Part shown: positions 1 to 64,000 of the stretch, in pieces
Numbering within the stretch: position 1 is the stretch's first letter
Layout: each line of letters starts with the position of its first letter
DNA from: Niallia circulans
Lineage (GTDB): Bacteria; Bacillota; Bacilli; Bacillales; Cytobacillaceae
Assembly: GCF_007273535.1 (NCBI RefSeq)
Contig: NZ_RIBP01000004.1
Span: 3,138,001-3,202,000 of the forward strand
Direction of reading: 5' to 3'
Length of the DNA: 64,000 nt
Program-made: the position numbers and the translations under genes
The notes under the pieces: generated by a model
Database searches by the model: none
Seen by the model: only the letters and a program-made list of their open reading frames with translations
What the model was told of the DNA's origin: nothing

Positions 1-693
1 TTGTTTAGCTAGGACATCATTTGTGTCAACAGCGTTAACTTGCGCAATCTCACACTTATATGATCCCATTGGGAATTCCTTCGCATCAAGGCTAATTAAT
101 TGCTCCACTGTTTTATCGCTTAAATCAGCGCCAGCTTTCAGCATATCCAAGCCGTATTGCTCAAGGTTAATTCCAGCAATTTCTGCAAGCTCTTGAGCTG
201 CTTTAACATCCTGCTCTGTGCAAGTTGGAGATTTGAACAATAAGGAATCGGAAACGATAGCAGATACCATCAAACCAGCAATTTCCTTTTTAATCTCTAC
301 ATTGTTCTCTTTATAAAGCTTGTTAAGAATCGTTGCTGTACAGCCAACTGGCTCAGCACGGTAATATAGAGGATCGCTAGTTTCAAAATTTGCAATACGG
401 TGGTGGTCGATAACTTCAAGGATAGAAACCTCTTTAATGTCTTCCACACTTTGCTGGAATTCATTGTGGTCAACAAGAATAACTGAATCTGTTTCTTCTG
501 ATGCCTTTTGTATGTATCTTGGAGCTTCTGCTTTGAAAGTATCCAACGCAAATTGTGTTTCGCCATTGATGTCACCAAGACGAACAGCTTCTGCTTCAAC
601 TCCTAAAGCCTTTTTCAATTCTGCATATGCGATAGCAGAACAAATCGTATCTGTATCTGGATTTTTATGACCAAAAACTAAAACTTTTCCCAT
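1..693 (-). CDS. ppaC: Manganese-dependent inorganic pyrophosphatase (family II), 3' end cut by window
   Basis: Hydrolyses pyrophosphate to phosphate in the cytoplasm and so pulls biosynthetic reactions forward. The 231 visible codons are the N-terminal DHH domain and the start of the second domain; the family is about 309 residues, so roughly 78 are missing beyond base 1. The metal ligands are at the positions known in the B. subtilis enzyme: H9, D13 and D15 in GHKNPDTD, D75, H97-H98 in IDHHRI, and D149. The ATG at 691-693 has an AAGGAG ribosome site. Identification is by family knowledge and is firm. Confidence 0.96.
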
Positions 694-884
694 TCTTTAA
701 TTCTCCTTGTAACTGAAATTATTGAAATAGATAAACAAAGTTGCGCCGCTTATCAATGTATTTATTGTATCATATCGCAAGCAAAAATAAAGAATCGTTA
801 GTCAAAATCTCCCTCTTATTTTATCGGAATTGTATTTTTGTGTTGGGGCAAGCGGATGTTTCTACTAGCTAGCACATCAAAAAA

Positions 885-904
885 GAGAGGACATCAGCCC
901 TCTC
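885..904 (-). terminator. Rho-independent terminator of glnA
   Basis: Six-pair stem GAGAGG/CCTCTC with an eight-base loop, followed on the minus strand by TTTTTT. It starts 20 bases past the glnA stop codon. Confidence 0.75.
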
Positions 905-923
905 CATCTATAAAACTATTATA

Positions 924-2258
924 TTAGAATTTAAATTGGTAATTTTCAATTTCCCAAGCATGAATTTGTGTACGGTAGTTATCCCACTCTGCTTTTTTTG
1001 CTGCAACATATTCATAGAATACGTGCTCGCCAAGTGTTTTAAGCCCGATTTCACCTGCTTCTAGTTCAGCAACAGCTGCTTCTAGACCGCCTGGCAAGCT
1101 TTCGATGCCAAGTTCATCGCGGCGTGCATCTGTCATGTGGAAGATATCTTCATTAACAGGTGCTGGAGCTTTTAATCCTTTTTCTACTCCATCCAAACCA
1201 GCAGAAGCGATAACTGCAAATGTTAAATATGGGTTAGACGCTGGATCTGGACAACGTAATTCTACGCGAGTAGCCATGCCTTTTTTCGCAGGGATACGAA
1301 TTAATGCAGAACGGTTAGAAGCAGACCAAGCAAGATATACTGGAGCTTCATAGCCAGGTACTAGACGCTTGTAAGAGTTTACTAGGGGGTTTGTTACCGC
1401 AACAAAGCTCTTCACATTATCAAGGATACCTGCGATGAAAGAGTATGCTTCGCTTGAAAGCTGTAATTCATCAGACTCATTGTAGAAAATGTTTTCGCCA
1501 TCTTTGAAGAATGACATGTTAACATGCATTCCAGAGCCGTTGATGCCAAATACTGGTTTCGGCATGAATGTTGCATGCAAACCGTATTGTGCTGCGATTG
1601 TTTTAACAACCCATTTGTAGGTTGTTGCAAGGTCAGCCGCACCAAGAGCATCTGCATATTTAAAGTTAATTTCATGCTGGCCTTCTGCCACTTCATGATG
1701 CAACGCTTCAATTGTGAAGCCCATTGCTCTTAACGTTTTGAAAATTTCAACGCGAACCTTTTCACCTAAGTCTTTCGGAGATGGCTCAAAGTAACCGCCT
1801 CTATCACCTAAAACTGTTGTCGGATACCCTTGTGCATCTGTTTCAAACAAGAAGAATTCCAACTCAGGTCCTACAGAAATTGTATAGCCATGTTCTGCAG
1901 CACGTGCAACTGTTTTCTTAAGAACATTACGTGTGTCGCCTTCAAATAATGTGCCATCAGGATTAGTTACAGAGCAAAGGAAACGTGCTTCTGAGTATCC
2001 TTCTTCTTCTGTCCAAGGCAACACAACAAATGTGTTTAAATCTGGGGCTAAGTAAGAATCTGATTTATTAATAGGTGAAAATCCTTTAATGGAAGAACCA
2101 TCAATCATGATTTTCCCTTCTACTGCATCATCTAATTGAGCTGCTGTAATTGTGATATTTTTCAAAATTCCTTCAATATCGACAAATTGCATATGCAATA
2201 ATTCAACGTTTTTTTCTTTAATGATACTTTGAATCTGTTCTAATGTAATTTCAGCCAT
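924..2258 (-). CDS. glnA: Type I (alpha-like) glutamine synthetase paralogue
   Basis: ATP-dependent condensation of ammonia and glutamate to glutamine. Its 444 residues match the usual length of Bacillus GlnA and align without gaps at the N-terminus. Visible signatures are DGSSIKGF near residue 53, GPELEFFLF, the HHEVAEGQHE metal and glutamate site, KPVFGINGSGMHVNMS for ATP, and NRSALIRIP. It is monocistronic and is not preceded by a glnR repressor gene, unlike the standard glnR-glnA pair. Residue 62 is proline within FSPINKSD, where B. subtilis GlnA has Arg62, the residue tied to glutamine feedback; E58 of GSSIEGF is lysine. It is probably a second, differently regulated synthetase. A different gamma-glutamyl ligase activity cannot be excluded. 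Confidence 0.9.
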   Translation of the reverse strand: MAEITLEQIQSIIKEKNVELLHMQFVDIEGILKNITITAAQLDDAVEGKIMIDGSSIKGFSPINKSDSYLAPDLNTFVVLPWTEEEGYSEARFLCSVTNPDGTLFEGDTRNVLKKTVARAAEHGYTISVGPELEFFLFETDAQGYPTTVLGDRGGYFEPSPKDLGEKVRVEIFKTLRAMGFTIEALHHEVAEGQHEINFKYADALGAADLATTYKWVVKTIAAQYGLHATFMPKPVFGINGSGMHVNMSFFKDGENIFYNESDELQLSSEAYSFIAGILDNVKSFVAVTNPLVNSYKRLVPGYEAPVYLAWSASNRSALIRIPAKKGMATRVELRCPDPASNPYLTFAVIASAGLDGVEKGLKAPAPVNEDIFHMTDARRDELGIESLPGGLEAAVAELEAGEIGLKTLGEHVFYEYVAAKKAEWDNYRTQIHAWEIENYQFKF

Positions 2259-2303
2259 GTCAATTTACCTCACAATCAATGTTCTAATATCTAACTTGAA
2301 TTC

Positions 2304-2332
2304 ATTATAAGAAATTATTTATAGTTATACAA
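2304..2332 (-). promoter_or_regulatory. Putative sigma-A promoter of glnA
   Basis: On the minus strand TTGTAT (2327-2332) and a perfect TATAAT (2304-2309) are separated by 17 bases, about 45 bases upstream of the start codon. The -35 is weak, which suggests dependence on an activator or low basal use. Confidence 0.55.
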
Positions 2333-2364
2333 TATCTTTTTTTAAAATTTTTTAAATATTTTAA

Positions 2365-2378
2365 AGATAGCGTTTACA
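2365..2378 (-). promoter_or_regulatory. cre-like (CcpA) site upstream of glnA
   Basis: The minus-strand sequence TGTAAACGCTATCT fits the TGWNANCGNTNWCA consensus except for the last base. It lies upstream of the glnA -35, a position compatible with CcpA activation. I found no TnrA/GlnR box (TGTNA-N7-TNACA) in this gap. Confidence 0.35.
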
Positions 2379-2562
2379 TTACCAAAAATTTGTGTATGTG
2401 TTAGTTTTTACAAAAATTCGAAAATTCACTAAAAATAACTACTTTTATTGTTTTCTCTTCATCATACTCTTGTTTTCATCCCATTTTAATATTTCCATAT
2501 TCGAAATAAATCGCATATAGTTGCACATATATATGAATGTCTAAATGGAAAGAGGTAACCGT

Positions 2563-3744
2563 TTGACAAAAAAATCTCTTTATTTGCTGTACTTTATCAC
2601 TTTTCTTTCGATGACTGGTTATGGTGTCGTCCTACCGGCTTTGCCTTTTCTTGCCGCAAGCTTAGATTTAAGCTCTTTTCAGATGGGGACACTTATCACC
2701 GGTTGGGCATTGGCACAGTTTTTTAGTGTTCCATTTTGGGGGATGCTCGCTGATAGAATCGGGAAAAAGCCTGTCCTGCTTATTGGTCTTGGCGGATTTG
2801 GAGCCGCCTTCTTATTATTAATGGCAGCAAACTCCTATCTTTCCCTTTTATTAATCAGAATAATTGGCGCAATTCTTTCTTCTGGCATGCAGCCTGCTGC
2901 AATGGCACTTGTTACTAACCACATTAACAAGAAAAACAGAAGTGACGCAATTGCAAAAATGGGAGCAGCAAGTGGCTTGGGCTTTTTATGTGGACCACTT
3001 GCTGGATCACTCCTTTCCCCCTTCGGCTTGACTGCACCATTTTTTCTTTCAGGGCTTTTAAGCCTGTTGGCCATTCCCTTCGCGTGGAAATTTATAAACG
3101 AGGGTCAGCACAAAAGAACGGCAAAACAGCATGAGGTTAATCTTCTTCAGTCAATAAGGTTTTTGTTTGAAAAAGACTACAAGCAATTATTCTTCCTCAC
3201 ATTAGGCATGGCAGTTGCTGCATCTAGTCTGTTCTCGATGCTAGGTTTTTTGTTAATCGAGCGCTTTTTAGCAACTCCATTTATAACTGGTGCTGCCTTC
3301 AGTATTCAATCCGGTGCTGCCGTATTCGTACAGCTCGTCTTGTTTAGCTTTATATGCAAGCACCTCTCTGAGAAAGCGACCGCCTCTTATGGATTGATTA
3401 TTCAAGCGCTTGGTTTTGCCTGTATAGCTTTTTCGTTTCATTTGATTGTTGTATTTGTAGGATGCATCTTGATAGGAATCGGCAGTGCATTTACTAGACC
3501 AACATTAATCAGCATGCTTGCTAGACAAAACACGATTGGTCAAGGAACAGTAATGGGTCTTCATGCAGCAATGGATAGTCTTGGTCGAGGTGTCGGACCA
3601 CTTATAGCAGGACTACTCTACTCACTGGCTCATTTCGGTCCATTTTTAATGGCTTTTGTTCTCTGTATCTGTTTATTTTTCTATTTTTCTATTTCCAAAT
3701 CTTTTACAGAACAGCACATGGATTACAGAACTATAACCAAATAA
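2563..3744 (+). CDS. MFS transporter, drug:H+ antiporter (DHA1) type
   Basis: Integral membrane pump of 393 residues with about 12 hydrophobic segments. The motif A loop GMLADRIGKKPVL lies between segments 2 and 3, and a motif C-like GFLCGPLAGS lies in segment 5, the antiporter signature of drug exporters. The TTG at 2563 is chosen over the ATG at 2545 because AAAGAGGT (2549-2555) sits seven bases before it. The gene reads toward the aminotransferase / dehydrogenase pair with a gap of 95 bases, so co-expression is possible but unproven. The substrate is unknown; multidrug efflux or export of an organic acid are both possible. Confidence 0.8.
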   Translation: MTKKSLYLLYFITFLSMTGYGVVLPALPFLAASLDLSSFQMGTLITGWALAQFFSVPFWGMLADRIGKKPVLLIGLGGFGAAFLLLMAANSYLSLLLIRIIGAILSSGMQPAAMALVTNHINKKNRSDAIAKMGAASGLGFLCGPLAGSLLSPFGLTAPFFLSGLLSLLAIPFAWKFINEGQHKRTAKQHEVNLLQSIRFLFEKDYKQLFFLTLGMAVAASSLFSMLGFLLIERFLATPFITGAAFSIQSGAAVFVQLVLFSFICKHLSEKATASYGLIIQALGFACIAFSFHLIVVFVGCILIGIGSAFTRPTLISMLARQNTIGQGTVMGLHAAMDSLGRGVGPLIAGLLYSLAHFGPFLMAFVLCICLFFYFSISKSFTEQHMDYRTITK

Positions 3745-3839
3745 AGATATTTTTTATAGCAAATAGCTAGATTAATTTTTAGAATAGTGTTAATTTTTAA
3801 AATATACAAACTATTAAACATTAGGATGGTGCTAACATT

Positions 3840-5057
3840 ATGAATTCTATGAAAAATATTTCCTTCAGCAAAAGATTTCCAGACATGCAGATTATCGGTT
3901 CTTCCTTTGCCGGATCACTTGATCATGTTATCCCCCTCTCCTACGGCTTTCCTGCTCCAGAGTCTTTTCCTCTTGAGACAATGGTTACAGCAACAGAACA
4001 TGCAATGAAAACACAAGGATCAGGCGCAATGTCCTATACTGGTGGAACTGGGATTAGTAATATTGTTAATTGGATTTTGAAGCGTTCGGAGCTGCGGGAT
4101 GTATATGCAAAGCAAGATCAAATTATCGTAACTTCTGGAAGCATGCAGGCCATTGACTTAGTTGCCCGAACACTAACAGACCCAGGTGACGACATTTGGA
4201 TTGAAGCACCTTGTTTCTTTGGTGCTATCCGAACATTTAATTTAGCACAAGTAAATTTACGCTCCTTTCCAATTGATGAAAACGGCATTATTGTCGAGCA
4301 TGTAGAAAAGGCACTTATCGAGGCAAAGCTGCAACAAAAGCCATTGCCAAAAATTCTGTATATTATGCCTAACTACCATAATCCTGGCGGAGTTAATCTC
4401 TCTGTTGATCGCAGAAAAAAACTGGCTGAGCTTGCCTATGAATATAATTTCATCATCCTTGAAGATGATGCATATGTGGAGCTTTCCTTTGATGGCAAAT
4501 ACTTACCTTCCATCCATTCCTTCGGTCCAGACAGAGTTATTTATTTAAGTACCTTTTCAAAAGTGATTGCACCAGGAATCAGGCTTGGATGGGCAATTGG
4601 CTTAAGTGAAATTATTAATAAAATGCGTATTCTTAAGACAGATGGACTAACAAGCGTCTATGTGCAGGAAGTAGCCTATAATGTGTTAGAGCAATTGGAT
4701 ATCGAGTCACATATTAACAATTTGAGCACGATGTACAAAACAAGAAAAGAAGCGATGGTGGAGGCAATTAAGGAGCATTTCGGTGACGAAGTTAGCTTTG
4801 TTTCACCAGAAGGCGGTTTCTTCCTCTGGGTAAAATTTCCACAAGGAGTTAACACTAGTGCCTTTGTCGATGATGCGATGACTGCAGGCGTCTCTTATTT
4901 AGATGGCCGTCATTTCTTCCTCGAGGAAGAAGGCTATAATACAATGAGACTATGTTTCACCTACTGTAATGAGGAAAAAATTAAAGAAGCAATTAAGCGT
5001 CTTGCTGAAATTTATTACCAACACCTTCGCAGTTTACCAATGGAGGAAGCTAACTAA
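3840..5057 (+). CDS. PLP-dependent class I/II aminotransferase (2-aminoadipate / aromatic type)
   Basis: Cytoplasmic fold-type I aminotransferase of 405 residues. The cofactor lysine is K241 in STFSKVIAPG, the aspartate for the pyridine nitrogen is in ILEDDAYVE (about 206-214), the substrate asparagine is in MPNYHNPGG (about 176-184), and R248 follows in GIRLGW. It resembles the catalytic half of MocR proteins and LysN-type transaminases but has no DNA-binding domain. The stop codon shares one base with the ATG of the next gene (TAATG), so the two are translationally coupled. That context suggests an amino acid to 2-oxoacid to 2-hydroxyacid route. The actual amino acid cannot be told from sequence. 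Confidence 0.85.
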   Translation: MNSMKNISFSKRFPDMQIIGSSFAGSLDHVIPLSYGFPAPESFPLETMVTATEHAMKTQGSGAMSYTGGTGISNIVNWILKRSELRDVYAKQDQIIVTSGSMQAIDLVARTLTDPGDDIWIEAPCFFGAIRTFNLAQVNLRSFPIDENGIIVEHVEKALIEAKLQQKPLPKILYIMPNYHNPGGVNLSVDRRKKLAELAYEYNFIILEDDAYVELSFDGKYLPSIHSFGPDRVIYLSTFSKVIAPGIRLGWAIGLSEIINKMRILKTDGLTSVYVQEVAYNVLEQLDIESHINNLSTMYKTRKEAMVEAIKEHFGDEVSFVSPEGGFFLWVKFPQGVNTSAFVDDAMTAGVSYLDGRHFFLEEEGYNTMRLCFTYCNEEKIKEAIKRLAEIYYQHLRSLPMEEAN

Positions 5058-6034
5058 TGGCTGGTAAAAAGCCGGTTATTTATGTTAGGTACAATATTCC
5101 GGAAAAGTATCTTAACAAAATAAAAGCACTAGGGGCAACCGTTCTTTTTGAACCATGGACATTTGGCGAGGAAGAACCTCAAATAACACATGATTTAAGC
5201 GAATGCAATATTGTCTTAACATTGGGACTAATTGATCCATTAACAATACAGCCATATGCACCAAATCTTCAATGGGTACAATCAATGAGTGTCGGACTTG
5301 ATGCACTTCTTCACAAAGAGACAATCAATAGTGATATAATAATAACAAATACAAAAGGCTGTACTTCTATCCCTATTGCTGAACATACAATTGCGATGAT
5401 TTCTGCTTTTTCGCGAGGACTTCCGACAATGCTTCGAAATCAGCACAAAAAGATTTGGAGCAATACGGAGATTAAAGATTTAGAAGGTTCTAATGTAGGA
5501 ATTGTCGGCTACGGGGAAATTGGCAAAGAAATTGCGAAGAGATGCAAAGCACTTGGCATGAATGTAGTCGGCTGCCGCAAACGACCTGCTAACACCCTTG
5601 ACGATGATCCAGCAGATCAAGTTGTCGGGCTTGAGAGGATAGACGAAGTAATACAAAATGCTGATTTTCTTATTTTAGCATTGCCATCTACAAAGGAAAC
5701 ATATCATTTTATTGATAAACATAAATTGCGGTTGCTGAAAGACTCTTCCTTTTTAATTAATATTGGGAGAGGAAATACAATTGTAGAAGAGGACCTACTG
5801 CAGTCATTATCAAAGCAGCAAATAAAAGGCGCTGCCCTTGATGTATTTGATATAGAGCCATTACCAAGCGCTCATCCTTTTTGGAAGCTTGAAAATGTTA
5901 TTATCTCCCCGCACAATGCCTATTATTCTCCTAAAAGCATGGAGCGTTATATGGAGATATTTATAGAAAACCTGACAAGATTTAAAGAAGGCACCGAGCT
6001 TCTTAATGTCGTAAATAAAGAACTAGGCTATTAA
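5057..6034 (+). CDS. D-isomer-specific 2-hydroxyacid dehydrogenase
   Basis: NAD(P)-dependent interconversion of a 2-oxoacid and a D-2-hydroxyacid. Its 325 residues fit the family. The Rossmann glycines are in GYGEIG (151-156), and the catalytic triad is R238 in NIGRG, E267 in DVFDIEPLP and H286 in ISPHNA. The start overlaps the stop of the aminotransferase by one base, so both proteins should be made from one message in similar amounts. It most likely reduces the 2-oxoacid released by the upstream enzyme. The residue after the Rossmann strand is not diagnostic enough to choose NADH or NADPH. Confidence 0.88.
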   Translation: MAGKKPVIYVRYNIPEKYLNKIKALGATVLFEPWTFGEEEPQITHDLSECNIVLTLGLIDPLTIQPYAPNLQWVQSMSVGLDALLHKETINSDIIITNTKGCTSIPIAEHTIAMISAFSRGLPTMLRNQHKKIWSNTEIKDLEGSNVGIVGYGEIGKEIAKRCKALGMNVVGCRKRPANTLDDDPADQVVGLERIDEVIQNADFLILALPSTKETYHFIDKHKLRLLKDSSFLINIGRGNTIVEEDLLQSLSKQQIKGAALDVFDIEPLPSAHPFWKLENVIISPHNAYYSPKSMERYMEIFIENLTRFKEGTELLNVVNKELGY

Positions 6035-6050
6035 TAGAAAGCAAAAAAAA

Positions 6051-6074
6051 GGAAGGCATAAATTTATGCCTTCC
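6051..6074. terminator. Bidirectional terminator between convergent genes
   Basis: Perfect 24-base palindrome GGAAGGCATAAA/TTTATGCCTTCC. The minus strand is followed by eight T, fitting the rhodanese gene; the plus strand has a weaker T-rich tail. Confidence 0.85.
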
Positions 6075-6089
6075 TCTTTACTTGCCTAA

Positions 6090-6479
6090 TTATACTGTTT
6101 CAAAGCCTTCTTGTTTCCAAGCAGTTGTTCCGCCTTCAATGAATGCAACATCAGTGAAGCCCATTTGTTTAAGTAAATATGCGCCTAATGCAGCTTGCCC
6201 ACCAAGACCACATGTTACTAATACAGGTCGATTACGGTCAGCTAATTCTGCGTTGCGAAGCTCCTCTGGAAGCTCCAAATCAGCGCGTATTGGCAGCATG
6301 CCAAGAGAAATGTTAACACTGCTTGGGATTAAGCCACAAGCACCTGCATCTGTAGCATCTTGTACATCAATTACATATGTATTAGGTTTTTCTTCGATTT
6401 GTTTTTTTGCTTCAACTGATGAGATACCTTTAACGTTACTGCGTGCTTCTTCTAATAGCTTTCCGAATGTCAATGCCAT
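6090..6479 (-). CDS. Rhodanese-like domain protein
   Basis: Single rhodanese domain of 129 residues, cytoplasmic, no signal peptide. The active-site loop is C90-GLGG-Q95 in VTCGLGGQAALGA. The nucleophilic cysteine is present, but the usual arginine at the end of the CxxGxR loop is glutamine. The IPSSVNI segment (51-57) matches the conserved IPGAxNI turn. It may carry persulfide sulfur or act on another thiol; the substrate is unknown. It is monocistronic, downstream of and convergent with the dehydrogenase gene. Confidence 0.85.
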   Translation of the reverse strand: MALTFGKLLEEARSNVKGISSVEAKKQIEEKPNTYVIDVQDATDAGACGLIPSSVNISLGMLPIRADLELPEELRNAELADRNRPVLVTCGLGGQAALGAYLLKQMGFTDVAFIEGGTTAWKQEGFETV

Positions 6480-6572
6480 TTAAATCACTCCTATAGTTTA
6501 ATTTCCTACATATCTATAGTAGCAAACTTTTCCTTATTTACCTAATAGAATGATCATTTTCCAAAACAAAAA

Positions 6573-6608
6573 AGAGACTTCCTACCGGCAATATGATAGG
6601 AAGTCTCT
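6573..6608 (-). terminator. Terminator of citB
   Basis: Twelve-pair stem AGAGACTTCCTA/TAGGAAGTCTCT with a 12-base loop, then TTTTTT on the minus strand, 11 bases after the aconitase stop codon. Confidence 0.9.
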
Positions 6609-6618
6609 TAATTTTATA

Positions 6619-9324
6619 TTAGTTTTTCAACTTATCTCTAAGCACCATTGGCAAGATACCGCCATGACGGTAGTAGTCAATTTCAACTTCAGAGTCAAAG
6701 CGAACAAGGACATCGAAAGTCTTTTTGTTGCCATCCTCATCTGTTGCAGTAACTTCAATGAAATCACGAGGCTTAACTGTTTCATCAACATACACATTGA
6801 ACGTCTCTGTACCAGTCAAACCAAGTGACTCAGCAGTATCTCCAGCTTTAAACTGCAATGGCAGAACTCCCATTAACACAAGATTGGAGCGATGGATACG
6901 CTCAAAGCTCTCTGCAAGAACTGTTTTAATTCCAAGCAGATTCGTACCTTTTGCAGCCCAGTCACGGGAAGATCCCATCCCATAGTCTTTGCCAGCAAGA
7001 ACCATTAATCCTGTGCCATCTTCTTTATACTGCATACATGCATCATAAATAGATGTCACCTCACCTGATGGCCAATACGTTGTGAATCCACCCTCTGTCC
7101 CAGGAGCGATCTGGTTACGGATACGGATATTGGCAAATGTTCCTCTCATCATTACCTCATGGTTACCACGACGAGAACCGTAAGAGTTGAAATCACGAGG
7201 TTCTACTCCATTTGCTTTTAAGTATTTCCCTGCAGGAGTGTTAACGCCGATAGCCCCAGCTGGAGAAATATGGTCTGTTGTAACAGAATCGCCAAACTTA
7301 CCAACAATTCTTAACCCTTTAATTGGAAGTACTTTTTCCGGATCCGGTTTAAGTCCTTCAAAGAAAGGTGGGTTTTGAATATATGTGCTTGTTTCATCAA
7401 ATGTATACAAGGAATCGCTGCTTGTTTGAATCTCATTCCAGCGCTCATTGTCATCAAACACACGCTCATACTCTTTCTTGAACAATTCAGGAGTTACTGT
7501 TTTATTAACAAGTTCATTAACCTCTTCTGTTGATGGCCAAATATCCTTGAAGAAAACATCGTTTCCATCCTTATCCTTACCAATTGCTTCATTTTGTAAA
7601 TCAATATCAACTGTTCCAGCAAGTGCATAAGCAACAACTAATGGCGGTGATGCCAAGTAGTTTGCTTTCACAAGCGGATGAATACGGCCTTCAAAGTTAC
7701 GGTTACCAGAAAGTACGCTAGTAACAAGTAAATCAGAATCTGCGACAGCCATTTCGATTTCATCTCTTAACGGACCAGAGTTACCGATACAAGTCGTACA
7801 GCCATAACCAACTAGGTTAAAGCCAATTTGCTCTAAATACGGCAATAAGCCTGAATCTCTCAAATAACCAGTAACTACCTTTGAACCTGGAGCCAAAGAA
7901 GTTTTTACAAACTTTGGTACTTCCATACCAAGCTCAACTGCTTTTTTAGCAACAAGACCTGCTCCAACAAGCACATAAGGATTAGATGTGTTTGTACAGC
8001 TAGTGATTGCAGCGATAGCAACAGCTCCTGTTTTCATCGTTGTGGAATCACCGTTAGCAAACTTAATATCTACTGATTTATCAAATTCATCTTTTTTCAA
8101 GCCGAAGCCTTGATTTCCTTCTGGTGCAGTGACAGAATCAACAAATGCTTTTTGCAGCTGTGATAATGGAATCAAGTCTTGAGGACGTTTTGGTCCTGAC
8201 AGGTTTGCTTCAATATCAGAAAGGTTAATTTCAATTACCTTTGTATAAACTGGTTCAAAACTTGGATCAAAGAACAATCCATTGCGTTTAGAGTATTCTT
8301 CTACTACTTTGATTTGCTCTTCTGGTCTGCCAGTCAATCTCATATAAGACAATGATTCTTCATCAACTGGGAAGAATCCGCAAGTTGCCCCATACTCTGG
8401 CGCCATGTTTGCAATTGTCGCACGGTCAGCAAGCGGCAATTGGGAAATACCAGGTCCGAAGAATTCAACGAATTTTCCAACAACCCCTTCGCCTCTTAGC
8501 ACTTGCGTTACCTTTAAAGCAAGGTCCGTTGCTGTTGAACCGTTTGGCATATCACCAATAAGCTTAACTCCAACTACTTCAGGCACAGGGAAGTAAGATG
8601 GTTGTCCAAGCATACCAGCCTCTGCCTCAATACCGCCAACACCCCAACCAAGTACGCCGATACCGTTAATCATCGTCGTATGTGAGTCAGTTCCGACAAG
8701 TGTATCTGGGAATGCTTCTAATTCGCCCTCTTTATTTTCTACTACTTGCACAACATTTGCTAAATATTCTAAATTTACTTGGTGTACGATACCTGTTGCA
8801 GGTGGTACGGCACGATAATTGTCAAAAGCTTTTTGAGCCCAGCTCAAAAATTGGTAGCGCTCCGCGTTGCGTTCAAATTCAAGATCCATATTTGCTGTCA
8901 ACGCATCAGGCGTACCATATTTGTCAACCTGTACACTATGGTCAATAACAAGGTCAACAGGTTTTTCCGGGTTAATTTTGCTTGGATCTCCACCAAGATC
9001 AGCCATAGCTTTTCTTAATGAAGCTAAGTCAACAACAGCAGGAACTCCAGTGAAATCCTGAAGGATAACCCTTGAAGGCTTAAATGGTACATCAATCTCT
9101 TGCAATTCATCTGTTCCCCATTTTGCTAGGTTTTCCACATGCTCGTCTTTAATGACGAAACCATCCATTTGTCTTAATACAGATTCCAATAGAACTTTAA
9201 TAGAGTACGGCAATTTTGTAACATTACCGATTCCCGCTTTTTCCAATGCTTCCAATTGATAGTAATGATAACGCTTCCCATCAACCTCGAATGATTTACG
9301 TGCATTGTAAGTATCTTTTGCCAT
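6619..9324 (-). CDS. citB: Aconitate hydratase
   Basis: TCA-cycle citrate/isocitrate isomerase of 901 residues, close to the roughly 909 of B. subtilis CitB. The 4Fe-4S ligands are the cysteine in [10 protein letters not shown] (about residue 440) and the CxxC of [12 protein letters not shown] (about 510). The swivel domain follows in the last 230 residues ([10 protein letters not shown] near 790). The frame is open for 27 more codons upstream, but the ATG at 9322-9324 is preceded by GGAGGGGGT and starts [10 protein letters not shown], the family N-terminus. The Bacillus enzyme also binds RNA when it loses its cluster. Orientation relative to sspP and cotM matches B. subtilis. Confidence 0.98.
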
Positions 9325-9431
9325 ATGTATTACCCCCTCCATGTAATCATATACCAAAAATAGAAAAATAGTCGAATATTTCGTACTTTCTATCTTTTTT
9401 GTCATTTACATCCTCATTCATTTTAATACAC

Positions 9432-9487
9432 TAACTTTGATAAGTAAATAATAAGAAAGTTATCATTTATAATAAGCACTACTTATG
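9432..9487 (-). promoter_or_regulatory. AT-rich dyads upstream of citB, possible CcpC operator
   Basis: TAACTTT (9432-9438) and AAAGTTA (9456-9462) form a perfect inverted repeat. An ATAA-N5-TTAT dyad lies at 9451-9463 and further ATAA/TTAT half sites reach 9487. In B. subtilis citB is repressed by CcpC through ATAA/TTAT dyads in the equivalent place. The assignment here is inference. Confidence 0.35.
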
Positions 9488-9651
9488 ACCCATTTAATTT
9501 AAACACTCCCTCACGTAAGAAATATGGACATTATCATTTGATATAAACCTAGTTACTAGCATTGCTCTGAGCTCTCTCCATGGAATGCAAAGCCCTAATG
9601 CACGAGTCAGTATCGCTCCTTCCAGAAAATAAATAGTGATATAACCCAAAA

Positions 9652-9684
9652 CATCCTTCCTAATTAGGAAGGATGGCATTTTTT
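9652..9684. terminator. Hairpin terminator downstream of small coiled-coil gene
   Basis: Nine-pair stem CATCCTTCC/GGAAGGATG with loop TAATTA. The long T run is on the plus strand and only TTTT follows on the minus strand, so it works best rightward although the nearest upstream gene is on the minus strand. Confidence 0.6.
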
Positions 9685-9688
9685 TCAA

Positions 9689-9949
9689 TTATGAAAGCTC
9701 ATTAACTTCATTGACAATATTTTTCAAATCACTTTGAAAAGTTTCAAGTTGTTGACGCTGATGCTCTGAAGCAACTTCTAACGCATTTTCAATTTGTTGA
9801 TATGTCTCATTAATCTCTTGCTTCAAATGCTTTAACTGATGGCCATAGCTTGCTGAGTCCTTCACGATACTTTCATATAAAGACTGAGTTTCAGTCATAT
9901 TATTTTGCGCAGCTTGAAATGCTTCTTGTTTATTACTTTGATAAAACAC
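9689..9949 (-). CDS. Small coiled-coil protein of unknown function
   Basis: 86 residues, acidic and glutamine-rich, with heptad-like spacing over most of its length (about 20-85), so probably a single long helix. The GTG start at 9947-9949 has AGGAGG eight bases upstream. It has no membrane segment or catalytic motif. It lies between citB and the spore gene sspP, where B. subtilis has sspO; this sequence is not SspO. A spore or stress role is only a guess from position. Confidence 0.7.
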   Translation of the reverse strand: MFYQSNKQEAFQAAQNNMTETQSLYESIVKDSASYGHQLKHLKQEINETYQQIENALEVASEHQRQQLETFQSDLKNIVNEVNELS

Positions 9950-10123
9950 TGTATTTCCTCCTATCTATTTTCACATCATTATTCGTTGTTGTCAGCAGGA
10001 AAGAAACCCTACAATTAAATTGCTCAAGCTCGTAGAAAAATATTCGGTATAAACAACTGATATTTCTCTCATTCTAATCAATGAAGGGCAAACTGCTTTT
10101 CAAATGCAAAGGAGATGAGAATA

Positions 10124-10267
10124 ATGAATAAAAACGACAGCAAAGACATGCGCAAAAACTCCCCTAAAGGCCATCATGGCGGTCAGCCAGAGCCTCTTAG
10201 CGGCAGTAAAAAAGTTAAAAACCGCAACCATACAAGACAAAAGCATAACAGCGGTCATGACCTTTAA
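10124..10267 (+). CDS. sspP: Small acid-soluble spore protein P
   Basis: 47-residue spore-core protein. The translated sequence contains [18 protein letters not shown] (13-30) and [11 protein letters not shown] (32-42), nearly the same as B. subtilis SspP (48 residues). The ATG has AAAGGAGATG seven bases upstream. Members are made in the forespore. The gene sits between citB and a cotM-like gene in the same relative orientation as in B. subtilis; sspO, usually adjacent, is absent. Confidence 0.93.
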
Positions 10268-10296
10268 TTCCAACGATTTACTATAAGAATCCTTCT

Positions 10297-10339
10297 CAGG
10301 CTGATGAAATCAGTTGTTCATCAGCCTGATACTTTTTTT
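10297..10339 (+). terminator. Terminator of sspP
   Basis: Perfect 12-pair stem CAGGCTGATGAA/TTCATCAGCCTG followed by TTTTTTT, 29 bases after the stop codon. Confidence 0.92.
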
Positions 10340-10394
10340 GTGCACATATATAAGCATCTAAGAATACATTGGTTCAAAAAAGGCGTGACATATA

Positions 10395-10700
10395 ATGAAT
10401 AATGATTATTCTGAGTGGTTGTCTGAATTTGGCTCACTTGTTAATTATTTAGACAAAACTGAATTTCAAGTTGATGTGTATGAAGCAGATACCTACTATT
10501 TGGTTGAAGGCTTGCTGCCGTTTGCAACAATGGAATCAATTTTACTTGATGTTAAAGAAAATTATTTAACAATCTCAGCAACAGACTTAGAAAATAATGT
10601 TAAAACGAGAACTGTTTACTTCCCAACAATTATTGAAGATAACAAAATAAGCTCTGTTTTTTCAAAAGGTCTTCTTGAAATAAAAATCAATAAAAACTAA
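10395..10700 (+). CDS. Small alpha-crystallin-like protein, CotM-type spore coat candidate
   Basis: 101 residues. The centre (about 22-95) has the alternating strand pattern of an Hsp20/alpha-crystallin domain: FQVDVYEADTYYLVEGLLP, then DVKENYLTISAT and a C-terminal GLLEIKINKN, the GxLxIxxxK end of the family. B. subtilis cotM, a coat protein of this fold (about 130 residues), lies in the same place next to sspP and citB, so this is the positional counterpart. The sequence is shorter than CotM. Without alignment it could be only a general small heat-shock protein. Confidence 0.65.
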   Translation: MNNDYSEWLSEFGSLVNYLDKTEFQVDVYEADTYYLVEGLLPFATMESILLDVKENYLTISATDLENNVKTRTVYFPTIIEDNKISSVFSKGLLEIKINKN

Positions 10701-10704
10701 CTGT

Positions 10705-11256
10705 TTAACCTTTTTGTTCCATCACTTTTTCCAGCGTATAATAAATGATGCCTTTTGCTTGATCGAGTCCTTTTTGCCAATGATAAAGCTCCTGATTATT
10801 ATTACCCTTTTGTTTATCAGCAAGGGCATAGAGCACTTCCTGCATCCACAAGATATCAATGGAACAAACATCTTCTTTGACTAACGATTCCTTTTTACGG
10901 TTTAATTTTAACCATTGCCTAAAAAATCTTTTGTTCTTATCACAGGGGATTTTTTCTATTTCCCCTTCCACTCCGTTTGTGCTGTCAAAGTAAAAACAAA
11001 ATAGGATAGTCAGCTCAGGATATAGCCTTCGATACGGAGGACGCTTAACAAGTCTACGATAATTGCTGATAACAGCTTTATCATTTTTCCTGGTTAAAGC
11101 TAAAATATAGCCGTAATAAGGATGATGTTTTCTTAAACGTAAATACAGCTCAATCCATTTACTGTTTCGTGATTTTTTTTCTGTATAATAAGCAAGCAAA
11201 AATAGACTTAGTATGAAAGCAAGGCATAATAATGCAGCTAAATAAATTCCCGTCAT
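10705..11256 (-). CDS. Single-pass membrane protein of unknown function
   Basis: 183 residues with one N-terminal hydrophobic segment (about 4-26) followed by a basic cytoplasmic domain rich in tyrosine and arginine. A double ribosome site GGAGGGAGGAGG precedes the ATG. The gene starts 15 bases after the stop of the MocR-type regulator and is probably cotranscribed with it. I do not recognise the family. The pairing suggests a role linked to the regulator's target pathway, but nothing in the sequence shows what. Confidence 0.75.
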   Translation of the reverse strand: MTGIYLAALLCLAFILSLFLLAYYTEKKSRNSKWIELYLRLRKHHPYYGYILALTRKNDKAVISNYRRLVKRPPYRRLYPELTILFCFYFDSTNGVEGEIEKIPCDKNKRFFRQWLKLNRKKESLVKEDVCSIDILWMQEVLYALADKQKGNNNQELYHWQKGLDQAKGIIYYTLEKVMEQKG

Positions 11257-11271
11257 CCTCCTCCCTCCTTT

Positions 11272-12672
11272 CTAACAATCTCCAAACCAAAGTGTCGCAA
11301 GACTATCTATCCCTTCTTTGATTTCCTCAACAGACAATCCTCCAAAACCTAAAATAATTGGACAATGACTTGCTGTCTGTTGTGTGTAGTAGCTCGCTGT
11401 GGAATAGACACCAATTGAATGATTCCAAGCATTCTCAATCAATTGAGCATGACTCCTGTCGTACACATTTATGAGAAGATGAAGGCCCGCTTTTCCACCG
11501 ATAATCTCAATTTTATTCCCCATATGTTTTTGTAAGGCGAAATTGAGTGCTTCGTATTTTTCTTTATAAATTTTTTTCATTTTCCGCAAATGCCGATCAA
11601 AATGGTCTCTCTCCATAAATAACGCTAATGCGTGCTGCAAAATAGGCGAGGCATTTTGTGAATCAAGAGATTGGTGTGAAAGCTTGTCAGATAATGCTTT
11701 GGGCAAAACCATATAACTGATGCGAATGGAAGGTAAAAATGACTTGGAAAAGGTGCCTGCATAAATGACTCTGTCATGGCGGTCCAGCCCTTTAAGACTG
11801 GCTATTGGTGCCCCTTCATAGCGAAATTCACTGTCATAGTCATCTTCAATAATATAGCTTTCTGTTTGTTCTGCCCATTTTAAAACTTGCAGCCTAGTTG
11901 CTGCTGGCATAATGGTACCAAGGGGAAACTGATGTGATGGAGTGATATAAGCAGTCTTACAGCCACTCGCCTTTAATGCTTGAACATCATAACCGAATTC
12001 AACTGAAACCGGAATGTGCCTAACATCGCAGCCAGCACTAATGAATGTTTGTTTCACTCCATCATAACCGGGATTTTCCATCGCAACCGTGACTTTTTGA
12101 TCAGAAAAAAGCGAAACAATTTTCCTAATAAGCTGATTTGTTCCAGCTGAAATAACAATATCCTCATAATTGCATTTAATTCCTCGTGACCGGTACAAAT
12201 AGGTGGCAATTTGTTGTCTTAGAAATACGCTGCCTTGTTTATTTCCATACAGCAAAACTTCCTTACCAGCAATTTCTAAACTGTCTTGCAGGCATTTTTT
12301 CCATATTTTCATCGGAAAATGCTCTAAATCAACATCTCCATATTGAAAATCAAATTGCATTTCTACTGGAACAGTATGTACCTTTTCTGCATGCTGCAGC
12401 ATTCTATTATTTGAAACGGGCAGAAATTCAAGGTTTGGGACAACCCAATATCCTTTTTTTAATCTGCTTTCAATATACCCTTCTGCCACAAGCTGCTGGT
12501 ATGCCTCATTAACGGTGTTTTTACTGATTCCTAATGAAACAGACAATGCTCTGACAGAGGGAAGCTTTGTTCCTTCCTTCAAATTGCCACTGTGCATTTC
12601 ATTTCTGTAGAACTCGTAAAGCTGTTTATAAATAGGTGTTTTACTATCTTTTTCAATAAAGCAGGAAACCAT
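11272..12672 (-). CDS. MocR/PdxR-type transcription regulator (GntR HTH + aminotransferase domain)
   Basis: 466 residues. The N-terminal winged helix has the GntR signature TKLPSVRALSVSLGISKNTV (about 34-53). It is joined to a class I aminotransferase-like domain from about residue 95, with EDDYDSEFRYEG and the PLP lysine in GTFSKSFLPSIRIS. In this family PLP or an amino acid acts as effector. The ATG at 12672 with AGGAG seven bases upstream is preferred over an ATG 45 bases earlier that lacks a ribosome site. It is divergent from a flavoprotein of the pyridoxamine oxidase fold, a typical target arrangement, and is followed by a membrane protein gene. Confidence 0.88.
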   Translation of the reverse strand: MVSCFIEKDSKTPIYKQLYEFYRNEMHSGNLKEGTKLPSVRALSVSLGISKNTVNEAYQQLVAEGYIESRLKKGYWVVPNLEFLPVSNNRMLQHAEKVHTVPVEMQFDFQYGDVDLEHFPMKIWKKCLQDSLEIAGKEVLLYGNKQGSVFLRQQIATYLYRSRGIKCNYEDIVISAGTNQLIRKIVSLFSDQKVTVAMENPGYDGVKQTFISAGCDVRHIPVSVEFGYDVQALKASGCKTAYITPSHQFPLGTIMPAATRLQVLKWAEQTESYIIEDDYDSEFRYEGAPIASLKGLDRHDRVIYAGTFSKSFLPSIRISYMVLPKALSDKLSHQSLDSQNASPILQHALALFMERDHFDRHLRKMKKIYKEKYEALNFALQKHMGNKIEIIGGKAGLHLLINVYDRSHAQLIENAWNHSIGVYSTASYYTQQTASHCPIILGFGGLSVEEIKEGIDSLATLWFGDC

Positions 12673-12780
12673 CCTCGCTCTCCTATCTGTACCAGTATTT
12701 TTTTCATAATCTGGCACTTTTTAATATGACTATGTTTTTTTACAATGATTCTAACATAAAGAAAAAGGAGAATGAGACAC

Positions 12781-13326
12781 ATGGAGCAAATAAGACAGAA
12801 AAAACTGGCATGGACAGATGAAGAACAAATAAACGACTGCTTGAGCGTATGCAGAACTGGCTATCTTGGACTTAGTGACGGAATGGAGCCTTACGTGGTT
12901 CCACTTAATTATGTATGGCATAACAAGTCGATTTACTTTCACGGTGCAGATGAAGGAAGAAAGATAAGAATCATCGAATCAAATGCTGCTGGCTGCTTCA
13001 CTATTTGCGAAGAGCTTGGCACGATGAGCGATCCAGTTCCTGCAAAAACAGACACTGCCTATTGGAGCATAATGGCATTCGGTCATATCGAAAAAGTGAC
13101 AGATAAAGAGGAAGCAAGAAATAGCATGCAAGCATTGCTGAATAAATATGTGCCAGGCTATTATGACAAACCGCTTGCCTCGGCTCATTTAGAAAAATAC
13201 CGCTCATCACTTGGCAGCAAAACAGCCATTTATAAGCTGTCTCCTTCTACATTAACGGCTAAAGAAAACCCGCTAAATGAAAAGGCGCGATTCACAGCGG
13301 GCAGGACGATTTCATTGGATTTATAA
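12781..13326 (+). CDS. Pyridoxamine 5'-phosphate oxidase-fold flavoprotein (NimA-like)
   Basis: 181 residues of the split-barrel flavin-binding family that includes nitroimidazole-resistance proteins. Visible pieces are CRTGYLGLSDGMEPYVVPLN (about 23-42), NKSIYFHGADEGRKI and a FTICEE strand. The ATG at 12781 has AAAGGAG ten bases away; an earlier ATG at 12772 would overlap that site. It is divergent from the MocR regulator, which probably controls it. The substrate is unknown: flavin- or F420-type reductase activity and PLP-related chemistry are both possible. Confidence 0.8.
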   Translation: MEQIRQKKLAWTDEEQINDCLSVCRTGYLGLSDGMEPYVVPLNYVWHNKSIYFHGADEGRKIRIIESNAAGCFTICEELGTMSDPVPAKTDTAYWSIMAFGHIEKVTDKEEARNSMQALLNKYVPGYYDKPLASAHLEKYRSSLGSKTAIYKLSPSTLTAKENPLNEKARFTAGRTISLDL

Positions 13327-13459
13327 TGAAAATAATAGAAATGAAGGAACTAGTCTAGTTTTCTGTTCATTATTTTAGTATTATGAAGAGATGGATACTG
13401 CCATTCATTGGCGATTTGTCTCATACATGTACTTTATAGTGAAGTGAGGAAATAAACTT

Positions 13460-15010
13460 ATGTTATTAAATGTGGAAAATTTAAGTCATACATTTGGAGA
13501 TAGAACTTTATTTAAAGATGTCTCCTTCCGTTTACTTGCAGAGGACCATGTCGGTCTAGTTGGGGCTAACGGTGTTGGTAAATCAACATTAATGAATATT
13601 ATTACAGGACAATTAATTCATGATGCCGGCAGAGTCGAGTGGATTCCTTCTGTTCATTACGGTTACTTGGATCAGCATACAGTGCTTACACCAGGAAAAA
13701 CAATCCGCGATGCATTAAAGGATGCTTTCCTTCCTCTATTTAAAGAAGAAGAAAAGCTAAATGAAGTAACAGCTAAAATGGGTGACGCTACACCAGAAGA
13801 GCTGGAAGAATTACTGGATGAAATGGGTGTAATCCAGGATAAGCTGGATGCTGGCGGTTTTTATACACTTGATATAAAAATTGAAGAAGCAGCCCGCGGT
13901 TTAGGTCTTGACGCCATTGGACTTGACCGTGACGTATCAGCATTGAGCGGTGGGCAAAGAACAAAGGTTCTGCTTGCAAAGCTATTGCTAGAACAGCCGC
14001 AAGTTCTATTGCTGGATGAGCCGACAAACTATCTGGATGTGGAGCATATTAGATGGCTTTCCTCTTACTTAAAGGAATATCCATATGCCTTTATTTTGAT
14101 TTCCCATGATACTGAGTTCATGAACCAAGTATCAAATGTTATCTTCCATCTTGAATTTTCGAAGCTGACAAGATATACAGCAAGCTATGATAAATTCCTT
14201 GAGCTTGCGGAAATCAACAAAAATCAGCATTTGAACGCATATGAAAAACAAAAGGATTTCATTAAAAAACAAGAGGATTTCATTTCTAAAAACAAAGCGA
14301 GATACTCTACAACCGGACGAGCAAAAAGCCGTCAAAAGCAATTGGATCGTCTTGAGCGCATTGACAGACCGGAAACTGCTTTAAAGCCGACATTTGAGTT
14401 CAAAGAATCTCGCGGCAGCAGCCGTTATGTTTTTGAAGGAACAGACTTTGAAATTGGTTACGCAGACCCGCTGTTACCGAAGATGTCCGTTACGATTGAA
14501 CGTGGTGAAAAGATTGCGGTAGTCGGCTGTAACGGTGTTGGTAAATCAACATTGCTTAAAACAATGCTTGGCAAAATCAATCCACTTAGTGGAAAAATCG
14601 AGCGTGGAGATTTCTTGTATCCTTCCTATTTCGAACAGGAAGTAAAAGCAGGCAATTTAACTCCTATTGAAGATGTTTGGAACTCTTTCCCAAGCATGGA
14701 TCAGCACCAAGTTCGTGCTGCACTTGCAAGATGCGGGTTGAAAAACGAGCATATTTCACGACCTCTTAACCAGTTGAGCGGTGGCGAACAAGCGAAAGTC
14801 CGCTTATGCAAGCTATTAATGGAAGAAAGCAACTGGCTGCTATTCGATGAGCCAACAAACCACTTAGATATTACGGCTAAGGAAGAATTGAAAAGAGCAC
14901 TAAAAGCTTATAAAGGTACCGTTGTTCTCGTTTGCCATGAACCTGACTTTTATGAAGATTGGGTAACAAAGGTTTGGAATGTAGAAGAATGGTCTAACCA
15001 AAATAACTAA
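13460..15010 (+). CDS. ABC-F family ATPase (YfmM-like)
   Basis: 516 residues, two ABC domains and no membrane segment. Domain 1 has Walker A GANGVGKS (35-42), signature LSGGQ (162-166) and LLLDEPTN (183-190). Domain 2 has GCNGVGKS (356-363), LSGGE (439-443) and LFDEPTNHLD (461-470). The charged linker around 245-305 is the P-site tRNA interaction arm of ribosome-acting ABC-F proteins. Length and sequence fit B. subtilis YfmM (518). It probably works on ribosomes in translation or antibiotic protection rather than in transport. A leader of about 130 bases precedes it, but I could not identify an attenuator. Confidence 0.9.
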   Translation: MLLNVENLSHTFGDRTLFKDVSFRLLAEDHVGLVGANGVGKSTLMNIITGQLIHDAGRVEWIPSVHYGYLDQHTVLTPGKTIRDALKDAFLPLFKEEEKLNEVTAKMGDATPEELEELLDEMGVIQDKLDAGGFYTLDIKIEEAARGLGLDAIGLDRDVSALSGGQRTKVLLAKLLLEQPQVLLLDEPTNYLDVEHIRWLSSYLKEYPYAFILISHDTEFMNQVSNVIFHLEFSKLTRYTASYDKFLELAEINKNQHLNAYEKQKDFIKKQEDFISKNKARYSTTGRAKSRQKQLDRLERIDRPETALKPTFEFKESRGSSRYVFEGTDFEIGYADPLLPKMSVTIERGEKIAVVGCNGVGKSTLLKTMLGKINPLSGKIERGDFLYPSYFEQEVKAGNLTPIEDVWNSFPSMDQHQVRAALARCGLKNEHISRPLNQLSGGEQAKVRLCKLLMEESNWLLFDEPTNHLDITAKEELKRALKAYKGTVVLVCHEPDFYEDWVTKVWNVEEWSNQNN

Positions 15011-15022
15011 TGTTTGATAAAA

Positions 15023-15097
15023 ACTATCAATGATGAATTATTTTATGATGGATAAAATTCCATTCATAAGAATATTCATTATATGATAGTTTTTTTT
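15023..15097 (+). terminator. Terminator of the ABC-F gene
   Basis: Outer stem ACTATCA/TGATAGT (15023-15029 with 15084-15090), a helper pairing ATGAAT/ATTCAT inside, then TTTTTTTT. The loop is unusually long. Confidence 0.65.
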
Positions 15098-15125
15098 GCC
15101 TAAAAATGCGGCAAGGAGGTGCAAC

Positions 15126-16148
15126 TTGTTTTTCTTTGGACGAATTTGGAAAGTCATCATTAACTTTAGCTTTACGGCAATTCTACTTATTACCTTTGGA
15201 GTAATCTTAAGTGCTGCATGGTTTTTTCGCCTTTTGGAGCCCGCAACCTTTCCAAGCTATTTCGACAGCTTATGGTTTACATTGGTCACTTCCACAACAG
15301 TTGGTTATGGAGACTATTACCCTACCTCCATATCCGGTCGTATATTCGCGATGGTCTTTTTTGTGTATGGAATCATGACCCTTACTGTGTTTATTGGAAA
15401 AATTCAGCAAATGCTTTCTGACTATAAAAGGCTGAAGGAGGAAGGAAAATTGGACTATAAAAAAGATGGTCATGTAATTTTTATAGGATACGGCAAGAAA
15501 ACAGCCATTGCCATTAAGGAGGTAAAAAGCTCAAATTTGAAAATGCCAATCGTGCTGATAGACAGCAAGCTTGATAAGAACCCTTACAATGAAGATTATG
15601 TGTTTTTTATTAATGGAAATCCAGCAGAGGACGAAACATTGTTAAAAGCAAACTTACCAGTTGCAGAGCGTGTTTTTATTTTTTCAGATGAAGCAATAGA
15701 AAATGATTTAGCGGCAGACGGAACAACAGCTTTGATTGCATTAGGTGTTGAAGACCTGTCCAATGAATATTCGGTTAATATGCATACAACAGTTGAAATT
15801 CGCAAGGCTTCCCACAAGCCGCGTTTTAAGCATGCAAATGTCGAAAGATTCGTTTATTCTTATGAGTCGGTTGGACTTTTGATTGCTAGAGAATGCTTGC
15901 ATTCTGGCAGTGCCACTTTATTAAATGATTTGCTCTCAAATGACAGAGGTTCAGACTGGCATCAAATTATCGCCAAAGAAGAATGGAAAACATATAAAGA
16001 TGCTGCAGTGGGCGTATTCTCATTAGGCGCAACACTCATTGCCGTTAATGATGATTTAGATGTCGCAACAAAAGCAAAAGAGCCTCTCCCGATTGATGCG
16101 ACATTGACAATTGTTTGCAGTGGAACGACGAAAGCAAATTTTAAATAA
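15126..16148 (+). CDS. Potassium channel with RCK domain (YugO-like)
   Basis: Two-transmembrane K+ channel of 340 residues: segment 1 about 12-35, pore helix and selectivity filter TTVGYGD (57-63), segment 2 about 72-92. A cytoplasmic RCK/TrkA-N domain begins at HVIFIGYGKKT (about 114) with a GxGxxx nucleotide loop. The TTG at 15126 is chosen because AAGGAGGT lies six bases upstream; the frame continues 10 codons further up without a ribosome site. In B. subtilis the homologue YugO releases K+ for electrical signalling in biofilms. Genes on both sides are unrelated. Confidence 0.9.
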   Translation: MFFFGRIWKVIINFSFTAILLITFGVILSAAWFFRLLEPATFPSYFDSLWFTLVTSTTVGYGDYYPTSISGRIFAMVFFVYGIMTLTVFIGKIQQMLSDYKRLKEEGKLDYKKDGHVIFIGYGKKTAIAIKEVKSSNLKMPIVLIDSKLDKNPYNEDYVFFINGNPAEDETLLKANLPVAERVFIFSDEAIENDLAADGTTALIALGVEDLSNEYSVNMHTTVEIRKASHKPRFKHANVERFVYSYESVGLLIARECLHSGSATLLNDLLSNDRGSDWHQIIAKEEWKTYKDAAVGVFSLGATLIAVNDDLDVATKAKEPLPIDATLTIVCSGTTKANFK

Positions 16149-16156
16149 GCCATTTA

Positions 16157-16194
16157 AAGAGGGCTGCTTTATACTACATATCCTTTGCCCTCTT
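16157..16194. terminator. Weak hairpin between convergent kch-type and hmoA genes
   Basis: Eight-pair stem AAGAGGGC/GCCCTCTT with a 22-base loop and no strong T run on either side. It overlaps no coding sequence. Confidence 0.4.
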
Positions 16195-16196
16195 CG

Positions 16197-16532
16197 TTAA
16201 TTTGTTTCTGTATGCTGTTTTCCTTTTTTAACTGCTTTTAATTCATACTTATCGACCTTAACAGAGATAATATGATCTGGCTTTGGCTTGCCAATATTTT
16301 TTCGGTGTCCCTCAATATGGGCAGGACTCTTCTCCCAATTCTTCCAAGCCTCTTCAGATTCCCATCTAAAAATAAGTAATACTTCCTCATCACCACGGCG
16401 GACTTTCTTCACATAAACACTGACATCAACAAAGCCTTCCTGCTCCTCCACAATGCCACCTTGGCTGAACTTATTAACAACAAGATCAGAAGTTCCTTCT
16501 TTCACAATCATAGTTCGCGTGATTACAAACAT
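16197..16532 (-). CDS. hmoA: Heme-degrading monooxygenase
   Basis: 111-residue dimeric alpha/beta-barrel (ABM/IsdG fold) protein that opens heme and frees iron. It is very similar to B. subtilis HmoA (YetG), with RRGDEEVLLIFRWESEEAW near 45-63 and KPKPDHIIS near 83. W66 and H76 sit at the places of the conserved tryptophan and heme-ligand histidine of IsdG proteins. Transcription should start from a consensus promoter that carries a Fur box in its spacer, so expression is expected under iron limitation. Confidence 0.92.
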   Translation of the reverse strand: MFVITRTMIVKEGTSDLVVNKFSQGGIVEEQEGFVDVSVYVKKVRRGDEEVLLIFRWESEEAWKNWEKSPAHIEGHRKNIGKPKPDHIISVKVDKYELKAVKKGKQHTETN

Positions 16533-16567
16533 ATATCTCTCTCCAATCCATCTTTTAATATATTTTT

Positions 16568-16596
16568 ATTCTATTGATAAAGATTATCATTGTCAA
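16568..16596 (-). promoter_or_regulatory. Consensus sigma-A promoter of hmoA
   Basis: Minus strand TTGACA (16591-16596), exactly 17 bases, then TAGAAT (16568-16573). It lies 36 bases upstream of the hmoA start codon. Confidence 0.85.
16575..16589. promoter_or_regulatory. Fur box
   Basis: TGATAAAGATTATCA matches the 7-1-7 Fur consensus TGATAATNATTATCA at 14 of 15 positions. It lies wholly in the 17-base spacer of the hmoA promoter, so bound Fur would exclude RNA polymerase. Confidence 0.88.
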
Positions 16597-16723
16597 TTAA
16601 TAACCCATCTGCCGTCTCTACTTCCCGTATTTTTCATTACGCTCGCTTTTTTTTGGAAATACTGTATGTTTTTTCAATGACAGCAAATAATACCAATAAT
16701 TAGATTTATTGGAGGTCTTTGCT

Positions 16724-17686
16724 ATGATAAGAGGTATAACTCTTTTTACACTTGCCTGCTTGTTATTACTCATGAATCCGGTTGGTGCATTCGCTGCACC
16801 AACAAATGAGGAGGTCAGCCAGCTTGCCAAATCGCTTGGATGGACTACTGATGATTTGGAAAACTATTTAAGCGATAAAGAGCTTTCTTTAGAGCATTTT
16901 GATTCAATCGAAAGTTTGAAGGATTATCTGGGCACACCCATCACACCTGATAATTTAAATAAATTGCTGAAAAACTATAATATGACACAAGAAGAATTGG
17001 ACATTTTGCTGACTGGTTTCAATGAAACTGTTCAAGATTATTGGTTCATAGAGGATTTAGATGTAGCAATTGACTTTTATCAAAATCATGAAGAGCAAAT
17101 GCAAAATTTAGAGGCATTTTTGCTGAATGTTGGAATGACAGAAGACGAAACGGCTAGTTTATATCAGCATTTTAAAAAGCTCGACAAACAAGCTCTTGCC
17201 AATAATATTTCTGGCTGGAAAGAAAAACTACAAGCTTTCGCTACGATGGATCAGGAAGAGCAACTCACTAATGCTAGTAAGGAAAACTTATTGTCAATTT
17301 GGAAAAATGTCAGCAAACAGCTTGAATTAACCCCTGTTTTTTATGCTGTGGACGATAATGGCAATAGAAATGAAATTGCACTCGATGAATTTATGCAAGC
17401 GCCACAATATGACACGGTAGCGTTAGAGATTTACGACAGCAACGATGCTTTGCTTGTAGATACCGTTATCTCTCCGGAAAAACTAACGAGCGGATTTGCC
17501 GTAGCCGCAGCAGACAAAGTCGTAAATTTGGCTGAACTAAGCGGAAACTTAACAACACTTTATGATTCACAGCTTCCGAACACTGCATCTTTTGTCCCTT
17601 TATTTTTATTTGCAGGATATTTATGCATATTAACAGGCTGCATCATGCTGTTACGGAATAAGAGCAAAAAGCTTTATGAAAAGTAG
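16724..17686 (+). CDS. Acidic cell-wall surface protein with LPNTA sortase signal
   Basis: 320-residue secreted protein. The signal peptide is residues 1-24 with cleavage expected after GAFA. The body is acidic and helical, with repeated short units of the form LxxYNMTQEELDILL. The C-terminal sorting signal is LPNTA at about 284-288, a 21-residue hydrophobic stretch and a basic RNKSKK tail. It fits the family of processed acidic surface proteins encoded next to class D sortases. The ATG at 16724 has GGAGGT seven bases before it. The next gene, the sortase, overlaps by 11 bases. Its function at the wall is unknown. Confidence 0.85.
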   Translation: MIRGITLFTLACLLLLMNPVGAFAAPTNEEVSQLAKSLGWTTDDLENYLSDKELSLEHFDSIESLKDYLGTPITPDNLNKLLKNYNMTQEELDILLTGFNETVQDYWFIEDLDVAIDFYQNHEEQMQNLEAFLLNVGMTEDETASLYQHFKKLDKQALANNISGWKEKLQAFATMDQEEQLTNASKENLLSIWKNVSKQLELTPVFYAVDDNGNRNEIALDEFMQAPQYDTVALEIYDSNDALLVDTVISPEKLTSGFAVAAADKVVNLAELSGNLTTLYDSQLPNTASFVPLFLFAGYLCILTGCIMLLRNKSKKLYEK

Positions 17687-18266
17687 ATCTGTCACCTTGT
17701 CTGTATGTGCTTATACCTTAATTGTGGTTGGCATGGCCTTTGTTATTTCTAATTCAGTCAATTTGCTGCATGCAAACAGACCGCTTAACTCTGTGTCTGC
17801 CTATGATCCAAAAGAGGTTATTTCTAACTCTGCCAAAAGCACGTCGCCACAAGAAGGTGATGTGTTCGGCATCCTGATTGCACCTAAGCAAAACAAAGAA
17901 GTAACGATATTTGAAGGAACAGACTCCTCTACTTTAGCAAAGGGTGCTGGCCACTTTTCAGGCAGTGCATACCCTGGTGAAAGCAATAATACGGTAATAT
18001 CAGGGCATCGGGACACGTATTTTCGGTTTCTAAAGGATGTAGCCAAAAATGATCGGATTATCCTGCAAACAAGTAGTGGAACATTCACCTATAAGATTCG
18101 TAAAACAGAGGTGGTATCTGCCTCAGCTGAAAATATAGTAACACCAAAAAGCAGACCTGTTTTAACATTAACGACATGCTATCCATTTTACTTTATTGGT
18201 GACGCACCAGAACGCTTTATCGTGACAGCTGATCTTATTCAAAAAGACATGTCTACAGCCAGATAG
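17676..18266 (+). CDS. srtD: Class D sortase
   Basis: Membrane-anchored transpeptidase of 196 residues that cuts an LPxTA signal and links the protein to peptidoglycan. There is one N-terminal membrane segment (about 8-28), then the sortase barrel with catalytic H111 in SGHRDT, C168 in LTTCYP and R180 in PERFIV. It resembles B. subtilis YhcS. It overlaps the end of the LPNTA protein gene and lacks its own good ribosome site, so translation is probably coupled and this is likely a dedicated enzyme-substrate pair. Confidence 0.92.
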   Translation: MKSRSVTLSVCAYTLIVVGMAFVISNSVNLLHANRPLNSVSAYDPKEVISNSAKSTSPQEGDVFGILIAPKQNKEVTIFEGTDSSTLAKGAGHFSGSAYPGESNNTVISGHRDTYFRFLKDVAKNDRIILQTSSGTFTYKIRKTEVVSASAENIVTPKSRPVLTLTTCYPFYFIGDAPERFIVTADLIQKDMSTAR

Positions 18267-18270
18267 CTTA

Positions 18271-18306
18271 TGATAACCTGCTTTTTTTGCAGGTTATCAA
18301 TTTTTT
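18271..18306. terminator. Bidirectional terminator between sortase and methyltransferase genes
   Basis: Eleven-pair stem TGATAACCTGC/GCAGGTTATCA with loop TTTTTTT, then TTTTTT on the plus strand. It overlaps the last codons of the convergent methyltransferase gene. Confidence 0.88.
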
Positions 18307-19001
18307 GCTTTAATAAGCAGAAAATGTGGGTTATTCATCAAATACTGATAACTCTCCGCTTTTAACTCTTTTAGTTTTGGTGTTGGCTGGAGCTCCTTTA
18401 TTGATATTAACGTGAAAGCCTTTGTTGTTTCATTGATTATATCTTGAAGGGGTCTCCGGTACATCGGAACCTCAAATTCTTTGCCTTGTTTATTCCAAAT
18501 ATCCGTTAGTGCTTCTGTTTCAAAATAGCATGCGTGTTCTGAAATTTTGATATCCATGAATGGATGATGGACAGAAAACAAAAACTCCCCGCCGCTTTTA
18601 AGAACTCTGCTAAATTCTGCAAACACCATAGTCCAATCTTGTAAATAATGGAGTGTCAATGAGCTGATAATCAAATCAAAGGAAGAATCACAAAAAGGCA
18701 GTGGTTTCTCTAAATCCAAGCACAATGCCTTTCCTCTGTCACCAATTCTTCGTTTTGTTGCCGCAATCATTTGCGGACTAATGTCGATAGCGGTAACATC
18801 AGCCCCTCGTAAAAGCAGTTTATTTGCATACCAGCCTGCTGCACAGCCTGCATCAAGAATTTTCTTGGCAGATAATTCTTTCTCTAATTCAGCCATCATT
18901 CCTGGCCGTTCGTATTGTGTATTATAAAAGCTAGAGTCATCAACTTGGTTTTCGTAAACAGTTGATAAAGAATCAAATACCGCTTGTATTTTCGCTTTCA
19001 T
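18297..19001 (-). CDS. Class I SAM-dependent methyltransferase
   Basis: 234 residues of the Methyltransf_11/25 type. Motif I is ILDAGCAAGWYAN (48-60) and the ribose-binding acid is in VTAIDIS. Motif IV is FDLIISSLTLHYL, and a GGEFLFSVHHP strand follows. The ATG at 19001 has AGGAGGG six bases upstream; the frame is open eight codons further. It is monocistronic. Such enzymes methylate small molecules or quinone-like compounds; the substrate cannot be told here. Confidence 0.85.
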   Translation of the reverse strand: MKAKIQAVFDSLSTVYENQVDDSSFYNTQYERPGMMAELEKELSAKKILDAGCAAGWYANKLLLRGADVTAIDISPQMIAATKRRIGDRGKALCLDLEKPLPFCDSSFDLIISSLTLHYLQDWTMVFAEFSRVLKSGGEFLFSVHHPFMDIKISEHACYFETEALTDIWNKQGKEFEVPMYRRPLQDIINETTKAFTLISIKELQPTPKLKELKAESYQYLMNNPHFLLIKAKN

Positions 19002-19074
19002 TTTTTCCCTCCTAATGCAATACATATCTTTGTGTATATTCTTTGTATATTGTTTACAATCCTTTTTCTACTGC

Positions 19075-19100
19075 AAAAAAAACCATGCAAAAGCATGGTT
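19075..19100 (-). terminator. Terminator of the large membrane protein gene
   Basis: Eight-pair stem AACCATGC/GCATGGTT with loop TTTT, followed on the minus strand by a run of T, 18 bases after the stop codon. Confidence 0.88.
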
Positions 19101-19118
19101 CGTAACATTTCGTGCGTA

Positions 19119-22100
19119 TTAACTCCATTTTGCCAAAACAGCAGCTATTTTCGTTTTCCACATCTTTATAAACAAAAGGACATTGTTGCCTCCCTTTTGC
19201 TTTTGCATTTCATAAAAGCTGGCTGCACCAATTAAAACACTGCCGGCAATGAGCAAGTATGCCCACCAAGGCATATTCCCCCAATATGGTCTTGTTTGCA
19301 AAAGGACATTTAAAAGGAGAACGCCTATCCCAATAAAGAAGTAGGATTTATACCGGAAATAAAAACCTCCTATAACGGATAGTAATGCTAAGCTCCCAAG
19401 AATTATCGCATCCATTATGTCAGATGTTTTTAACCCATCAATGATTAAGCATACCGCTGAGAATAGCAGAAAGATCCACTCTATTTTTATGATCAACTGC
19501 AGATGGTCAGACTTTAGTTTTTTACAAACCCATATCAAGATAAACCAAGGCAATAACAGCAGTTCCATGCGGAAGTAAATAGAAATTGGCAGTTCATCAA
19601 GCAATGTATAATACGGCTGCAGAAGGACGAACATGGCGGCTATCTTAGCTATCCAACTAGATTCCTTGGCCACTCTCCCCTTTTGTAAATAGATAGATAA
19701 AGCCAATAGAATACCTGGCGCTGCCTTCAACCATAATATATCTGTGTTTGTGAACAGCATAAAGACAAATGCAAAGAAGCCACTAGTACTATATAGATCT
19801 ACTGCAGTTAACCTGTCTTTTTCAAAGGTTACTAGTCTTCTGTATAAGCACATTCCTATCAGGATAAGTAGAGCCCCAAGTATCGCATAAAAGAAAAATC
19901 GCTCAGCTTGCAGAAAATCCTGTGCATACATAAGCCTTTCTGTACTGCAGAATAACAGCAGCATTGCTGGTGCAACCAAAAAGTGTTTTTTGTCCAAATA
20001 CATAAGCAGCAAGTAAATAGTCAAATAAAGTAGACTGATTAAAAATTCATAATAAGAGAATTCTGCTAATACGAGCCAAGAAACAATTCCTAGCAAACTA
20101 AACGGGATAAAAAACAGCAGTAATGATTTTTCGCTACGCCGTTTCTGGTACAAGCGCTGACATAATATAAGAATACTAGTATAAAGAAATGCTTGAGATA
20201 CTTCAGTACCGCCAACAAAGGCAAGATGCTTTTCGAATGCGAATATCATAAAAAACGACAGATAGGCTCCATAATGCATGAGTATTTTCACATATTTTTG
20301 TTTTATCATGTAAGCACTCACTGAATATGCAATAAAGCTGAACACAAAATGAATCATTGCGTTATTATAGTTAATTACAACATCCATTCCTAATGCCAGT
20401 AATAAATAAGTATGACCAAATGCTGCTAAAGGCAGCTTAAAGTCTTTATTTTTCATAAGTACTGTAGCTAATAACACTAGAATCCAGCCATAAAGGGCAC
20501 TTTTCTCGTAAAGCCAATCTGAAGAAGAAAACAGCAAATCAATCAAGGAAAAATAGCAGAAACACGTTACTGCAGTAATCAGCCATGGGACTGCTTTATC
20601 TCGTCGTAATCTATATAACAAGTAAAAAACAAAAATACCGCCAGCATAGACAGCTGTTCTTGCCATATCACTACTAGCTGTTGCTGTCACGGTTAACAGT
20701 ACTGCCGCCATATACATAAATTGACTAATATAGAACCCGTTTTTTCCCATTCCTTCATCTTTTCTTTGATACCATTTGCTTAATGCTAATATGCTAATAC
20801 TAGCTAAAGCAACAGAAACGAAAGACCCTAACTCTTGCAGACTTTGTATAGCTGAAAACAATGCGATAAACGCAACACTATAAACAATCGGGATGATTAA
20901 ATTTAATAGTGTAAAGCCTGTTATTTCTACGTTTTTCCTCTTTATATATAATAAGGTGAATCCAAGGAGGAAAAGCATAAAGCATACTTCCCATCCGCCA
21001 AAGAAAAACATCCCGTTTCCATACGTACATATAACCATAATACTAATCGTAACATCGCTTGAGCTTCTTTTTATCACTTGCAGCATAGGAACCTTATTAA
21101 ATAGACATAACACAAGCAATAAAAGAAAGGCAATACTATAACTGACCACTAATAAGCTGTGAAGATCGGTAACCAGATTCCATTTTAACGCAAGCTGCCA
21201 AATGCTTCCTCCCCATAATACGGCAGGCAAATACGGAATAATCCGTGTATGAAGATGTTTTGTTAAGTATACAAATTGTGCTCCAAGCAGCAGTAATGTT
21301 ATCGCGATAATATATGAACCGCTCCAAACAAACTCTAGCCGAAAAACAGCACTGTAAATAAGACTTGCCAGACCAATCGCGATACTTGTATGCTCCCACG
21401 TTTTCTTCAAGTTCATTTCCTTTTTCACTGTGGCTAGGAAAAGAAAGACACCCGCAAAAGCAACAAAGGCCAACGGCATCCAGTCAGACAGAAATTCGTA
21501 AGAGAAAAGCTGATAAACTCCTGCACTAGCAGTCACTGTTACCAAGAAATGAACGTTTTTCTTGTTTGTTTCAAGGAGGAAAAGGAAGTAGACAGCACTC
21601 ATCAACAAGAAATTCCAGCCTTGAAATAGTGAAGATTCATAGAAAAAGCTGATGAATAATGTTGTCACAACCATGTGTACGAGCGTATAAACAGGCAGGA
21701 GACGAAGATAACCACTTAACCAGGCTTTTCTGTATCTTGCCATAAACAGAATAATCAAGAAATTAAAGATAACCATTATTAATGTGAACACATCAAGCGG
21801 TAAGGACAATGCTAATACCACAAAGGCAACAGTTGACGAAAACGCCGTTAATGCTGATACGCGGAAAAAAGTTGAATCCATTCTTTTTGCCAATTGGTGA
21901 TATACAAGCACAAGAACTGTTCCCGCGATTGCCCCAAACAGATAGCTCCCTTGCCCTTCATATGACAAATAAAACCCTGCTAAATGAAAGAAACTGACGG
22001 AAACAAACCCAATAGGCAGAAATAATCCGCCAAGTACAGTAAAGGCGAAAGCTGTTTTTTCTATTTTTACAACATTTTTTGCGATAAAGCCAAATCCAAA

Positions 22101-22472
22101 AAACAAAATAGAGACAAAGAAAATACTTGCTGCCTTCATCCAGCCTGCCATTGTGCTCCAATTGCTAGTTGCGACAAACAGGCCACCAAGCAACAGCAAA
22201 AAAACACCAAGATACAATAGGTAAGAAATATTCCGTTCACGCATCTCTTCCTTGCTACGGACTTTTTTGATTTTTAGCTCCTTTTCAGGAACTTCTTTTT
22301 GTTTTAATATATGCTTTTGATGTGTTGCTTCTTTCTGCGGTAAAACAGCTGCTGCTTCTGTATCATGGACATAGCTCTTATACCCGGAAAAAACTTCATC
22401 ATATGTTTGAGAACGTATGTATTCTTGCTCTTTAAGCAGTTTCAGCTTTGTCAAAAATGAATTTTCAGTCAT
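19119..22472 (-). CDS. Very large polytopic membrane protein, N-terminus DUF2157-like
   Basis: 1117 residues. A charged N-terminal cytoplasmic part of about 80 residues is followed by some 28-32 hydrophobic segments to the end, an exceptional number. The first membrane pair (ISYLLYLGVFLLLLGGLFVA and beyond, about 81-130) looks like the DUF2157 type seen in other Bacillus membrane proteins. No transport, redox or glycosyltransferase motif is visible, and basic residues recur between segments. The ATG has AAGGGG upstream. The gene is monocistronic with its own terminator. Function is unknown; a sensor or a polymer-handling protein are guesses only. Confidence 0.75.
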   Translation of the reverse strand: MTENSFLTKLKLLKEQEYIRSQTYDEVFSGYKSYVHDTEAAAVLPQKEATHQKHILKQKEVPEKELKIKKVRSKEEMRERNISYLLYLGVFLLLLGGLFVATSNWSTMAGWMKAASIFFVSILFFGFGFIAKNVVKIEKTAFAFTVLGGLFLPIGFVSVSFFHLAGFYLSYEGQGSYLFGAIAGTVLVLVYHQLAKRMDSTFFRVSALTAFSSTVAFVVLALSLPLDVFTLIMVIFNFLIILFMARYRKAWLSGYLRLLPVYTLVHMVVTTLFISFFYESSLFQGWNFLLMSAVYFLFLLETNKKNVHFLVTVTASAGVYQLFSYEFLSDWMPLAFVAFAGVFLFLATVKKEMNLKKTWEHTSIAIGLASLIYSAVFRLEFVWSGSYIIAITLLLLGAQFVYLTKHLHTRIIPYLPAVLWGGSIWQLALKWNLVTDLHSLLVVSYSIAFLLLLVLCLFNKVPMLQVIKRSSSDVTISIMVICTYGNGMFFFGGWEVCFMLFLLGFTLLYIKRKNVEITGFTLLNLIIPIVYSVAFIALFSAIQSLQELGSFVSVALASISILALSKWYQRKDEGMGKNGFYISQFMYMAAVLLTVTATASSDMARTAVYAGGIFVFYLLYRLRRDKAVPWLITAVTCFCYFSLIDLLFSSSDWLYEKSALYGWILVLLATVLMKNKDFKLPLAAFGHTYLLLALGMDVVINYNNAMIHFVFSFIAYSVSAYMIKQKYVKILMHYGAYLSFFMIFAFEKHLAFVGGTEVSQAFLYTSILILCQRLYQKRRSEKSLLLFFIPFSLLGIVSWLVLAEFSYYEFLISLLYLTIYLLLMYLDKKHFLVAPAMLLLFCSTERLMYAQDFLQAERFFFYAILGALLILIGMCLYRRLVTFEKDRLTAVDLYSTSGFFAFVFMLFTNTDILWLKAAPGILLALSIYLQKGRVAKESSWIAKIAAMFVLLQPYYTLLDELPISIYFRMELLLLPWFILIWVCKKLKSDHLQLIIKIEWIFLLFSAVCLIIDGLKTSDIMDAIILGSLALLSVIGGFYFRYKSYFFIGIGVLLLNVLLQTRPYWGNMPWWAYLLIAGSVLIGAASFYEMQKQKGGNNVLLFIKMWKTKIAAVLAKWS

Positions 22473-22560
22473 TCACCATAACCCCTTATGATAATATTGT
22501 ACATAATGTGTAATTTTACATTATTTATTAATAAATTTCAATAATATGTACAAAAGTAAT

Positions 22561-22591
22561 AAAAAAACTGCCGGCATATATAGCCCAGCAG
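22561..22591 (-). terminator. Terminator of helD
   Basis: Stem CTGCTGG/CCGGCAG (one G-U pair) with a loop of about 10 bases, then TTTTTTT on the minus strand, 10 bases past the helD stop codon. Confidence 0.7.
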
Positions 22592-22601
22592 CAAAAGAAC
22601 G

Positions 22602-24920
22602 CTAATTTGATATTTTTTTCAACCTAAATGCTTCTTTATCAATATTATCTAAGAACGGATTAGGAATATTTTCTTGCTTATATACATAAAGCTCATGCAT
22701 CGCTCTTGTGCATGCCGTGTAGAACAGCTCTTTTTCCATTTCATTCACATAAACCGAGCTATTATATAAAATAACAGCATCGAACTCAATTCCCTTTGCT
22801 AAATAGGCAGGAACTACTGATATTCCCTTTTCATAAGAGATTGTTCCCTTTTCCAATAAACGGACACCACCAGAGCCTTTTAACGATTCATACACTTCGA
22901 TGCTTTCCTTTTGTGTTTTGCATATAATGGCGATGGTTTTATTACCACTTTCCTTTAAATGCTGCAAATCTTCTTCAATATGGGCCAAAATCGTTTTTTC
23001 ATTAGGTACTTCTATAACCAACGGCTTATTTCCATGACGGTTAAACGGCTCTATTTCATCACCATTATGTGCCATGCTTCTTGTGAATTCAATAATTTCA
23101 CTAGTGGAACGATAGCTTTTTGTTAACGTTATTTTCTCCACATCTTCATCCGATCCATCTCTTAAAAACTCATCATTTCCATGTGCAAAGATAGCTTGAT
23201 TTAAGTCACCTAAAAAAGTCATTTTGCTGTATGGGAAGAGCTTCTTTATATAGCTTATTTGGAATGCTGAATAATCCTGTGCCTCATCTATAAATACTTG
23301 CCGAATACCTGTACTTGCTTTTTTCCCCTCCAGCATATCCTTTAAATAAGCGAATGCTGTCGCATCCTCATTCCATAAAATCCTCTGCTCGAGATTAACA
23401 ATAGTCGAATTCACCAGGCTGGTCCACTTATCACCTGACAGCTCATCTGGTCTTTTGTCAAAGGCATTTTTGTATATTTGCCCATAATCAATAAATCGCA
23501 AATTTTTAATGCCCTTATAAATAGACTTGAAACGCTTATTCACAATAACCTTCCGAAGAACAACTTCTTCCTTATCAAAGTAAGCAAATTCATCGTCATC
23601 ACCGTTATTTTTCTGGGCTGCTTTAAAGGCACTTAAATAATCTTCCTTATCAAGCAGCATCATTTCCTCTTCGACCCAAGACTGTTTTCTTTCTGCTTTA
23701 GCATGCTTTCTCATCTCTGATTGGGCCCAATCCTTTAAGCTCTGCATCCGATTTGGAATGGTGATGTGATCATCCAACTCATAGAATTTCCTTGCTAATT
23801 CCTCTTTCGAAATCAGCACCTTCTTGCGGAAGGTAATATTTTTAAACACAATACCATTCTTTGATAAACCCTCCATGAATTCATCCAGATGCTCCTTGAA
23901 TGCAAGACTGCTTTTATATTGAATAGCTGCTAGACGAAGCTTACTGCTTTGTTCATCCTCATCAGAAAGAAGTGCTTCTAACTGAGCAAAAGGATCTTCT
24001 ACATCAAATGATTTCCCGACCCTATTAAGAATATATTCATGCCATGTTGTCTGCTGCATATTCTCTTCCCCAAGCTCTGGCAGCACTGTCGATACATAGC
24101 TGTTGAATAATGGGTTTGGCGAAAAGAGCATAATGTTATCAGATTTAAGCGTATCACGATGTCTGTATAACAAAAATGCGACCCTTTGCAGTGCTGCAGA
24201 GGTTTTTCCGCTCCCTGCCACGCCCTGGACAATTAAATATTTACTTGTTTCATTACGGATGATTTTATTCTGTTCCTTTTGAATTGTCGCTACAATGCTT
24301 TTCATCATCGAACTAGCATTTGTCCCAAGCACCTCAAGCAGCAGTTCATCACCGATTGTAACACCTGTATCAAAGAGATTAAGAATTTTCCCTTCTCTGA
24401 TTAGAAATTGTCTTTTTAACAGAAGTTCACCGTCAATTTTCCCTTCTGGTGTCTTGTAAGAGGCATCACCTGGTGAATAGTCATAATAAACACTTGAAAT
24501 AGGTGCTCTCCAATCGTAAATATAGAAATTTTCATCATTTTGATCCATAAAAGACGTTATCCCTATATATATTGCCTCCGCATCCTCCTGTTCTTCCTTA
24601 AAGTCAATCCTTCCAAAATACGGTGAATACTTTAATTTCTCTAACGTTTTTAACTGTTTATGTATTAGCCCGATATTTCGCTCGCGTTCGCCTAATAGCT
24701 CTGCCTGCTGTCTGAGACTTATATGCGTTTCGAGCACATCATCCGGTTCATCAAAGTTAACTGTTACATCTTCCCAGAACGTTTCACGAAGATGCCCTGC
24801 ATCACCGCCAACATCTTTTTTATTCATTTCTAATTTATTTATTTTTTTGCTAATTTCCTGAATGACCATATTTGCTCTTTGCTGTTCTTTTGAAATCTCT
24901 TCTAGGTCCTTTTTGCTCAT
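22602..24920 (-). CDS. helD: RNA polymerase recycling ATPase HelD (UvrD-like)
   Basis: 772 residues, the same size as B. subtilis HelD (774). An N-terminal coiled coil (about 1-95) enters the secondary channel of RNA polymerase in known structures. Walker A is GVAGSGKT (233-240), motif II is FIDEAQDYS, and KSYRST is a UvrD-like motif IV. HelD removes stalled RNA polymerase from DNA after transcription, and in some Gram-positives it contributes to rifampicin tolerance. The ATG has AAGGAGTGG upstream. It is monocistronic. Confidence 0.93.
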   Translation of the reverse strand: MSKKDLEEISKEQQRANMVIQEISKKINKLEMNKKDVGGDAGHLRETFWEDVTVNFDEPDDVLETHISLRQQAELLGERERNIGLIHKQLKTLEKLKYSPYFGRIDFKEEQEDAEAIYIGITSFMDQNDENFYIYDWRAPISSVYYDYSPGDASYKTPEGKIDGELLLKRQFLIREGKILNLFDTGVTIGDELLLEVLGTNASSMMKSIVATIQKEQNKIIRNETSKYLIVQGVAGSGKTSAALQRVAFLLYRHRDTLKSDNIMLFSPNPLFNSYVSTVLPELGEENMQQTTWHEYILNRVGKSFDVEDPFAQLEALLSDEDEQSSKLRLAAIQYKSSLAFKEHLDEFMEGLSKNGIVFKNITFRKKVLISKEELARKFYELDDHITIPNRMQSLKDWAQSEMRKHAKAERKQSWVEEEMMLLDKEDYLSAFKAAQKNNGDDDEFAYFDKEEVVLRKVIVNKRFKSIYKGIKNLRFIDYGQIYKNAFDKRPDELSGDKWTSLVNSTIVNLEQRILWNEDATAFAYLKDMLEGKKASTGIRQVFIDEAQDYSAFQISYIKKLFPYSKMTFLGDLNQAIFAHGNDEFLRDGSDEDVEKITLTKSYRSTSEIIEFTRSMAHNGDEIEPFNRHGNKPLVIEVPNEKTILAHIEEDLQHLKESGNKTIAIICKTQKESIEVYESLKGSGGVRLLEKGTISYEKGISVVPAYLAKGIEFDAVILYNSSVYVNEMEKELFYTACTRAMHELYVYKQENIPNPFLDNIDKEAFRLKKISN

Positions 24921-25067
24921 GTTTTTTTACCACTCCTTGTACGTTACTATTTGACAAGCAGGAATTTTTATGATAGTATAATATTAGGTTATTATAAATA
25001 TTTTACGAATGTTAATATTTATAACTTTTCAAGTATACCATAAACACAATTACATATCTATAAAATC

Positions 25068-25092
25068 ATCCCATGCTTTATTAGCATGGGAT
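25068..25092. terminator. Terminator of the leftward MFS gene
   Basis: Nine-pair stem ATCCCATGC/GCATGGGAT with a seven-base loop. Both sides carry T-rich tails (TTTTTT on plus, GATTTTAT on minus). It lies 31 bases past the MFS stop codon. Confidence 0.65.
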
Positions 25093-25122
25093 TTTTTATG
25101 TTTTCTTAAAGACGATAATACC

Positions 25123-26376
25123 TTATCCGATCTTTGCCACTTTGCTTTTCAAAGGAAGTGTATCCTTTCTTTTTAAGTATACGTAGTAAGCAAAGAAAGA
25201 TACACCACTTAACGCCCGCATAACAGATGAAATATTCATTGCACTATATATATTCGTCATTTCCAGCAAAACAACACCGAACTGTGGTGCCGCAAATGCG
25301 ACGAGTGCCAACAAGATATTGTAATTAGAAATGCTTTGACTTCTGGATTCCTCTTTTGTACTGTCTAATAGCTGATTGAACAACAACAATACAGTTCCGG
25401 AAACGAACAGCCCTGCCAACAAATTGACAGCAACAATATACGGCAGGTTAGTCGACAGCACCGTCATAAACGGAGTAGTTGCCATTCCTATTGAAACGAG
25501 AACAAGCATTTTAGAATGGCTATGCTTTTCTGCCATCCTTCCCCACCATTTAAAGCTGACAATTTGTCCTATTGAATTGGCTACCGCAAAAAGACTTACC
25601 CATAATCCTGTTGCTCCAGCGTACTTGATTTGATAAATGCTGAACAGTGACCAGCACATTTGCCAAGCAAAATTAAAAAACAGGCTGCATAAAAGAAAAT
25701 ATAAAAAAGGTTTATGCTTAAAAACAGACAAGCCGAACAAAGTACTCTTACTAGCTGCCACTCTTTCCTTTTGTGGTTCAATATGTTTTTTTAAATAGGT
25801 TATTTCTAATAACCCACATATAAAAGCGAATATAAATAACAGCTGGTATGGCAAAGGATTACCTGCGTCAAATAACTGCAGGAATAAACCGACAATGAAG
25901 GTTGAAATCATTGCTACAACGGTCATCACTTTATTACGTGTACTAAAAAACACATTTCTTCTCTGCTCTGAAACGATATCTGCAATCAATGCTTGCCAGC
26001 TTAGATTGGCAAAGGAAAACGGTAAATTCATCAGTGCTACAAGCAAAATGAATGTCCAGCTTTGCATAGAATCAGGCAGAAAAACAACAAGCGCCATGGC
26101 AAGTAAAAATATTCTTGCCATCAGAAAAGAATACACTGTAAACATCTTTTTACTTTGAAGCTTATTCATAATGATGGAACCGAGAATCATTGCAAACATC
26201 CCAACAAATTGCGGCAATGATCCAATTAAGCCGAGCTCATAATTCGAAACACCAAGAACACTTATAGCGAAAAGAGGAAAATAATTATTAGATATATTAA
26301 GAATTAATGTTGTGTAAACACCATTCTTAATGCTCCATTTTTCATTAACACTATTTACCTGTTCGTGCTCATCCAT
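25123..26376 (-). CDS. MFS transporter of unknown substrate
   Basis: 417 residues with about 12 hydrophobic segments and a short acidic N-terminus. The cytoplasmic loop after segment 2 reads MNKLQSKKMF, a poor match to motif A, and the equivalent loop in the second half is GRMAEKHSHSKM. It has no drug-antiporter motif C. It resembles uncharacterised Bacillus MFS proteins. It is flanked by long non-coding gaps and does not belong to an evident operon, so no substrate can be proposed. Confidence 0.75.
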   Translation of the reverse strand: MDEHEQVNSVNEKWSIKNGVYTTLILNISNNYFPLFAISVLGVSNYELGLIGSLPQFVGMFAMILGSIIMNKLQSKKMFTVYSFLMARIFLLAMALVVFLPDSMQSWTFILLVALMNLPFSFANLSWQALIADIVSEQRRNVFFSTRNKVMTVVAMISTFIVGLFLQLFDAGNPLPYQLLFIFAFICGLLEITYLKKHIEPQKERVAASKSTLFGLSVFKHKPFLYFLLCSLFFNFAWQMCWSLFSIYQIKYAGATGLWVSLFAVANSIGQIVSFKWWGRMAEKHSHSKMLVLVSIGMATTPFMTVLSTNLPYIVAVNLLAGLFVSGTVLLLFNQLLDSTKEESRSQSISNYNILLALVAFAAPQFGVVLLEMTNIYSAMNISSVMRALSGVSFFAYYVYLKRKDTLPLKSKVAKIG

Positions 26377-26716
26377 TTGTTAATCATCCATCCTTTTTTA
26401 TTCTTATTTTCATTGTTAACCGAATAATACGAAAATTATTTCGAATTCTGAACTTTTTTCCAATAGTAATATTACTCCCTTCTATTAGCGGTTACAAGCT
26501 TTTTTTTGAAAATTTACAGTACTTTTTTTTCGCTGTTAAACAGGTCGTTTATTGAATAAAAAAGCTCGTTTTAGTTTTTAAAAAAGGAGCTTTAAATTCC
26601 GGATAAATAAATTGATATTAACGTGATAGGAACACTTTAACTGTGATGCAATTTGGTTTTAGCCCTTTTCATATGAAATTTCACTGCTGCGGCTCACCGA
26701 TTTGCAGGCAAAAGAA
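26377..26716. other. Non-coding gap, nothing recognised
   Basis: About 340 AT-rich bases between two leftward genes. A short inverted pair AAAGCTC/GAGCTTT (about 26551-26593) is the only structure I see. I found no promoter I would defend and no small ORF with a ribosome site. Confidence 0.5.
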
Positions 26717-26745
26717 AAGCTGCTTACCGAGTTGGTAAGCAGCTT
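26717..26745 (-). terminator. Terminator of the LtaS gene
   Basis: Perfect 12-pair stem AAGCTGCTTACC/GGTAAGCAGCTT, loop of five, followed on the minus strand by TTTTCTTTT. Confidence 0.92.
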
Positions 26746-26749
26746 CTTA

Positions 26750-28735
26750 TTATTCGCCAGTTTCTGTTTCTGATTTTGTATCTGTTGCAGGGTCAGTTGT
26801 GGAGTCATCACCGTTTTTTACATAGCTGTAATCGTCTCGATTAATCGGTGTGAATCCTTTTGGTGTATAGAAACGAAGTAAGTCTTTACTTACGATTGAA
26901 TCAGATGTTTGCAGCTCTGCAGCAGCATTTTCAGCTTGCTTCGTACATTGAGCAGCATCTAATAAATCACCATTGTTTGTATCATAGCAATTATCTCCGA
27001 TTTTTGTTACTGTCGGTGATACATAATCTCCGTTACGGAAAGGAATTGTTTCACGATGATCTTTTGATAGCAAATCAGATCCAATTTGCAGATAGTCCTT
27101 CGTATCAACACCTAACAAATGAAGAACTGTCGGCATAACATCGACGTCACCGCCATACTCGCTGACAACCTTGCCTTCCATGCCAGGAACATGGATAAAC
27201 AATGGAACACGTTGCAATTGAGAATTCATTAATGGTGTTATTTCATCAACCCCCATTACCTTCGCCATTGCAGTATTGTGGTTTTCAGAAATTCCGTAGT
27301 GGTCTCCATACATTACAACCATAGTATTGTCATCCAGACCTGATTCCTTCAAGTAGCTGAAGAATTCCTTAATAGACTCGTCAAGATAATGTGCTGATTG
27401 GAAATAATCGTTAACAACGGAATCGCCAAAGTCACCAGCAGGGAAATCTGTATCCCCTTCATCCATTTCAAATGGATGGTGGTTAGACAATGTTATGAAC
27501 TTCGCATAAAACGGCTGTTGAAGTGATTCCAATAACGGCATACTTTCCTTGAAGAAAGGAATATCTTTCATCCCGTAGTTCTTTGTGTTTTCTTCAGACA
27601 TGTCATAGTATTCTGCATCAAAGAAATAATCATATCCAATTGATTTATACATTTCGTTTCTGTTCCAGAATGTCTTGTAGTTACCATGGAAAGCTGCAGA
27701 CACATAACCCTTTGTTTTCAGGATAGCTGGAGCAGATTGTAATGTGTTTTGTGCTTTATTAACAAAAACAGACCCTTGTGACATCCCGTACAAGGAATTA
27801 TCCATCATAAATTCAGCATCAGATGTTTTACCCTGACCTGTTTGGTGGAAGAAATTCTCAAAGTAAAGTGTGTCTTGTTTACCTACAAGAGAATTCAAGA
27901 ACGGTGTTACCTCTTCACCATTTAGCTTGTAATTAATGATAAAGCTTTGCAGTGATTCAAGTGAGATATAAACGACATTTTTTCCTTCTGCCTCTCCATA
28001 ATAAACGGAATTTGGCTCAGCAAAATTGGCATTAATATAGTTTTGAACCTCTGTAATGTCACTGCTGTCCGCAAGAGCTCGTTGGCTTTCAGAGCGAGCA
28101 TTTTGCACGACATCATAGACTGTGAAGTTGTATGCACCCAGATATTTAACTAAGTAGTTGCGGTCAAATGATCTGCTTAAAAGCTGTGGACGATCTGCTT
28201 CTGCAAGGCCAAGGTTAATGATAAACACAAGGATTGCTAATGCGAATACAGATTTAGCGGCTCGGCGATTTTTTTGAACTTTAGGTTTATAAACCTTCGT
28301 TGCCAGCAATACTATTAGTACGATGACATCAAGGAAATAAAGAATATCGGTAAAACGCATTAGCGAATTTATACTGTCGCTAAGCTGTCCGCCATTCACC
28401 TTAACCTGCATAACAACAGGAACAGTGATAAAGTCTGTAAAGAAGCGGTAATAAACGATATTAGCATAAAGCAATGCGGACATGATTCCGCTGATGACAA
28501 CAATCATAATTGATTGAGCCTTCCCCTTAATGAACAAAGCAAGTCCAATAAAGAACAAGGCAGAGCTTAACGGGTTTAAGAACAAAAGGAACTGCTGAAG
28601 TGCACCCTCAACGCCAAGGCTGAACTCAACCTTGTAAGCAATATACGTTTTCATCCAAAATAAAATAATGGCGATTAAAAAGAAAGAAGAATGTTTAGAG
28701 AAAAATTTCTTCATTAATTCTGCTGTACCTTTCAA
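26750..28735 (-). CDS. ltaS: Lipoteichoic acid synthase family protein
   Basis: Polymerises glycerol phosphate from phosphatidylglycerol onto a membrane anchor outside the cell. Its 661 residues comprise five N-terminal membrane segments (to about 175) and an extracellular sulfatase-like domain. The catalytic threonine is T304 in GQGKTSDAEF, a metal ligand is E260 in SLES, and YGDHYG is in the later metal site. An ALA motif at 220-222 sits where S. aureus LtaS is cut by signal peptidase. The C-terminus is rich in Asp, Glu and Thr. The TTG start has GAGGTG upstream. Bacillus has several paralogues, so LtaS rather than YqgS or YfnI is not certain. Confidence 0.88.
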   Translation of the reverse strand: MKGTAELMKKFFSKHSSFFLIAIILFWMKTYIAYKVEFSLGVEGALQQFLLFLNPLSSALFFIGLALFIKGKAQSIMIVVISGIMSALLYANIVYYRFFTDFITVPVVMQVKVNGGQLSDSINSLMRFTDILYFLDVIVLIVLLATKVYKPKVQKNRRAAKSVFALAILVFIINLGLAEADRPQLLSRSFDRNYLVKYLGAYNFTVYDVVQNARSESQRALADSSDITEVQNYINANFAEPNSVYYGEAEGKNVVYISLESLQSFIINYKLNGEEVTPFLNSLVGKQDTLYFENFFHQTGQGKTSDAEFMMDNSLYGMSQGSVFVNKAQNTLQSAPAILKTKGYVSAAFHGNYKTFWNRNEMYKSIGYDYFFDAEYYDMSEENTKNYGMKDIPFFKESMPLLESLQQPFYAKFITLSNHHPFEMDEGDTDFPAGDFGDSVVNDYFQSAHYLDESIKEFFSYLKESGLDDNTMVVMYGDHYGISENHNTAMAKVMGVDEITPLMNSQLQRVPLFIHVPGMEGKVVSEYGGDVDVMPTVLHLLGVDTKDYLQIGSDLLSKDHRETIPFRNGDYVSPTVTKIGDNCYDTNNGDLLDAAQCTKQAENAAAELQTSDSIVSKDLLRFYTPKGFTPINRDDYSYVKNGDDSTTDPATDTKSETETGE

Positions 28736-29193
28736 TCAAATTCACCTCAATTCAAGTTTTAGCAAAAAATCCTACTGATTTTTCATCGGCTTTCACATAA
28801 AGCCATTTTTAGTTTTATAGTTTTTTGTTTTAAATTCCTGTTTTAGTAAAAGCCAAGATTCGCCATAATCGAGATGTGTTTTGCCTTTACATTTCAAAAT
28901 AACGTTTTAAATTATATCACAGGATGATTCAAAGAGAAATAAATAAATATGCCTCCATTTCCACATATAACCTCCACATAGTGTTTACAAAAAGCATATA
29001 AATTCTTCAAATTAAACCCATCTTACATTAATTACAAAAAAAATGCTAGTCAAAAACTATAAGTAAAAAGAATCAAAATCTTTATATAAATAATACCGTT
29101 TACCTTTCTTTATAAGAGTCCAATTCCTCAAACTTTGTTTGCCCTTTTCTTTTCAAGTATAATATAGGTGAAACCAAACAGGAGGAAATGAGC
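28736..29193. other. Divergent non-coding region LtaS / M42 peptidase
   Basis: About 450 AT-rich bases. A short stem GGCTTT/AAAGCC lies at 28788-28804. Near the right end TTGTTT and TATAAT, 17 bases apart and ending about 30 bases before the M42 start codon, could be its promoter. Nothing else is recognisable. Confidence 0.45.
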
Positions 29194-30243
29194 ATGATTA
29201 AATTGAAGCAAACTGAGTTTTTGCAGTCATTGGAGAGCTTACTGAACATCAGCAGCCCTTCAGGCAACACAGTAAATATTATTAAATACATAGAAGACCA
29301 ATTAACAGCAGAAGGAATTGAAACGAGAAGGAATAATAAAGGCGGGCTTATTGCAACAATTCCAGGCAAAAGCGCTGACAAGCAAAGAATGCTGACAGCA
29401 CATGTTGATACATTGGGAGCGATGGTAAAGGAAATCAAGGCTAACGGCCGACTTCGCCTTGATTTAATAGGTGGTTTTACCTATAACAGTATTGAAGGGG
29501 AAAATTGCCTGATCGAAACATCAAACGGAGACGTTTATACTGGTACAATTCTGCTTCATCAAGCATCTGTTCATGTATACAAAGAAGCAAGCAAGACGGA
29601 AAGAAATCAGGCTAATATGGAGGTCCGCATTGATGAGCGCGTCGCTTCTGCAGAGGATGTCAAGCAGCTTGGCATTGCTGTTGGTGACTTTGTTTCCTTC
29701 TATCCAAGAGTTGAATTAACTAAATCCGGTTTTATTAAATCACGGCATTTAGACGATAAAGCAAGTGTTGCAATTCTGCTTGAAGTGATGCAGGCCTTAA
29801 AGGCTTCAACTGAACAAATTCCATATACTACACATTTCCTCATTTCCAATAATGAAGAAATTGGTTACGGCGGAAACTCAAATATCCCTTTAGAAACGGT
29901 CGAATATTTAGCAGTTGATATGGGGGCAATGGGAGATGGACAATCTACAGATGAGTATACTGTTTCCATTTGTGTGAAGGATGCGAGCGGTACCTATCAT
30001 CTTGGCTTGCGCAAAAAGCTTGTTAAACTTGCAGCCGACAACAACATCCCTTATCAGCTTGATATCTATCCATATTATGGTTCAGACGCTTCTGCTGCCA
30101 TAAGATCTGGTCATGATATTATTCATGGACTGATTGGCCCTGGAATTGATTCTTCTCATGCTTATGAAAGAACTCATTTTACATCTATTGAAGCAACAGC
30201 AAACTTGATTTATGCTTATGTATGGAGTGATATGCTTACCTAA
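29194..30243 (+). CDS. M42 family metallopeptidase (glutamyl/deblocking aminopeptidase type)
   Basis: 349-residue cytoplasmic di-metal aminopeptidase that forms large tetrahedral oligomers in known members. Metal ligands and catalytic residues are in AHVDTLG (H, D), HLDDKAS (D), NNEEIGYGG (EE), DMGAMGDG (D) and the final SSHAYERTH (H). The ATG at 29194 has AGGAGG eight bases before it; an ATG at 29188 is too close to that site. It probably trims peptides, possibly with preference for acidic N-termini. It is monocistronic and followed by a bidirectional terminator. Confidence 0.92.
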   Translation: MIKLKQTEFLQSLESLLNISSPSGNTVNIIKYIEDQLTAEGIETRRNNKGGLIATIPGKSADKQRMLTAHVDTLGAMVKEIKANGRLRLDLIGGFTYNSIEGENCLIETSNGDVYTGTILLHQASVHVYKEASKTERNQANMEVRIDERVASAEDVKQLGIAVGDFVSFYPRVELTKSGFIKSRHLDDKASVAILLEVMQALKASTEQIPYTTHFLISNNEEIGYGGNSNIPLETVEYLAVDMGAMGDGQSTDEYTVSICVKDASGTYHLGLRKKLVKLAADNNIPYQLDIYPYYGSDASAAIRSGHDIIHGLIGPGIDSSHAYERTHFTSIEATANLIYAYVWSDMLT

Positions 30244-30261
30244 AATATCTATATACAAAAA

Positions 30262-30295
30262 AACAGCGGCAATTAACTTTTGCTGCTGTTTTTTT
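30262..30295. terminator. Bidirectional terminator M42 peptidase / cwlK
   Basis: Ten-pair stem AACAGCGGCA/TGCTGCTGTT (one G-U), then TTTTTTT on the plus strand and a T run on the minus strand. Confidence 0.85.
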
Positions 30296-30848
30296 ATGGG
30301 CGTTCACCATTTTGGAGATCATCAATACTTAACCCGAAGTCCATTTGGAAATGGGGGTAATCCTTAAAGCTGATCCAATCGCCGCCCCACTCAAATCCTA
30401 ATGACTTTGCGATTTCGACAACTTCCGACCAGTCACTTTTGGCATTGCCATTGCCATCATATTCCATGTCCCAAATAACTTCCCCATTAAGATTCATGAG
30501 CGCAAAATCAATCGCGAGACCATAATTGTGATAAGACTCTCCGCCCTTTGCATTTGTGACGACATCACCAGATGCTGTTCTTCCTTGCGCATATAGCTCA
30601 TCCTGTTCCTTAGAGCTTCTGAAATCCGCGGTTATAATTATATTAATACCCTTATCAGCAGCTAAGCTTATCAGCTCATCTCGTTTATCGGCAACTGTGT
30701 CATTAAGCTCTGTTGGCATTGGAATATCATGTTGCAGGTCCGATTTTTGCCCTTCTTTCCAATAAGCGATAACAAAAATAGATAATATTAAACAAACTAG
30801 AAGGAAGCTAGCAACATTCCTTCGCTTTCGTTTTGGTGTCTTCTTCAA
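30294..30848 (-). CDS. M15 family peptidoglycan L,D-endopeptidase (CwlK/VanY-like)
   Basis: 184 residues. An N-terminal membrane anchor (about 13-30) follows a very basic start, and the M15 domain faces outward. Zinc ligands are H107 and D114 in SYHNYGLAIDF and H166 in DYPHFQM, with WGGDW before the last histidine, as in B. subtilis CwlK, which cuts the L-Ala-D-Glu bond of stem peptides. It lies 62 bases downstream of glnL on the same strand with no terminator between, so it may be cotranscribed with it; a functional link is not evident. Confidence 0.85.
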   Translation of the reverse strand: MKKTPKRKRRNVASFLLVCLILSIFVIAYWKEGQKSDLQHDIPMPTELNDTVADKRDELISLAADKGINIIITADFRSSKEQDELYAQGRTASGDVVTNAKGGESYHNYGLAIDFALMNLNGEVIWDMEYDGNGNAKSDWSEVVEIAKSLGFEWGGDWISFKDYPHFQMDFGLSIDDLQNGERP

Positions 30849-30910
30849 TGAATCTCTCCCTATTTCTTCTATAATATACTTGCAAAAGCCTGTTCGAAAA
30901 CCATAACCGT

Positions 30911-31855
30911 CTATTTATATATATCTAAGGAAGCAAGTTTTTTCGCTTCAAAGTATAAAACTTGAATGAACTTTTTAGTATGGATTTTGACTTGCTTTGG
31001 AGAAATTAATTCTTCATTACGCAGTTCTGTCATTTTACATCTTATCGTAGAAAAGTCAAAAAACTTTGTTGCGTAGTTTTCAAATTTACCATTTGTTGAC
31101 TCACTTAAACCAATGTTTGCCCAATGTGTGATTGATTGGTTGATTGCTCTTCTCACACGCTGTTCACTTGCTTTTGTTTCTCGATTCAATTCTAAAGATG
31201 AAGCTGTATCTCCCAATCTCATTACGGAGAGCTTTTCAAACAGCTCTTTCAATGAAGGAAAATGAAGGTCAAACCCATCATTTATTTCATGCTCATACAA
31301 GTATTCCACCATTTCCAGCAAATCTTTACTGCCGTTTTCTCCTATTATACCAAGTTCCGACAACAAAAACTCTGCAGATTCGACAATTTTAGTACCTGCT
31401 TGAGCAACACCATTGCTCTGTATGTCCTGCTTATGTGTGATCATTAACCCATTTAGAGAGCGTCTAATATCATTTACAGTTTTTTCAAGCTGTATCGTTT
31501 GCATCACCTTATGGATAACGGCAACCAATTCTTTTTTATTAATCGGTTTTGTTACATAATAGTCGACACCTTGCGTATACGCAGCACCAATTAGTTCTTT
31601 TGCTTCAACTTGGGAAAGCATGATTACTTTTCCTTTAAACTCACCGTTCCAAGATTTTATTGTTTCTATCCCATCACTGTCCGGCATCAGCAAATCCATG
31701 ATGACGATATCAATATCATAAAAACTAAGAACATTGCTTGTTACCTGACACCCTGTCTCAGCTTCACTAACTACCGTTCCTAGCTTGTCACCTTCTATGA
31801 TATGCTTTAATACAGAACGAACTGCTCCATCATCATCCACTAAAAAAAATCTCAT
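30911..31855 (-). CDS. glnL: GlnL (YcbB)-type response regulator
   Basis: 314 residues, the same length as B. subtilis GlnL. The N-terminal receiver domain has acidic residues D7-D9, phosphorylation site D54 in VIMDLLMPDSDG and the switch lysine in YVTKPIN (about 103). The rest is the YcbB effector domain (about 130-314). In B. subtilis GlnK-GlnL responds to glutamine and activates glsA-glnT. Here neither the kinase glnK nor glutaminase or transporter genes are adjacent, so partner and targets must lie elsewhere. The ATG has AAGGGG upstream. Confidence 0.9.
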   Translation of the reverse strand: MRFFLVDDDGAVRSVLKHIIEGDKLGTVVSEAETGCQVTSNVLSFYDIDIVIMDLLMPDSDGIETIKSWNGEFKGKVIMLSQVEAKELIGAAYTQGVDYYVTKPINKKELVAVIHKVMQTIQLEKTVNDIRRSLNGLMITHKQDIQSNGVAQAGTKIVESAEFLLSELGIIGENGSKDLLEMVEYLYEHEINDGFDLHFPSLKELFEKLSVMRLGDTASSLELNRETKASEQRVRRAINQSITHWANIGLSESTNGKFENYATKFFDFSTIRCKMTELRNEELISPKQVKIHTKKFIQVLYFEAKKLASLDIYK

Positions 31856-32256
31856 TATTATGCCCCTTTTTCCATTTTACTAAAAAATGATTAGAAATTT
31901 CAGCTGTCAGCACTTCTAACCGTAGCCCAAATAAACACTTAAACTGTATATTCCTTATTTCACTCGCACAAACTTATTACAAAGCAAGGAATATCATATA
32001 AGTCGCTTTTTATCAAAATAGTACTACAAATTTTCATTTTTAGGGTTTTTTTTTATTTTTCGCATTATTCAGATGATAGGTATTCTTGCTTCCTGTTCAT
32101 TATAACAGGGAATAAATAAAGGGCATGTGCTAAATATCACTCTCATGATAAATGCCCCATGCCCGTCTTACTATTGAAAGCTTCTTTCTTTATTAGCAAA
32201 ATGTGTAGAACGTGTGCAATAAAGCATGCTGATATAGAAAGGAGTTCTCATAACTA
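31856..32256. other. Non-coding region upstream of glnL
   Basis: About 400 bases without a gene. An inverted repeat GGGCATG (32121-32127) with CATGCCC (32158-32164) encloses 30 bases and has no T run, so it is not a standard terminator. It may be an operator or structured RNA. Nothing else recognised. Confidence 0.4.
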
Positions 32257-33198
32257 TTAAAAGAATGATTTCGCACCTAAATAACGGCTTTTCCAGTAGG
32301 AATTACTCATATCTGTTATAGTAACACCTGTCGATGATCCTGCATGAATAAACTTATTATTCCCCATGTAAATACCTGCATGAGAAGGACCTGACGTTGT
32401 TTCATAAAACACAATATCTCCTACTTCTGGTGTTGAGACTGCAGTCCCAGAGCTCCACATTGTAGCAACAGTTCTTGAAATGGATAAGCCTACTTTGCTA
32501 TAGGCATAATTAATAAACCCACTGCAGTCAAATCCTGATGGAGTACTTCCACCCCATACATATGGAACACCAATGTATTTTTGTGCTTCTGCAATCAAAG
32601 CAGCTGCTTTGGAAGCTTTGTTTTGCGTTGGTGCAGCAGTTGTACCACCTGAAACAGGTGCTTTTACATTTAGGACTTGTCCCACGTAGATTGTATTAGT
32701 GGCCATATTATTCCATGTTTTTAACTGGTCTACTGTAATGTTAAACTTTGATGAAATGGACCATAAGGAATCACCGCTAGCTACTTTGTAGGTTACAGTA
32801 GATGAAGCCGCAGTTGTGCTTGCTGAACTATTAGATGTAACAATCAGCAACGATTGACCAACTTTAATGGTATCACTCGTTAATTTGTTCCATTCTTTAA
32901 TTTTCGCAGCAGTTGTATTATATGCTACCGCAATTTTCGACAGAGCATCTCCGCTCTTGACTGTATAATGGATATGGTTCGGAAGCAAGGTTAATTCTTG
33001 TCCAATCTTAATCACAGTACTAGTCAATTTATTGTACGCCGTAAGGTCAGCAACTGAAATATTATTGGCAGCAGAAATCTTAGATAAACTATCACCTGAT
33101 TTTACAACATATTTCTTTTCATGAGCACTTGCAGTTGTCTGAAATCCGGCAAAAATAATCGTTGCAGTTGCACAAACAGTTAGCAGCTGTTTTTTCAT
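32257..33198 (-). CDS. Secreted cell-wall D,L-endopeptidase, three LysM + NlpC/P60
   Basis: 313 residues. The signal peptide ends at TASA (residue 25). Three LysM wall-binding repeats lie at about 29-72, 77-120 and 136-178, separated by Ser/Thr-rich linkers. The C-terminal NlpC/P60 hydrolase (about 198-313) has C225 in FDCSGF, H273 in SHAGIYMG and H285. It resembles the LytE/LytF/CwlS autolysins of B. subtilis, which cut gamma-D-Glu-meso-DAP and act in elongation or cell separation. The ATG has AAAGGAGAA upstream. It stands alone. Confidence 0.93.
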
Positions 33199-33423
33199 GT
33201 AGTGGCATTCTCCTTTTGTGTGTGTTGTATTGTCTCTGCCTCTTATTCTAATAACTAGCTTGCTAGATTCCTATGCATAAAAGCTGGATTAATTGGACCA
33301 TTTTTCCTTTTCAATTTTAAAAAACAACATTTACGAATAAATACCTATTAAACACAGTATAATAAGCCTAGTTTTTTTCCATAACAATCATCTGTTTCCA
33401 TATAAAAGAATGGAAGCGTGAAA

Positions 33424-33466
33424 CAAAAAAAGTAATCCTTTAGACATAATGATCCTAAAGGATTAC
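33424..33466 (-). terminator. Terminator of sbcDC
   Basis: Twelve-pair stem GTAATCCTTTAG/CTAAAGGATTAC with an 11-base loop, then seven T on the minus strand, just after the sbcC stop codon. Confidence 0.92.
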
Positions 33467-33472
33467 AATCTA

Positions 33473-36400
33473 TTAAAATAAATGATGAAATTGCGTCGTG
33501 CTGCCGTTTTGGCCTGAGATTACTTCTAATTGCACATCTATTCTTTCCTTTAATTCAGGAACATGTGAAATAATTCCGACCAGTCTGCCTGTACTTTGTA
33601 TTTCCATTAATGTTTCAATTGCTTGATCCAATGATTCCGGGTCCAATGTGCCAAAGCCTTCATCAATAAACATCGTTTCTAATGAGACTCCGCCGGCATA
33701 TGACTGAACCACATCTGCTAAGCCTAACGCCAATGACAAGGCAGCTTTAAAGCTTTCACCACCAGATAATGTTTTCACATGTCTTTCTTGGCCAGTATAT
33801 TGGTCAAAAACAAGCAGCTCTAATCCACTTTGTACATTTCCTTTAGAACGGTCTTTTTTTCTGATAAGATTGTATCTTCCACTTGTCATCTTCACAAGCC
33901 TGCTGTTAGCTTCCTGTAAAATATCATCTAAAAATGCTGCTAAAACATATCTTTCAAACGTCATTCTATATGTGTTTTGTCCTCTAGTAATGTCGTATAA
34001 ATGGCCAATAAGCTTATAGCTTTCCTCCAGCTCTTTCATATCGCTGTTAATTTTCTTTACCTTAGCCAGTATTTCTTTATTGTCCTTTTCTTTAATCAGC
34101 AGGTTTGTATGTTCCTGCTGCATATCAGCAATTTCTTCATCAAATACTTTTCGTTGTGCTAATAGCGAGTCCATATCTGGTGTCTTCACATCGCGTAGTA
34201 TTTCCTCTAAGTCGCTGTATCGATCTGAAATGGAACGATATTGTTCTTTATATTGCTGGATGCTGTTCAGCAGTGCTTCAATTTCACCAGCAGGCAGCTT
34301 TGCTTGATGAAATTGTCCATACGTGCCAAAACCCTCACTTGTCATTTTTTCCAAGAAAATTTTCCGTTCTGTTTGAAGATTTGCCGCAATGTCGCTATGC
34401 TGTTTTTCCAAGCCTTCCATTATACCAAGTTCCTTCTGCTGCTTCGTCTTAAGTTCTTGGAGTGCTGCGTGTGATTTGCTATACAAATCCTCTAATTTTA
34501 CAAATTTCGACTGAGATGCAGCGAATTCCCGTTTAAAGCTTTCGCTATTACGTAGATTTTCTGGAACGGCATTTTTCTTCGTGTTAAGCGCAGATTCCAA
34601 TTCTGTCCTATTGAGAATCAGTTGATGGCTTTGCTCTATTGCCTTTTCAAGCTGGGCATTGTTTAATTCAATTGCCTGTTGCAATTCAACTGTTGCTTTA
34701 TCTAACCTTTCAAGCTTGCTTGCTGCCTCTCCAAGGCTTCGCTGTGCTTGCTCAAGCTCCTCTATCTCACGAGCAACTACTTGCTTCATCTCAACAGCAG
34801 ACCAATTGGCAGCATCTGCTCTTATCGATTGCAGCTCTTTACTGCCTATTTCTTGCTGTTCTGCTAAAAAGCTTATTTGAGAATTTATTTGAACTAATTC
34901 TGTTTCTGCTGTATGCTTTTGCTTCTCAATGGCAGCTGCATCACCTTTGGCGTAATTTATATCTTCCTGTGACGGGATATTAACACTATTGCTGCTTGCA
35001 GGGGCAGGGTGATGCTTACTGCCGCAAACAGGACATGGTGCATCTTGTTCCAGGCTTAAGGATAAATGGTAGGACTGTCCAGTATACCAATCGTTTTCAA
35101 GCTTTTCCACTAGAGATTTTGCATCCTTAAAACGGGCAAGAATATTTTCTGTAAGTTCCTTTTTCTTGCCAGCTATTTTTGTTTGTTCTGCTAGTTTTGT
35201 TTCGATTGAAATTTGTTTATCAAGCTTTTCCAGCACATGCTTTTTATCTGCCAACAGTCCCTTATTTTCTATAAATGTGATTTTGCTGCTCTCAAGCTCC
35301 AATCTGATTTCCTTATATCGCAGCAAATCCTTTTCGTGCTGTTCCTTGTTTTTTACAATAGATTGCTTGTTTGCTTCCTGCTCTATTATTTTCGCAGAAG
35401 TTTTTGCAACAGCATCCTCTAGCATTGCAAATTGTTCCACATCTTTCTGAATGGTTTTCAAAAAGGAAATATAGTTGGACAGCTCTTTTCTTTCCGGCTC
35501 TTTATCTGCTTCACGTTCAAAAGCCTTTTCAGCTAATACTATGTTTTCCGCAATTTTCTCCAACATTACGGCTAATTGCTCTTTTTCCTGCTCGCACTTG
35601 TCCAGCTGCTTTTTCAAATGATGACATATTTCCTCCTGCTGTGTGAGCATTGCAGCTTTTTGGGCGAGAAGTGCTGCTTTTTCATTAGCATTCACTATTT
35701 CACGCTGTTCCTCAAGCTTATCCTTTTGCAGCTTCAGTTCGTTCTTCAGCTTCATTTGCTTTAATACAGCCTCAGCCTCAAACACTTTATTATTAAGATC
35801 ATCTCGTTCCTTATTCTTTTTGTCTAACTCAGTCTTTAACTCTTGCGATTTTTGCCCCATCATCTCAATTTCTTTTTCAAGCAAAGGCAATAGAACAACA
35901 TCGTTATCATTTCCGTCTTTTATCAGGTTGTAAAGCTCCTCGACAAACACACTTGAGATATTGGCTAAGGCAGATTTTCTCAGCAACAGCTGCTGTTCCA
36001 CATTTCTCTTCAGCTCAGAGGATTGATCCTTAAGCTTATCTTCCATGTATTTATAAATTTCTGTGTGGAAGAGCTTTTGGAGAATTGCTTCCTTCTCCTT
36101 ACTGTCAGAAGTCAAAAGCTTTCTAAATTCACCTTGGGGAATCATCAGAATCTGCCTAAATTGATTACTGTCTATTTGCATGATCTCTTTGATTTTTTCC
36201 TCCACATCTCTTATGGAGGAAGCGATATTTTTTAATTCTCCGATTTCATCATAAACATACAGCTCTGCTTTAGCACCGATTGTCGTGAAGCCATCGCCTC
36301 TTTCTTTCTTTTTGTCTTGCTGTGGCGATCTTGTGATTAAATAGCGCTTGTCTCTTAGCTTGAAATCAAGGCTAACTTCTGTTAATAAAGAATCTGCGGC

Positions 36401-36610
36401 AAACTGACTTCTCAGTTCTGGACCATTTCTGTCTTCTCCACTTGCTTTTCCATATATTGCATAGCTGATTCCATCAAAAATAGTTGTTTTACCTGCTCCT
36501 GTTTTACCAGAAATCACAAACATTGTCCGCGTTCCGAGCTTTGTAAAATCAATTGTTTCTGTTTTAGCATATGGTCCAAATGCTTGCATCGTTAATTTCA
36601 GCGGTCTCAT
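33473..36610 (-). CDS. sbcC: Exonuclease subunit SbcC (Rad50-like)
   Basis: 1045-residue SMC-type ATPase that with SbcD opens hairpins and processes double-strand ends. Walker A is SGKTGAGKTTIFDG (about 33-46), long coiled coils span about 180-880, and the zinc hook CPVCG lies near residue 527. The signature LSGGESFKAALSLALG and Walker B MFIDEGFGTLD are at the C-terminal end. The start overlaps the sbcD stop by four bases (ATGA), so the subunits are translationally coupled. Length and order match Bacillus sbcDC. Confidence 0.96.
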   Translation of the reverse strand: MRPLKLTMQAFGPYAKTETIDFTKLGTRTMFVISGKTGAGKTTIFDGISYAIYGKASGEDRNGPELRSQFAADSLLTEVSLDFKLRDKRYLITRSPQQDKKKERGDGFTTIGAKAELYVYDEIGELKNIASSIRDVEEKIKEIMQIDSNQFRQILMIPQGEFRKLLTSDSKEKEAILQKLFHTEIYKYMEDKLKDQSSELKRNVEQQLLLRKSALANISSVFVEELYNLIKDGNDNDVVLLPLLEKEIEMMGQKSQELKTELDKKNKERDDLNNKVFEAEAVLKQMKLKNELKLQKDKLEEQREIVNANEKAALLAQKAAMLTQQEEICHHLKKQLDKCEQEKEQLAVMLEKIAENIVLAEKAFEREADKEPERKELSNYISFLKTIQKDVEQFAMLEDAVAKTSAKIIEQEANKQSIVKNKEQHEKDLLRYKEIRLELESSKITFIENKGLLADKKHVLEKLDKQISIETKLAEQTKIAGKKKELTENILARFKDAKSLVEKLENDWYTGQSYHLSLSLEQDAPCPVCGSKHHPAPASSNSVNIPSQEDINYAKGDAAAIEKQKHTAETELVQINSQISFLAEQQEIGSKELQSIRADAANWSAVEMKQVVAREIEELEQAQRSLGEAASKLERLDKATVELQQAIELNNAQLEKAIEQSHQLILNRTELESALNTKKNAVPENLRNSESFKREFAASQSKFVKLEDLYSKSHAALQELKTKQQKELGIMEGLEKQHSDIAANLQTERKIFLEKMTSEGFGTYGQFHQAKLPAGEIEALLNSIQQYKEQYRSISDRYSDLEEILRDVKTPDMDSLLAQRKVFDEEIADMQQEHTNLLIKEKDNKEILAKVKKINSDMKELEESYKLIGHLYDITRGQNTYRMTFERYVLAAFLDDILQEANSRLVKMTSGRYNLIRKKDRSKGNVQSGLELLVFDQYTGQERHVKTLSGGESFKAALSLALGLADVVQSYAGGVSLETMFIDEGFGTLDPESLDQAIETLMEIQSTGRLVGIISHVPELKERIDVQLEVISGQNGSTTQFHHLF

Positions 36611-37752
36611 TTCAATGCCTCCTCCCTTCTGACTTTGTCGATAACATTGCTGATTATGTTTCGTTTTTCCTCTGTGAAATCAGCAGTTGTCATTTCTTCA
36701 TAAAAGGACATAAATAAATCCAATTCTGTTTTGCGCTTATGATCTTTTTCTTCTAGAGATGTTTTTTTCTTCTTGTCGATATTTTCCAATTTTCGTTCCA
36801 GATGCAGCACATTTGGATAAACCTGTCTCAGCTTCTGAATAGGATCAAGAATTGCACCCTCATCTAATATTGTAACTTTTAAATAGTCGTCAATTTTTTG
36901 CTTGTTATAAAAGGCTGGATCAAGTAACTCGTCCATATATCCTTCAAGCTCTCTCATATCCTTTTTTGGTGTAAAGGAATGATATCGCTCTGTGAAAGAC
37001 CCTTTTTCATCTACTTCAATAATCGAAACTGATTTTCGTTGCTTTGCTTCTGAGAAGGAATATTTCATTAATGAACCAGAATACTTAACAGTAGGATGAT
37101 TAATGGCATCAGGACTATGAAGATGACCTAAAGCGGTATAAGAAAATGGTGCAAATAGTTCTGCTCCCACACATCCTGAACCTCCAACAGACAGGACTCT
37201 TTCGGAGTCAGATGTTTTTCCGCCAAGAACAAAACTATGTCCGATTAAAATATTGGGCTCATTCACATTAAGTTGATCTTCTATCTTGCCAACAACTGCT
37301 TTCATTGCATCATGATGACTAACTATGGATGCATCGCCAAGAAATTCTCTTACCGTTACGGGCTCACTATAAGGAACTAAATAAAAGTTAACGCCATTCA
37401 TATTAACTGGCGTAAGACTGTTTTCTATTTTTCCATTTAAGTAAAACTTATTCTGTTTATACCATGAGCTTCCAAATGACAGTCTTTCCGCACTGTCGTG
37501 ATTTCCTGATACAGCAAGGATTGGAATATTCAGTTCTACGTTGATGGTATAAAGGATTTCATCAAGCAAGTTCACTGCATCTGTTGGTGGTATGGAGCGG
37601 TCATATAAATCACCGGCAATGATAACAGCGTCTGGCTGTTCTGTTTTTACAAGTTCTACGAATTGATTAAGCATATGTCTTTGGTCCTCTGTCATATAAA
37701 GACCATGTACTAGCTTTCCAAGATGCCAATCTGCAGTATGAATAAATTTCAA
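36607..37752 (-). CDS. sbcD: Exonuclease subunit SbcD (Mre11-like)
   Basis: 381-residue metallophosphoesterase nuclease. Metal motifs in order are TADWHLGK (6-13), GDLYDR, SGNHDS and LGHLHSP. The TTG at 37750-37752 is chosen because GAGGTG sits six bases upstream and gives the family N-terminus MKFIHTADWHLG; the open frame extends three codons further to a GTG that lies inside the ribosome site. It is the first gene of the sbcDC operon. Confidence 0.95.
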   Translation of the reverse strand: MKFIHTADWHLGKLVHGLYMTEDQRHMLNQFVELVKTEQPDAVIIAGDLYDRSIPPTDAVNLLDEILYTINVELNIPILAVSGNHDSAERLSFGSSWYKQNKFYLNGKIENSLTPVNMNGVNFYLVPYSEPVTVREFLGDASIVSHHDAMKAVVGKIEDQLNVNEPNILIGHSFVLGGKTSDSERVLSVGGSGCVGAELFAPFSYTALGHLHSPDAINHPTVKYSGSLMKYSFSEAKQRKSVSIIEVDEKGSFTERYHSFTPKKDMRELEGYMDELLDPAFYNKQKIDDYLKVTILDEGAILDPIQKLRQVYPNVLHLERKLENIDKKKKTSLEEKDHKRKTELDLFMSFYEEMTTADFTEEKRNIISNVIDKVRREEALK

Positions 37753-37883
37753 ATCTATCACCTCAAAAAAATAAATAATATATAATGTTGATTATTTCTA
37801 CATAAGCATTGAGACTATTTATCATTATAACAAACTATTAAGTATGGAATGGAGGTAAGTTTTGACGATTCCAAAAAACGCCA

Positions 37884-37916
37884 AAAGGGGATGCCCGATT
37901 AATAGGCATCCCCTTT
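37884..37916 (-). terminator. Terminator of the cold-shock gene
   Basis: Twelve-pair stem AAAGGGGATGCC/GGCATCCCCTTT with a nine-base loop. The minus strand continues TTTTGGCGTTTTTT. Confidence 0.88.
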
Positions 37917-37931
37917 ATTTATGTTAGTACA

Positions 37932-38132
37932 TTATTTTTTTACGACATTAGAAGCTTGTGGGCCACGTGCGCCTTCAACTACTTCAAATTCAACTTCTTG
38001 TCCTTCTTCTAAAGACTTAAAGCCTTCTGTTTGAATTGCAGAATAATGTACAAATACATCATTTCCGCCATCTTGCTCAATAAATCCGAATCCTTTTTCT
38101 GCGTTAAACCATTTTACTTTACCGTTGTTCAT
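37932..38132 (-). CDS. Cold-shock protein (CspA/CspB family)
   Basis: 66-residue OB-fold RNA chaperone with RNP1 KGFGFIE (13-19) and RNP2 VFVHYS (26-31). Its length and 5'-terminal [13 protein letters not shown] are typical of Bacillus CspB/CspC/CspD, and I cannot choose among these paralogues. The ATG has AGGAGG seven bases upstream and the leader appears long, as usual for cold-inducible csp mRNAs. It is monocistronic. Confidence 0.95.
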
Positions 38133-38346
38133 GAAAATATCCTCCTATAAGCTAAAAAAAGCTTTACTCAAAATTACCATTTTATACCGCATTTTAATTA
38201 CGATTGCCAATCTTTAAAACTATGAAAATAGGCAGTAACACTTAAATACGTTACCTAACGGTTAATGTAAATTTAACATTTTTAGTTATTATTGTCAATA
38301 GAAAACCCTTTCATTTTTCAGATAATTAGTCGGGTATTCATGCATT

Positions 38347-38484
38347 TTATCTCTTCATTCTTTCTGGCAAACTATCAATTGATAGAATCATCTGATCTAG
38401 TCTGGTTTCAATCCGATATAACAGATACAAGCATACGACGATTGGAAACCCTGCTTCGCTGATAAATGAAATCCATTCAGCCAT
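38347..38484 (-). CDS. YvrJ family small membrane protein
   Basis: 45 residues: one hydrophobic segment (about 5-22, with the typical GFPIVVCLYLLYRIE core) and a charged tail ending RMKR. It matches the YvrJ family pattern. The ATG at 38482-38484 has AAAGGAG seven bases upstream. It follows the DUF2922 and DUF1659 genes on the same strand, a recurring trio in Bacillaceae; holin-like size and topology have been noted for such proteins but the function is unknown. Confidence 0.82.
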   Translation of the reverse strand: MAEWISFISEAGFPIVVCLYLLYRIETRLDQMILSIDSLPERMKR

Positions 38485-38520
38485 GTTATAACTCCTTTAT
38501 TATTTAATAACCAACTTATT

Positions 38521-38552
38521 AAAAGGGACAGCAGAAAAAACTGTCCCCTTTT
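38521..38552 (-). terminator. Terminator after the DUF2922 gene
   Basis: Stem AAAAGGGACAG against CTGTCCCCTTTT with one bulged base, followed on the minus strand by TTTTAATAAG. Readthrough into the YvrJ gene is possible. Confidence 0.65.
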
Positions 38553-38556
38553 CTGC

Positions 38557-38772
38557 TTATAGTTCGTATTCTGTTACATTTCGGTCAATTACACGCACAC
38601 CCTTAGCAGAAACTAAGTCACCATTAGCAGTTGTCAAAACATCTGCAGCAATAATGGTGTCCATAGCGGTTTTCATCGTTTCCATGTCAATTGGCTCTAT
38701 AGGTTCCCCCAATGTTAGTTTGGATTGTTTTCCGTTTGCAGCAATAAAGGTTAATTCCAGAGTTTTTGTCAT
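38557..38772 (-). CDS. DUF2922 family protein
   Basis: 71 residues with a predicted beta-rich fold: LELTFIAANGKQSKLTLGEP at the start and TANGDLVSAKGVRVIDRNVT near the end, the DUF2922 layout. There is no signal peptide or membrane segment. The ATG has AGGAGG upstream. It lies 30 bases downstream of the DUF1659 gene and upstream of yvrJ. Function unknown. Confidence 0.85.
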   Translation of the reverse strand: MTKTLELTFIAANGKQSKLTLGEPIEPIDMETMKTAMDTIIAADVLTTANGDLVSAKGVRVIDRNVTEYEL

Positions 38773-38802
38773 CTATTACACCTCCTATTTTTTTAACTTA
38801 GA

Positions 38803-39021
38803 TTATCTCGTAATATCATAGCTCTCATGCTTGGTCACAGAATGAACAGGGAATTTTACTATTGATTCAATTGAATCTGCAGCTTGGAGAATTTGGTCTG
38901 GAGCAGCTGTTGCCTTAACTAGATTAAAGGTTTTACTGATAAGCTGTGGGTCACCGTTTTCCTTCACACCATTTTGAAAATATAACTTAATGCTAGTCTC
39001 TTTCAATAGTGATTGTGCCAT
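38803..39021 (-). CDS. DUF1659 family protein
   Basis: 72 residues, small soluble protein matching DUF1659: an early ETSIKLYFQNGVKENGDPQL segment, then KTFNLVKATAAPDQI and a hydrophilic end. The ribosome site GGAGGTGATGG overlaps the usual distance. It is the first gene of the DUF1659-DUF2922-yvrJ unit and is divergent from a holin-like gene. Function unknown. Confidence 0.85.
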   Translation of the reverse strand: MAQSLLKETSIKLYFQNGVKENGDPQLISKTFNLVKATAAPDQILQAADSIESIVKFPVHSVTKHESYDITR

Positions 39022-39195
39022 TTTCCATCACCTCCTTTCCCCTTCTATATAGAAAAGAAACGATAAAATGGACAGGGAAAGATTATAGAAAAAAATGTAT
39101 ATGAAAACAAACGCTAACTTTAGGTATGCGAACATACATATGAAAACACTATTTCATAGAATATATTATTAAAGGATCTATTGGAGGGAAGCAAC

Positions 39196-39456
39196 ATGGA
39201 ATTGGAATTGTTAAAGGCATATATTAATGAAAATTATTATATTTTTATACCAGTTCTATGGGTGATAGGATATGCACTAAAGCAAACACCGATGATACCA
39301 AATTGGCTTATTATTTGGATTTTGCTGGCATTTTCTATTATTCTCGGTACTTGGTCAAATGGTTTTCACCTATCAGCTATTATAAACGGCATATTAGTTA
39401 CAGGAGTAGCAGTATTAGGACATCAAATGATGGCGCACTGGCCCTTTAAAAAATAA
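39196..39456 (+). CDS. Phage-holin-family small membrane protein
   Basis: 86 residues with three hydrophobic segments (about 14-32, 38-53, 58-76), a PNW turn between the first two and a short basic end WPFKK. It fits the phage holin family 5 type found in Bacillus chromosomes outside prophages. The ATG at 39196 has GGAGGG seven bases upstream; the frame is open to a TTG at 39181. No endolysin or phage structural gene is nearby. It is divergent from the DUF1659 unit and may share its control region. Confidence 0.72.
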   Translation: MELELLKAYINENYYIFIPVLWVIGYALKQTPMIPNWLIIWILLAFSIILGTWSNGFHLSAIINGILVTGVAVLGHQMMAHWPFKK

Positions 39457-39474
39457 TAGTTATTTTCAAAGACA

Positions 39475-39537
39475 AAGAAGGCTTGTGCATAAGTTACCAT
39501 AATAGGGAACCTTACAGCAGCACAAGCCTTCTTTTTT
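39475..39537 (+). terminator. Terminator of the holin-like gene
   Basis: Fourteen-pair stem AAGAAGGCTTGTGC/GCACAAGCCTTCTT around a 31-base loop, followed by TTTTTT. Confidence 0.85.
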
Positions 39538-39616
39538 ATATTATTTATTTGATAGAACAATGGTTAAAATATTCTTTTTTTCGATTAAAAGTATCTTTGA
39601 AAGCTATTTTTCCAGT

Positions 39617-41062
39617 TTATTTAATTGCTTTGCTAACCTTCATCTTCTTCCCTTTAATCGTTGCATTTTCCATTGCTTGGAGGACTAATGATCCTTTACC
39701 GTTTAAAATATCTACATAAGACATATTATCGTGAATCGTAATTATGCCAATGTCATCAGCCGTAACACCAGGTATCTTCGCAATCGTTCCAACAAAATCT
39801 ACTGGGCGGATTTTCTTCTTTTTCCCGCCATTAAAATGAAGTTTAATAATATCTTGATTGATTCGCGCCGTTTTATTATTCTTTACCACACGGCGGCCAC
39901 TGATTTTTTCATCAAAAGCTGCTTGCCCGCTGGCAACTGCCTGTTTTGTCGGTGGTTCCATTTCAGTCAACTCAAACCCAATATAATTTTGGATTGCTTT
40001 AAGGAATTTCCCCTCATATGGCGTTGTAAACGAAATGGCTTTCCCTTTTTTACCGGCACGACCAGTTCTTCCTGATCGATGGACATAGCTCTCTTTTTCC
40101 ATAGGTATGTCGTAATTTATAACTAGCGTTACATTATCGACATCAATTCCTCTAGCCGCTACATCTGTTGCGACAAGATAGCGGAAGTTACCCATTTTGA
40201 AGCCATCCATAACAGCAAACCGATCTTCTTGCTCTAATCCGCCATGAATTTTTTCACAGGAATAATTTGCTCTTTCCAATTCGGAGAACACTGTATCTAC
40301 GTGTTCTTTTGTGTTACAGAAAATAATACAGCTATCAGGATTTTCAATAACAGTTACTTCTTTAAGTAAAGATAGTTTATCTTCCTGCTTTACTTCTATT
40401 TTATGATGATCAATTGTGCTAGTTGTTACCTCATTTGAAGCAATTTCGATATTCACTGGGTCTTTCATATATTTATGACAGAGGCCCTCCACATCTTTTG
40501 GCAATGTCGCAGAGAATACCATAGTTACTCTATTTGTTGGGAGTTCCTCCATAATTGCTTCTACTTCATCAATAAAGCCCATATTTAGCATTTCATCTGT
40601 TTCATCAATAACAAGATACTTTATCTCGTCTAATACTAATGTTCCTCTTTCGATATGGTCCATAACACGTCCAGGTGTTCCGACAACTACATGGGTTTTT
40701 TGCTTCAATTCTTCTTTTTGTTTGGCAAACGGTTCTTTTCCGTAAACTGCCATTGCTTTAATTCGTTTAAATCTGCCGATATTAGTTATATCTTCCCGAA
40801 CTTGAGCTGCCAGCTCCCTTGTTGGAGTTAGAATTAATGCTTGTGGCTTTTTTTCTTCCCATTTAACCATTTCACAAATAGGGATACCAAAGGAAGCTGT
40901 TTTACCACTACCTGTTTGAGACTTTACTACTAAATCATGATTTTCTAAAGCAAGTGGTATTACTTTGTTTTGAACTTCTGTTGGGTTCTCGTATTTAAGT
41001 ACAGAAAGTGCTCTTTTTATTTCATCGCTTAATTGATAGTTCTCAAAGCTTTTATTACCCAT
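39617..41062 (-). CDS. dbpA: DbpA/YxiN-type DEAD-box RNA helicase with DETD motif II
   Basis: 481-residue ATP-dependent RNA helicase. Motif I is SQTGSGKT (48-55), Ia PTRELA (80-85), Ib TPGR (129-132), motif II DETD (153-156), III SAT, and [15 protein letters not shown]. The C-terminal 75 residues (about 405-481) form the DbpA RNA-binding domain that in YxiN recognises hairpin 92 of 23S rRNA, so the role is 50S assembly. Motif II reads ETD instead of EAD; threonine at that place also occurs in other DExD enzymes, so activity is expected but not certain. It is monocistronic. Confidence 0.92.
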
Positions 41063-41266
41063 AAAAAAACCTCATTCTTTAAATTATTCGATATATATAT
41101 AGGATTCTCTTTAACAAATAGGTTATGCAAATATACATATCCTTTTATTATACTTGAAAGAGAGTTGAAAAAGCTGCTATTTCCATTATTATTAGTAATA
41201 TTGCTATTCGTCAGAATTGTTTTACCTATATTCTTATTATTTTTTTTACAATATGCTGATAAAAAA

Positions 41267-41292
41267 GGAGCTGGAATTTATGTCCCAGCCTC
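41267..41292 (-). terminator. Probable terminator of the isochorismatase operon
   Basis: Imperfect stem GAGGCTGG / CCAGCTCC on the minus strand with a ten-base loop, then TTTTTT, starting 25 bases after the stop codon. Confidence 0.55.
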
Positions 41293-41316
41293 TTGTGTTA
41301 GTTTATTTTTATTTAA

Positions 41317-41874
41317 TTAAATCGTAGCTTTTTGTATTAATTGGTCATACTCTTCCCAAAACTCTTTGTACATCTGTTTATCATAGTCATCATAGAAAAC
41401 TTTTGTTGGTGAAGTCTGAAAGAGTTGTTTTGCTTGTAACACGAACTGTAGTATTTGTTTTTTATAATCCTCTTTATTTAATTCAATCTGTAAATTCGGA
41501 TAATGTGTAGCTTCGTCAGTGCTTGTTGTAGTAACTTTGACGAAATCTGATAATAGCACCTGATCATTAGTATGTTTCACAGACCAATGGATAGCAATTG
41601 GACAGCCCATCATTAAGATGGCACCGCAACCATGAAAAATAAGCCCTTCCTCTTTGTCCAGCTCATTTAGGTTGCAAATATAGTCTTCGTCAAGTGTTCT
41701 TAATAATGCTAGTGCAGATTCACTTATTCCCCATTCCTCATCAACACCAGATTGAGTGATAATCGTATCATTCACTTGTAAATATATTTCGCCATGAGAA
41801 CATAAATCATACTCAGTTGAAGACGTATCAAGCCAACTTTGATTCATAATTTTCAGTTGGAAATTGTTTTTCAT
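41317..41874 (-). CDS. Hypothetical protein
   Basis: 185 residues, soluble, acidic, with no signal peptide or membrane segment. The middle has an LIFHGCGAILMMGCPIAIHW stretch (about 78-97) that looks like a buried strand pair with two cysteines. The ATG at 41874 with GAGGTG upstream is better than an ATG 22 codons earlier that lies inside the preceding gene. The gap to the isochorismatase-like gene is 25 bases, so the two are probably one operon. I do not recognise the family. Confidence 0.7.
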   Translation of the reverse strand: MKNNFQLKIMNQSWLDTSSTEYDLCSHGEIYLQVNDTIITQSGVDEEWGISESALALLRTLDEDYICNLNELDKEEGLIFHGCGAILMMGCPIAIHWSVKHTNDQVLLSDFVKVTTTSTDEATHYPNLQIELNKEDYKKQILQFVLQAKQLFQTSPTKVFYDDYDKQMYKEFWEEYDQLIQKATI

Positions 41875-41899
41875 ATGGCACCTCGTTTTTTTACTAATC

Positions 41900-42460
41900 T
41901 TACCGATAATTATTATGAGTTGGGTCAAACACATCCTCATGTGTGTATCTTACTAATGAGAAGTTATCGACGTTGTAATGACCATGCAATGTTTCGTTAT
42001 GGTGAAGAATGATTTGCTCAGCCGTCAGGACTGCTGAATCTGATGTGGAATGCCCGTCGCCAATTAGCGTAACATCAAAGTGATTTACCGTTGCTGTTCT
42101 TACAGCCGCATCCACACAATGTTCTGTTTTACAGCCCATTATTACTATATGCCCTACCTTGTGTTCATTTAAAGCTTGCAGTAGCGGTGTGTCATAAAAA
42201 GGATTTGTAGCTTTTTTATCGTAAAGCAGGAAGTCAACAGGTAAATGCACATCTGGATGAATTTGAAAACCTGGCCCTTGTCCATTTGCCGTATCCATGT
42301 CTCTAATAAATATAATTAATGCATTGGCAGCAATAGCCTTTTTAATTACCGTATTAATATTATTGATAAGTAGTTCTTTTTCAGGTACACCTTTCTCTAT
42401 AGCGGAACCGTCTATTAATTCTTGTTGTGCATCAATTATAAGTAATGCTTGGTTCAACAT
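41900..42460 (-). CDS. Isochorismatase-family cysteine hydrolase
   Basis: 186 residues, cytoplasmic. The catalytic triad is D10 in LLIIDAQQE, K83 in LYDKKATNPF and C115 in GCKTEHCVDAAV. Members with the cysteine act on amides such as nicotinamide or N-carbamoyl compounds rather than on isochorismate. Context does not decide the substrate. The ATG has GGGGGAG upstream. It is the first gene of a two-gene unit. Confidence 0.88.
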   Translation of the reverse strand: MLNQALLIIDAQQELIDGSAIEKGVPEKELLINNINTVIKKAIAANALIIFIRDMDTANGQGPGFQIHPDVHLPVDFLLYDKKATNPFYDTPLLQALNEHKVGHIVIMGCKTEHCVDAAVRTATVNHFDVTLIGDGHSTSDSAVLTAEQIILHHNETLHGHYNVDNFSLVRYTHEDVFDPTHNNYR

Positions 42461-42565
42461 GTTTCTCCCCCTGTAAAGGTTTATATACGATTATTTTACA
42501 TTATTTATCTTTAACCTTACAAATTCTGTTAAAATATTAAAAAGAATATTTCAGGAGAAACAATT

Positions 42566-42955
42566 ATGATAAAAAGAAAACTGAGCACTTCCCTTATTAC
42601 CTTTATAGTAGCTGTATTTATTATTACTGCTTTTCAACCACTTGATGTATTGTTTTCTGAGGCTACTATTAAGCAGGAAGATTATTTTGGAGAATTTTTA
42701 ACCTACAGCTTTTATGTTGGCTGTGGTTTATTATTTTATGGTTTCCCGATTTCCCTGCTAATAGATAAGATTACAAATACATTTAAAGATGGAAGGTTCG
42801 CTTTTTCCTTTATATTGTATGCTTTTTTTGGATTTCTCCCATTCTTTATTTTATGGTTTTTCACTTTGTTTTCCTTAGCCATTTCCATTCTATTTTTCCT
42901 TATAGATGAGTTATTAAGATATTACGAAGAAAAAAGACAAAAGACCTTATCCTAG
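42566..42955 (+). CDS. Small membrane protein of unknown function
   Basis: 129 residues with about four hydrophobic segments (about 8-24, 44-66, 77-93, 95-115) and a charged C-terminal tail of some 17 residues. The ATG has AGGAGAA upstream. It stands between the isochorismatase unit and ccdC, where B. subtilis has yneK, but it is not recognisably YneK. The stop codon lies in the loop of the shared terminator with ccdC. Confidence 0.7.
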   Translation: MIKRKLSTSLITFIVAVFIITAFQPLDVLFSEATIKQEDYFGEFLTYSFYVGCGLLFYGFPISLLIDKITNTFKDGRFAFSFILYAFFGFLPFFILWFFTLFSLAISILFFLIDELLRYYEEKRQKTLS

Positions 42956-42965
42956 GGATAAGGTC
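42943..42965. terminator. Bidirectional terminator ccdC / membrane protein gene
   Basis: Ten-pair stem GACCTTATCC/GGATAAGGTC with a three-base loop. TTTT-rich tails occur on both strands. It overlaps both gene ends. Confidence 0.85.
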
Positions 42966-43434
42966 AGGTTGTTTTTAATTGTGCAGCTAGTTTTTTATAA
43001 TTAAGCAGCATCGCTATTCTCCATGGTACAATCATAGAAAAGGCAAGTATCCAGAACATACCGCTAAGTGCACCTACATCAATAGAGCTACTTAATATTA
43101 CTTTAGCAACGATACGTACAGCAAGTAATCCAAATAAAATAAAAACAAACGCTTTTGATCTTTTTAAATAAATATCATTCTCTTTTATCTCAAAGCTTGA
43201 TGTTTTTATCAGCAAAATAGAGAACAGCATACCAATAATGCTGGATTCTAGTATTTCCGTTGTCGTAACCGCAAATACTGGGAAAATAAACATGAGTGCC
43301 CCAGTGCTCATCATGACTGGCGGCAAAATGATTTTTTTTGCTGATACTGGTTTTTTGGCTGACTTCATCCGGACAACCATCAAAAACGTCCCCATAAATA
43401 CAGCTATAATTGATGAAATAATGACTGATGCCAT
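42964..43434 (-). CDS. ccdC: CcdC family membrane protein
   Basis: 156 residues with about five hydrophobic segments; B. subtilis CcdC (YneJ) has 160. Lies in ccdA-ccdB-ccdC order on the minus strand. In B. subtilis CcdA is needed for cytochrome c maturation while CcdC is dispensable, so its role is open. The ATG has AAAGGAGAG upstream. A terminator-like hairpin precedes it after ccdB, so it may have its own promoter. Confidence 0.9.
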   Translation of the reverse strand: MASVIISSIIAVFMGTFLMVVRMKSAKKPVSAKKIILPPVMMSTGALMFIFPVFAVTTTEILESSIIGMLFSILLIKTSSFEIKENDIYLKRSKAFVFILFGLLAVRIVAKVILSSSIDVGALSGMFWILAFSMIVPWRIAMLLNYKKLAAQLKTT

Positions 43435-43538
43435 TGCTCATCTCTCCTTTTATCGAAAGAAGTCTTGAAACTTCTGATGATCATTTTATCCTATTCTATA
43501 GTAACAAAGTTTATCTGTTTTTAAAAGAAATAAAAAAC

Positions 43539-43560
43539 GGATATGATTTATATCATACCC
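43539..43560 (-). terminator. Terminator after ccdB
   Basis: Short stem with core TATGAT/ATCATA plus GG/CC pairs, then GTTTTTTA on the minus strand, about 20 bases past the ccdB stop codon. Confidence 0.6.
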
Positions 43561-43579
43561 AAAACTCTTAAACATTACA

Positions 43580-43939
43580 TTAGCTCAATACTCTATTAAT
43601 AGCTTCCAATACCCTGTTTTCATCAAATGGTTTTACAATAAAATCCTTAGCTCCTGCTTCAATTGCTTCGACTACCATTTTTTGCTGTCCCATCGCTGAA
43701 CACATGACGACTTTAGCATTTGGGAATTCTTTTTTAATTTCCTTAACTGCTTCGAGTCCGCTCATTTCTGGCATAGTAATGTCCATTGTGACAAGATCCG
43801 GGTCTAATTCTTGATAAAGACGAATAGCCTCTAGCCCGTTCGCTCCCTCTCCAACCACTTCATGGTTTGCTTTGGTTAGTATGTTAAAGAGTGTTAATCT
43901 CATAAATTTTGCATCGTCTACAATTAATATTCTTGCCAT
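43580..43939 (-). CDS. ccdB: CheY-like single-domain response regulator CcdB
   Basis: 119 residues, a receiver domain only: acidic pair D8-D9, phosphorylation site D53 in VTMDITMPEMSG, CSAMGQ strand and the switch lysine in FIVKPFD. B. subtilis CcdB (YneI) is 120 residues in the same place between ccdA and ccdC. The sensor kinase is unknown. The ATG has GAGGAGG upstream. Confidence 0.93.
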   Translation of the reverse strand: MARILIVDDAKFMRLTLFNILTKANHEVVGEGANGLEAIRLYQELDPDLVTMDITMPEMSGLEAVKEIKKEFPNAKVVMCSAMGQQKMVVEAIEAGAKDFIVKPFDENRVLEAINRVLS

Positions 43940-44096
43940 AGCTGTTCCTCCTCAACAAAAAACGGACAAAATACTTTTTCATCTATTTAAATGCACCTTA
44001 AACAATATAACGAATCTTCGTGATCTTTTCAATCACTATTTTGTATAAATTATTGATGCAATTCCTTACCTATTATTATACAGGAAAGTAAAAAAT

Positions 44097-44804
44097 TTAA
44101 AAGCCTCTGAAGCCGCCAAAGATTGGCGAAAGCACTCGAATTATGACATTTAGCCCATTAAAATACAAAATAATTCCCATTATTATCATAAAAACTCCTC
44201 CAATTCTCATAAATGACCTGCTATATCGTCTAATGAGTGGAGTACTGCCAATAAAAAAGGATAGCAGCAAAAATGGGATGGCGAACCCTAAAATATATGC
44301 CGACATATAGAGAATACTAGATGCTGGATTTGTGCTTGCTAAATATAAAACTGCTCCTATTATTGGTCCAGAGCATGGTGTCCAGCCAGCAGCAAAACTA
44401 ATCCCAATTAAAAAAGAACCGAAAAAACCTGCAGGTCGTTCCCTAAAGGAGACTCTCCGTTCCTTCATTAAAAATTTCGGACGAATAATCTCTACTATCA
44501 TAAGACCAAACACGATAATGATAATAGAGCCTGCTTTCCTTAAAAATTCCATATGCTCCTCAAAAAGCGTGCCAATTAACGATGTACTGAATGCCAAGGC
44601 GAAAAAAATCGCAGAAAATCCCAATAGGAAAAAGAATGTATGCAATAGGCTATTTTTATGGCGCAAAACAGCATTATTTTTCATGCTGTCAACAGACATT
44701 CCGGTTATATAGGAGAGAAATGCCGGATATAGCGGCAGACAGCATGGCGAAAGAAAGCTTAAAAAGCCCGCTCCTAATGATATGAACAAATTTATATCAC
44801 TCAT
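44097..44804 (-). CDS. ccdA: Cytochrome c biogenesis protein CcdA
   Basis: 235-residue membrane protein with six hydrophobic segments. It carries electrons from cytoplasmic thioredoxin outward to keep the heme-binding cysteines of cytochrome c reduced, and it also serves spore thiol chemistry. The two redox cysteine regions are LSPCCLPLYPAFLSYITGMS near residue 20 and GWTPCSGP near 140. The ATG has AGGAGGAGG upstream. It is the first gene of the ccd set and divergent from ynzD. Confidence 0.95.
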   Translation of the reverse strand: MSDINLFISLGAGFLSFLSPCCLPLYPAFLSYITGMSVDSMKNNAVLRHKNSLLHTFFFLLGFSAIFFALAFSTSLIGTLFEEHMEFLRKAGSIIIIVFGLMIVEIIRPKFLMKERRVSFRERPAGFFGSFLIGISFAAGWTPCSGPIIGAVLYLASTNPASSILYMSAYILGFAIPFLLLSFFIGSTPLIRRYSRSFMRIGGVFMIIMGIILYFNGLNVIIRVLSPIFGGFRGF

Positions 44805-45046
44805 TTAATTCCTCCTCCTAACTCCATCCATATACTATATGACAAGCATTCTGTATTATGATATCTTTGCTTTTTTTGCATTTAATTCCAAAAGTCGTTA
44901 TACTTAAGATATAGACATGCATAGTAATCAATATTTTTTAATAAACCGTTAAAAAATAGATACTACTTTTGATGCCTAGATCCGCCGGCATATAAACAAT
45001 CAACCTTTAAGTGCGACGAATCAGAAAGCTAGAAAGGACACATACC

Positions 45047-45223
45047 ATGTCAAATCAACAGTTGATTTATTTAATAGAACAAAAAAGAGAAACCCTATTA
45101 GAAGTCGCAAAATTGCATGGTTTTGCTTCTCCGATTGTAATTAAGTGCAGTCAAGAACTTGACGTACTAATAAATAAACTGATGGAGGATTCCCCTAAAC
45201 AAAAGGAAACCGCCAATCAATAA
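45047..45223 (+). CDS. ynzD: Spo0E-family aspartyl-phosphate phosphatase
   Basis: 58-residue two-helix protein with the Spo0E signature SQELDVLINK (about 36-45) after a LIEQKRETLLEVAKLHGF first helix. Such proteins dephosphorylate Spo0A-P and delay sporulation. The ATG at 45047 has GAAAGGA eight bases upstream; the frame is open 12 codons earlier. Position and opposite orientation between ccdA and yneF are those of B. subtilis ynzD. Confidence 0.9.
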   Translation: MSNQQLIYLIEQKRETLLEVAKLHGFASPIVIKCSQELDVLINKLMEDSPKQKETANQ

Positions 45224-45254
45224 ATCCCCTTTCTAAATAGAGAGGGGATTTATT
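45219..45254 (+). terminator. Terminator of ynzD
   Basis: Twelve-pair stem AATAAATCCCCT/AGGGGATTTATT overlapping the stop codon; the tail is T-rich but short. Confidence 0.7.
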
Positions 45255-45369
45255 ATTAAATAAGGAAATAATTTTAATGAAATTATTCCCCCGGCAATCG
45301 CATCATACGACAAAATCCTTTACTATTTTTAGCGTAATAAGCGTTTAGAGAAGCATTAGCTTAAATAAA

Positions 45370-45395
45370 AAGAGGCATCCTTATAGATGCCTCTT
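45370..45395 (-). terminator. Terminator of the small hypothetical gene
   Basis: Ten-pair stem AAGAGGCATC/GATGCCTCTT with a six-base loop, then TTTTTATTT on the minus strand. Confidence 0.85.
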
Positions 45396-45441
45396 ACCAT
45401 TATTAAAACGTTTTCATTTTTATAATAACTACTGTTTTTAA

Positions 45442-45657
45442 TCACCAATCAGTTGTGATTCGCTCTCTTTCATTCGGTGCTTCTTCAACAGAAAAACTTA
45501 AAACTTTATCAAAATTAAAGTACTCACCCGAAACCGAGTCTTGAATCCATTGATTTTTAAGGATAAAACCAGTGGCATTACTTAAATGATTATGTCTAAT
45601 TATTAAGCTTCTTCTTTCATTATCCCCATAAGTAAAATAAACAATATATTCTTTCAT
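45442..45657 (-). CDS. Small hypothetical protein
   Basis: 71 residues, probably beta-rich (KEYIVYFTYGDNERRSLIIR at the start), acidic end. The ATG at 45657 is preceded by GGAGGTG at 13 bases, a long spacing. It has its own terminator. I do not recognise the family. It is not part of the B. subtilis order in this region. Confidence 0.6.
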   Translation of the reverse strand: MKEYIVYFTYGDNERRSLIIRHNHLSNATGFILKNQWIQDSVSGEYFNFDKVLSFSVEEAPNERERITTDW

Positions 45658-46108
45658 ATCGTTGAATACACCTCCTATACTATAACTATTCGGCAATATA
45701 ACAAACAATTCCTTCTTAATAACGAACAAAACATTTATAAATTTACGGATATAATATTCGGTGGATTTCGTTTTCTGACCATCTTTAAATTAACGCGTTT
45801 AAAAGAAGAACTAGAACTACTGAAAAGGCTATCGAAAGTAATAACTGGAGTAATACAGAGCCGACAAATAAACTAAAGCAAATGGATAAAACTCTCCTAC
45901 CATAGCTTTCAAAAGCAAAAAAACCACATCCTCCATTGGTTTAGCCCATTAGAAGAGGTGGTTTTTAAATTGTTTCAATGATAGTTAAACCAAATCAAAG
46001 CTTTCTTTGAAGTAAGTTACAATCTATCTTAATGAAAATGACGTATCTCAAACACAAATCAAACTCAAGCGGTTAAAACCCTAATATATTATTGGGTTTT
46101 AAGCGCTT
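45658..46108. other. Non-coding region downstream of yneF
   Basis: About 450 bases. It contains a hairpin at 45919-45966 and a long imperfect palindrome at 46068-46107. An open stretch at 45760-45874 on the plus strand (about 38 codons, ELELLKRLSK) has no start codon or ribosome site and could be a remnant of a lost gene. Confidence 0.4.
45919..45966 (-). terminator. Distal terminator of the yneF transcript
   Basis: Nine-pair stem AAAAACCAC/GTGGTTTTT with a 30-base loop and TTTTTTT on the minus strand, 143 bases past yneF. Confidence 0.55.
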
Positions 46109-46327
46109 TTATTTGCCTTGTTGTTTGTTCATAGCAGCCATCATTTGATTGATTTTCTTTTGGGATGGTTTCATTCCCATTTGCATCATCATCATTTTAA
46201 GCATTTGCTCGTTAATTGGTGGGTTGTTCTTCAAGTAAGTCATCATGTATCTACGTGCGATGAAGAACCCAATAGCTAGTCCAGCAATCAATGCCAAAAC
46301 ACCAATTAGAATATAAAGCCATAGCAT
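46109..46327 (-). CDS. yneF: UPF0154 family membrane protein YneF
   Basis: 72 residues like B. subtilis YneF. One N-terminal membrane segment (about 3-24, ending GFFIARRYM), then the conserved NPPINEQML and [12 protein letters not shown] blocks. The ATG at 46327 has GGAGG upstream; the longer open frame is not needed. It follows sirA on the same strand. Function unknown although it is very widely conserved in Firmicutes. Confidence 0.95.
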
Positions 46328-46414
46328 AATTTCTTTTCCTCCTTCATGTTGTCTATTACTTAGTGTACTAGACCAAAGAATATTATACAATATTTGTCCG
46401 CTAATTTCTCATGT

Positions 46415-46858
46415 TCATATCAAATTTCTTTCTTTTATTGGCTTTAGCCATCCAAATCGTGCGTTTTCGATGTCTATCGCCAAAAAGGACGGTTCGTTTT
46501 TTCTTAAAATTTCGAAGAAAATTGACTCAGCATCATAGTACCCTTCTGCCTCAATTATTATGTATTTTGACGTTAAGCTCAATTGGGCACTGCTTAAGTT
46601 TCCATTTTCTATGTAATAAGAATGGTTGTCCTGCTGCTTAAAGCTTTTATTTTTCTGCAAATCGTTAAAAAGCAGCTTTTGAATTTTCCAAACTGATATA
46701 GGAAGTGTGATAAAGTCTATTTGTTTTTCTGTCTCCACTTTAAGCAAGGAATCGTCTGTTTTAGTATGCTCAGAAAATAATTTGTAAAACATCCTTTCTT
46801 TCCCATGATAATCTGCAGCAATATCCTCTTTTATTAAATACAAATAATATTTTCTCAT
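46415..46858 (-). CDS. sirA: Sporulation inhibitor of replication SirA
   Basis: 147 residues, close to B. subtilis SirA (YneE, 148). Conserved ends are KYYLYLIKED at the start and the C-terminal FFEILRKNEPSFLAIDIEN with GWLKPIKERN. SirA is made under Spo0A control at entry to sporulation, binds DnaA domain I and blocks re-initiation. I place the start at 46858 by alignment with the family; an ATG nine codons upstream is also possible and neither has a strong ribosome site. It lies between tkt and yneF as in B. subtilis. Confidence 0.9.
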   Translation of the reverse strand: MRKYYLYLIKEDIAADYHGKERMFYKLFSEHTKTDDSLLKVETEKQIDFITLPISVWKIQKLLFNDLQKNKSFKQQDNHSYYIENGNLSSAQLSLTSKYIIIEAEGYYDAESIFFEILRKNEPSFLAIDIENARFGWLKPIKERNLI

Positions 46859-46994
46859 ACTCTTCGCACACCCGCCTATTTGCATTCTTTTCTTCTATTA
46901 TAAGGAAGCAAATGTACAAGTTGTGTCTCAAGCTGTTAAAAAAACAGACTAGTTTTGTCGAATTATTATTTATTGGAATATTGTTAAGCAATCA

Positions 46995-47025
46995 AAAAGA
47001 GAAGAGCCATCGGCTCTTCTCTTTT
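46995..47025 (-). terminator. Terminator of tkt
   Basis: Fourteen-pair stem AAAAGAGAAGAGCC/GGCTCTTCTCTTTT with a three-base loop, then TTTTTG on the minus strand. Confidence 0.9.
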
Positions 47026-47035
47026 ATTGCACAAA

Positions 47036-49045
47036 TTAGTTGTTATCCAATACAGCTTTTAAGCGTGCAACTACGTTGCTTACTGTGAAGCCATACTCTT
47101 CCAAGATTTTGTTTCCTGGTGCAGAAGCGCCGAATGTATCAATTCCTAATACTTCACCCTCGTCTCCAGCATAACGATGCCAGCCAAGTGAGCTACCCAT
47201 CTCAAGTGCAAGACGTTTTTTCACTGACTTTGGAATAACGCTGTTTTTGTATTCAGCTGATTGTTGTTCGAAGCGATCCCATGATGGCATGCTGACAACT
47301 GATACAGAGATTCCTTCAGTTTCTAATGCTTTTTGAGCTTCAACCGCTAAGCCAACCTCTGATCCAGCTGCTAAAAGAAGTGCATCAGGAGTTTCTTTGC
47401 CTGCAGGTGAAATTACGTATGCACCTTTAGAAACGCCTTCGTATGCGTTCGTGTCAGTTCCTTTAATAGTTGGCAAGTTTTGACGAGTCAAAACTAATGC
47501 TGTTGGTTTGTCAGCAGATTCTAAAGAAAGCTTCCAAGCTGCAGCTGTCTCGTTTCCGTCTGCTGGACGAATTACAGAAAGATTTGGCATTGCACGCAAT
47601 CCAGCAAGCTGTTCAACAGGCTCATGTGTAGGACCATCCTCACCAACTGCGATGCTGTCATGTGTAAATACATAAGTTACAGGCAATCCCATAATTGCTG
47701 CAAGTCTGATTGCTGGTTTCAGGTAATCAGAGAATACGAAGAACGTTCCTCCAAAAATTCTCAAACCGCCATGTAGCGCGATACCGTTCATTGCAGCTCC
47801 CATTGCGAATTCCCTTACACCGAACCAGATGTTTCTGCCTTCATAATTTTCAGGAGTGAAGTCTTTTTCACCTTTAATCATTGTGTTGTTGCTTCCTGCC
47901 AAGTCAGCAGAACCGCCAATGAATGAAGGAAGGTTTTTAGCGATACCGTTTAGCACTTCACCTGAAGATGCACGGCTTGCAAGGCTTTTTCCTTCTTCAT
48001 AAACAGGAATATCCTTATCCCAGCCTTCCGGCAGTTCGTCTGAAATTGCAAGCTTGAATTGCTTAGCAAGTTCAGGATATTCGTTTTCATACTGTGCAAG
48101 AAGATCTGTCCATTCTTGTTCTTTCTTCGCGCCGTTATCAGCAATTGTTGCTTTGAAATGCGCATAAACTTCCTCAGGAACATAGAAATCTTCGTCGAAA
48201 GTCCATTTGTATGCTTCTTTCGTAAGTTTGATTTCATCTGCACCAAGTGGAGCACCATGTGAAGCAGATTTACCGGATTTGTTTGGTGAACCATATCCGA
48301 TAACTGTTTTAACTTCAATAAGTGTTGGATGGTTTTCATCTGATTTAGCTTCCTCTAAAGCTGAAGTTAATGCTTGCAGATCATTTCCATCTTCTACACG
48401 TACGTATTGCCAACCATATGACTTAAAGCGTTGTTCAACACTTTCAGAGAAGGACTTGTCCAAATCTCCGTCTAATGAGATATCGTTAGAATCATAAAGA
48501 ACAACTAATCTGCCAAGTTTCAAGTGTGCTGCTAGTGAAGCTGCTTCTGCAGAAACACCTTCCATTAAGTCGCCATCACCGCAAATGCTGTATGTAAAGT
48601 GATCTACTACTTGATAAGAATCTCTGTTATAAGTAGCTGCCAAATGTCTTTCAGCCAATGCCATACCAACAGCCATAGCGATACCTTGACCAAGTGGTCC
48701 AGTTGTCGCATCAACACCAGCTGTATGCTTGTACTCAGGATGGCCAGGTGTTTTACTTCCCCATTGGCGGAATTGCTTCAAGTCTTCGATTGATAAATCA
48801 TAACCTGATAAATGCAGCAAGCTGTATAGCAATGCAGAACCGTGTCCTGCAGAAAGAACAAAACGATCGCGGTTAAACCAAGTTGGATTATTTGGATTAT
48901 GGTTCATGAAAGAAGTCCATAATTTATATGCCATTGGAGCTGCACCCATTGGCATTCCTGGATGGCCGGAATTAGCTTTTTCGATACTATCAATCGCTAA
49001 TGTGCGAATTGAACTAATAGATAAGTTATCAATTGTTTCTGTCAT
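47036..49045 (-). CDS. tkt: Transketolase
   Basis: 669-residue thiamine-diphosphate enzyme of the pentose phosphate pathway, moving two-carbon units between sugar phosphates; B. subtilis Tkt has 667. The cofactor motif [13 protein letters not shown] with the distal asparagine in [10 protein letters not shown] lies near 155-190. The pyrimidine domain carries [20 protein letters not shown] (about 465-485). The ATG has GAGAGGATG upstream. The position between ynzC and sirA is conserved. Confidence 0.98.
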
Positions 49046-49432
49046 TCACTAAACATCCTCTCATTTATAAATCGTACATACTTATAATAAATGTCTCAGC
49101 TTTATAACACAACTCATTAGATTATAAGATGTCTGACTTTTATAGTATAAACCCATTTTGAACAAAAAAAAATACCGCTATCATTAATTAATGCACTATT
49201 CTTTTCAATTTTCCTATTATAGCTTATCCAAATTCGCTAAAAATGCTTATAAATTTATAATGATAGTAAATAATTTGATTTCAAGTAATCTTCATCAGCT
49301 AATTTTGCAAATGTGATTTCCTATTACTTTCAGCGTTTATTCTAGCAGCAAAATCAAAGTAGTATATAAATCCTATATGTAAAACATTCACATGTTTGCA
49401 TGGCAAATTTCGTTACAGCACACTTCTGAATA
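49046..49432. other. Non-coding region upstream of tkt
   Basis: About 390 AT-rich bases between ynzC and tkt (both leftward). It should contain the tkt promoter, but I could not pick one with confidence. No small ORF with a ribosome site. Confidence 0.45.
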
Positions 49433-49467
49433 AAAAAATCATGGCAAGTCATTTGCCATGATTTTTT
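49433..49467 (-). terminator. Terminator of ynzC
   Basis: Fifteen-pair stem AAAAAATCATGGCAA/TTGCCATGATTTTTT with loop of five; T run on the minus strand. It touches the ynzC stop codon. Confidence 0.92.
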
Positions 49468-49699
49468 AATGAAGCTTTTTCTTTTCTTGGATGTCTTTGA
49501 TTTTTTGAGGAGTAACATCGTCTCCATTAGGATCATATATCTTAACATTTTCAAGTGTGTTAAGCATGGAAGAACGGAAGGATTTTAAGTATTCTGCACG
49601 TAATTTTGTTTGTTCTTTTGCTTCGGCTTCTGTTAAACCGTGTTCTTTTTTCTTCTTTGCTAATTCATTTATACGATTAAGCTGTTCATTTGTTATCAT
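49466..49699 (-). CDS. ynzC: DUF896 family protein YnzC
   Basis: 77 residues. The conserved N-terminal helical hairpin is NRINELAKKKKEHGLTEAE (8-26) with EQTKLRAEYLKSFR (29-42). B. subtilis YnzC has the same size and is part of the LexA-controlled yneA-yneB-ynzC unit, which is the order here. The ATG has AAAGGAGAA upstream. Function unknown. Confidence 0.94.
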   Translation of the reverse strand: MITNEQLNRINELAKKKKEHGLTEAEAKEQTKLRAEYLKSFRSSMLNTLENVKIYDPNGDDVTPQKIKDIQEKKKLH

Positions 49700-49812
49700 T
49701 GCTATTCTCCTTTTCCACCCATTTTGTTTCGAAATACTACCGTATTTATATGGGAAAGAATCTATCTTATCTTGAAAAAGCTATTATAACATAAACGCTA
49801 ATGCATTACATT

Positions 49813-50523
<711 letters not shown>

Positions 50524-50558
50524 TCATAAATATTAACATAAAAAATCGTTGACCGCTG

Positions 50559-50873
50559 TTAGTCTGCCGCAAGCATTGTGTTCTGCTTTTCAAGCAGAAC
50601 AGGTATGACAAGCTCCTGTCCAGATTGAATTTGATCGCGCGAAATATCATTGTGCTTTTCAATCCAACTCATGAATTCTTCTTTTGGCATGCTGTATAAA
50701 TTTTCGTATTGATTGGAAATTCCCCATAAAGAATCTCCTTGGCTAACAGTGACTTTAATGTATTTTTGTGTATCCTCATGACTTGATTTTAAAGCAATCA
50801 CAAAGCATGTCATGAAGCTCAATATTATTAGAATGATAGAATATGAATGTTTTCTCCAAATTTTTTCGACCAT
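50559..50873 (-). CDS. yneA: Cell division suppressor YneA
   Basis: 104 residues: an N-terminal membrane segment (about 10-28) and an extracellular LysM domain (about 40-92, VTVSQGDSLWGISNQY). YneA delays septation after DNA damage. It is divergent from lexA with three LexA boxes between, so it is the first gene of the SOS unit yneA-yneB-ynzC. Expression should begin at the minus-strand TTGACA promoter (50942-50947), whose spacer contains the perfect LexA box. Confidence 0.95.
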   Translation of the reverse strand: MVEKIWRKHSYSIILIILSFMTCFVIALKSSHEDTQKYIKVTVSQGDSLWGISNQYENLYSMPKEEFMSWIEKHNDISRDQIQSGQELVIPVLLEKQNTMLAAD

Positions 50874-50892
50874 TGTGAACCACCCTTTATTT

Positions 50893-50906
50893 AGAATATA
50901 CGTTCG
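50893..50906. promoter_or_regulatory. LexA box 1 (degenerate)
   Basis: AGAATATACGTTCG: the right half GTTCG is intact and the left half has two changes from CGAAC. Centre 34 bases from box 2. Confidence 0.55.
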
Positions 50907-50926
50907 CTTATATTCGCATTTTAATA

Positions 50927-50940
50927 CGAACAGATGTTTC
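50927..50940. promoter_or_regulatory. LexA box 2 (consensus)
   Basis: CGAACAGATGTTTC fits the Bacillus consensus CGAACRNRYGTTYC at every position. It lies directly downstream of the yneA -35 element TTGACA. Confidence 0.93.
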
Positions 50941-50957
50941 GTGTCAACAAAAAAATC

Positions 50958-50971
50958 AGAACTTATGTTTG
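50958..50971. promoter_or_regulatory. LexA box 3 (degenerate), overlapping the lexA -35
   Basis: AGAACTTATGTTTG, three changes from consensus. Its right end overlaps the lexA -35 region, so it could serve autorepression. Centre 31 bases from box 2, about three helical turns. Confidence 0.55.
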
Positions 50972-50997
50972 TATCACTAATTATTCCATGTTATACT
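50969..50997 (+). promoter_or_regulatory. Putative promoter of lexA
   Basis: TTGTAT (50969-50974), 17 bases, TATACT (50992-50997), ending 32 bases before the lexA start codon. Confidence 0.6.
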
Positions 50998-51029
50998 AGC
51001 TTTAAGAAAATATAGTCGAGGTGCATACA

Positions 51030-51650
51030 ATGCAAAAGCTATCTAAAAGACAACTAGATATATTGGAATACATAAAAGAAGAAGTCCGCCTCAAAGGCTA
51101 TCCGCCCTCCGTAAGAGAAATAGCGGAAGCTGTCGGTCTTGCGTCCAGCTCCACTGTTCATGGACACTTGGCAAGGCTTGAAAGCAAAGGACTTATTAGA
51201 AGAGACCCAACAAAACCACGGGCGATTGAAATACTAGATTTGGAAGAAAACAGTATACCAAAATACAACATTATTAATGTTCCAGTTGTCGGTAAGGTTA
51301 CTGCAGGTTTGCCGATTACTGCCATTGAAAATGTGGAAGAGTATTTTCCGCTTCCTGAAAGGCTTGCTCCAAGTGATGAACAAGTATTTATGCTTGAAAT
51401 AATGGGAGAAAGTATGATTGAAGCAGGAATCCTTGATGGTGACTATGTTATCGTTAGACAACAAAATTCCGCAAACAATGGGGATATCGTTGTTGCGATG
51501 ACAGAAGATGATGAAGCGACAGTCAAGCGGTTCTTCAAAGAAAGAGATTCTATTCGCTTACAGCCTGAAAACTCCACAATGGAGCCAATTATCCTGCGCC
51601 ATGTAAGCATACTTGGAAAAGTTATTGGTGTTTACCGTCATATACAATAA
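51030..51650 (+). CDS. lexA: SOS repressor LexA
   Basis: 206 residues (B. subtilis 205). A winged helix-turn-helix occupies about 1-65 ([20 protein letters not shown]). The self-cleavage site is A92-G93 in VTAGLP, with the Ser-Lys dyad S128 in MGESMIEAG and K166 in ATVKRFF. RecA filaments trigger the cut after DNA damage. The ATG at 51030 has GAGGTG six bases upstream; the frame opens three codons earlier at a GTG within that site. It is divergent from yneA. Confidence 0.98.
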
Positions 51651-51651
51651 T

Positions 51652-51686
51652 AAAAACTGTCGATTCTTCAATCGACAGTTTTTTTT
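51652..51686 (+). terminator. Terminator of lexA
   Basis: Thirteen-pair stem AAAAACTGTCGAT/ATCGACAGTTTTT, loop TCTTCA, followed by a long T run, directly after the stop codon. Confidence 0.93.
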
Positions 51687-51769
51687 CTGCTTAAGTCTTG
51701 CTAATAATAGCGTTTAGCTTGTTAAATTCAGGGTAAATTTAAACTAACAAAATAATAAAAGGTGATGCA

Positions 51770-51913
51770 ATGCATGATTTAGAGTACAGGATGTTCATTA
51801 ACGAGCTGCAGCATCTGAACAGCGAATATTTATACTGTGAAAACCCTAAGATTAAAAAGATGATACTGTCCGATATCCTTCTGTTGCTTTCTGTCCTTCC
51901 TGCATATTTGTAG
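51770..51913 (+). CDS. Possible small protein of 47 residues
   Basis: ATG with AAAAGGTG six bases upstream, running 47 codons to TAG. The N-terminal half is charged (MHDLEYRMFINELQHLNSEY) and the C-terminal half hydrophobic (ILSDILLLLSVLPAYL), so a short amphipathic or membrane-associated peptide is likely. It lies after the lexA terminator. I do not recognise it; support is the ribosome site and the plausible composition only. Confidence 0.5.
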   Translation: MHDLEYRMFINELQHLNSEYLYCENPKIKKMILSDILLLLSVLPAYL

Positions 51914-52044
51914 CAGGCTAACAGATCCTCTCGACCATTTCCCACGTACAAATAAAAATAAATAAAACCCTTTCTAAAGATATTAGGTTTGCCAATCTAA
52001 AAAAAAATGGTGTACCTCCGTCTACAGGGAAATAAACAAGCATT

Positions 52045-52092
52045 ATAGGCGACAGTCCTTTACTCCAAAAATGTAAATGGACTGTCGCCTAT
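52045..52092. repeat. 48-base near-palindromic hairpin without T run
   Basis: Outer stem of 14 perfect pairs ATAGGCGACAGTCC/GGACTGTCGCCTAT, inner pairing TTTAC/GTAAA. Neither strand has the T run of a terminator. It lies downstream of the nucleotidyltransferase gene. Confidence 0.6.
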
Positions 52093-52110
52093 TTCATTGT
52101 ATTACTGCTG

Positions 52111-52875
52111 TCATTCATAACGATTAAGCATTTTTCTAAAGAAGTTATCTAATGCAAGCGTGATTTCTCTCTCATTAGTTATACTGATAGACATATCCTG
52201 ACCAATACTTTGAAGCTGCTCTAGCTCAGCATCCATAAATCCCCTGAGAGTATTTAACTCATGCTCTTGTTTCTTCCCGCTTATTTTCTCCTTTAAAAGA
52301 AGGTTTACTTCGGTGAGTAGTTCTGCAGAAATTTCAACATCCTCTAACAGCTGCATCATATCATTTGGTGGCATTTGTTTCCTCTGGTGAATCCAGTTGC
52401 AGGCAAGAATGGATTTTAAGGAATAATAATAAATTTTAGGATTTTTTTGTTTGTGTTTGTAAGCTAGATAATTTTTTTTCGCAAGTTGCAGATGATGATA
52501 AAACGCACTTTTCGCATTAAAAGATGCTTTAAATAATTGCAATAACTCTTGTGCAAATCCTGGTACTTCCTGATAAACGATCTTTGACTGCAGCCACTCT
52601 GAAAGAGATATATTTGATTTCCGTAAAAGTCTTAAAGTTTTTGCAAGATCCCACCCGCTAATATCAAGCCTGTCTTCCTGCACTTCTATTGTGTCCTTCT
52701 TCTGATCGAGTGACAAATACCAATCCTTTTCATGCATATATATAAATCGCACATCATAATCACTATTAGAATTAGACACACCTTGTGAACGGCTGCCGGC
52801 TTCTATTGCATATAGAATTGTAACAGCATGACTTCTTTCAATCTCCACTAGCTTAGAAATGATCACATCATTCAT
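52111..52875 (-). CDS. Nucleotidyltransferase of the DNA polymerase beta / RlaP-like family
   Basis: 254 residues. The active-site loop EAGSRSQGVSNSNSDYDVRF (25-44) holds the GS pair and the acidic residues D39 and D41. The helical C-terminal part with NWIHQRKQMPPNDM is typical of the RlaP-like group. Some relatives accompany RNA repair, but no ligase or phosphatase partner is present. The ATG overlaps the stop of the YbaK-type gene by four bases (ATGA), so the two are coupled; a link to tRNA quality control is tempting but unproven. Confidence 0.8.
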   Translation of the reverse strand: MNDVIISKLVEIERSHAVTILYAIEAGSRSQGVSNSNSDYDVRFIYMHEKDWYLSLDQKKDTIEVQEDRLDISGWDLAKTLRLLRKSNISLSEWLQSKIVYQEVPGFAQELLQLFKASFNAKSAFYHHLQLAKKNYLAYKHKQKNPKIYYYSLKSILACNWIHQRKQMPPNDMMQLLEDVEISAELLTEVNLLLKEKISGKKQEHELNTLRGFMDAELEQLQSIGQDMSISITNEREITLALDNFFRKMLNRYE

Positions 52876-53348
52876 ATGTCTTGCCATCCTTTGCAGACAT
52901 CTACCCATGCTTTACCATTACCAAATTCGTACAATTCGTCACAAGATAACTCTATTGCTGAATTGCTGCTGCCGCATGCAGGGAAAACAGTGCCAAACCG
53001 CTTTAATGATTCATCAAGATAAACGTTCATCTCTGTCGTCAATCCAAATGGGCAAACGCCACCAACCATATGACCGGTTTTCTCAAATACTTCCTCTGCT
53101 GAAAGCATGCGCGGCTTTTCCTCAAATATCGATTTAAATTTCTTATTATCTATTTTAGCGTCTCCTGCCGTGACAATCAGAACTCCCTCTTCCCCCTTGC
53201 GGAATGATAAAGTTTTTGCGATTCTTGCCGGCTCTACCTGTAAAGTTTCCGCTGCCTCAAGGACCGTCGCACTTGATGTTGCAAATTCCATAATGTCTTT
53301 TTCCTTTTCCCATTTGGCAAAGTGTGTAACGACATTTTCTAATGACAT
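52872..53348 (-). CDS. YbaK/ProX-type aminoacyl-tRNA deacylase (YwhH-like)
   Basis: 158 residues of the INS/YbaK fold. The catalytic lysine is K45 in RIAKTLSFRKG, and GHMVGGVCPFG and GSSNSAIELSCDEL are the conserved loops. Relatives remove wrongly attached amino acids from tRNA. It is similar in size to B. subtilis YwhH (157). The ATG at 53348 has GGAGGC upstream; the frame opens eight codons earlier without a site. First gene of a two-gene unit. Confidence 0.88.
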   Translation of the reverse strand: MSLENVVTHFAKWEKEKDIMEFATSSATVLEAAETLQVEPARIAKTLSFRKGEEGVLIVTAGDAKIDNKKFKSIFEEKPRMLSAEEVFEKTGHMVGGVCPFGLTTEMNVYLDESLKRFGTVFPACGSSNSAIELSCDELYEFGNGKAWVDVCKGWQDI

Positions 53349-53606
53349 ATTAAGCCTCCAAAATATTTTCATTTATCAATAAATTCAAATATACCATCCT
53401 CTCCCCCTTTTATACAAACAACAAACCTATATAATAAAAAAGGACGCAGCTTACTTTAAGCCCCGACCTTTGCCTATTTGTTTTTGATTATAAAGTTATG
53501 TAAATATTTTCACACTCTTTTGCTGTTTGCTCCTCATAAAAGCAGTGGAGCCTAAATCTGCCAACATGAGTAGATTACACCAGGTTTACGGACAATCCTC
53601 AGGCTG
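53349..53606. other. Non-coding region upstream of the deacylase gene
   Basis: About 260 bases with promoter-like AT-rich sequence but no element I can name. A short inverted pair GACA/TGTC near 53590 is the only structure. Confidence 0.35.
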
Positions 53607-53607
53607 T

Positions 53608-53799
53608 CTAAAATACAAATGACTGAATAATTCTTTCTCTATTTAACGAATGGTGCGCATCCCTTTGAAAGCAGAGCAGTTGCATCTTGTTTTGTTGATT
53701 CCTACTTTGCCTACCATCAGCTTTCATTCTCCTTCTGCTTTGGCACAGAGCAGTCTTGCCAACATATTCAAATCTGCTGATTGCTTTATCTACTGCCAA
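53608..53799 (-). CDS. Possible small basic protein with a hairpin-sequestered ribosome site
   Basis: 63 codons from the TTG at 53797-53799. A perfect AGGAGGT ribosome site lies seven bases upstream, the main support. The product is rich in Arg, Gln and Lys (for example CQSRRRMKADGRQSRNQQNK) with no known motif. The ribosome site forms one arm of a perfect eight-pair stem, so translation could be switchable. It may equally be a decayed fragment; coding is uncertain. Confidence 0.3.
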   Translation of the reverse strand: MAVDKAISRFEYVGKTALCQSRRRMKADGRQSRNQQNKMQLLCFQRDAHHSLNRERIIQSFVF

Positions 53800-53806
53800 A
53801 ACACTG

Positions 53807-53835
53807 ACCTCCTATATCTCCTTATACTAGGAGGT
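53807..53835 (-). promoter_or_regulatory. Hairpin masking a ribosome-binding site
   Basis: ACCTCCTA (53807-53814) and TAGGAGGT (53828-53835) pair perfectly with a 13-base loop. On the minus strand the AGGAGGT that serves the TTG at 53797-53799 is the 3' arm, so the site is hidden when the stem forms. Confidence 0.5.
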
Positions 53836-53884
53836 AACTCATCCTATTACAGGCAAGCGCGATTATTTAGTTATTGCACTATCT

Positions 53885-54016
53885 TTACAATCCAAGAACC
53901 TCCTTAAAGTCTTTAAAGCCAATAACATAGCTAAGAATGATAATTGATCCCATAAACATAATAAAAAAAGCTCCTTGTAAATAGGTCATCATTTGCTTTC
54001 GTTTTTCTTTTTTCAT
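53885..54016 (-). CDS. Small single-pass membrane protein, 43 residues
   Basis: ATG at 54014-54016 with GAGGAGTG seven bases upstream. The product begins MKKEKRKQMM, has one hydrophobic helix (about 12-33) and ends KDFKEVLGL, the layout of many small Bacillus membrane peptides with the positive end inside. I do not recognise the family. Support is the strong ribosome site and the well-formed topology. Confidence 0.6.
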   Translation of the reverse strand: MKKEKRKQMMTYLQGAFFIMFMGSIIILSYVIGFKDFKEVLGL

Positions 54017-54239
54017 TTTCTCACTCCTCTTTTTGCATATGTTTTCCAATTGCATTTTTGTCTATGCGACTAATCTAAATTCTTCAAGTTATTAATAATT
54101 TATGGAAAGAGAGCAATAATAATAAAATCTCAAAGAAAATGGCTGTTTTAGCGCATATAAAGCTATATTTTAGGCTTTTCATTTACTAAGGACGATAATG
54201 AGCATCTGACTTACTAAACTACACGAATGGTGAGTGAAC

Positions 54240-54821
54240 ATGATATTCCTTATTCAAGGTATGGCAACATCTTCAGATATTATGGAAGCGAAAAAGCTTC
54301 TCGTTGAACTGACTATCGATCATTGGCTTTATCATGATTTGTTTTCAATACAGTGGTGGATTCTTGTCAGTGCAACCATAATCCCTTATTTTATTTGGTG
54401 GAAACTAGTTAATAAAAAGCGGTTTTACGAAATTTTTACATACGGGCTACTTTGCGGCTGTTTTTCAATTGTTTTGGACATTATCGGCACAGAAATGTTG
54501 CTGTGGAGCTATCCTGATAAGCTCCTTCCATGGATCCCTCCATTAATTCCTGCCGATTTGGTAATGATTCCAATAACCGCCATGCTCGTATATCAGTATA
54601 CAAATAAGTGGCAGACTTTTATTATTGGCACAATCCTTTGGGCAGCATTGTTTTCTTATATTTTCGAGCCGCTATTTGTGGAATGGGATATGTTTGTGCT
54701 TGGTGACTACTGGAAACACTCTTACTCCTTTATTGGCTTCATCCTCCTAGGCATTGTATTAAGAGTGATATTTAAAGGAATAAAGCTTGGACTAATGCAC
54801 AGCTTAAAGGACACCACATAG
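54240..54821 (+). CDS. CBO0543-type membrane protein
   Basis: 193 residues with about five hydrophobic segments. The conserved WIPPLIPADLVMIP loop (about 98-111) and the FEPLFVEWDM loop are marks of this uncharacterised Firmicute family. The ATG at 54240 follows GGTGAG; an in-frame GTG lies two codons earlier. Monocistronic as far as can be seen. The partial gene at the right end of the window encodes a membrane protein of similar size and general type. Function unknown. Confidence 0.78.
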   Translation: MIFLIQGMATSSDIMEAKKLLVELTIDHWLYHDLFSIQWWILVSATIIPYFIWWKLVNKKRFYEIFTYGLLCGCFSIVLDIIGTEMLLWSYPDKLLPWIPPLIPADLVMIPITAMLVYQYTNKWQTFIIGTILWAALFSYIFEPLFVEWDMFVLGDYWKHSYSFIGFILLGIVLRVIFKGIKLGLMHSLKDTT

Positions 54822-54875
54822 TTAAGTGCATATATTCATTTTTTCCGTGGCATCTTATATGGGAGGTGATTACTC

Positions 54876-55040
54876 TTGGAAAACAATAAACAAATTCAAA
54901 AAGAAGAATTAACGAAGAAACTGGCAGCTCAGCAGGCAGCTTTAGGTGTAGATTTGGATGAACAAGAAATCAATGGATTATGGGGCATGCTAGAAACGCA
55001 AGAAGAGGATGACTTGCACCACAAGGAGAATAATAAATAA
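54876..55040 (+). CDS. Small acidic protein, 54 residues
   Basis: The TTG at 54876 has a perfect GGGAGGTGAT ribosome site. The product is helical and highly charged: KEELTKKLAAQQAALGVDLD then GLWGMLETQEEDDLHHKENN. A strong terminator follows, which supports a real gene. It has no cysteine and no membrane segment. I do not recognise the family; the size and composition recall small sporulation-stage proteins but this is only an impression. Confidence 0.7.
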   Translation: MENNKQIQKEELTKKLAAQQAALGVDLDEQEINGLWGMLETQEEDDLHHKENNK

Positions 55041-55050
55041 TACTAAAGAA

Positions 55051-55092
55051 ACAGGAGTTCTTGTCATTGACAATAGGAACTCTTGTTTTTTT
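55051..55092 (+). terminator. Terminator of the small acidic protein gene
   Basis: Ten-pair stem ACAGGAGTTC/GAACTCTTGT (one G-U) with further TTGTC/GACAA pairing inside, then TTTTTTT. Confidence 0.85.
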
Positions 55093-55190
55093 CTATCCCT
55101 TTTCTTTCGCTTTTAGAAGGGTTTATACTGTGTTATAAAGAATAGTAAGTAAGGAAAAGGTTTTCTAAGAATTAATATGAATAGGAGCAT

Positions 55191-55838
55191 ATGTATTACA
55201 TGTCTAAATTAAAACTATACTTTGTCCGTCATGGAGAAACTCAATACAATATCGAAAAAAGAATGCAGGGATTTTGTGATTCCCCCCTCACTGATAGAGG
55301 GATTCAGCAAGCTAAAGCAGTTGGCGCAGGGCTTGCTTCGATTGATTTTGAAGCTGTTTATGCAAGTGAAAGTCAACGGGTGCAGGATACTGCTAAATTC
55401 GCATTAGGCGAAAAAGCACTGCCAATTAAAACAGATGCTCGTTTAAAGGAAATGAATTTTGGTGTCTTGGAATCATTGTTACAGGAAGAAATTATCTCCG
55501 AGCACGGCAATATATTGGAAAAAATCTTTTCCATGTCTGATATTGATTTCAAAGTTCCAAAAGGAGAGTCTTTTACCGATTTATTAACAAGAACAAAATC
55601 AGCTGTTGATGAAATAATCGCCACACATAAGGAGAAAGGCGGAAACATACTGATTTTCTCTCATGGTGTCACTATCGGATACTTGATTATGTCACTTGCA
55701 AAAATGGATACATTTCCGCATCATGATAATTGCTGTGTTTCCATTATTTCCTATGAAAATGGTGAAATCTCAGTCGAAAAGGCTGCAGATCCCTCTTTCC
55801 GAGACAGAGGCATGGAATTGCTTTCATCAACAAAATAA
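55191..55838 (+). CDS. Histidine phosphatase family protein (phosphoglycerate mutase-like)
   Basis: 215 residues. The catalytic RHG is at 13-15 in FVRHGETQYN, the acid-base glutamate in ARLKEMNFGVLE and the second histidine in IFSHGVTIGYL. The pattern fits broad-specificity phosphatases such as PhoE rather than glycolytic mutase. Start: the ATG at 55191 is three bases from AGGAG and an in-frame ATG at 55200 is 12 away; either is possible. Monocistronic. Confidence 0.88.
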   Translation: MYYMSKLKLYFVRHGETQYNIEKRMQGFCDSPLTDRGIQQAKAVGAGLASIDFEAVYASESQRVQDTAKFALGEKALPIKTDARLKEMNFGVLESLLQEEIISEHGNILEKIFSMSDIDFKVPKGESFTDLLTRTKSAVDEIIATHKEKGGNILIFSHGVTIGYLIMSLAKMDTFPHHDNCCVSIISYENGEISVEKAADPSFRDRGMELLSSTK

Positions 55839-55868
55839 CTACTTATTGGCCAGCATTTATTTGCTGGC

Positions 55869-56495
55869 CTATTTGAGGTTTTCTAATTGCTGGTTGAGAA
55901 GTTCTGCTACTTTTTTAAAATAAGCTTCCTCATGTGGAACAAAGCTGTTTTTGCCAACTTTACGTTCTTCCTCGCTAACTACTATTCCGTTTCGCCAAGG
56001 ATAAATGAGCAATTCATTCCTTTCTGCCATACAAAATTGATAAAAGGCAGTAAACTCAGATACAACAATGTCAGAGACTTCCGTTTCCTGCAACTGAAAA
56101 GAAATATCTTTATTCACTATATACAAATAAACATGGCTAAATTCATTATCTATTAACTGGTTTGTATGGATGATATTCTTCACTAGTCCAAGCTTAAATA
56201 GCTTGTCCACCTCGATCGCCGGTAGCCCCAATTCCTCCTGCAGCTCTCTTATCCCATCTTCTGATGTTTCCATTGCCAATAAATGGCCTGCTGCCGTTAT
56301 ATCCAGTAGTGCCGGGTAATCCTTTTTGCTTTTGCTTCGTTTTTGTAGAAACACATAATAATTGCCGCTCGTTTTTGTGATAAGCCAGAAATGAACGGTT
56401 TCATGCCAGAGGCCTTCTGCATGGATTTTTGTTCTCGCTGCTTTTCCAATAGGATTAAATTGTTCATCAAATACTTTTAACAGTTCTTCTTCCAT
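55869..56495 (-). CDS. Nudix hydrolase (YfcD/IDI-like)
   Basis: 208 residues. The Nudix region GHLLAMETSEDGIRELQEEL (about 70-89) keeps G, E, RE and EE, but the stretch between the first glutamate and RE is six residues instead of seven. The HETVHFWLI entry and the length fit the isopentenyl-isomerase-like Nudix group, whose Bacillus members have unknown substrates. The ATG at 56495 is preferred; a TTG five codons earlier is the end of the open frame. It is divergent from the signal peptidase gene. Confidence 0.83.
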   Translation of the reverse strand: MEEELLKVFDEQFNPIGKAARTKIHAEGLWHETVHFWLITKTSGNYYVFLQKRSKSKKDYPALLDITAAGHLLAMETSEDGIRELQEELGLPAIEVDKLFKLGLVKNIIHTNQLIDNEFSHVYLYIVNKDISFQLQETEVSDIVVSEFTAFYQFCMAERNELLIYPWRNGIVVSEEERKVGKNSFVPHEEAYFKKVAELLNQQLENLK

Positions 56496-56597
56496 CACAT
56501 ACGCTTCCAATCTTCACACTTTTTGCCTCTATTATATCATTGATTTCCATTTATTTACTAGCTAGAATATAAGTAGTAAATAACCAGGAGGTCTTCT

Positions 56598-57140
56598 ATG
56601 AAAAATAGCTGGAAACAAGAAATGTATTCTGTACTGAAATGCATTCTTTTTGCCTTTATCCTTGTTCTTGTCTGCAGGAATTTCTTCTTTACCCCAAGTG
56701 TTGTTCATGGTGAAAGCATGTCTCCCACTTTCGAGGATGGCAACAAAATTATTCTCAGCAAAATTGGCGATATCAAACGCTTTGACATGATTGTATTTCA
56801 TGCACCAGACAGCGATAATAATTACATAAAAAGAGTGATTGGAGTTCCAGGTGATACGATTTCTGTTAAGGATGACATATTGTATGTGAATGGCAAAGCC
56901 TTCGAAGAGCCTTATTTAACAGAAAACAAAAAAGAGGCTTCTACCATTAAGCTCACTGGCGACTTTACGCTACAAGAGAGAACAGGTGAAACAACTGTTC
57001 CAAAGCACAGTTTGTTTGTTTTAGGTGATAATCGTTTATACAGTAAAGACAGCAGAATCTTTGGTTTAGTAAACAAAAACTCTGTCATCGGCAAAGTTGT
57101 CTTTCGCATTTATCCACTTAATGAAATTGGACTTCCATAA
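56598..57140 (+). CDS. sip: Type I signal peptidase
   Basis: 180 residues: one N-terminal membrane anchor (about 12-30) and the extracytoplasmic serine protease with S40 in GESMSPT, K78 in YIKRVIGVPGD and the GDNR box VLGDNRLYSKDSR (about 143-155). It removes signal peptides from exported proteins. Which of the SipS/T/U/V/W-like paralogues it is cannot be told. The ATG has AGGAGGT at ideal spacing. Confidence 0.95.
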   Translation: MKNSWKQEMYSVLKCILFAFILVLVCRNFFFTPSVVHGESMSPTFEDGNKIILSKIGDIKRFDMIVFHAPDSDNNYIKRVIGVPGDTISVKDDILYVNGKAFEEPYLTENKKEASTIKLTGDFTLQERTGETTVPKHSLFVLGDNRLYSKDSRIFGLVNKNSVIGKVVFRIYPLNEIGLP

Positions 57141-57142
57141 CT

Positions 57143-57172
57143 AAAGGGAAGAGGTTCGCCCTTCCCTTTTTA
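57143..57172. terminator. Terminator of the signal peptidase gene, shared with the molybdenum hydroxylase operon
   Basis: Stem AAAGGGAAG/CTTCCCTTT extended by GG/CC to a TTCG loop, then TTTTT; the minus side also ends T-rich. Confidence 0.88.
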
Positions 57173-57640
57173 CATATTTAATTTTCCCATTGCTTCAAGG
57201 ACGGCATGCTCAATTTCTTCATAGCTCGTGCACCTGCAAATATTAGATGACAGCCATTCCCGAATCATTTCTTTATCTGCGTTCGGAACCTTTGTTAGTG
57301 CATGTGCATTTATAATAAACCCTGGTGTGCAGTAGCCGCATTGGAAGGCAAACTGCTCGATAAAGGCTTTTTGGATTGGCGCTTCAAACAAACCCTCAAC
57401 GGTAATAACTTCTTTATCAATAGTCTCGACTGCAAGCATTAAACATGATTTCATTGGCTCATTGTCAACAAGGACCGTACATGCCCCACAATCACCGTTT
57501 AAACAGCCTGGCTTGCTCCCTGTTAAATGCAAATCTTCTCGTAAAACTATCAGCAAGGTTTTGTTCGGGATAACAGCCACTTGTTTTTCTTCCCCATTAA
57601 CGAAGAGCTTTATCAGCGTTTTTTTTGCTGGAATATGCAT
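57170..57640 (-). CDS. Molybdenum hydroxylase small subunit, two 2Fe-2S clusters (PucE/CoxS type)
   Basis: 156 residues. The plant-type cluster is bound by C46, C51, C54 and C66 (GCLNGDCGACTVLVDN); the second by C101, C104, C135 and C137 (CGYCTPGF, ICRCTSY). It passes electrons from the molybdenum centre to FAD. It is last in the operon, one base after the FAD subunit stop. B. subtilis xanthine dehydrogenase has PucE in this role. Confidence 0.95.
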   Translation of the reverse strand: MHIPAKKTLIKLFVNGEEKQVAVIPNKTLLIVLREDLHLTGSKPGCLNGDCGACTVLVDNEPMKSCLMLAVETIDKEVITVEGLFEAPIQKAFIEQFAFQCGYCTPGFIINAHALTKVPNADKEMIREWLSSNICRCTSYEEIEHAVLEAMGKLNM

Positions 57641-57641
57641 G

Positions 57642-58466
57642 CTACACCCTCTCCAAGCTCACTAAGATTTCCTCAAGCAGATTCCTTAATACAAATAGGC
57701 GGTACTCCTTTGATCCTTCTACGTCATCAAGGATTTCACCAGGAACTGCAGCAATCGCCCTGTTAAGCTTTTCCTCTTCCCTTAACCCTGTTTCATTAAG
57801 CGCAGCCTCCATTTGTATGGAGCGGAATGGGAAGGCACATAGTCCGCTTAAGGCTACCCGGATGTGATTGTCTATCTTTAAAGCTGCCGCTGTTATAAGC
57901 GGATACCCTGTATCCCATTGCTGTCTTTTCTTTCGGGCTATATATGGAGCATGCAAATATTTGTCCTCAATGAATGCCTGGACAAATATCTCTCCATCAT
58001 CCAAAAGCATCTTTTCATTAAACTTTGAGGTTATATGATTCATATTGATGTCCTGCCCAACTGCAGTGACAACAAGACTGTCTGTCAGAAGGAGCGGAAG
58101 AACAGCTTCCCTGTAAAAGATGTTTCCGCATATATTTCCTCCAAACGTTATCTTGTTTCGTGCTGTCCTGTCAGCCACCTCTTTTGCCACCTCTGTTAAC
58201 AGAGGGAACTGATTTTTCGTCTGAATCTCTGTTAGCGTGACTGCAGCACCAATTGCAAAATAGCCTTCAACGATATCATGAATTCTGACTGCATCGATAG
58301 CCTTTATATCAATAGCCGTGTCCAAGCTGATTTCCTGTAGTCGAAAAAGGGTTATGATTTCCGTTCCTCCACCAAAATAAAGAGGCTTTCCTCCTTCAAC
58401 CTGCACCTTTCTAAAAAGCTCTGTCGCCTCAAGCAAACGAGTTGGTTTATAATAATCATAAATCAT
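57642..58466 (-). CDS. Molybdenum hydroxylase FAD-binding subunit (PucC/CoxM type)
   Basis: 274 residues. FAD contacts are YFGGGTEIITLF (about 31-42) and TFGGNICGNI (about 107-116). The N-terminal YYKPTRLLEATEL matches the family. It overlaps the end of the large-subunit gene by 11 bases and is followed after one base by the small-subunit gene, so all three are tightly coupled. Order large-FAD-small differs from pucC-pucD-pucE in B. subtilis. Confidence 0.94.
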   Translation of the reverse strand: MIYDYYKPTRLLEATELFRKVQVEGGKPLYFGGGTEIITLFRLQEISLDTAIDIKAIDAVRIHDIVEGYFAIGAAVTLTEIQTKNQFPLLTEVAKEVADRTARNKITFGGNICGNIFYREAVLPLLLTDSLVVTAVGQDINMNHITSKFNEKMLLDDGEIFVQAFIEDKYLHAPYIARKKRQQWDTGYPLITAAALKIDNHIRVALSGLCAFPFRSIQMEAALNETGLREEEKLNRAIAAVPGEILDDVEGSKEYRLFVLRNLLEEILVSLERV

Positions 58467-60786
58467 CTTTGTCCAACTCCTTTTTGCTTCTCCAAATTTC
58501 CTCCGGAATCAACGGCAGTCGTGTTAACTCTACCCCAGCTGCTAGTGATAATGCATTAGCCAAGGCGGCAGGTATTCCAATAAGCCCATGCTCGCCAGCA
58601 CCTCTTGCACCATATGGAGCTTCTAAATGCGGTGTTTTCACAAAGTCGGCGATGTATTCAGGATGCTCACCAAATCGAATCGGTCTGTATGTCCGCAGCT
58701 GATGATTGAGGACTTTGCCGTTTTCATCAAAGTAAAAACCCTCCCTTGCAGCCCATGACAGCCCCATGCTCATTGCTCCCTTTACTTGTCCTACAGCTGC
58801 CTTATAATTTAATATTTCGCCAATATCCATAACAGTTATAGCCTTTCTTATTCTGTACGTAAAATCCTTCGTATTGAAATCGACCTCCACCCCATGTGCA
58901 CCAACAGCCCATTCAGGGCCTGGATTGCCTTCACCTGTTTCCGGGTCAAGGTTAGTTAATCCTCTCAGTATATATTTGCCTCTTGCGACAATCTGTCCGC
59001 CGATCGCATTCCCATTTGGATACACATAACCATAAACAATATCCTTAAATGGCACAAAGGCAGCAGGATCATCGCGTAAATACACCCGCTTATAGCCAAC
59101 TTCAAGATCCTCAACAGGGACTCGCATTACTGTAGAACCAAGCGACTTTATTTGGTTAATGGCATCATCTGCTGCAGCAAGAACGGCCCTTCCCGCCATT
59201 AATGTTCCCCTGCTCGCTACTGTCTTCCAGTGCTCTGGTTCTGTTTGAGTATCCACTGTCATGCGAACATAAATATCATTAATATCCATCTTCATCTTTT
59301 CTGCTAGTATTTGTGCTAGCACTGTTTTTGTACCAGTTCCAACCTCGACCAAACCAGACATAAGGTTGATGCTGCCATCAGAATTGAAGGTTAACACAAC
59401 GCCTGAACCGGCGTCTGGACCAATCGTTGAATTTTTCCAGCTGCAGCTAACGCCTTTTACTCTTAGCACATGCTCATCAATTCTTTCAACCATTCCATTT
59501 TCCCAGTTAAACAGCGGCCTCAGCTTGTTTATACATGCTTCCACATTGCCAACATTGCTTTTATTTAAAACAACTCTTGTCGGTGTTTGGTCACCTGGAT
59601 GGATTGCATTTATTTGTCTAAAATGAAGTGGGTCCATATTCAGTTTCTTTGCCATCATTTCCATTGATCGTTCAAAAGCAAAATGAACTTCACCGTGGCT
59701 GAAGCCGCGAAATGGGGCAGCATATGGATGATTGGTGTACACGCATAAGCTGTCGCAGAATACATTTTCTAATTTATACGGTCCTGTACAGTCAACTGCT
59801 CCTGCTGTTGTCAAATGCGGAGATTTATCTGCATATGCACCTCCATCGAAAATATATTCTAGCTCAGCAGCCGTTAATTTACCGTCAGAGGAACAGCCAA
59901 GCTTAACCTTCGCATGAAGACCGATATGGACTGGTGACACAAGAAGATCATCTTCTCTTGTATTGACTATTTTCACAAGCCTTCCGCCAACTGCCCTGCT
60001 TGCAAGATAAGCAAATATTTCAAGCTGTACAGAGGCTTTGCCGCCATAGCCTCCCCCAACAAACGGGGTTTTGACAATTATCTTGCCTGTGGGGATATGA
60101 AAGTCTCTGCTCAGAATCTTTTTCACCATATATGGTGCCTGTGAGCTTGTTGTTATCAGCACCTCACCGTCTTTCATTATTTCACAAGTAGCACTTCTTG
60201 TTTCCATTGCACTATGGTCTGCTATTGGCAAAAAGTATGTTGCGTCCACAATCACAGCAGAATCTGACCAGCCTTTTTCCATATTGCCTTTACGGATTTT
60301 GGTTTTGTTGATGATATTTGTTCCTGTTACTGGATAAATGCCTGGATCTTTATCATATTCATTTATCCGTTCATGTAAGATAGGAGCTTCCTTTTGCATT
60401 GCCTGTATTGGTGAGTTAACGACAGGCAGCACCTCATACTTTATTTCAAGCAGCTCCTCAGCTGTTTGGGCAGCATCATATGAATCAGCAACAATTAGTG
60501 CGACTATCTCGCCAATATAGCGGACCTTTGTGTGTGCTATAGGAGGTCTATCTCGAACCTCCTCCCCAACATATGGCAAGCCTTTGCCCAAAATCACTGC
60601 CCGCACCCCTTTTTGCTGCAGTGCTTTTGTTTCATCAATTTTAAGAATATTTGCATGTGCATACTTGCTTTTAACAAGTCTTACAAATAGCGCTTCTCCA
60701 GTCGTACTATCAGCAGTATAGTGGGCATAGCCTGTTACCTTGCTTTTTGACTCCTTCCGCACCACGCTTTTTCCAATTATATGCAA
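58456..60786 (-). CDS. Molybdenum hydroxylase large subunit (xanthine dehydrogenase family, PucD-like)
   Basis: 776 residues binding molybdopterin. Features in order: KVTGYAHYTAD (about 15-25), SQAPYMVKK, FVGGGYGGK (about 245-253), a loop AAPFRGFSHGEVHF where xanthine dehydrogenases usually have AFRGFGxPQ, and the catalytic glutamate in GARGAGEHGLIG near the end. The TTG at 60786 has GGAGGAGG nine bases upstream; a TTG two codons earlier is too close. The altered loop leaves the substrate open: purine, nicotinate or another N-heterocycle. No pucR, permease or cofactor gene is adjacent. Confidence 0.9.
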   Translation of the reverse strand: MHIIGKSVVRKESKSKVTGYAHYTADSTTGEALFVRLVKSKYAHANILKIDETKALQQKGVRAVILGKGLPYVGEEVRDRPPIAHTKVRYIGEIVALIVADSYDAAQTAEELLEIKYEVLPVVNSPIQAMQKEAPILHERINEYDKDPGIYPVTGTNIINKTKIRKGNMEKGWSDSAVIVDATYFLPIADHSAMETRSATCEIMKDGEVLITTSSQAPYMVKKILSRDFHIPTGKIIVKTPFVGGGYGGKASVQLEIFAYLASRAVGGRLVKIVNTREDDLLVSPVHIGLHAKVKLGCSSDGKLTAAELEYIFDGGAYADKSPHLTTAGAVDCTGPYKLENVFCDSLCVYTNHPYAAPFRGFSHGEVHFAFERSMEMMAKKLNMDPLHFRQINAIHPGDQTPTRVVLNKSNVGNVEACINKLRPLFNWENGMVERIDEHVLRVKGVSCSWKNSTIGPDAGSGVVLTFNSDGSINLMSGLVEVGTGTKTVLAQILAEKMKMDINDIYVRMTVDTQTEPEHWKTVASRGTLMAGRAVLAAADDAINQIKSLGSTVMRVPVEDLEVGYKRVYLRDDPAAFVPFKDIVYGYVYPNGNAIGGQIVARGKYILRGLTNLDPETGEGNPGPEWAVGAHGVEVDFNTKDFTYRIRKAITVMDIGEILNYKAAVGQVKGAMSMGLSWAAREGFYFDENGKVLNHQLRTYRPIRFGEHPEYIADFVKTPHLEAPYGARGAGEHGLIGIPAALANALSLAAGVELTRLPLIPEEIWRSKKELDKDDL

Positions 60787-60920
60787 GTACAAAAACCTCC
60801 TCCGAGAAAACAGGATTCTTCGATATTCGTTGTTTCTAGTCTTTTATGTATATGAACAATATCCTAAAAAAATTAATGCAAACGCCAATTTTTAGTCATA
60901 CAGGCTATCAGTGGTTAATA

Positions 60921-60947
60921 TTGACGTTCATGTAATTTTGCTATAAT
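60921..60947 (+). promoter_or_regulatory. Putative promoter of queF
   Basis: TTGACG (60921-60926), a short 15-base spacer, and TATAAT (60942-60947) preceded by TGC, an extended -10. It ends 33 bases before the preQ1 aptamer. Confidence 0.65.
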
Positions 60948-60980
60948 ATATGGCTGTACATGATAGCTTTAACAAAGCTA

Positions 60981-61015
60981 AGAGGTTCATAGCAGATACC
61001 CTCTATAAAAAACTA
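60981..61015 (+). promoter_or_regulatory. Class I preQ1 riboswitch aptamer
   Basis: P1 stem AGAGG (60981-60985) with CCTCT (61000-61004), loop TTCATAGCAGATAC, then the A-rich tail ATAAAAAACTA (61005-61015). The tail CTA pairs with TAG (60990-60992) to make the H-type pseudoknot of class I aptamers. The sequence is close to the known Bacillus queC leader. PreQ1 binding should stop transcription at the terminator that follows. A small stem TAGCTTT/AAAGCTA sits just upstream (60964-60980). Confidence 0.92.
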
Positions 61016-61046
61016 TGGATACAGGTGAACAACTGCCATGTCCATA
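61014..61046 (+). promoter_or_regulatory. Predicted antiterminator of the preQ1 riboswitch
   Basis: TATGGA (61014-61019) can pair with TCCATA (61041-61046). Two of its bases are used by the aptamer pseudoknot and three by the terminator stem, so the structures exclude each other. Confidence 0.6.
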
Positions 61047-61070
61047 ACTTAGGATGTGGCTTTTTATTTT
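61035..61070 (+). terminator. Riboswitch-controlled terminator before queF
   Basis: Stem GCCATGTCC (61035-61043) with GGATGTGGC (61052-61060), nine pairs including two G-U, followed by TTTTTATTTT. It is 70 bases before the queF start. Confidence 0.85.
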
Positions 61071-61139
61071 GTAAAAAACAGCCATATCTATAGATTGCTA
61101 TTCTCAGATGTAACGATCAAATGAAATGGAGAGATGGAA

Positions 61140-61310
61140 ATGTCAGGCAGAAAACACGAAGAAGGTCTTGAGGATTTAACATTGCTCGGGAACCAAGGAA
61201 CTACCTATCTATATGAGTACAACCCAGAAATATTGGAGTCTGTTGATAACCTGCATGTGAACAGAGATTATTTTGTTAAATTCAACTGTCCAGAATTTAC
61301 TAGCTTGTGT
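61140..61310 (+). CDS. queF: preQ0 reductase QueF, exon 1 (codons 1-57)
   Basis: N-terminal 57 residues of NADPH-dependent 7-cyano-7-deazaguanine reductase, which makes preQ1 for queuosine in tRNA. The sequence [15 protein letters not shown] and [19 protein letters not shown] matches B. subtilis QueF (165 residues). The exon ends exactly with the codon of the catalytic cysteine, C57 here, C55 in B. subtilis. The ATG at 61140 has GGAGAG six bases upstream. Without splicing the frame reads Cys-Gln-stop (TAG at 61314-61316). Joined to exon 2 the protein is 166 residues with no missing or extra codon. Confidence 0.95.
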
Positions 61311-61579
61311 CAATAGGGGCACACTTCAGTGGTGACACTGTCGCTTAAACCTCGTGAACTCAGGGAAGGAAGGATATTCTAATCCTGAGCCAAGCCTCTA
61401 ATATGTTAGAGGAAGGTGCAGAGACTATCGAAACCATGCAGATTAAGAATCGGGTAAAAGTATTAGTTTGCAGAAGGGAGTAGAGTACATCCATAAATTT
61501 GGGTGGAAGCGCGAGGATGCTTATATTCGACCGAAAGAATATATGTATATGATATAGTCCACCTGCAAATTTTGCAGTG
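61311..61579 (+). ncRNA. Group I self-splicing intron inside queF
   Basis: 269-nt intron. P1: exon TGTGT plus C61311 pairs with GGCACA (61318-61323), with the required U-G pair at the splice site (T61310-G61319). P2 CAGTG/CACTG closed by GTGA (61327-61340). P3 CTTAA (61344-61348) with TTAAG (61443-61447). P4 TCAGG (61360-61364) with CCTGA (61384-61388). The Q element AATCCTGAGCCAAGC (61381-61395) and R element GGTGCAGAGACTA (61415-61427) are those of cyanobacterial tRNA-Leu introns. P7 GACTAT (61423-61428) with ATAGTC (61554-61559). P9 CTGCAA/TTGCAG (61563-61577). The last base is G61579. It is too short to hold a homing endonuclease. Confidence 0.93.
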
Positions 61580-61909
61580 CCAATTACTGGACAACCGGAT
61601 TTTGCTACAATGTATATTAGCTATATTCCGGATAAAAAAATCGTTGAAAGTAAATCTTTAAAGCTATACTTGTTTAGCTTCCGTAATCACGGTGATTTCC
61701 ACGAAGACTGTGTGAATATCATCATGAATGATCTTATTAAATTATTAGATCCTAGATATGTGGAAGTATGGGGTAAATTCACACCAAGAGGCGGCCTATC
61801 AATCGATCCTTATTGCAATTATGGTAAGCCAGGAACTAAGTTTGAAGAAATGGCTGCACACCGTCTTATGAACCATGATCTATATCCAGAGAAAGTGGAC
61901 AATAGATAA
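61580..61909 (+). CDS. queF: preQ0 reductase QueF, exon 2 (codons 58-166)
   Basis: Begins with CCA (Pro58) directly after the intron's terminal G and runs 109 codons to [22 protein letters not shown] carries the conserved aspartate D64 that assists the cysteine; then [19 protein letters not shown] (substrate and subunit contacts) and [14 protein letters not shown]. The C-terminus [12 protein letters not shown] is that of B. subtilis QueF. It has no start codon or ribosome site of its own, so it depends on splicing to be made as part of the enzyme. Confidence 0.95.
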
Positions 61910-61948
61910 TTGTAAAGAGTTTGTGAGATAACTATTTAAGACTAGCTT

Positions 61949-61997
61949 AACACTGAACGATTCAATCGATTACGATTAATTGTTCAGTGTTTTTTTG
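61949..61997 (+). terminator. Terminator of queF
   Basis: Ten-pair stem AACACTGAAC/GTTCAGTGTT with further pairing AATCG/CGATT inside, then TTTTTTT. Confidence 0.9.
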
Positions 61998-62017
61998 TTT
62001 AATGCAATAATAGAAAT

Positions 62018-62152
62018 AGTGGACTGGAGCGATAGCCAGTCCACTGTTCACTACTAGGAAATAGAAACTAATCCCCGCAGAAAGCGCGAGGACAAGCCGC
62101 ATAAAACGGACTAATCTTACAACCAGTCTCTATTTATAATAATTTCCTGGTC
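62018..62152. repeat. Structured intergenic element, possible small repeat
   Basis: A perfect ten-pair hairpin AGTGGACTGG/CCAGTCCACT (62018-62045) is followed by a larger fold: ACTAGGAAAT pairs with ATTTCCTGGT, and AAATAGAAACT with AGTCTCTATTT (one mismatch), enclosing a GC-rich core and a direct repeat ACTAATC. The base composition is richer in GC than nearby gaps. It may be a short interspersed repeat or an RNA; no promoter seen. Confidence 0.45.
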
Positions 62153-62202
62153 CAGGATAAAGTTAGTTGAAATAAAGCATTACTCGTCGTCTAAGCCTTT
62201 TA

Positions 62203-62727
62203 TTATTTCCATCCTTTACGATCGCAAACGCTTGTTATATGACCGAGGTGGTGTTTACCATGCCAAGCATAAATCCCAATATTTCTTTTCAGTCCAACCT
62301 CTCCTGACTCTGGATGAACAAACGTCTTATTTAATTGTTCTTGTGACAATGACCGCAGTAATGAAACAAGACGGGCATGCAAGGAGTCAAGGAGCTGCAG
62401 GGAAACTTCCACAGCTATTTGCGAATCAGGCAGGCTTGCCCATTTGTCCTCAGCATAAGGCTTTATCACTGGATTTTCTTCTGTTAAAGCAAGCTTAAAT
62501 CTTGTGTAGGCATTAATATGGCTATCGGCAACATGATGGACTACCTGGCGTATCGTCCATCCCCCGTCACGGTAAGGAGTATCCAGCTGCTCTTCAGACA
62601 AGCCAGTCACAGCTTCTCTCAGCTTGGCAGGCAATTGTTCTAAATCATGTAACCATGAAGCAAGCACATCCTCTGTAAACTCATCCTCCCATTCAAACTG
62701 TCCAATTGGGTATCTTAAATCTGTCAT
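62203..62727 (-). CDS. DinB/YfiT-type bacillithiol S-transferase-like protein
   Basis: 174 residues, four-helix DinB fold. Metal histidines are in VVHHVADSHINAY (about 62-74) and WHGKHHLGHI (about 155-164). The N-terminal RYPIGQFEW is typical of the YfiT group, whose B. subtilis member is a putative metal-dependent hydrolase related to bacillithiol transferases. The ATG has GGGAGGAACAGG upstream. It starts 14 bases after the LOG-family gene stop, so the two form an operon. Confidence 0.88.
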   Translation of the reverse strand: MTDLRYPIGQFEWEDEFTEDVLASWLHDLEQLPAKLREAVTGLSEEQLDTPYRDGGWTIRQVVHHVADSHINAYTRFKLALTEENPVIKPYAEDKWASLPDSQIAVEVSLQLLDSLHARLVSLLRSLSQEQLNKTFVHPESGEVGLKRNIGIYAWHGKHHLGHITSVCDRKGWK

Positions 62728-62741
62728 TTCCCTGTTCCTCC

Positions 62742-63323
62742 CTATGTTTGCTTCTCCGTTATATATGTCTTTATACTCGGTGGTTGATATGTATGAAACC
62801 TGTCAAGCATGACTGCAGGATTCTCTTCCACAATTGCAATACTTCTGTATTTTTCTTGAAGGAATTCAGCATCTGCCATATGATTAATAAGATTCACTAA
62901 GGGATCATAATAATGATTCGTATTCAATATACCGCACGGCTTTTGGTGGAGGCCGAGTTGAGCCCATGTGAAAATTTCAAAAAACTCTTCCATTGTTCCT
63001 GCACCGCCAGGCAATGTGATGAATCCATCAGCTAACTCCGTCATTTTTGCCTTTCGTTCGTGCATCGAATGAACCGTAATCAATTCCGTCAAACCTTTAT
63101 AAGCAATTTCTTTATTTTCGAGGAATTGCGGAAGCACTCCCGTTACTGTTCCTCCTTCCTCCAAGACAGCACTAGCAATGCTGCCCATCAAGCCTATACT
63201 GGAACCACCATATACTAACCCAATCTTTCTTCTGGCAAGTTCTTTCCCCAATTCTCTTGCTGCATCCATATAAATAGGAGAACTGCCTGTGCTTGAACCA
63301 CAAAAAACGGCTATTCTTTTCAC
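62742..63323 (-). CDS. LOG family protein (TIGR00730, YvdD-like)
   Basis: 193 residues with a Rossmann-like fold: IAVFCGSSTGSSP at the start, LVYGGSSIGLMG (about 36-47), and the family motif LPGGAGTMEEFFE (about 103-115) with the phosphate loop and catalytic glutamate. Plant and bacterial relatives release the base from nucleoside monophosphates (cytokinin riboside monophosphate hydrolase activity). It is first in the operon with the bacillithiol transferase-like gene. Confidence 0.9.
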   Translation of the reverse strand: MKRIAVFCGSSTGSSPIYMDAARELGKELARRKIGLVYGGSSIGLMGSIASAVLEEGGTVTGVLPQFLENKEIAYKGLTELITVHSMHERKAKMTELADGFITLPGGAGTMEEFFEIFTWAQLGLHQKPCGILNTNHYYDPLVNLINHMADAEFLQEKYRSIAIVEENPAVMLDRFHTYQPPSIKTYITEKQT

Positions 63324-63527
63324 TATAAATCCCCCTTGTAATAAATGCCATATATACCTTCTTTTATTATAAAATGTTCTGCTTCATTTAGGAACCAAGA
63401 TTGCTAATTTTACAAAAAACGTTCATTTTTTACATAAAGACGGTCCTCCTTACAAAGCCTATGGAGGAATGGATACTTGATTATAAATGAGTCCCATTAT
63501 TTTATAATGAAAAAGGAGTCGTTTTAC

Positions 63528-64000
63528 ATGCTCACATTTGTCATAAGATGCGGCTTGATTCTTTTATCATGGTCGACTGTCTTTTTATTGCCGAAATCAT
63601 CCTTCCGTAAGTTCTTGCCAGTAACAATCTTCTCAACTGCTGTCCTTCTTGTGGAAGATATGATAGGAAGAACCTATAAACTATGGAAGGTCAAAGGAGG
63701 AAAAAGAGGGGCGACTAATAATGCGTTAACCTTTATTTTCGGGCCTTTTTTTGTCGCTAATTTATGGACCTTCCATTTTGCGTACGGACGTTTTTGGGTA
63801 TACACGATATTTAATTTGCTGGTTGATTTGATTTTTGCTTACCCGCTGCATTACTTTTTAGACAAGCTCGGTTTATATAAATTGAAAAAAGTAAAGCCAA
63901 TATTTTTGTTTTACACTGCCTTTATATATTCTATGCTCAACTACGGTTTCCAAATGTTTTTTGATAAAAATTTTATTGTAAAAGAAAAAGACCATAAATA
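63528..64000 (+). CDS. Small polytopic membrane protein, 3' end at window edge
   Basis: 157 codons visible and two bases (TA) of the next, which may be the stop. About four hydrophobic segments and a basic loop LWKVKGGKRGATNN (about 55-68). AAAAGGAGTC precedes the ATG at 63528. Size and topology resemble the CBO0543-type protein at 54240-54821, but the WIPP loop of that family is not visible, so this is only a general resemblance. Function unknown. Confidence 0.75.
   Translation, partial: MLTFVIRCGLILLSWSTVFLLPKSSFRKFLPVTIFSTAVLLVEDMIGRTYKLWKVKGGKRGATNNALTFIFGPFFVANLWTFHFAYGRFWVYTIFNLLVDLIFAYPLHYFLDKLGLYKLKKVKPIFLFYTAFIYSMLNYGFQMFFDKNFIVKEKDHK

Follow-up and report, generated by a model that had tools for sequence, protein, structure and literature searches.

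From our analysis of a 64-kb window (the whole stretch of Niallia DNA that was examined here), the 269-nt segment at positions 61,311 to 61,579 is very probably, with a probability that we put at about 93%, a group I intron in queF which is predicted to remove itself from the mRNA, joining the codons of Cys57 and Pro58 and making a full-length QueF possible. QueF is an enzyme of tRNA-queuosine synthesis, and Cys57 presumably is its catalytic, thioimide-forming nucleophile, judging from the alignment to B. subtilis QueF and from the literature. The gene is a new host for a known kind of element, and the intron is real and well supported by comparison.

In a cmscan search of the window against Rfam 15, the group I intron model RF00028 matched at 61301-61577 (60.4 bits, gathering 50, E 8e-13). 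A first-pass annotation, made from the letters alone, had proposed a group I intron here together with this covariance search, and its boundaries were borne out to the base. The intron separates TGT (Cys57) from CCA (Pro58), as had been claimed, exon 1 ending in ...AGC TTG TGT (61310) and exon 2 starting with CCA ATT ACT GGA (61580). Since 269 nt is not divisible by three, the frame is restored solely by removal of the intron. Such removal gives an uninterrupted gene, which is matched by the empty site at the same codon boundary in six sister species; the joined exons (57 + 109 codons) encode the 166-residue enzyme that the annotation had anticipated. This product passes the QueF-II model TIGR03139 with 176.4 bits (cut-off 86.9) and aligns with B. 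subtilis QueF (4f8b) over residues 4-166, to the end of the protein, at E 3.7e-95. Exon 1 has a further in-frame ATG at 61134. A whole-genome RF00028 search of the same genome returned 0 matches despite the cmscan-positive intron, which we take to reflect its limited sensitivity, so that it is silent on further copies.

That the interruption is an artefact of assembly or annotation, or an insertion of another kind (e.g., group II intron, intein, or IStron), is close to negligible, because 24 sequenced loci share the site with diverging sequence, RF00028 alone reaches its gathering score in the window, and the 269 nt hold no long ORF. An intein was rejected as stops break the frame, and a group II intron and an IStron were rejected as we found no such Rfam match and no such ORF. 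The gene is present in single copy; the exon-2 protein search found one place in the genome and the QueF-II family search just the two exons, so that no second intact queF is present, which is in favour of the annotation. The same genome carries tgt and a TIGR00364 gene, which we take to be of the queC family, and the queuosine pathway is therefore probably in use. The coordinates of all features are collected in Table 1.

Table 1. Features of the queF locus, in window coordinates.
Feature	Position	Strand	Evidence or remark
preQ1-I-like riboswitch aptamer, queF leader	60976..61022	+	RF00522 36.4 bits, gathering 39
Terminator-like hairpin and U-run, 3' of the aptamer (predicted)	61035..61065	+	9 bp, -14.2 kcal/mol, z -3.05
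queF exon 1, 57 codons, ends ...TTG TGT (Cys57)	61140..61310	+	TIGR03139 31.9 bits on the 59-aa form
P1 exon strand UGUGU, including the 5' splice-site U	61306..61310	+	GTGT in 24/24 intron-bearing queF
Group I intron, without long ORF	61311..61579	+	269 nt; RF00028 60.4 bits; exact empty sites in 6 relatives
In-frame stop TAG, second codon after exon 1	61314..61316	+	Stop at the same codon in 22/24
Internal guide GCACA, pairs UGUGU, splice-site U-G	61319..61323	+	GGGCACA in 24/24; pairing read from the sequence
P2 hairpin	61327..61340	+	CAGTG...CACTG in 24/24
P3 5' strand	61350..61356	+	Partner 61510-61516
P4 5' strand	61359..61364	+	Partner 61384-61389
P4 3' strand	61384..61389	+	Partner 61359-61364
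P6/P6a	61390..61416	+	Compensated variation in P6a pairs
P7 5' strand GACUA	61423..61427	+	Partner 61555-61559; 24/24
P7.1 and P7.2 extensions between P7 and P3	61428..61509	+	Covarying hairpins
P3 3' strand	61510..61516	+	Partner 61350-61356
P8	61517..61550	+	Covariation
P7 3' strand UAGUC	61555..61559	+	24/24
P9 hairpin	61563..61577	+	Rfam alignment; multiple alignment of P9 poor
Terminal guanosine (omega-G)	61579..61579	+	24/24 introns end in G
queF exon 2, 109 codons and stop	61580..61909	+	TIGR03139 129.2 bits including the preceding GTG

Architecture and covariation of the intron RNA

Our comparison covers 24 complete queF introns (7 from Niallia and 17 others, six named genera in all), every one at the same codon boundary; L053, L063, and L064, which hold the 3' part of the intron only, were left out, the contig of L064 being represented by L069. 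The U-G pair at the 5' splice site and the terminal G were found in all 24, and the core of P3-P8 and P4-P6 with P7 is supported by covariation. P3 reads CCTCGTG/CGCGAGG in 12 introns and CCTTGTG/CGCAAGG in the other 12, a full C-G to U-A exchange, and P7 is invariant (P3 and P7 counted in all 24 introns, L057 included). In P6a, P7.1, P7.2, and P8 the variation is compensated, with up to five standard pair types per pair in P7.1 and P7.2 among 19 distinct sequences, and up to six in P8 among 14 distinct sequences, most cells being paired; these counts cover the 23 introns that could be parsed, L057 falling outside the stricter pattern and the P7.1/P8 split of L006 being misplaced by it. The arrangement of two covarying hairpins at 61428-61509, between P7 and P3, is the layout of subgroup IA. 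Of the elements listed by the first-pass annotation, P1 with its U-G, P2, P3, P4, P7, P9, and the terminal G are present, and all of these but P9, which aligned poorly, are sustained by the 24 introns.

P1 is short (5 bp), and the GG just 5' of the guide could pair with the CC of exon 2 to form a P10 of about 2 bp by reading. GTGT precedes the insertion site in 24/24 intron-bearing genes as against 5 of the 63 intronless queF genes that were read (Fisher p 7e-17, a value inflated by ignoring relatedness, as the tree holds only about three intron-state changes). The other intronless genes encode the same residues with different codons for leucine or cysteine. This bias lies in the direction that P1 pairing predicts, and the exon's choice among synonymous codons seems to be dictated by the guide. 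The 63 intronless rows comprise 23 loci and 40 best-scoring further places, drawn from 88 genomes with a match (G082 was skipped at a contig end), and 10 of them fall outside the sequence pattern and were read by position. Among queF genes more generally, one genome (G028:C1:3266317-3266526) has a second, partial QueF match of 70 residues besides its intact one, and the queF at L038 (genome G041) is apparently one base short just past the TGT-CC site, its frame broken, possibly by sequencing error.

The introns range from 249 to 1201 nt in length and fall into the three frames as 10/10/4, and exon 1 and exon 2 are open (L071 was flagged in the exon check merely since its locus ends one base before the stop position). 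In 4 of 11 computed pairs, those with measurable dS (0.3-2.5), exon dN was 0-0.034; dS was saturated in the other seven, with dN of 0.03-0.20. Because intron lengths occur in all three frames, yet both exons are open and conserved, splicing is strongly implied. In 20/24 introns the last codon is ATG, GTG, or TTG in frame with exon 2 (61577-61579 here), which would suit a relic that is group I by descent and dead in splicing, queF being a pseudogene or exon 2 being made alone from this NTG. We consider such a relic very improbable, given that both exons are conserved and open, that the pairing of P1, P3, P7.1, P7.2, and P8 is maintained, that exon 2 alone would lack the cysteine, and that there is no second queF while tgt and a queC-family gene are present; the pseudogene was considered and rejected. 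Pairing beside the terminal G may be what preserves the TG in front of exon 2, and automatic annotation might call from the NTG a truncated QueF without its cysteine.

For an intron that splices, the predicted steps are as follows. Once transcription has passed the preQ1-like riboswitch, a ribosome would translate exon 1 and halt at the in-frame stop just inside the intron, which could then fold undisturbed. In 22/24 introns this stop (TAG, TGA, or TAA) is the second codon, and in the other 2 a shift puts it at the 13th codon. A view reported in the accessible text of the review PMC3984707 is that stops at the intron start may stall ribosomes and aid intron folding. The guide GCACA would then pair with the UGUGU that closes exon 1. 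A guanosine in the P7 site would attack just 3' of the U in the U-G pair, and the freed exon 1 would attack after the terminal G at 61579, giving the TGT-CCA junction.

Distribution within and beyond Niallia

Within the genus, 7 of 13 genomes carry the queF intron at the same site (262-269 nt, RF00028 above cut-off in 7/7), and the other six have an uninterrupted queF with TGY|CCN at exactly that codon boundary. In an rpoB tree of 12 of these genomes, which lacks one carrier for want of an rpoB sequence, a branch with support of 100/100 separates the six sampled carriers from the rest. This grouping points to vertical inheritance within the genus, the intron apparently having passed along with the species through one gain or one loss. 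A core pattern was found in 8/193 genomes of the family, namely the seven carriers and G010, where it lies in a different gene. A search for relatives of the intron gave matches in 9/101 genomes. Besides the seven carriers these were G023, with an intron in another gene (L008), and G060, where the match (L009) spans 37 bases, has no Rfam match at E <= 0.01, and was set aside as probably chance. The L008 intron (1414-1676, minus strand, RF00028 91.8 bits) is situated where a 470-codon ORF, phage tape-measure-like by eye, comes to an end. Genome G010, of the same genus and without the queF intron, carries a different group I intron at L042 (685-1031, minus strand, RF00028 75.6 bits) in a gene that looks like nrdE by eye, with a 261-codon open frame that runs into the core and by eye resembles a GIY-YIG endonuclease.

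The search for homologous introns that had been suggested found them elsewhere. A scan of genome_contigs for exact copies of a 23-base core stretch, which is conserved in Niallia and so leads to near relatives only, gave 19 loci, each followed by queF exon 2 by reading; 16 of the 19 hold exon 1 inside the locus and have the same intron site. The genera with the intron at this site are Anoxybacillus, Aeribacillus, Ectobacillus, Heyndrickxia, Bacillus, and Niallia. The combined guide and P2 pattern was found in 7/397 genomes of the order and 3/398 of the class; these three also belong to the order, and the 398-genome class draw gave no match outside it. RF00028 reached its cut-off in 11 of a set of 18 sources that were tested (one of the 11, L042, not in queF), and the seven misses comprise three loci with inserts of ~890 nt, three cut at the locus end, and L055.

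The tree of intron cores is broadly host-like, with Niallia together (89/88) and Aeribacillus inside Anoxybacillus (98/96). The queF tree has three intron-state changes and splits Niallia, its carriers grouping with Heyndrickxia and B. chungangensis (SH-aLRT 84); in the careful version (75 of 77 rows, L078 and L113 being dropped as long branches), Niallia came together in 1% of bootstrap trees. AU tests did not reject a single Niallia clade (p 0.30), nor did they clearly reject a single clade of all carriers (p 0.082). The split of Niallia hints at transfer, and both one old gain followed by losses and transfer between genera remain as histories.

Endonuclease-like frames and viral relatives of the core

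An ORF of about 300 codons (290-318) resides in P5, between the P4 strands, in 5/24 introns, all from the Anoxybacillus family (A. thermarum, A. ayderensis, A. mongoliensis, an Anoxybacillus MAG, and G512, which has the same family code as G311), where 886-895 nt lie between the two strands. The frame runs on into the core, so that P4/P6 sequence encodes its C-terminus (NPEPS...). In a set of 5.8 billion proteins, seven such proteins were found, one with 99% identity to the query. All seven match phrog_8446, a phage HNH endonuclease family of PHROGs (best E 1.6e-12), and share the motif CxxC...HH...CLCxxCHxxxH, which we take to be HNH-like. Pfam gave a NUMOD3 match in one of the seven and nothing beyond it, and the ORF had no significant match in NCBIfam, none in a PDB sequence search with its profile, and none by tblastn in 50,697 phage records; an AlphaFold model of low confidence (mean pLDDT 65.8) had no Foldseek match at E <= 0.001. 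The ORF is likely an HNH homing endonuclease that once spread the intron.

The remaining introns are graded in size. A. flavithermus (L062) retains a 58-codon remnant with the C-terminal end of the ORF, and G337 has an open frame that matches this remnant in size and position. Seven introns have a P5 of 65-125 nt and one has a P5 of 43 nt; in eleven, among them all seven from Niallia, it is down to 14-21 nt. The window intron has no forward-strand open frame longer than 41 codons and so carries no homing endonuclease of its own. ORF loss is seen in Anoxybacillus, and we infer it in Niallia. The suggestion of the first-pass annotation, that the element had once homed into an invariant site, is strengthened by the HNH-like ORF in five of the 24 same-site introns and by the remnants in others.

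An exact 21-base stretch from P6-P7 of the core also occurs in eight IMG/VR viral contigs, with GATATAGTCC downstream of it in seven and TGAGCCAAGCC upstream in four. In four of the eight an ORF runs into the core (by eye), and one (L133) has a gathering-level RF00028 match at the stretch. These phage introns differ in their host genes, which are mostly polymerase-like by eye, from the one in queF, and the queF guide-P2 signature gave 0 matches in the viral contigs. A blastn search of the intron in the 50,697 phage records matched a single Lactobacillus phage, present as two records, at 70% across half of the query. The source of the intron is likely a phage-type core that was re-targeted to queF. 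Among the viral contigs, L130 has three separate RF00028 matches in 10 kb, near ORFs that by eye are DNA polymerase-like.

Presumably, a phage-type intron whose P5 then held an HNH-type endonuclease came into queF either in a common ancestor of several Bacillales lineages or by transfer among them. Several lineages, the ancestors of Niallia probably among them, would later have lost the ORF, and the compact intron would now be inherited vertically in that genus.

Known host genes and the queF leader

The bacterial protein genes named as hosts of group I introns in the accessible text of the review PMC3984707 are flagellin, recA, and nrdE, and that text makes no mention of queF. No report of a queF intron was found in the open-access papers searched, although one may exist elsewhere. 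The accessible part of PMC3468402 describes a phage homing endonuclease gene near reductase genes, with no intron inside them. Like the known introns in recA, in nrdE/nrdF of Bacillus, and in flagellin of thermophilic Bacillus/Geobacillus (accessible text of PMC3984707), the queF intron occupies a chromosomal protein gene of Bacillales. Unlike those, it resides in queF, right after the likely catalytic cysteine codon, lies behind a preQ1-like riboswitch, and is found at one site in six named genera with graded loss of an endonuclease-like ORF. A metabolic tRNA-modification gene thereby joins the short list of bacterial protein genes that host group I introns, the insertion being at very constrained enzyme codons. 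The single site offers a natural series from endonuclease-like ORF through remnants and ORF-less introns to empty sites in sister species, so that the life cycle of the intron becomes open to testing in environmental bacilli.

At the queF loci of the genus, the preQ1-I model RF00522 matched at E <= 0.01 in 13/13 members and above its gathering score in 6/13; in the set of 18 sources tested with RF00028, a preQ1 match lies within the same 6-8 kb in 12. One messenger holds a preQ1-like aptamer and a predicted guanosine-consuming ribozyme, and any joint action of the two is speculation. Group I introns require guanosine, and GTP is the precursor of the queuosine pathway, as of all 7-deazaguanines. 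It is unlikely, although it can be entertained, that the intron not only splices but also regulates queF by doing so, in dependence on guanosine or temperature, and is kept by selection beyond mere tolerance. The guanosine requirement together with GTP as the pathway precursor would fit such a role, as would the location in a messenger that already bears a preQ1-like riboswitch and the compact form of 11/24 introns, all seven of Niallia among them. In addition, the reference list of PMC3984707 cites work on temperature-dependent flagellin introns in thermophilic Bacillus. Nevertheless, six sister species manage without the intron, and its persistence may equally reflect the difficulty of exact loss.

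A more specific form, to which we would give somewhat less credence still, is that the queF messenger carries two RNA devices, one for each end of the pathway, the riboswitch reading the product preQ1 and the splicing rate of an intron placed at the catalytic codon reading GTP, so that a domesticated homing intron would gate QueF. If splicing is regulated, the intron would be among the few self-splicing introns that serve as metabolic control. The c-di-GMP-controlled allosteric group I ribozyme of Clostridioides difficile is similar in that a riboswitch and a group I ribozyme occur in one messenger. In that system the aptamer reportedly adjoins the ribozyme and controls it, whereas here the preQ1-like aptamer lies ~290 nt upstream and has a terminator-like hairpin of its own.
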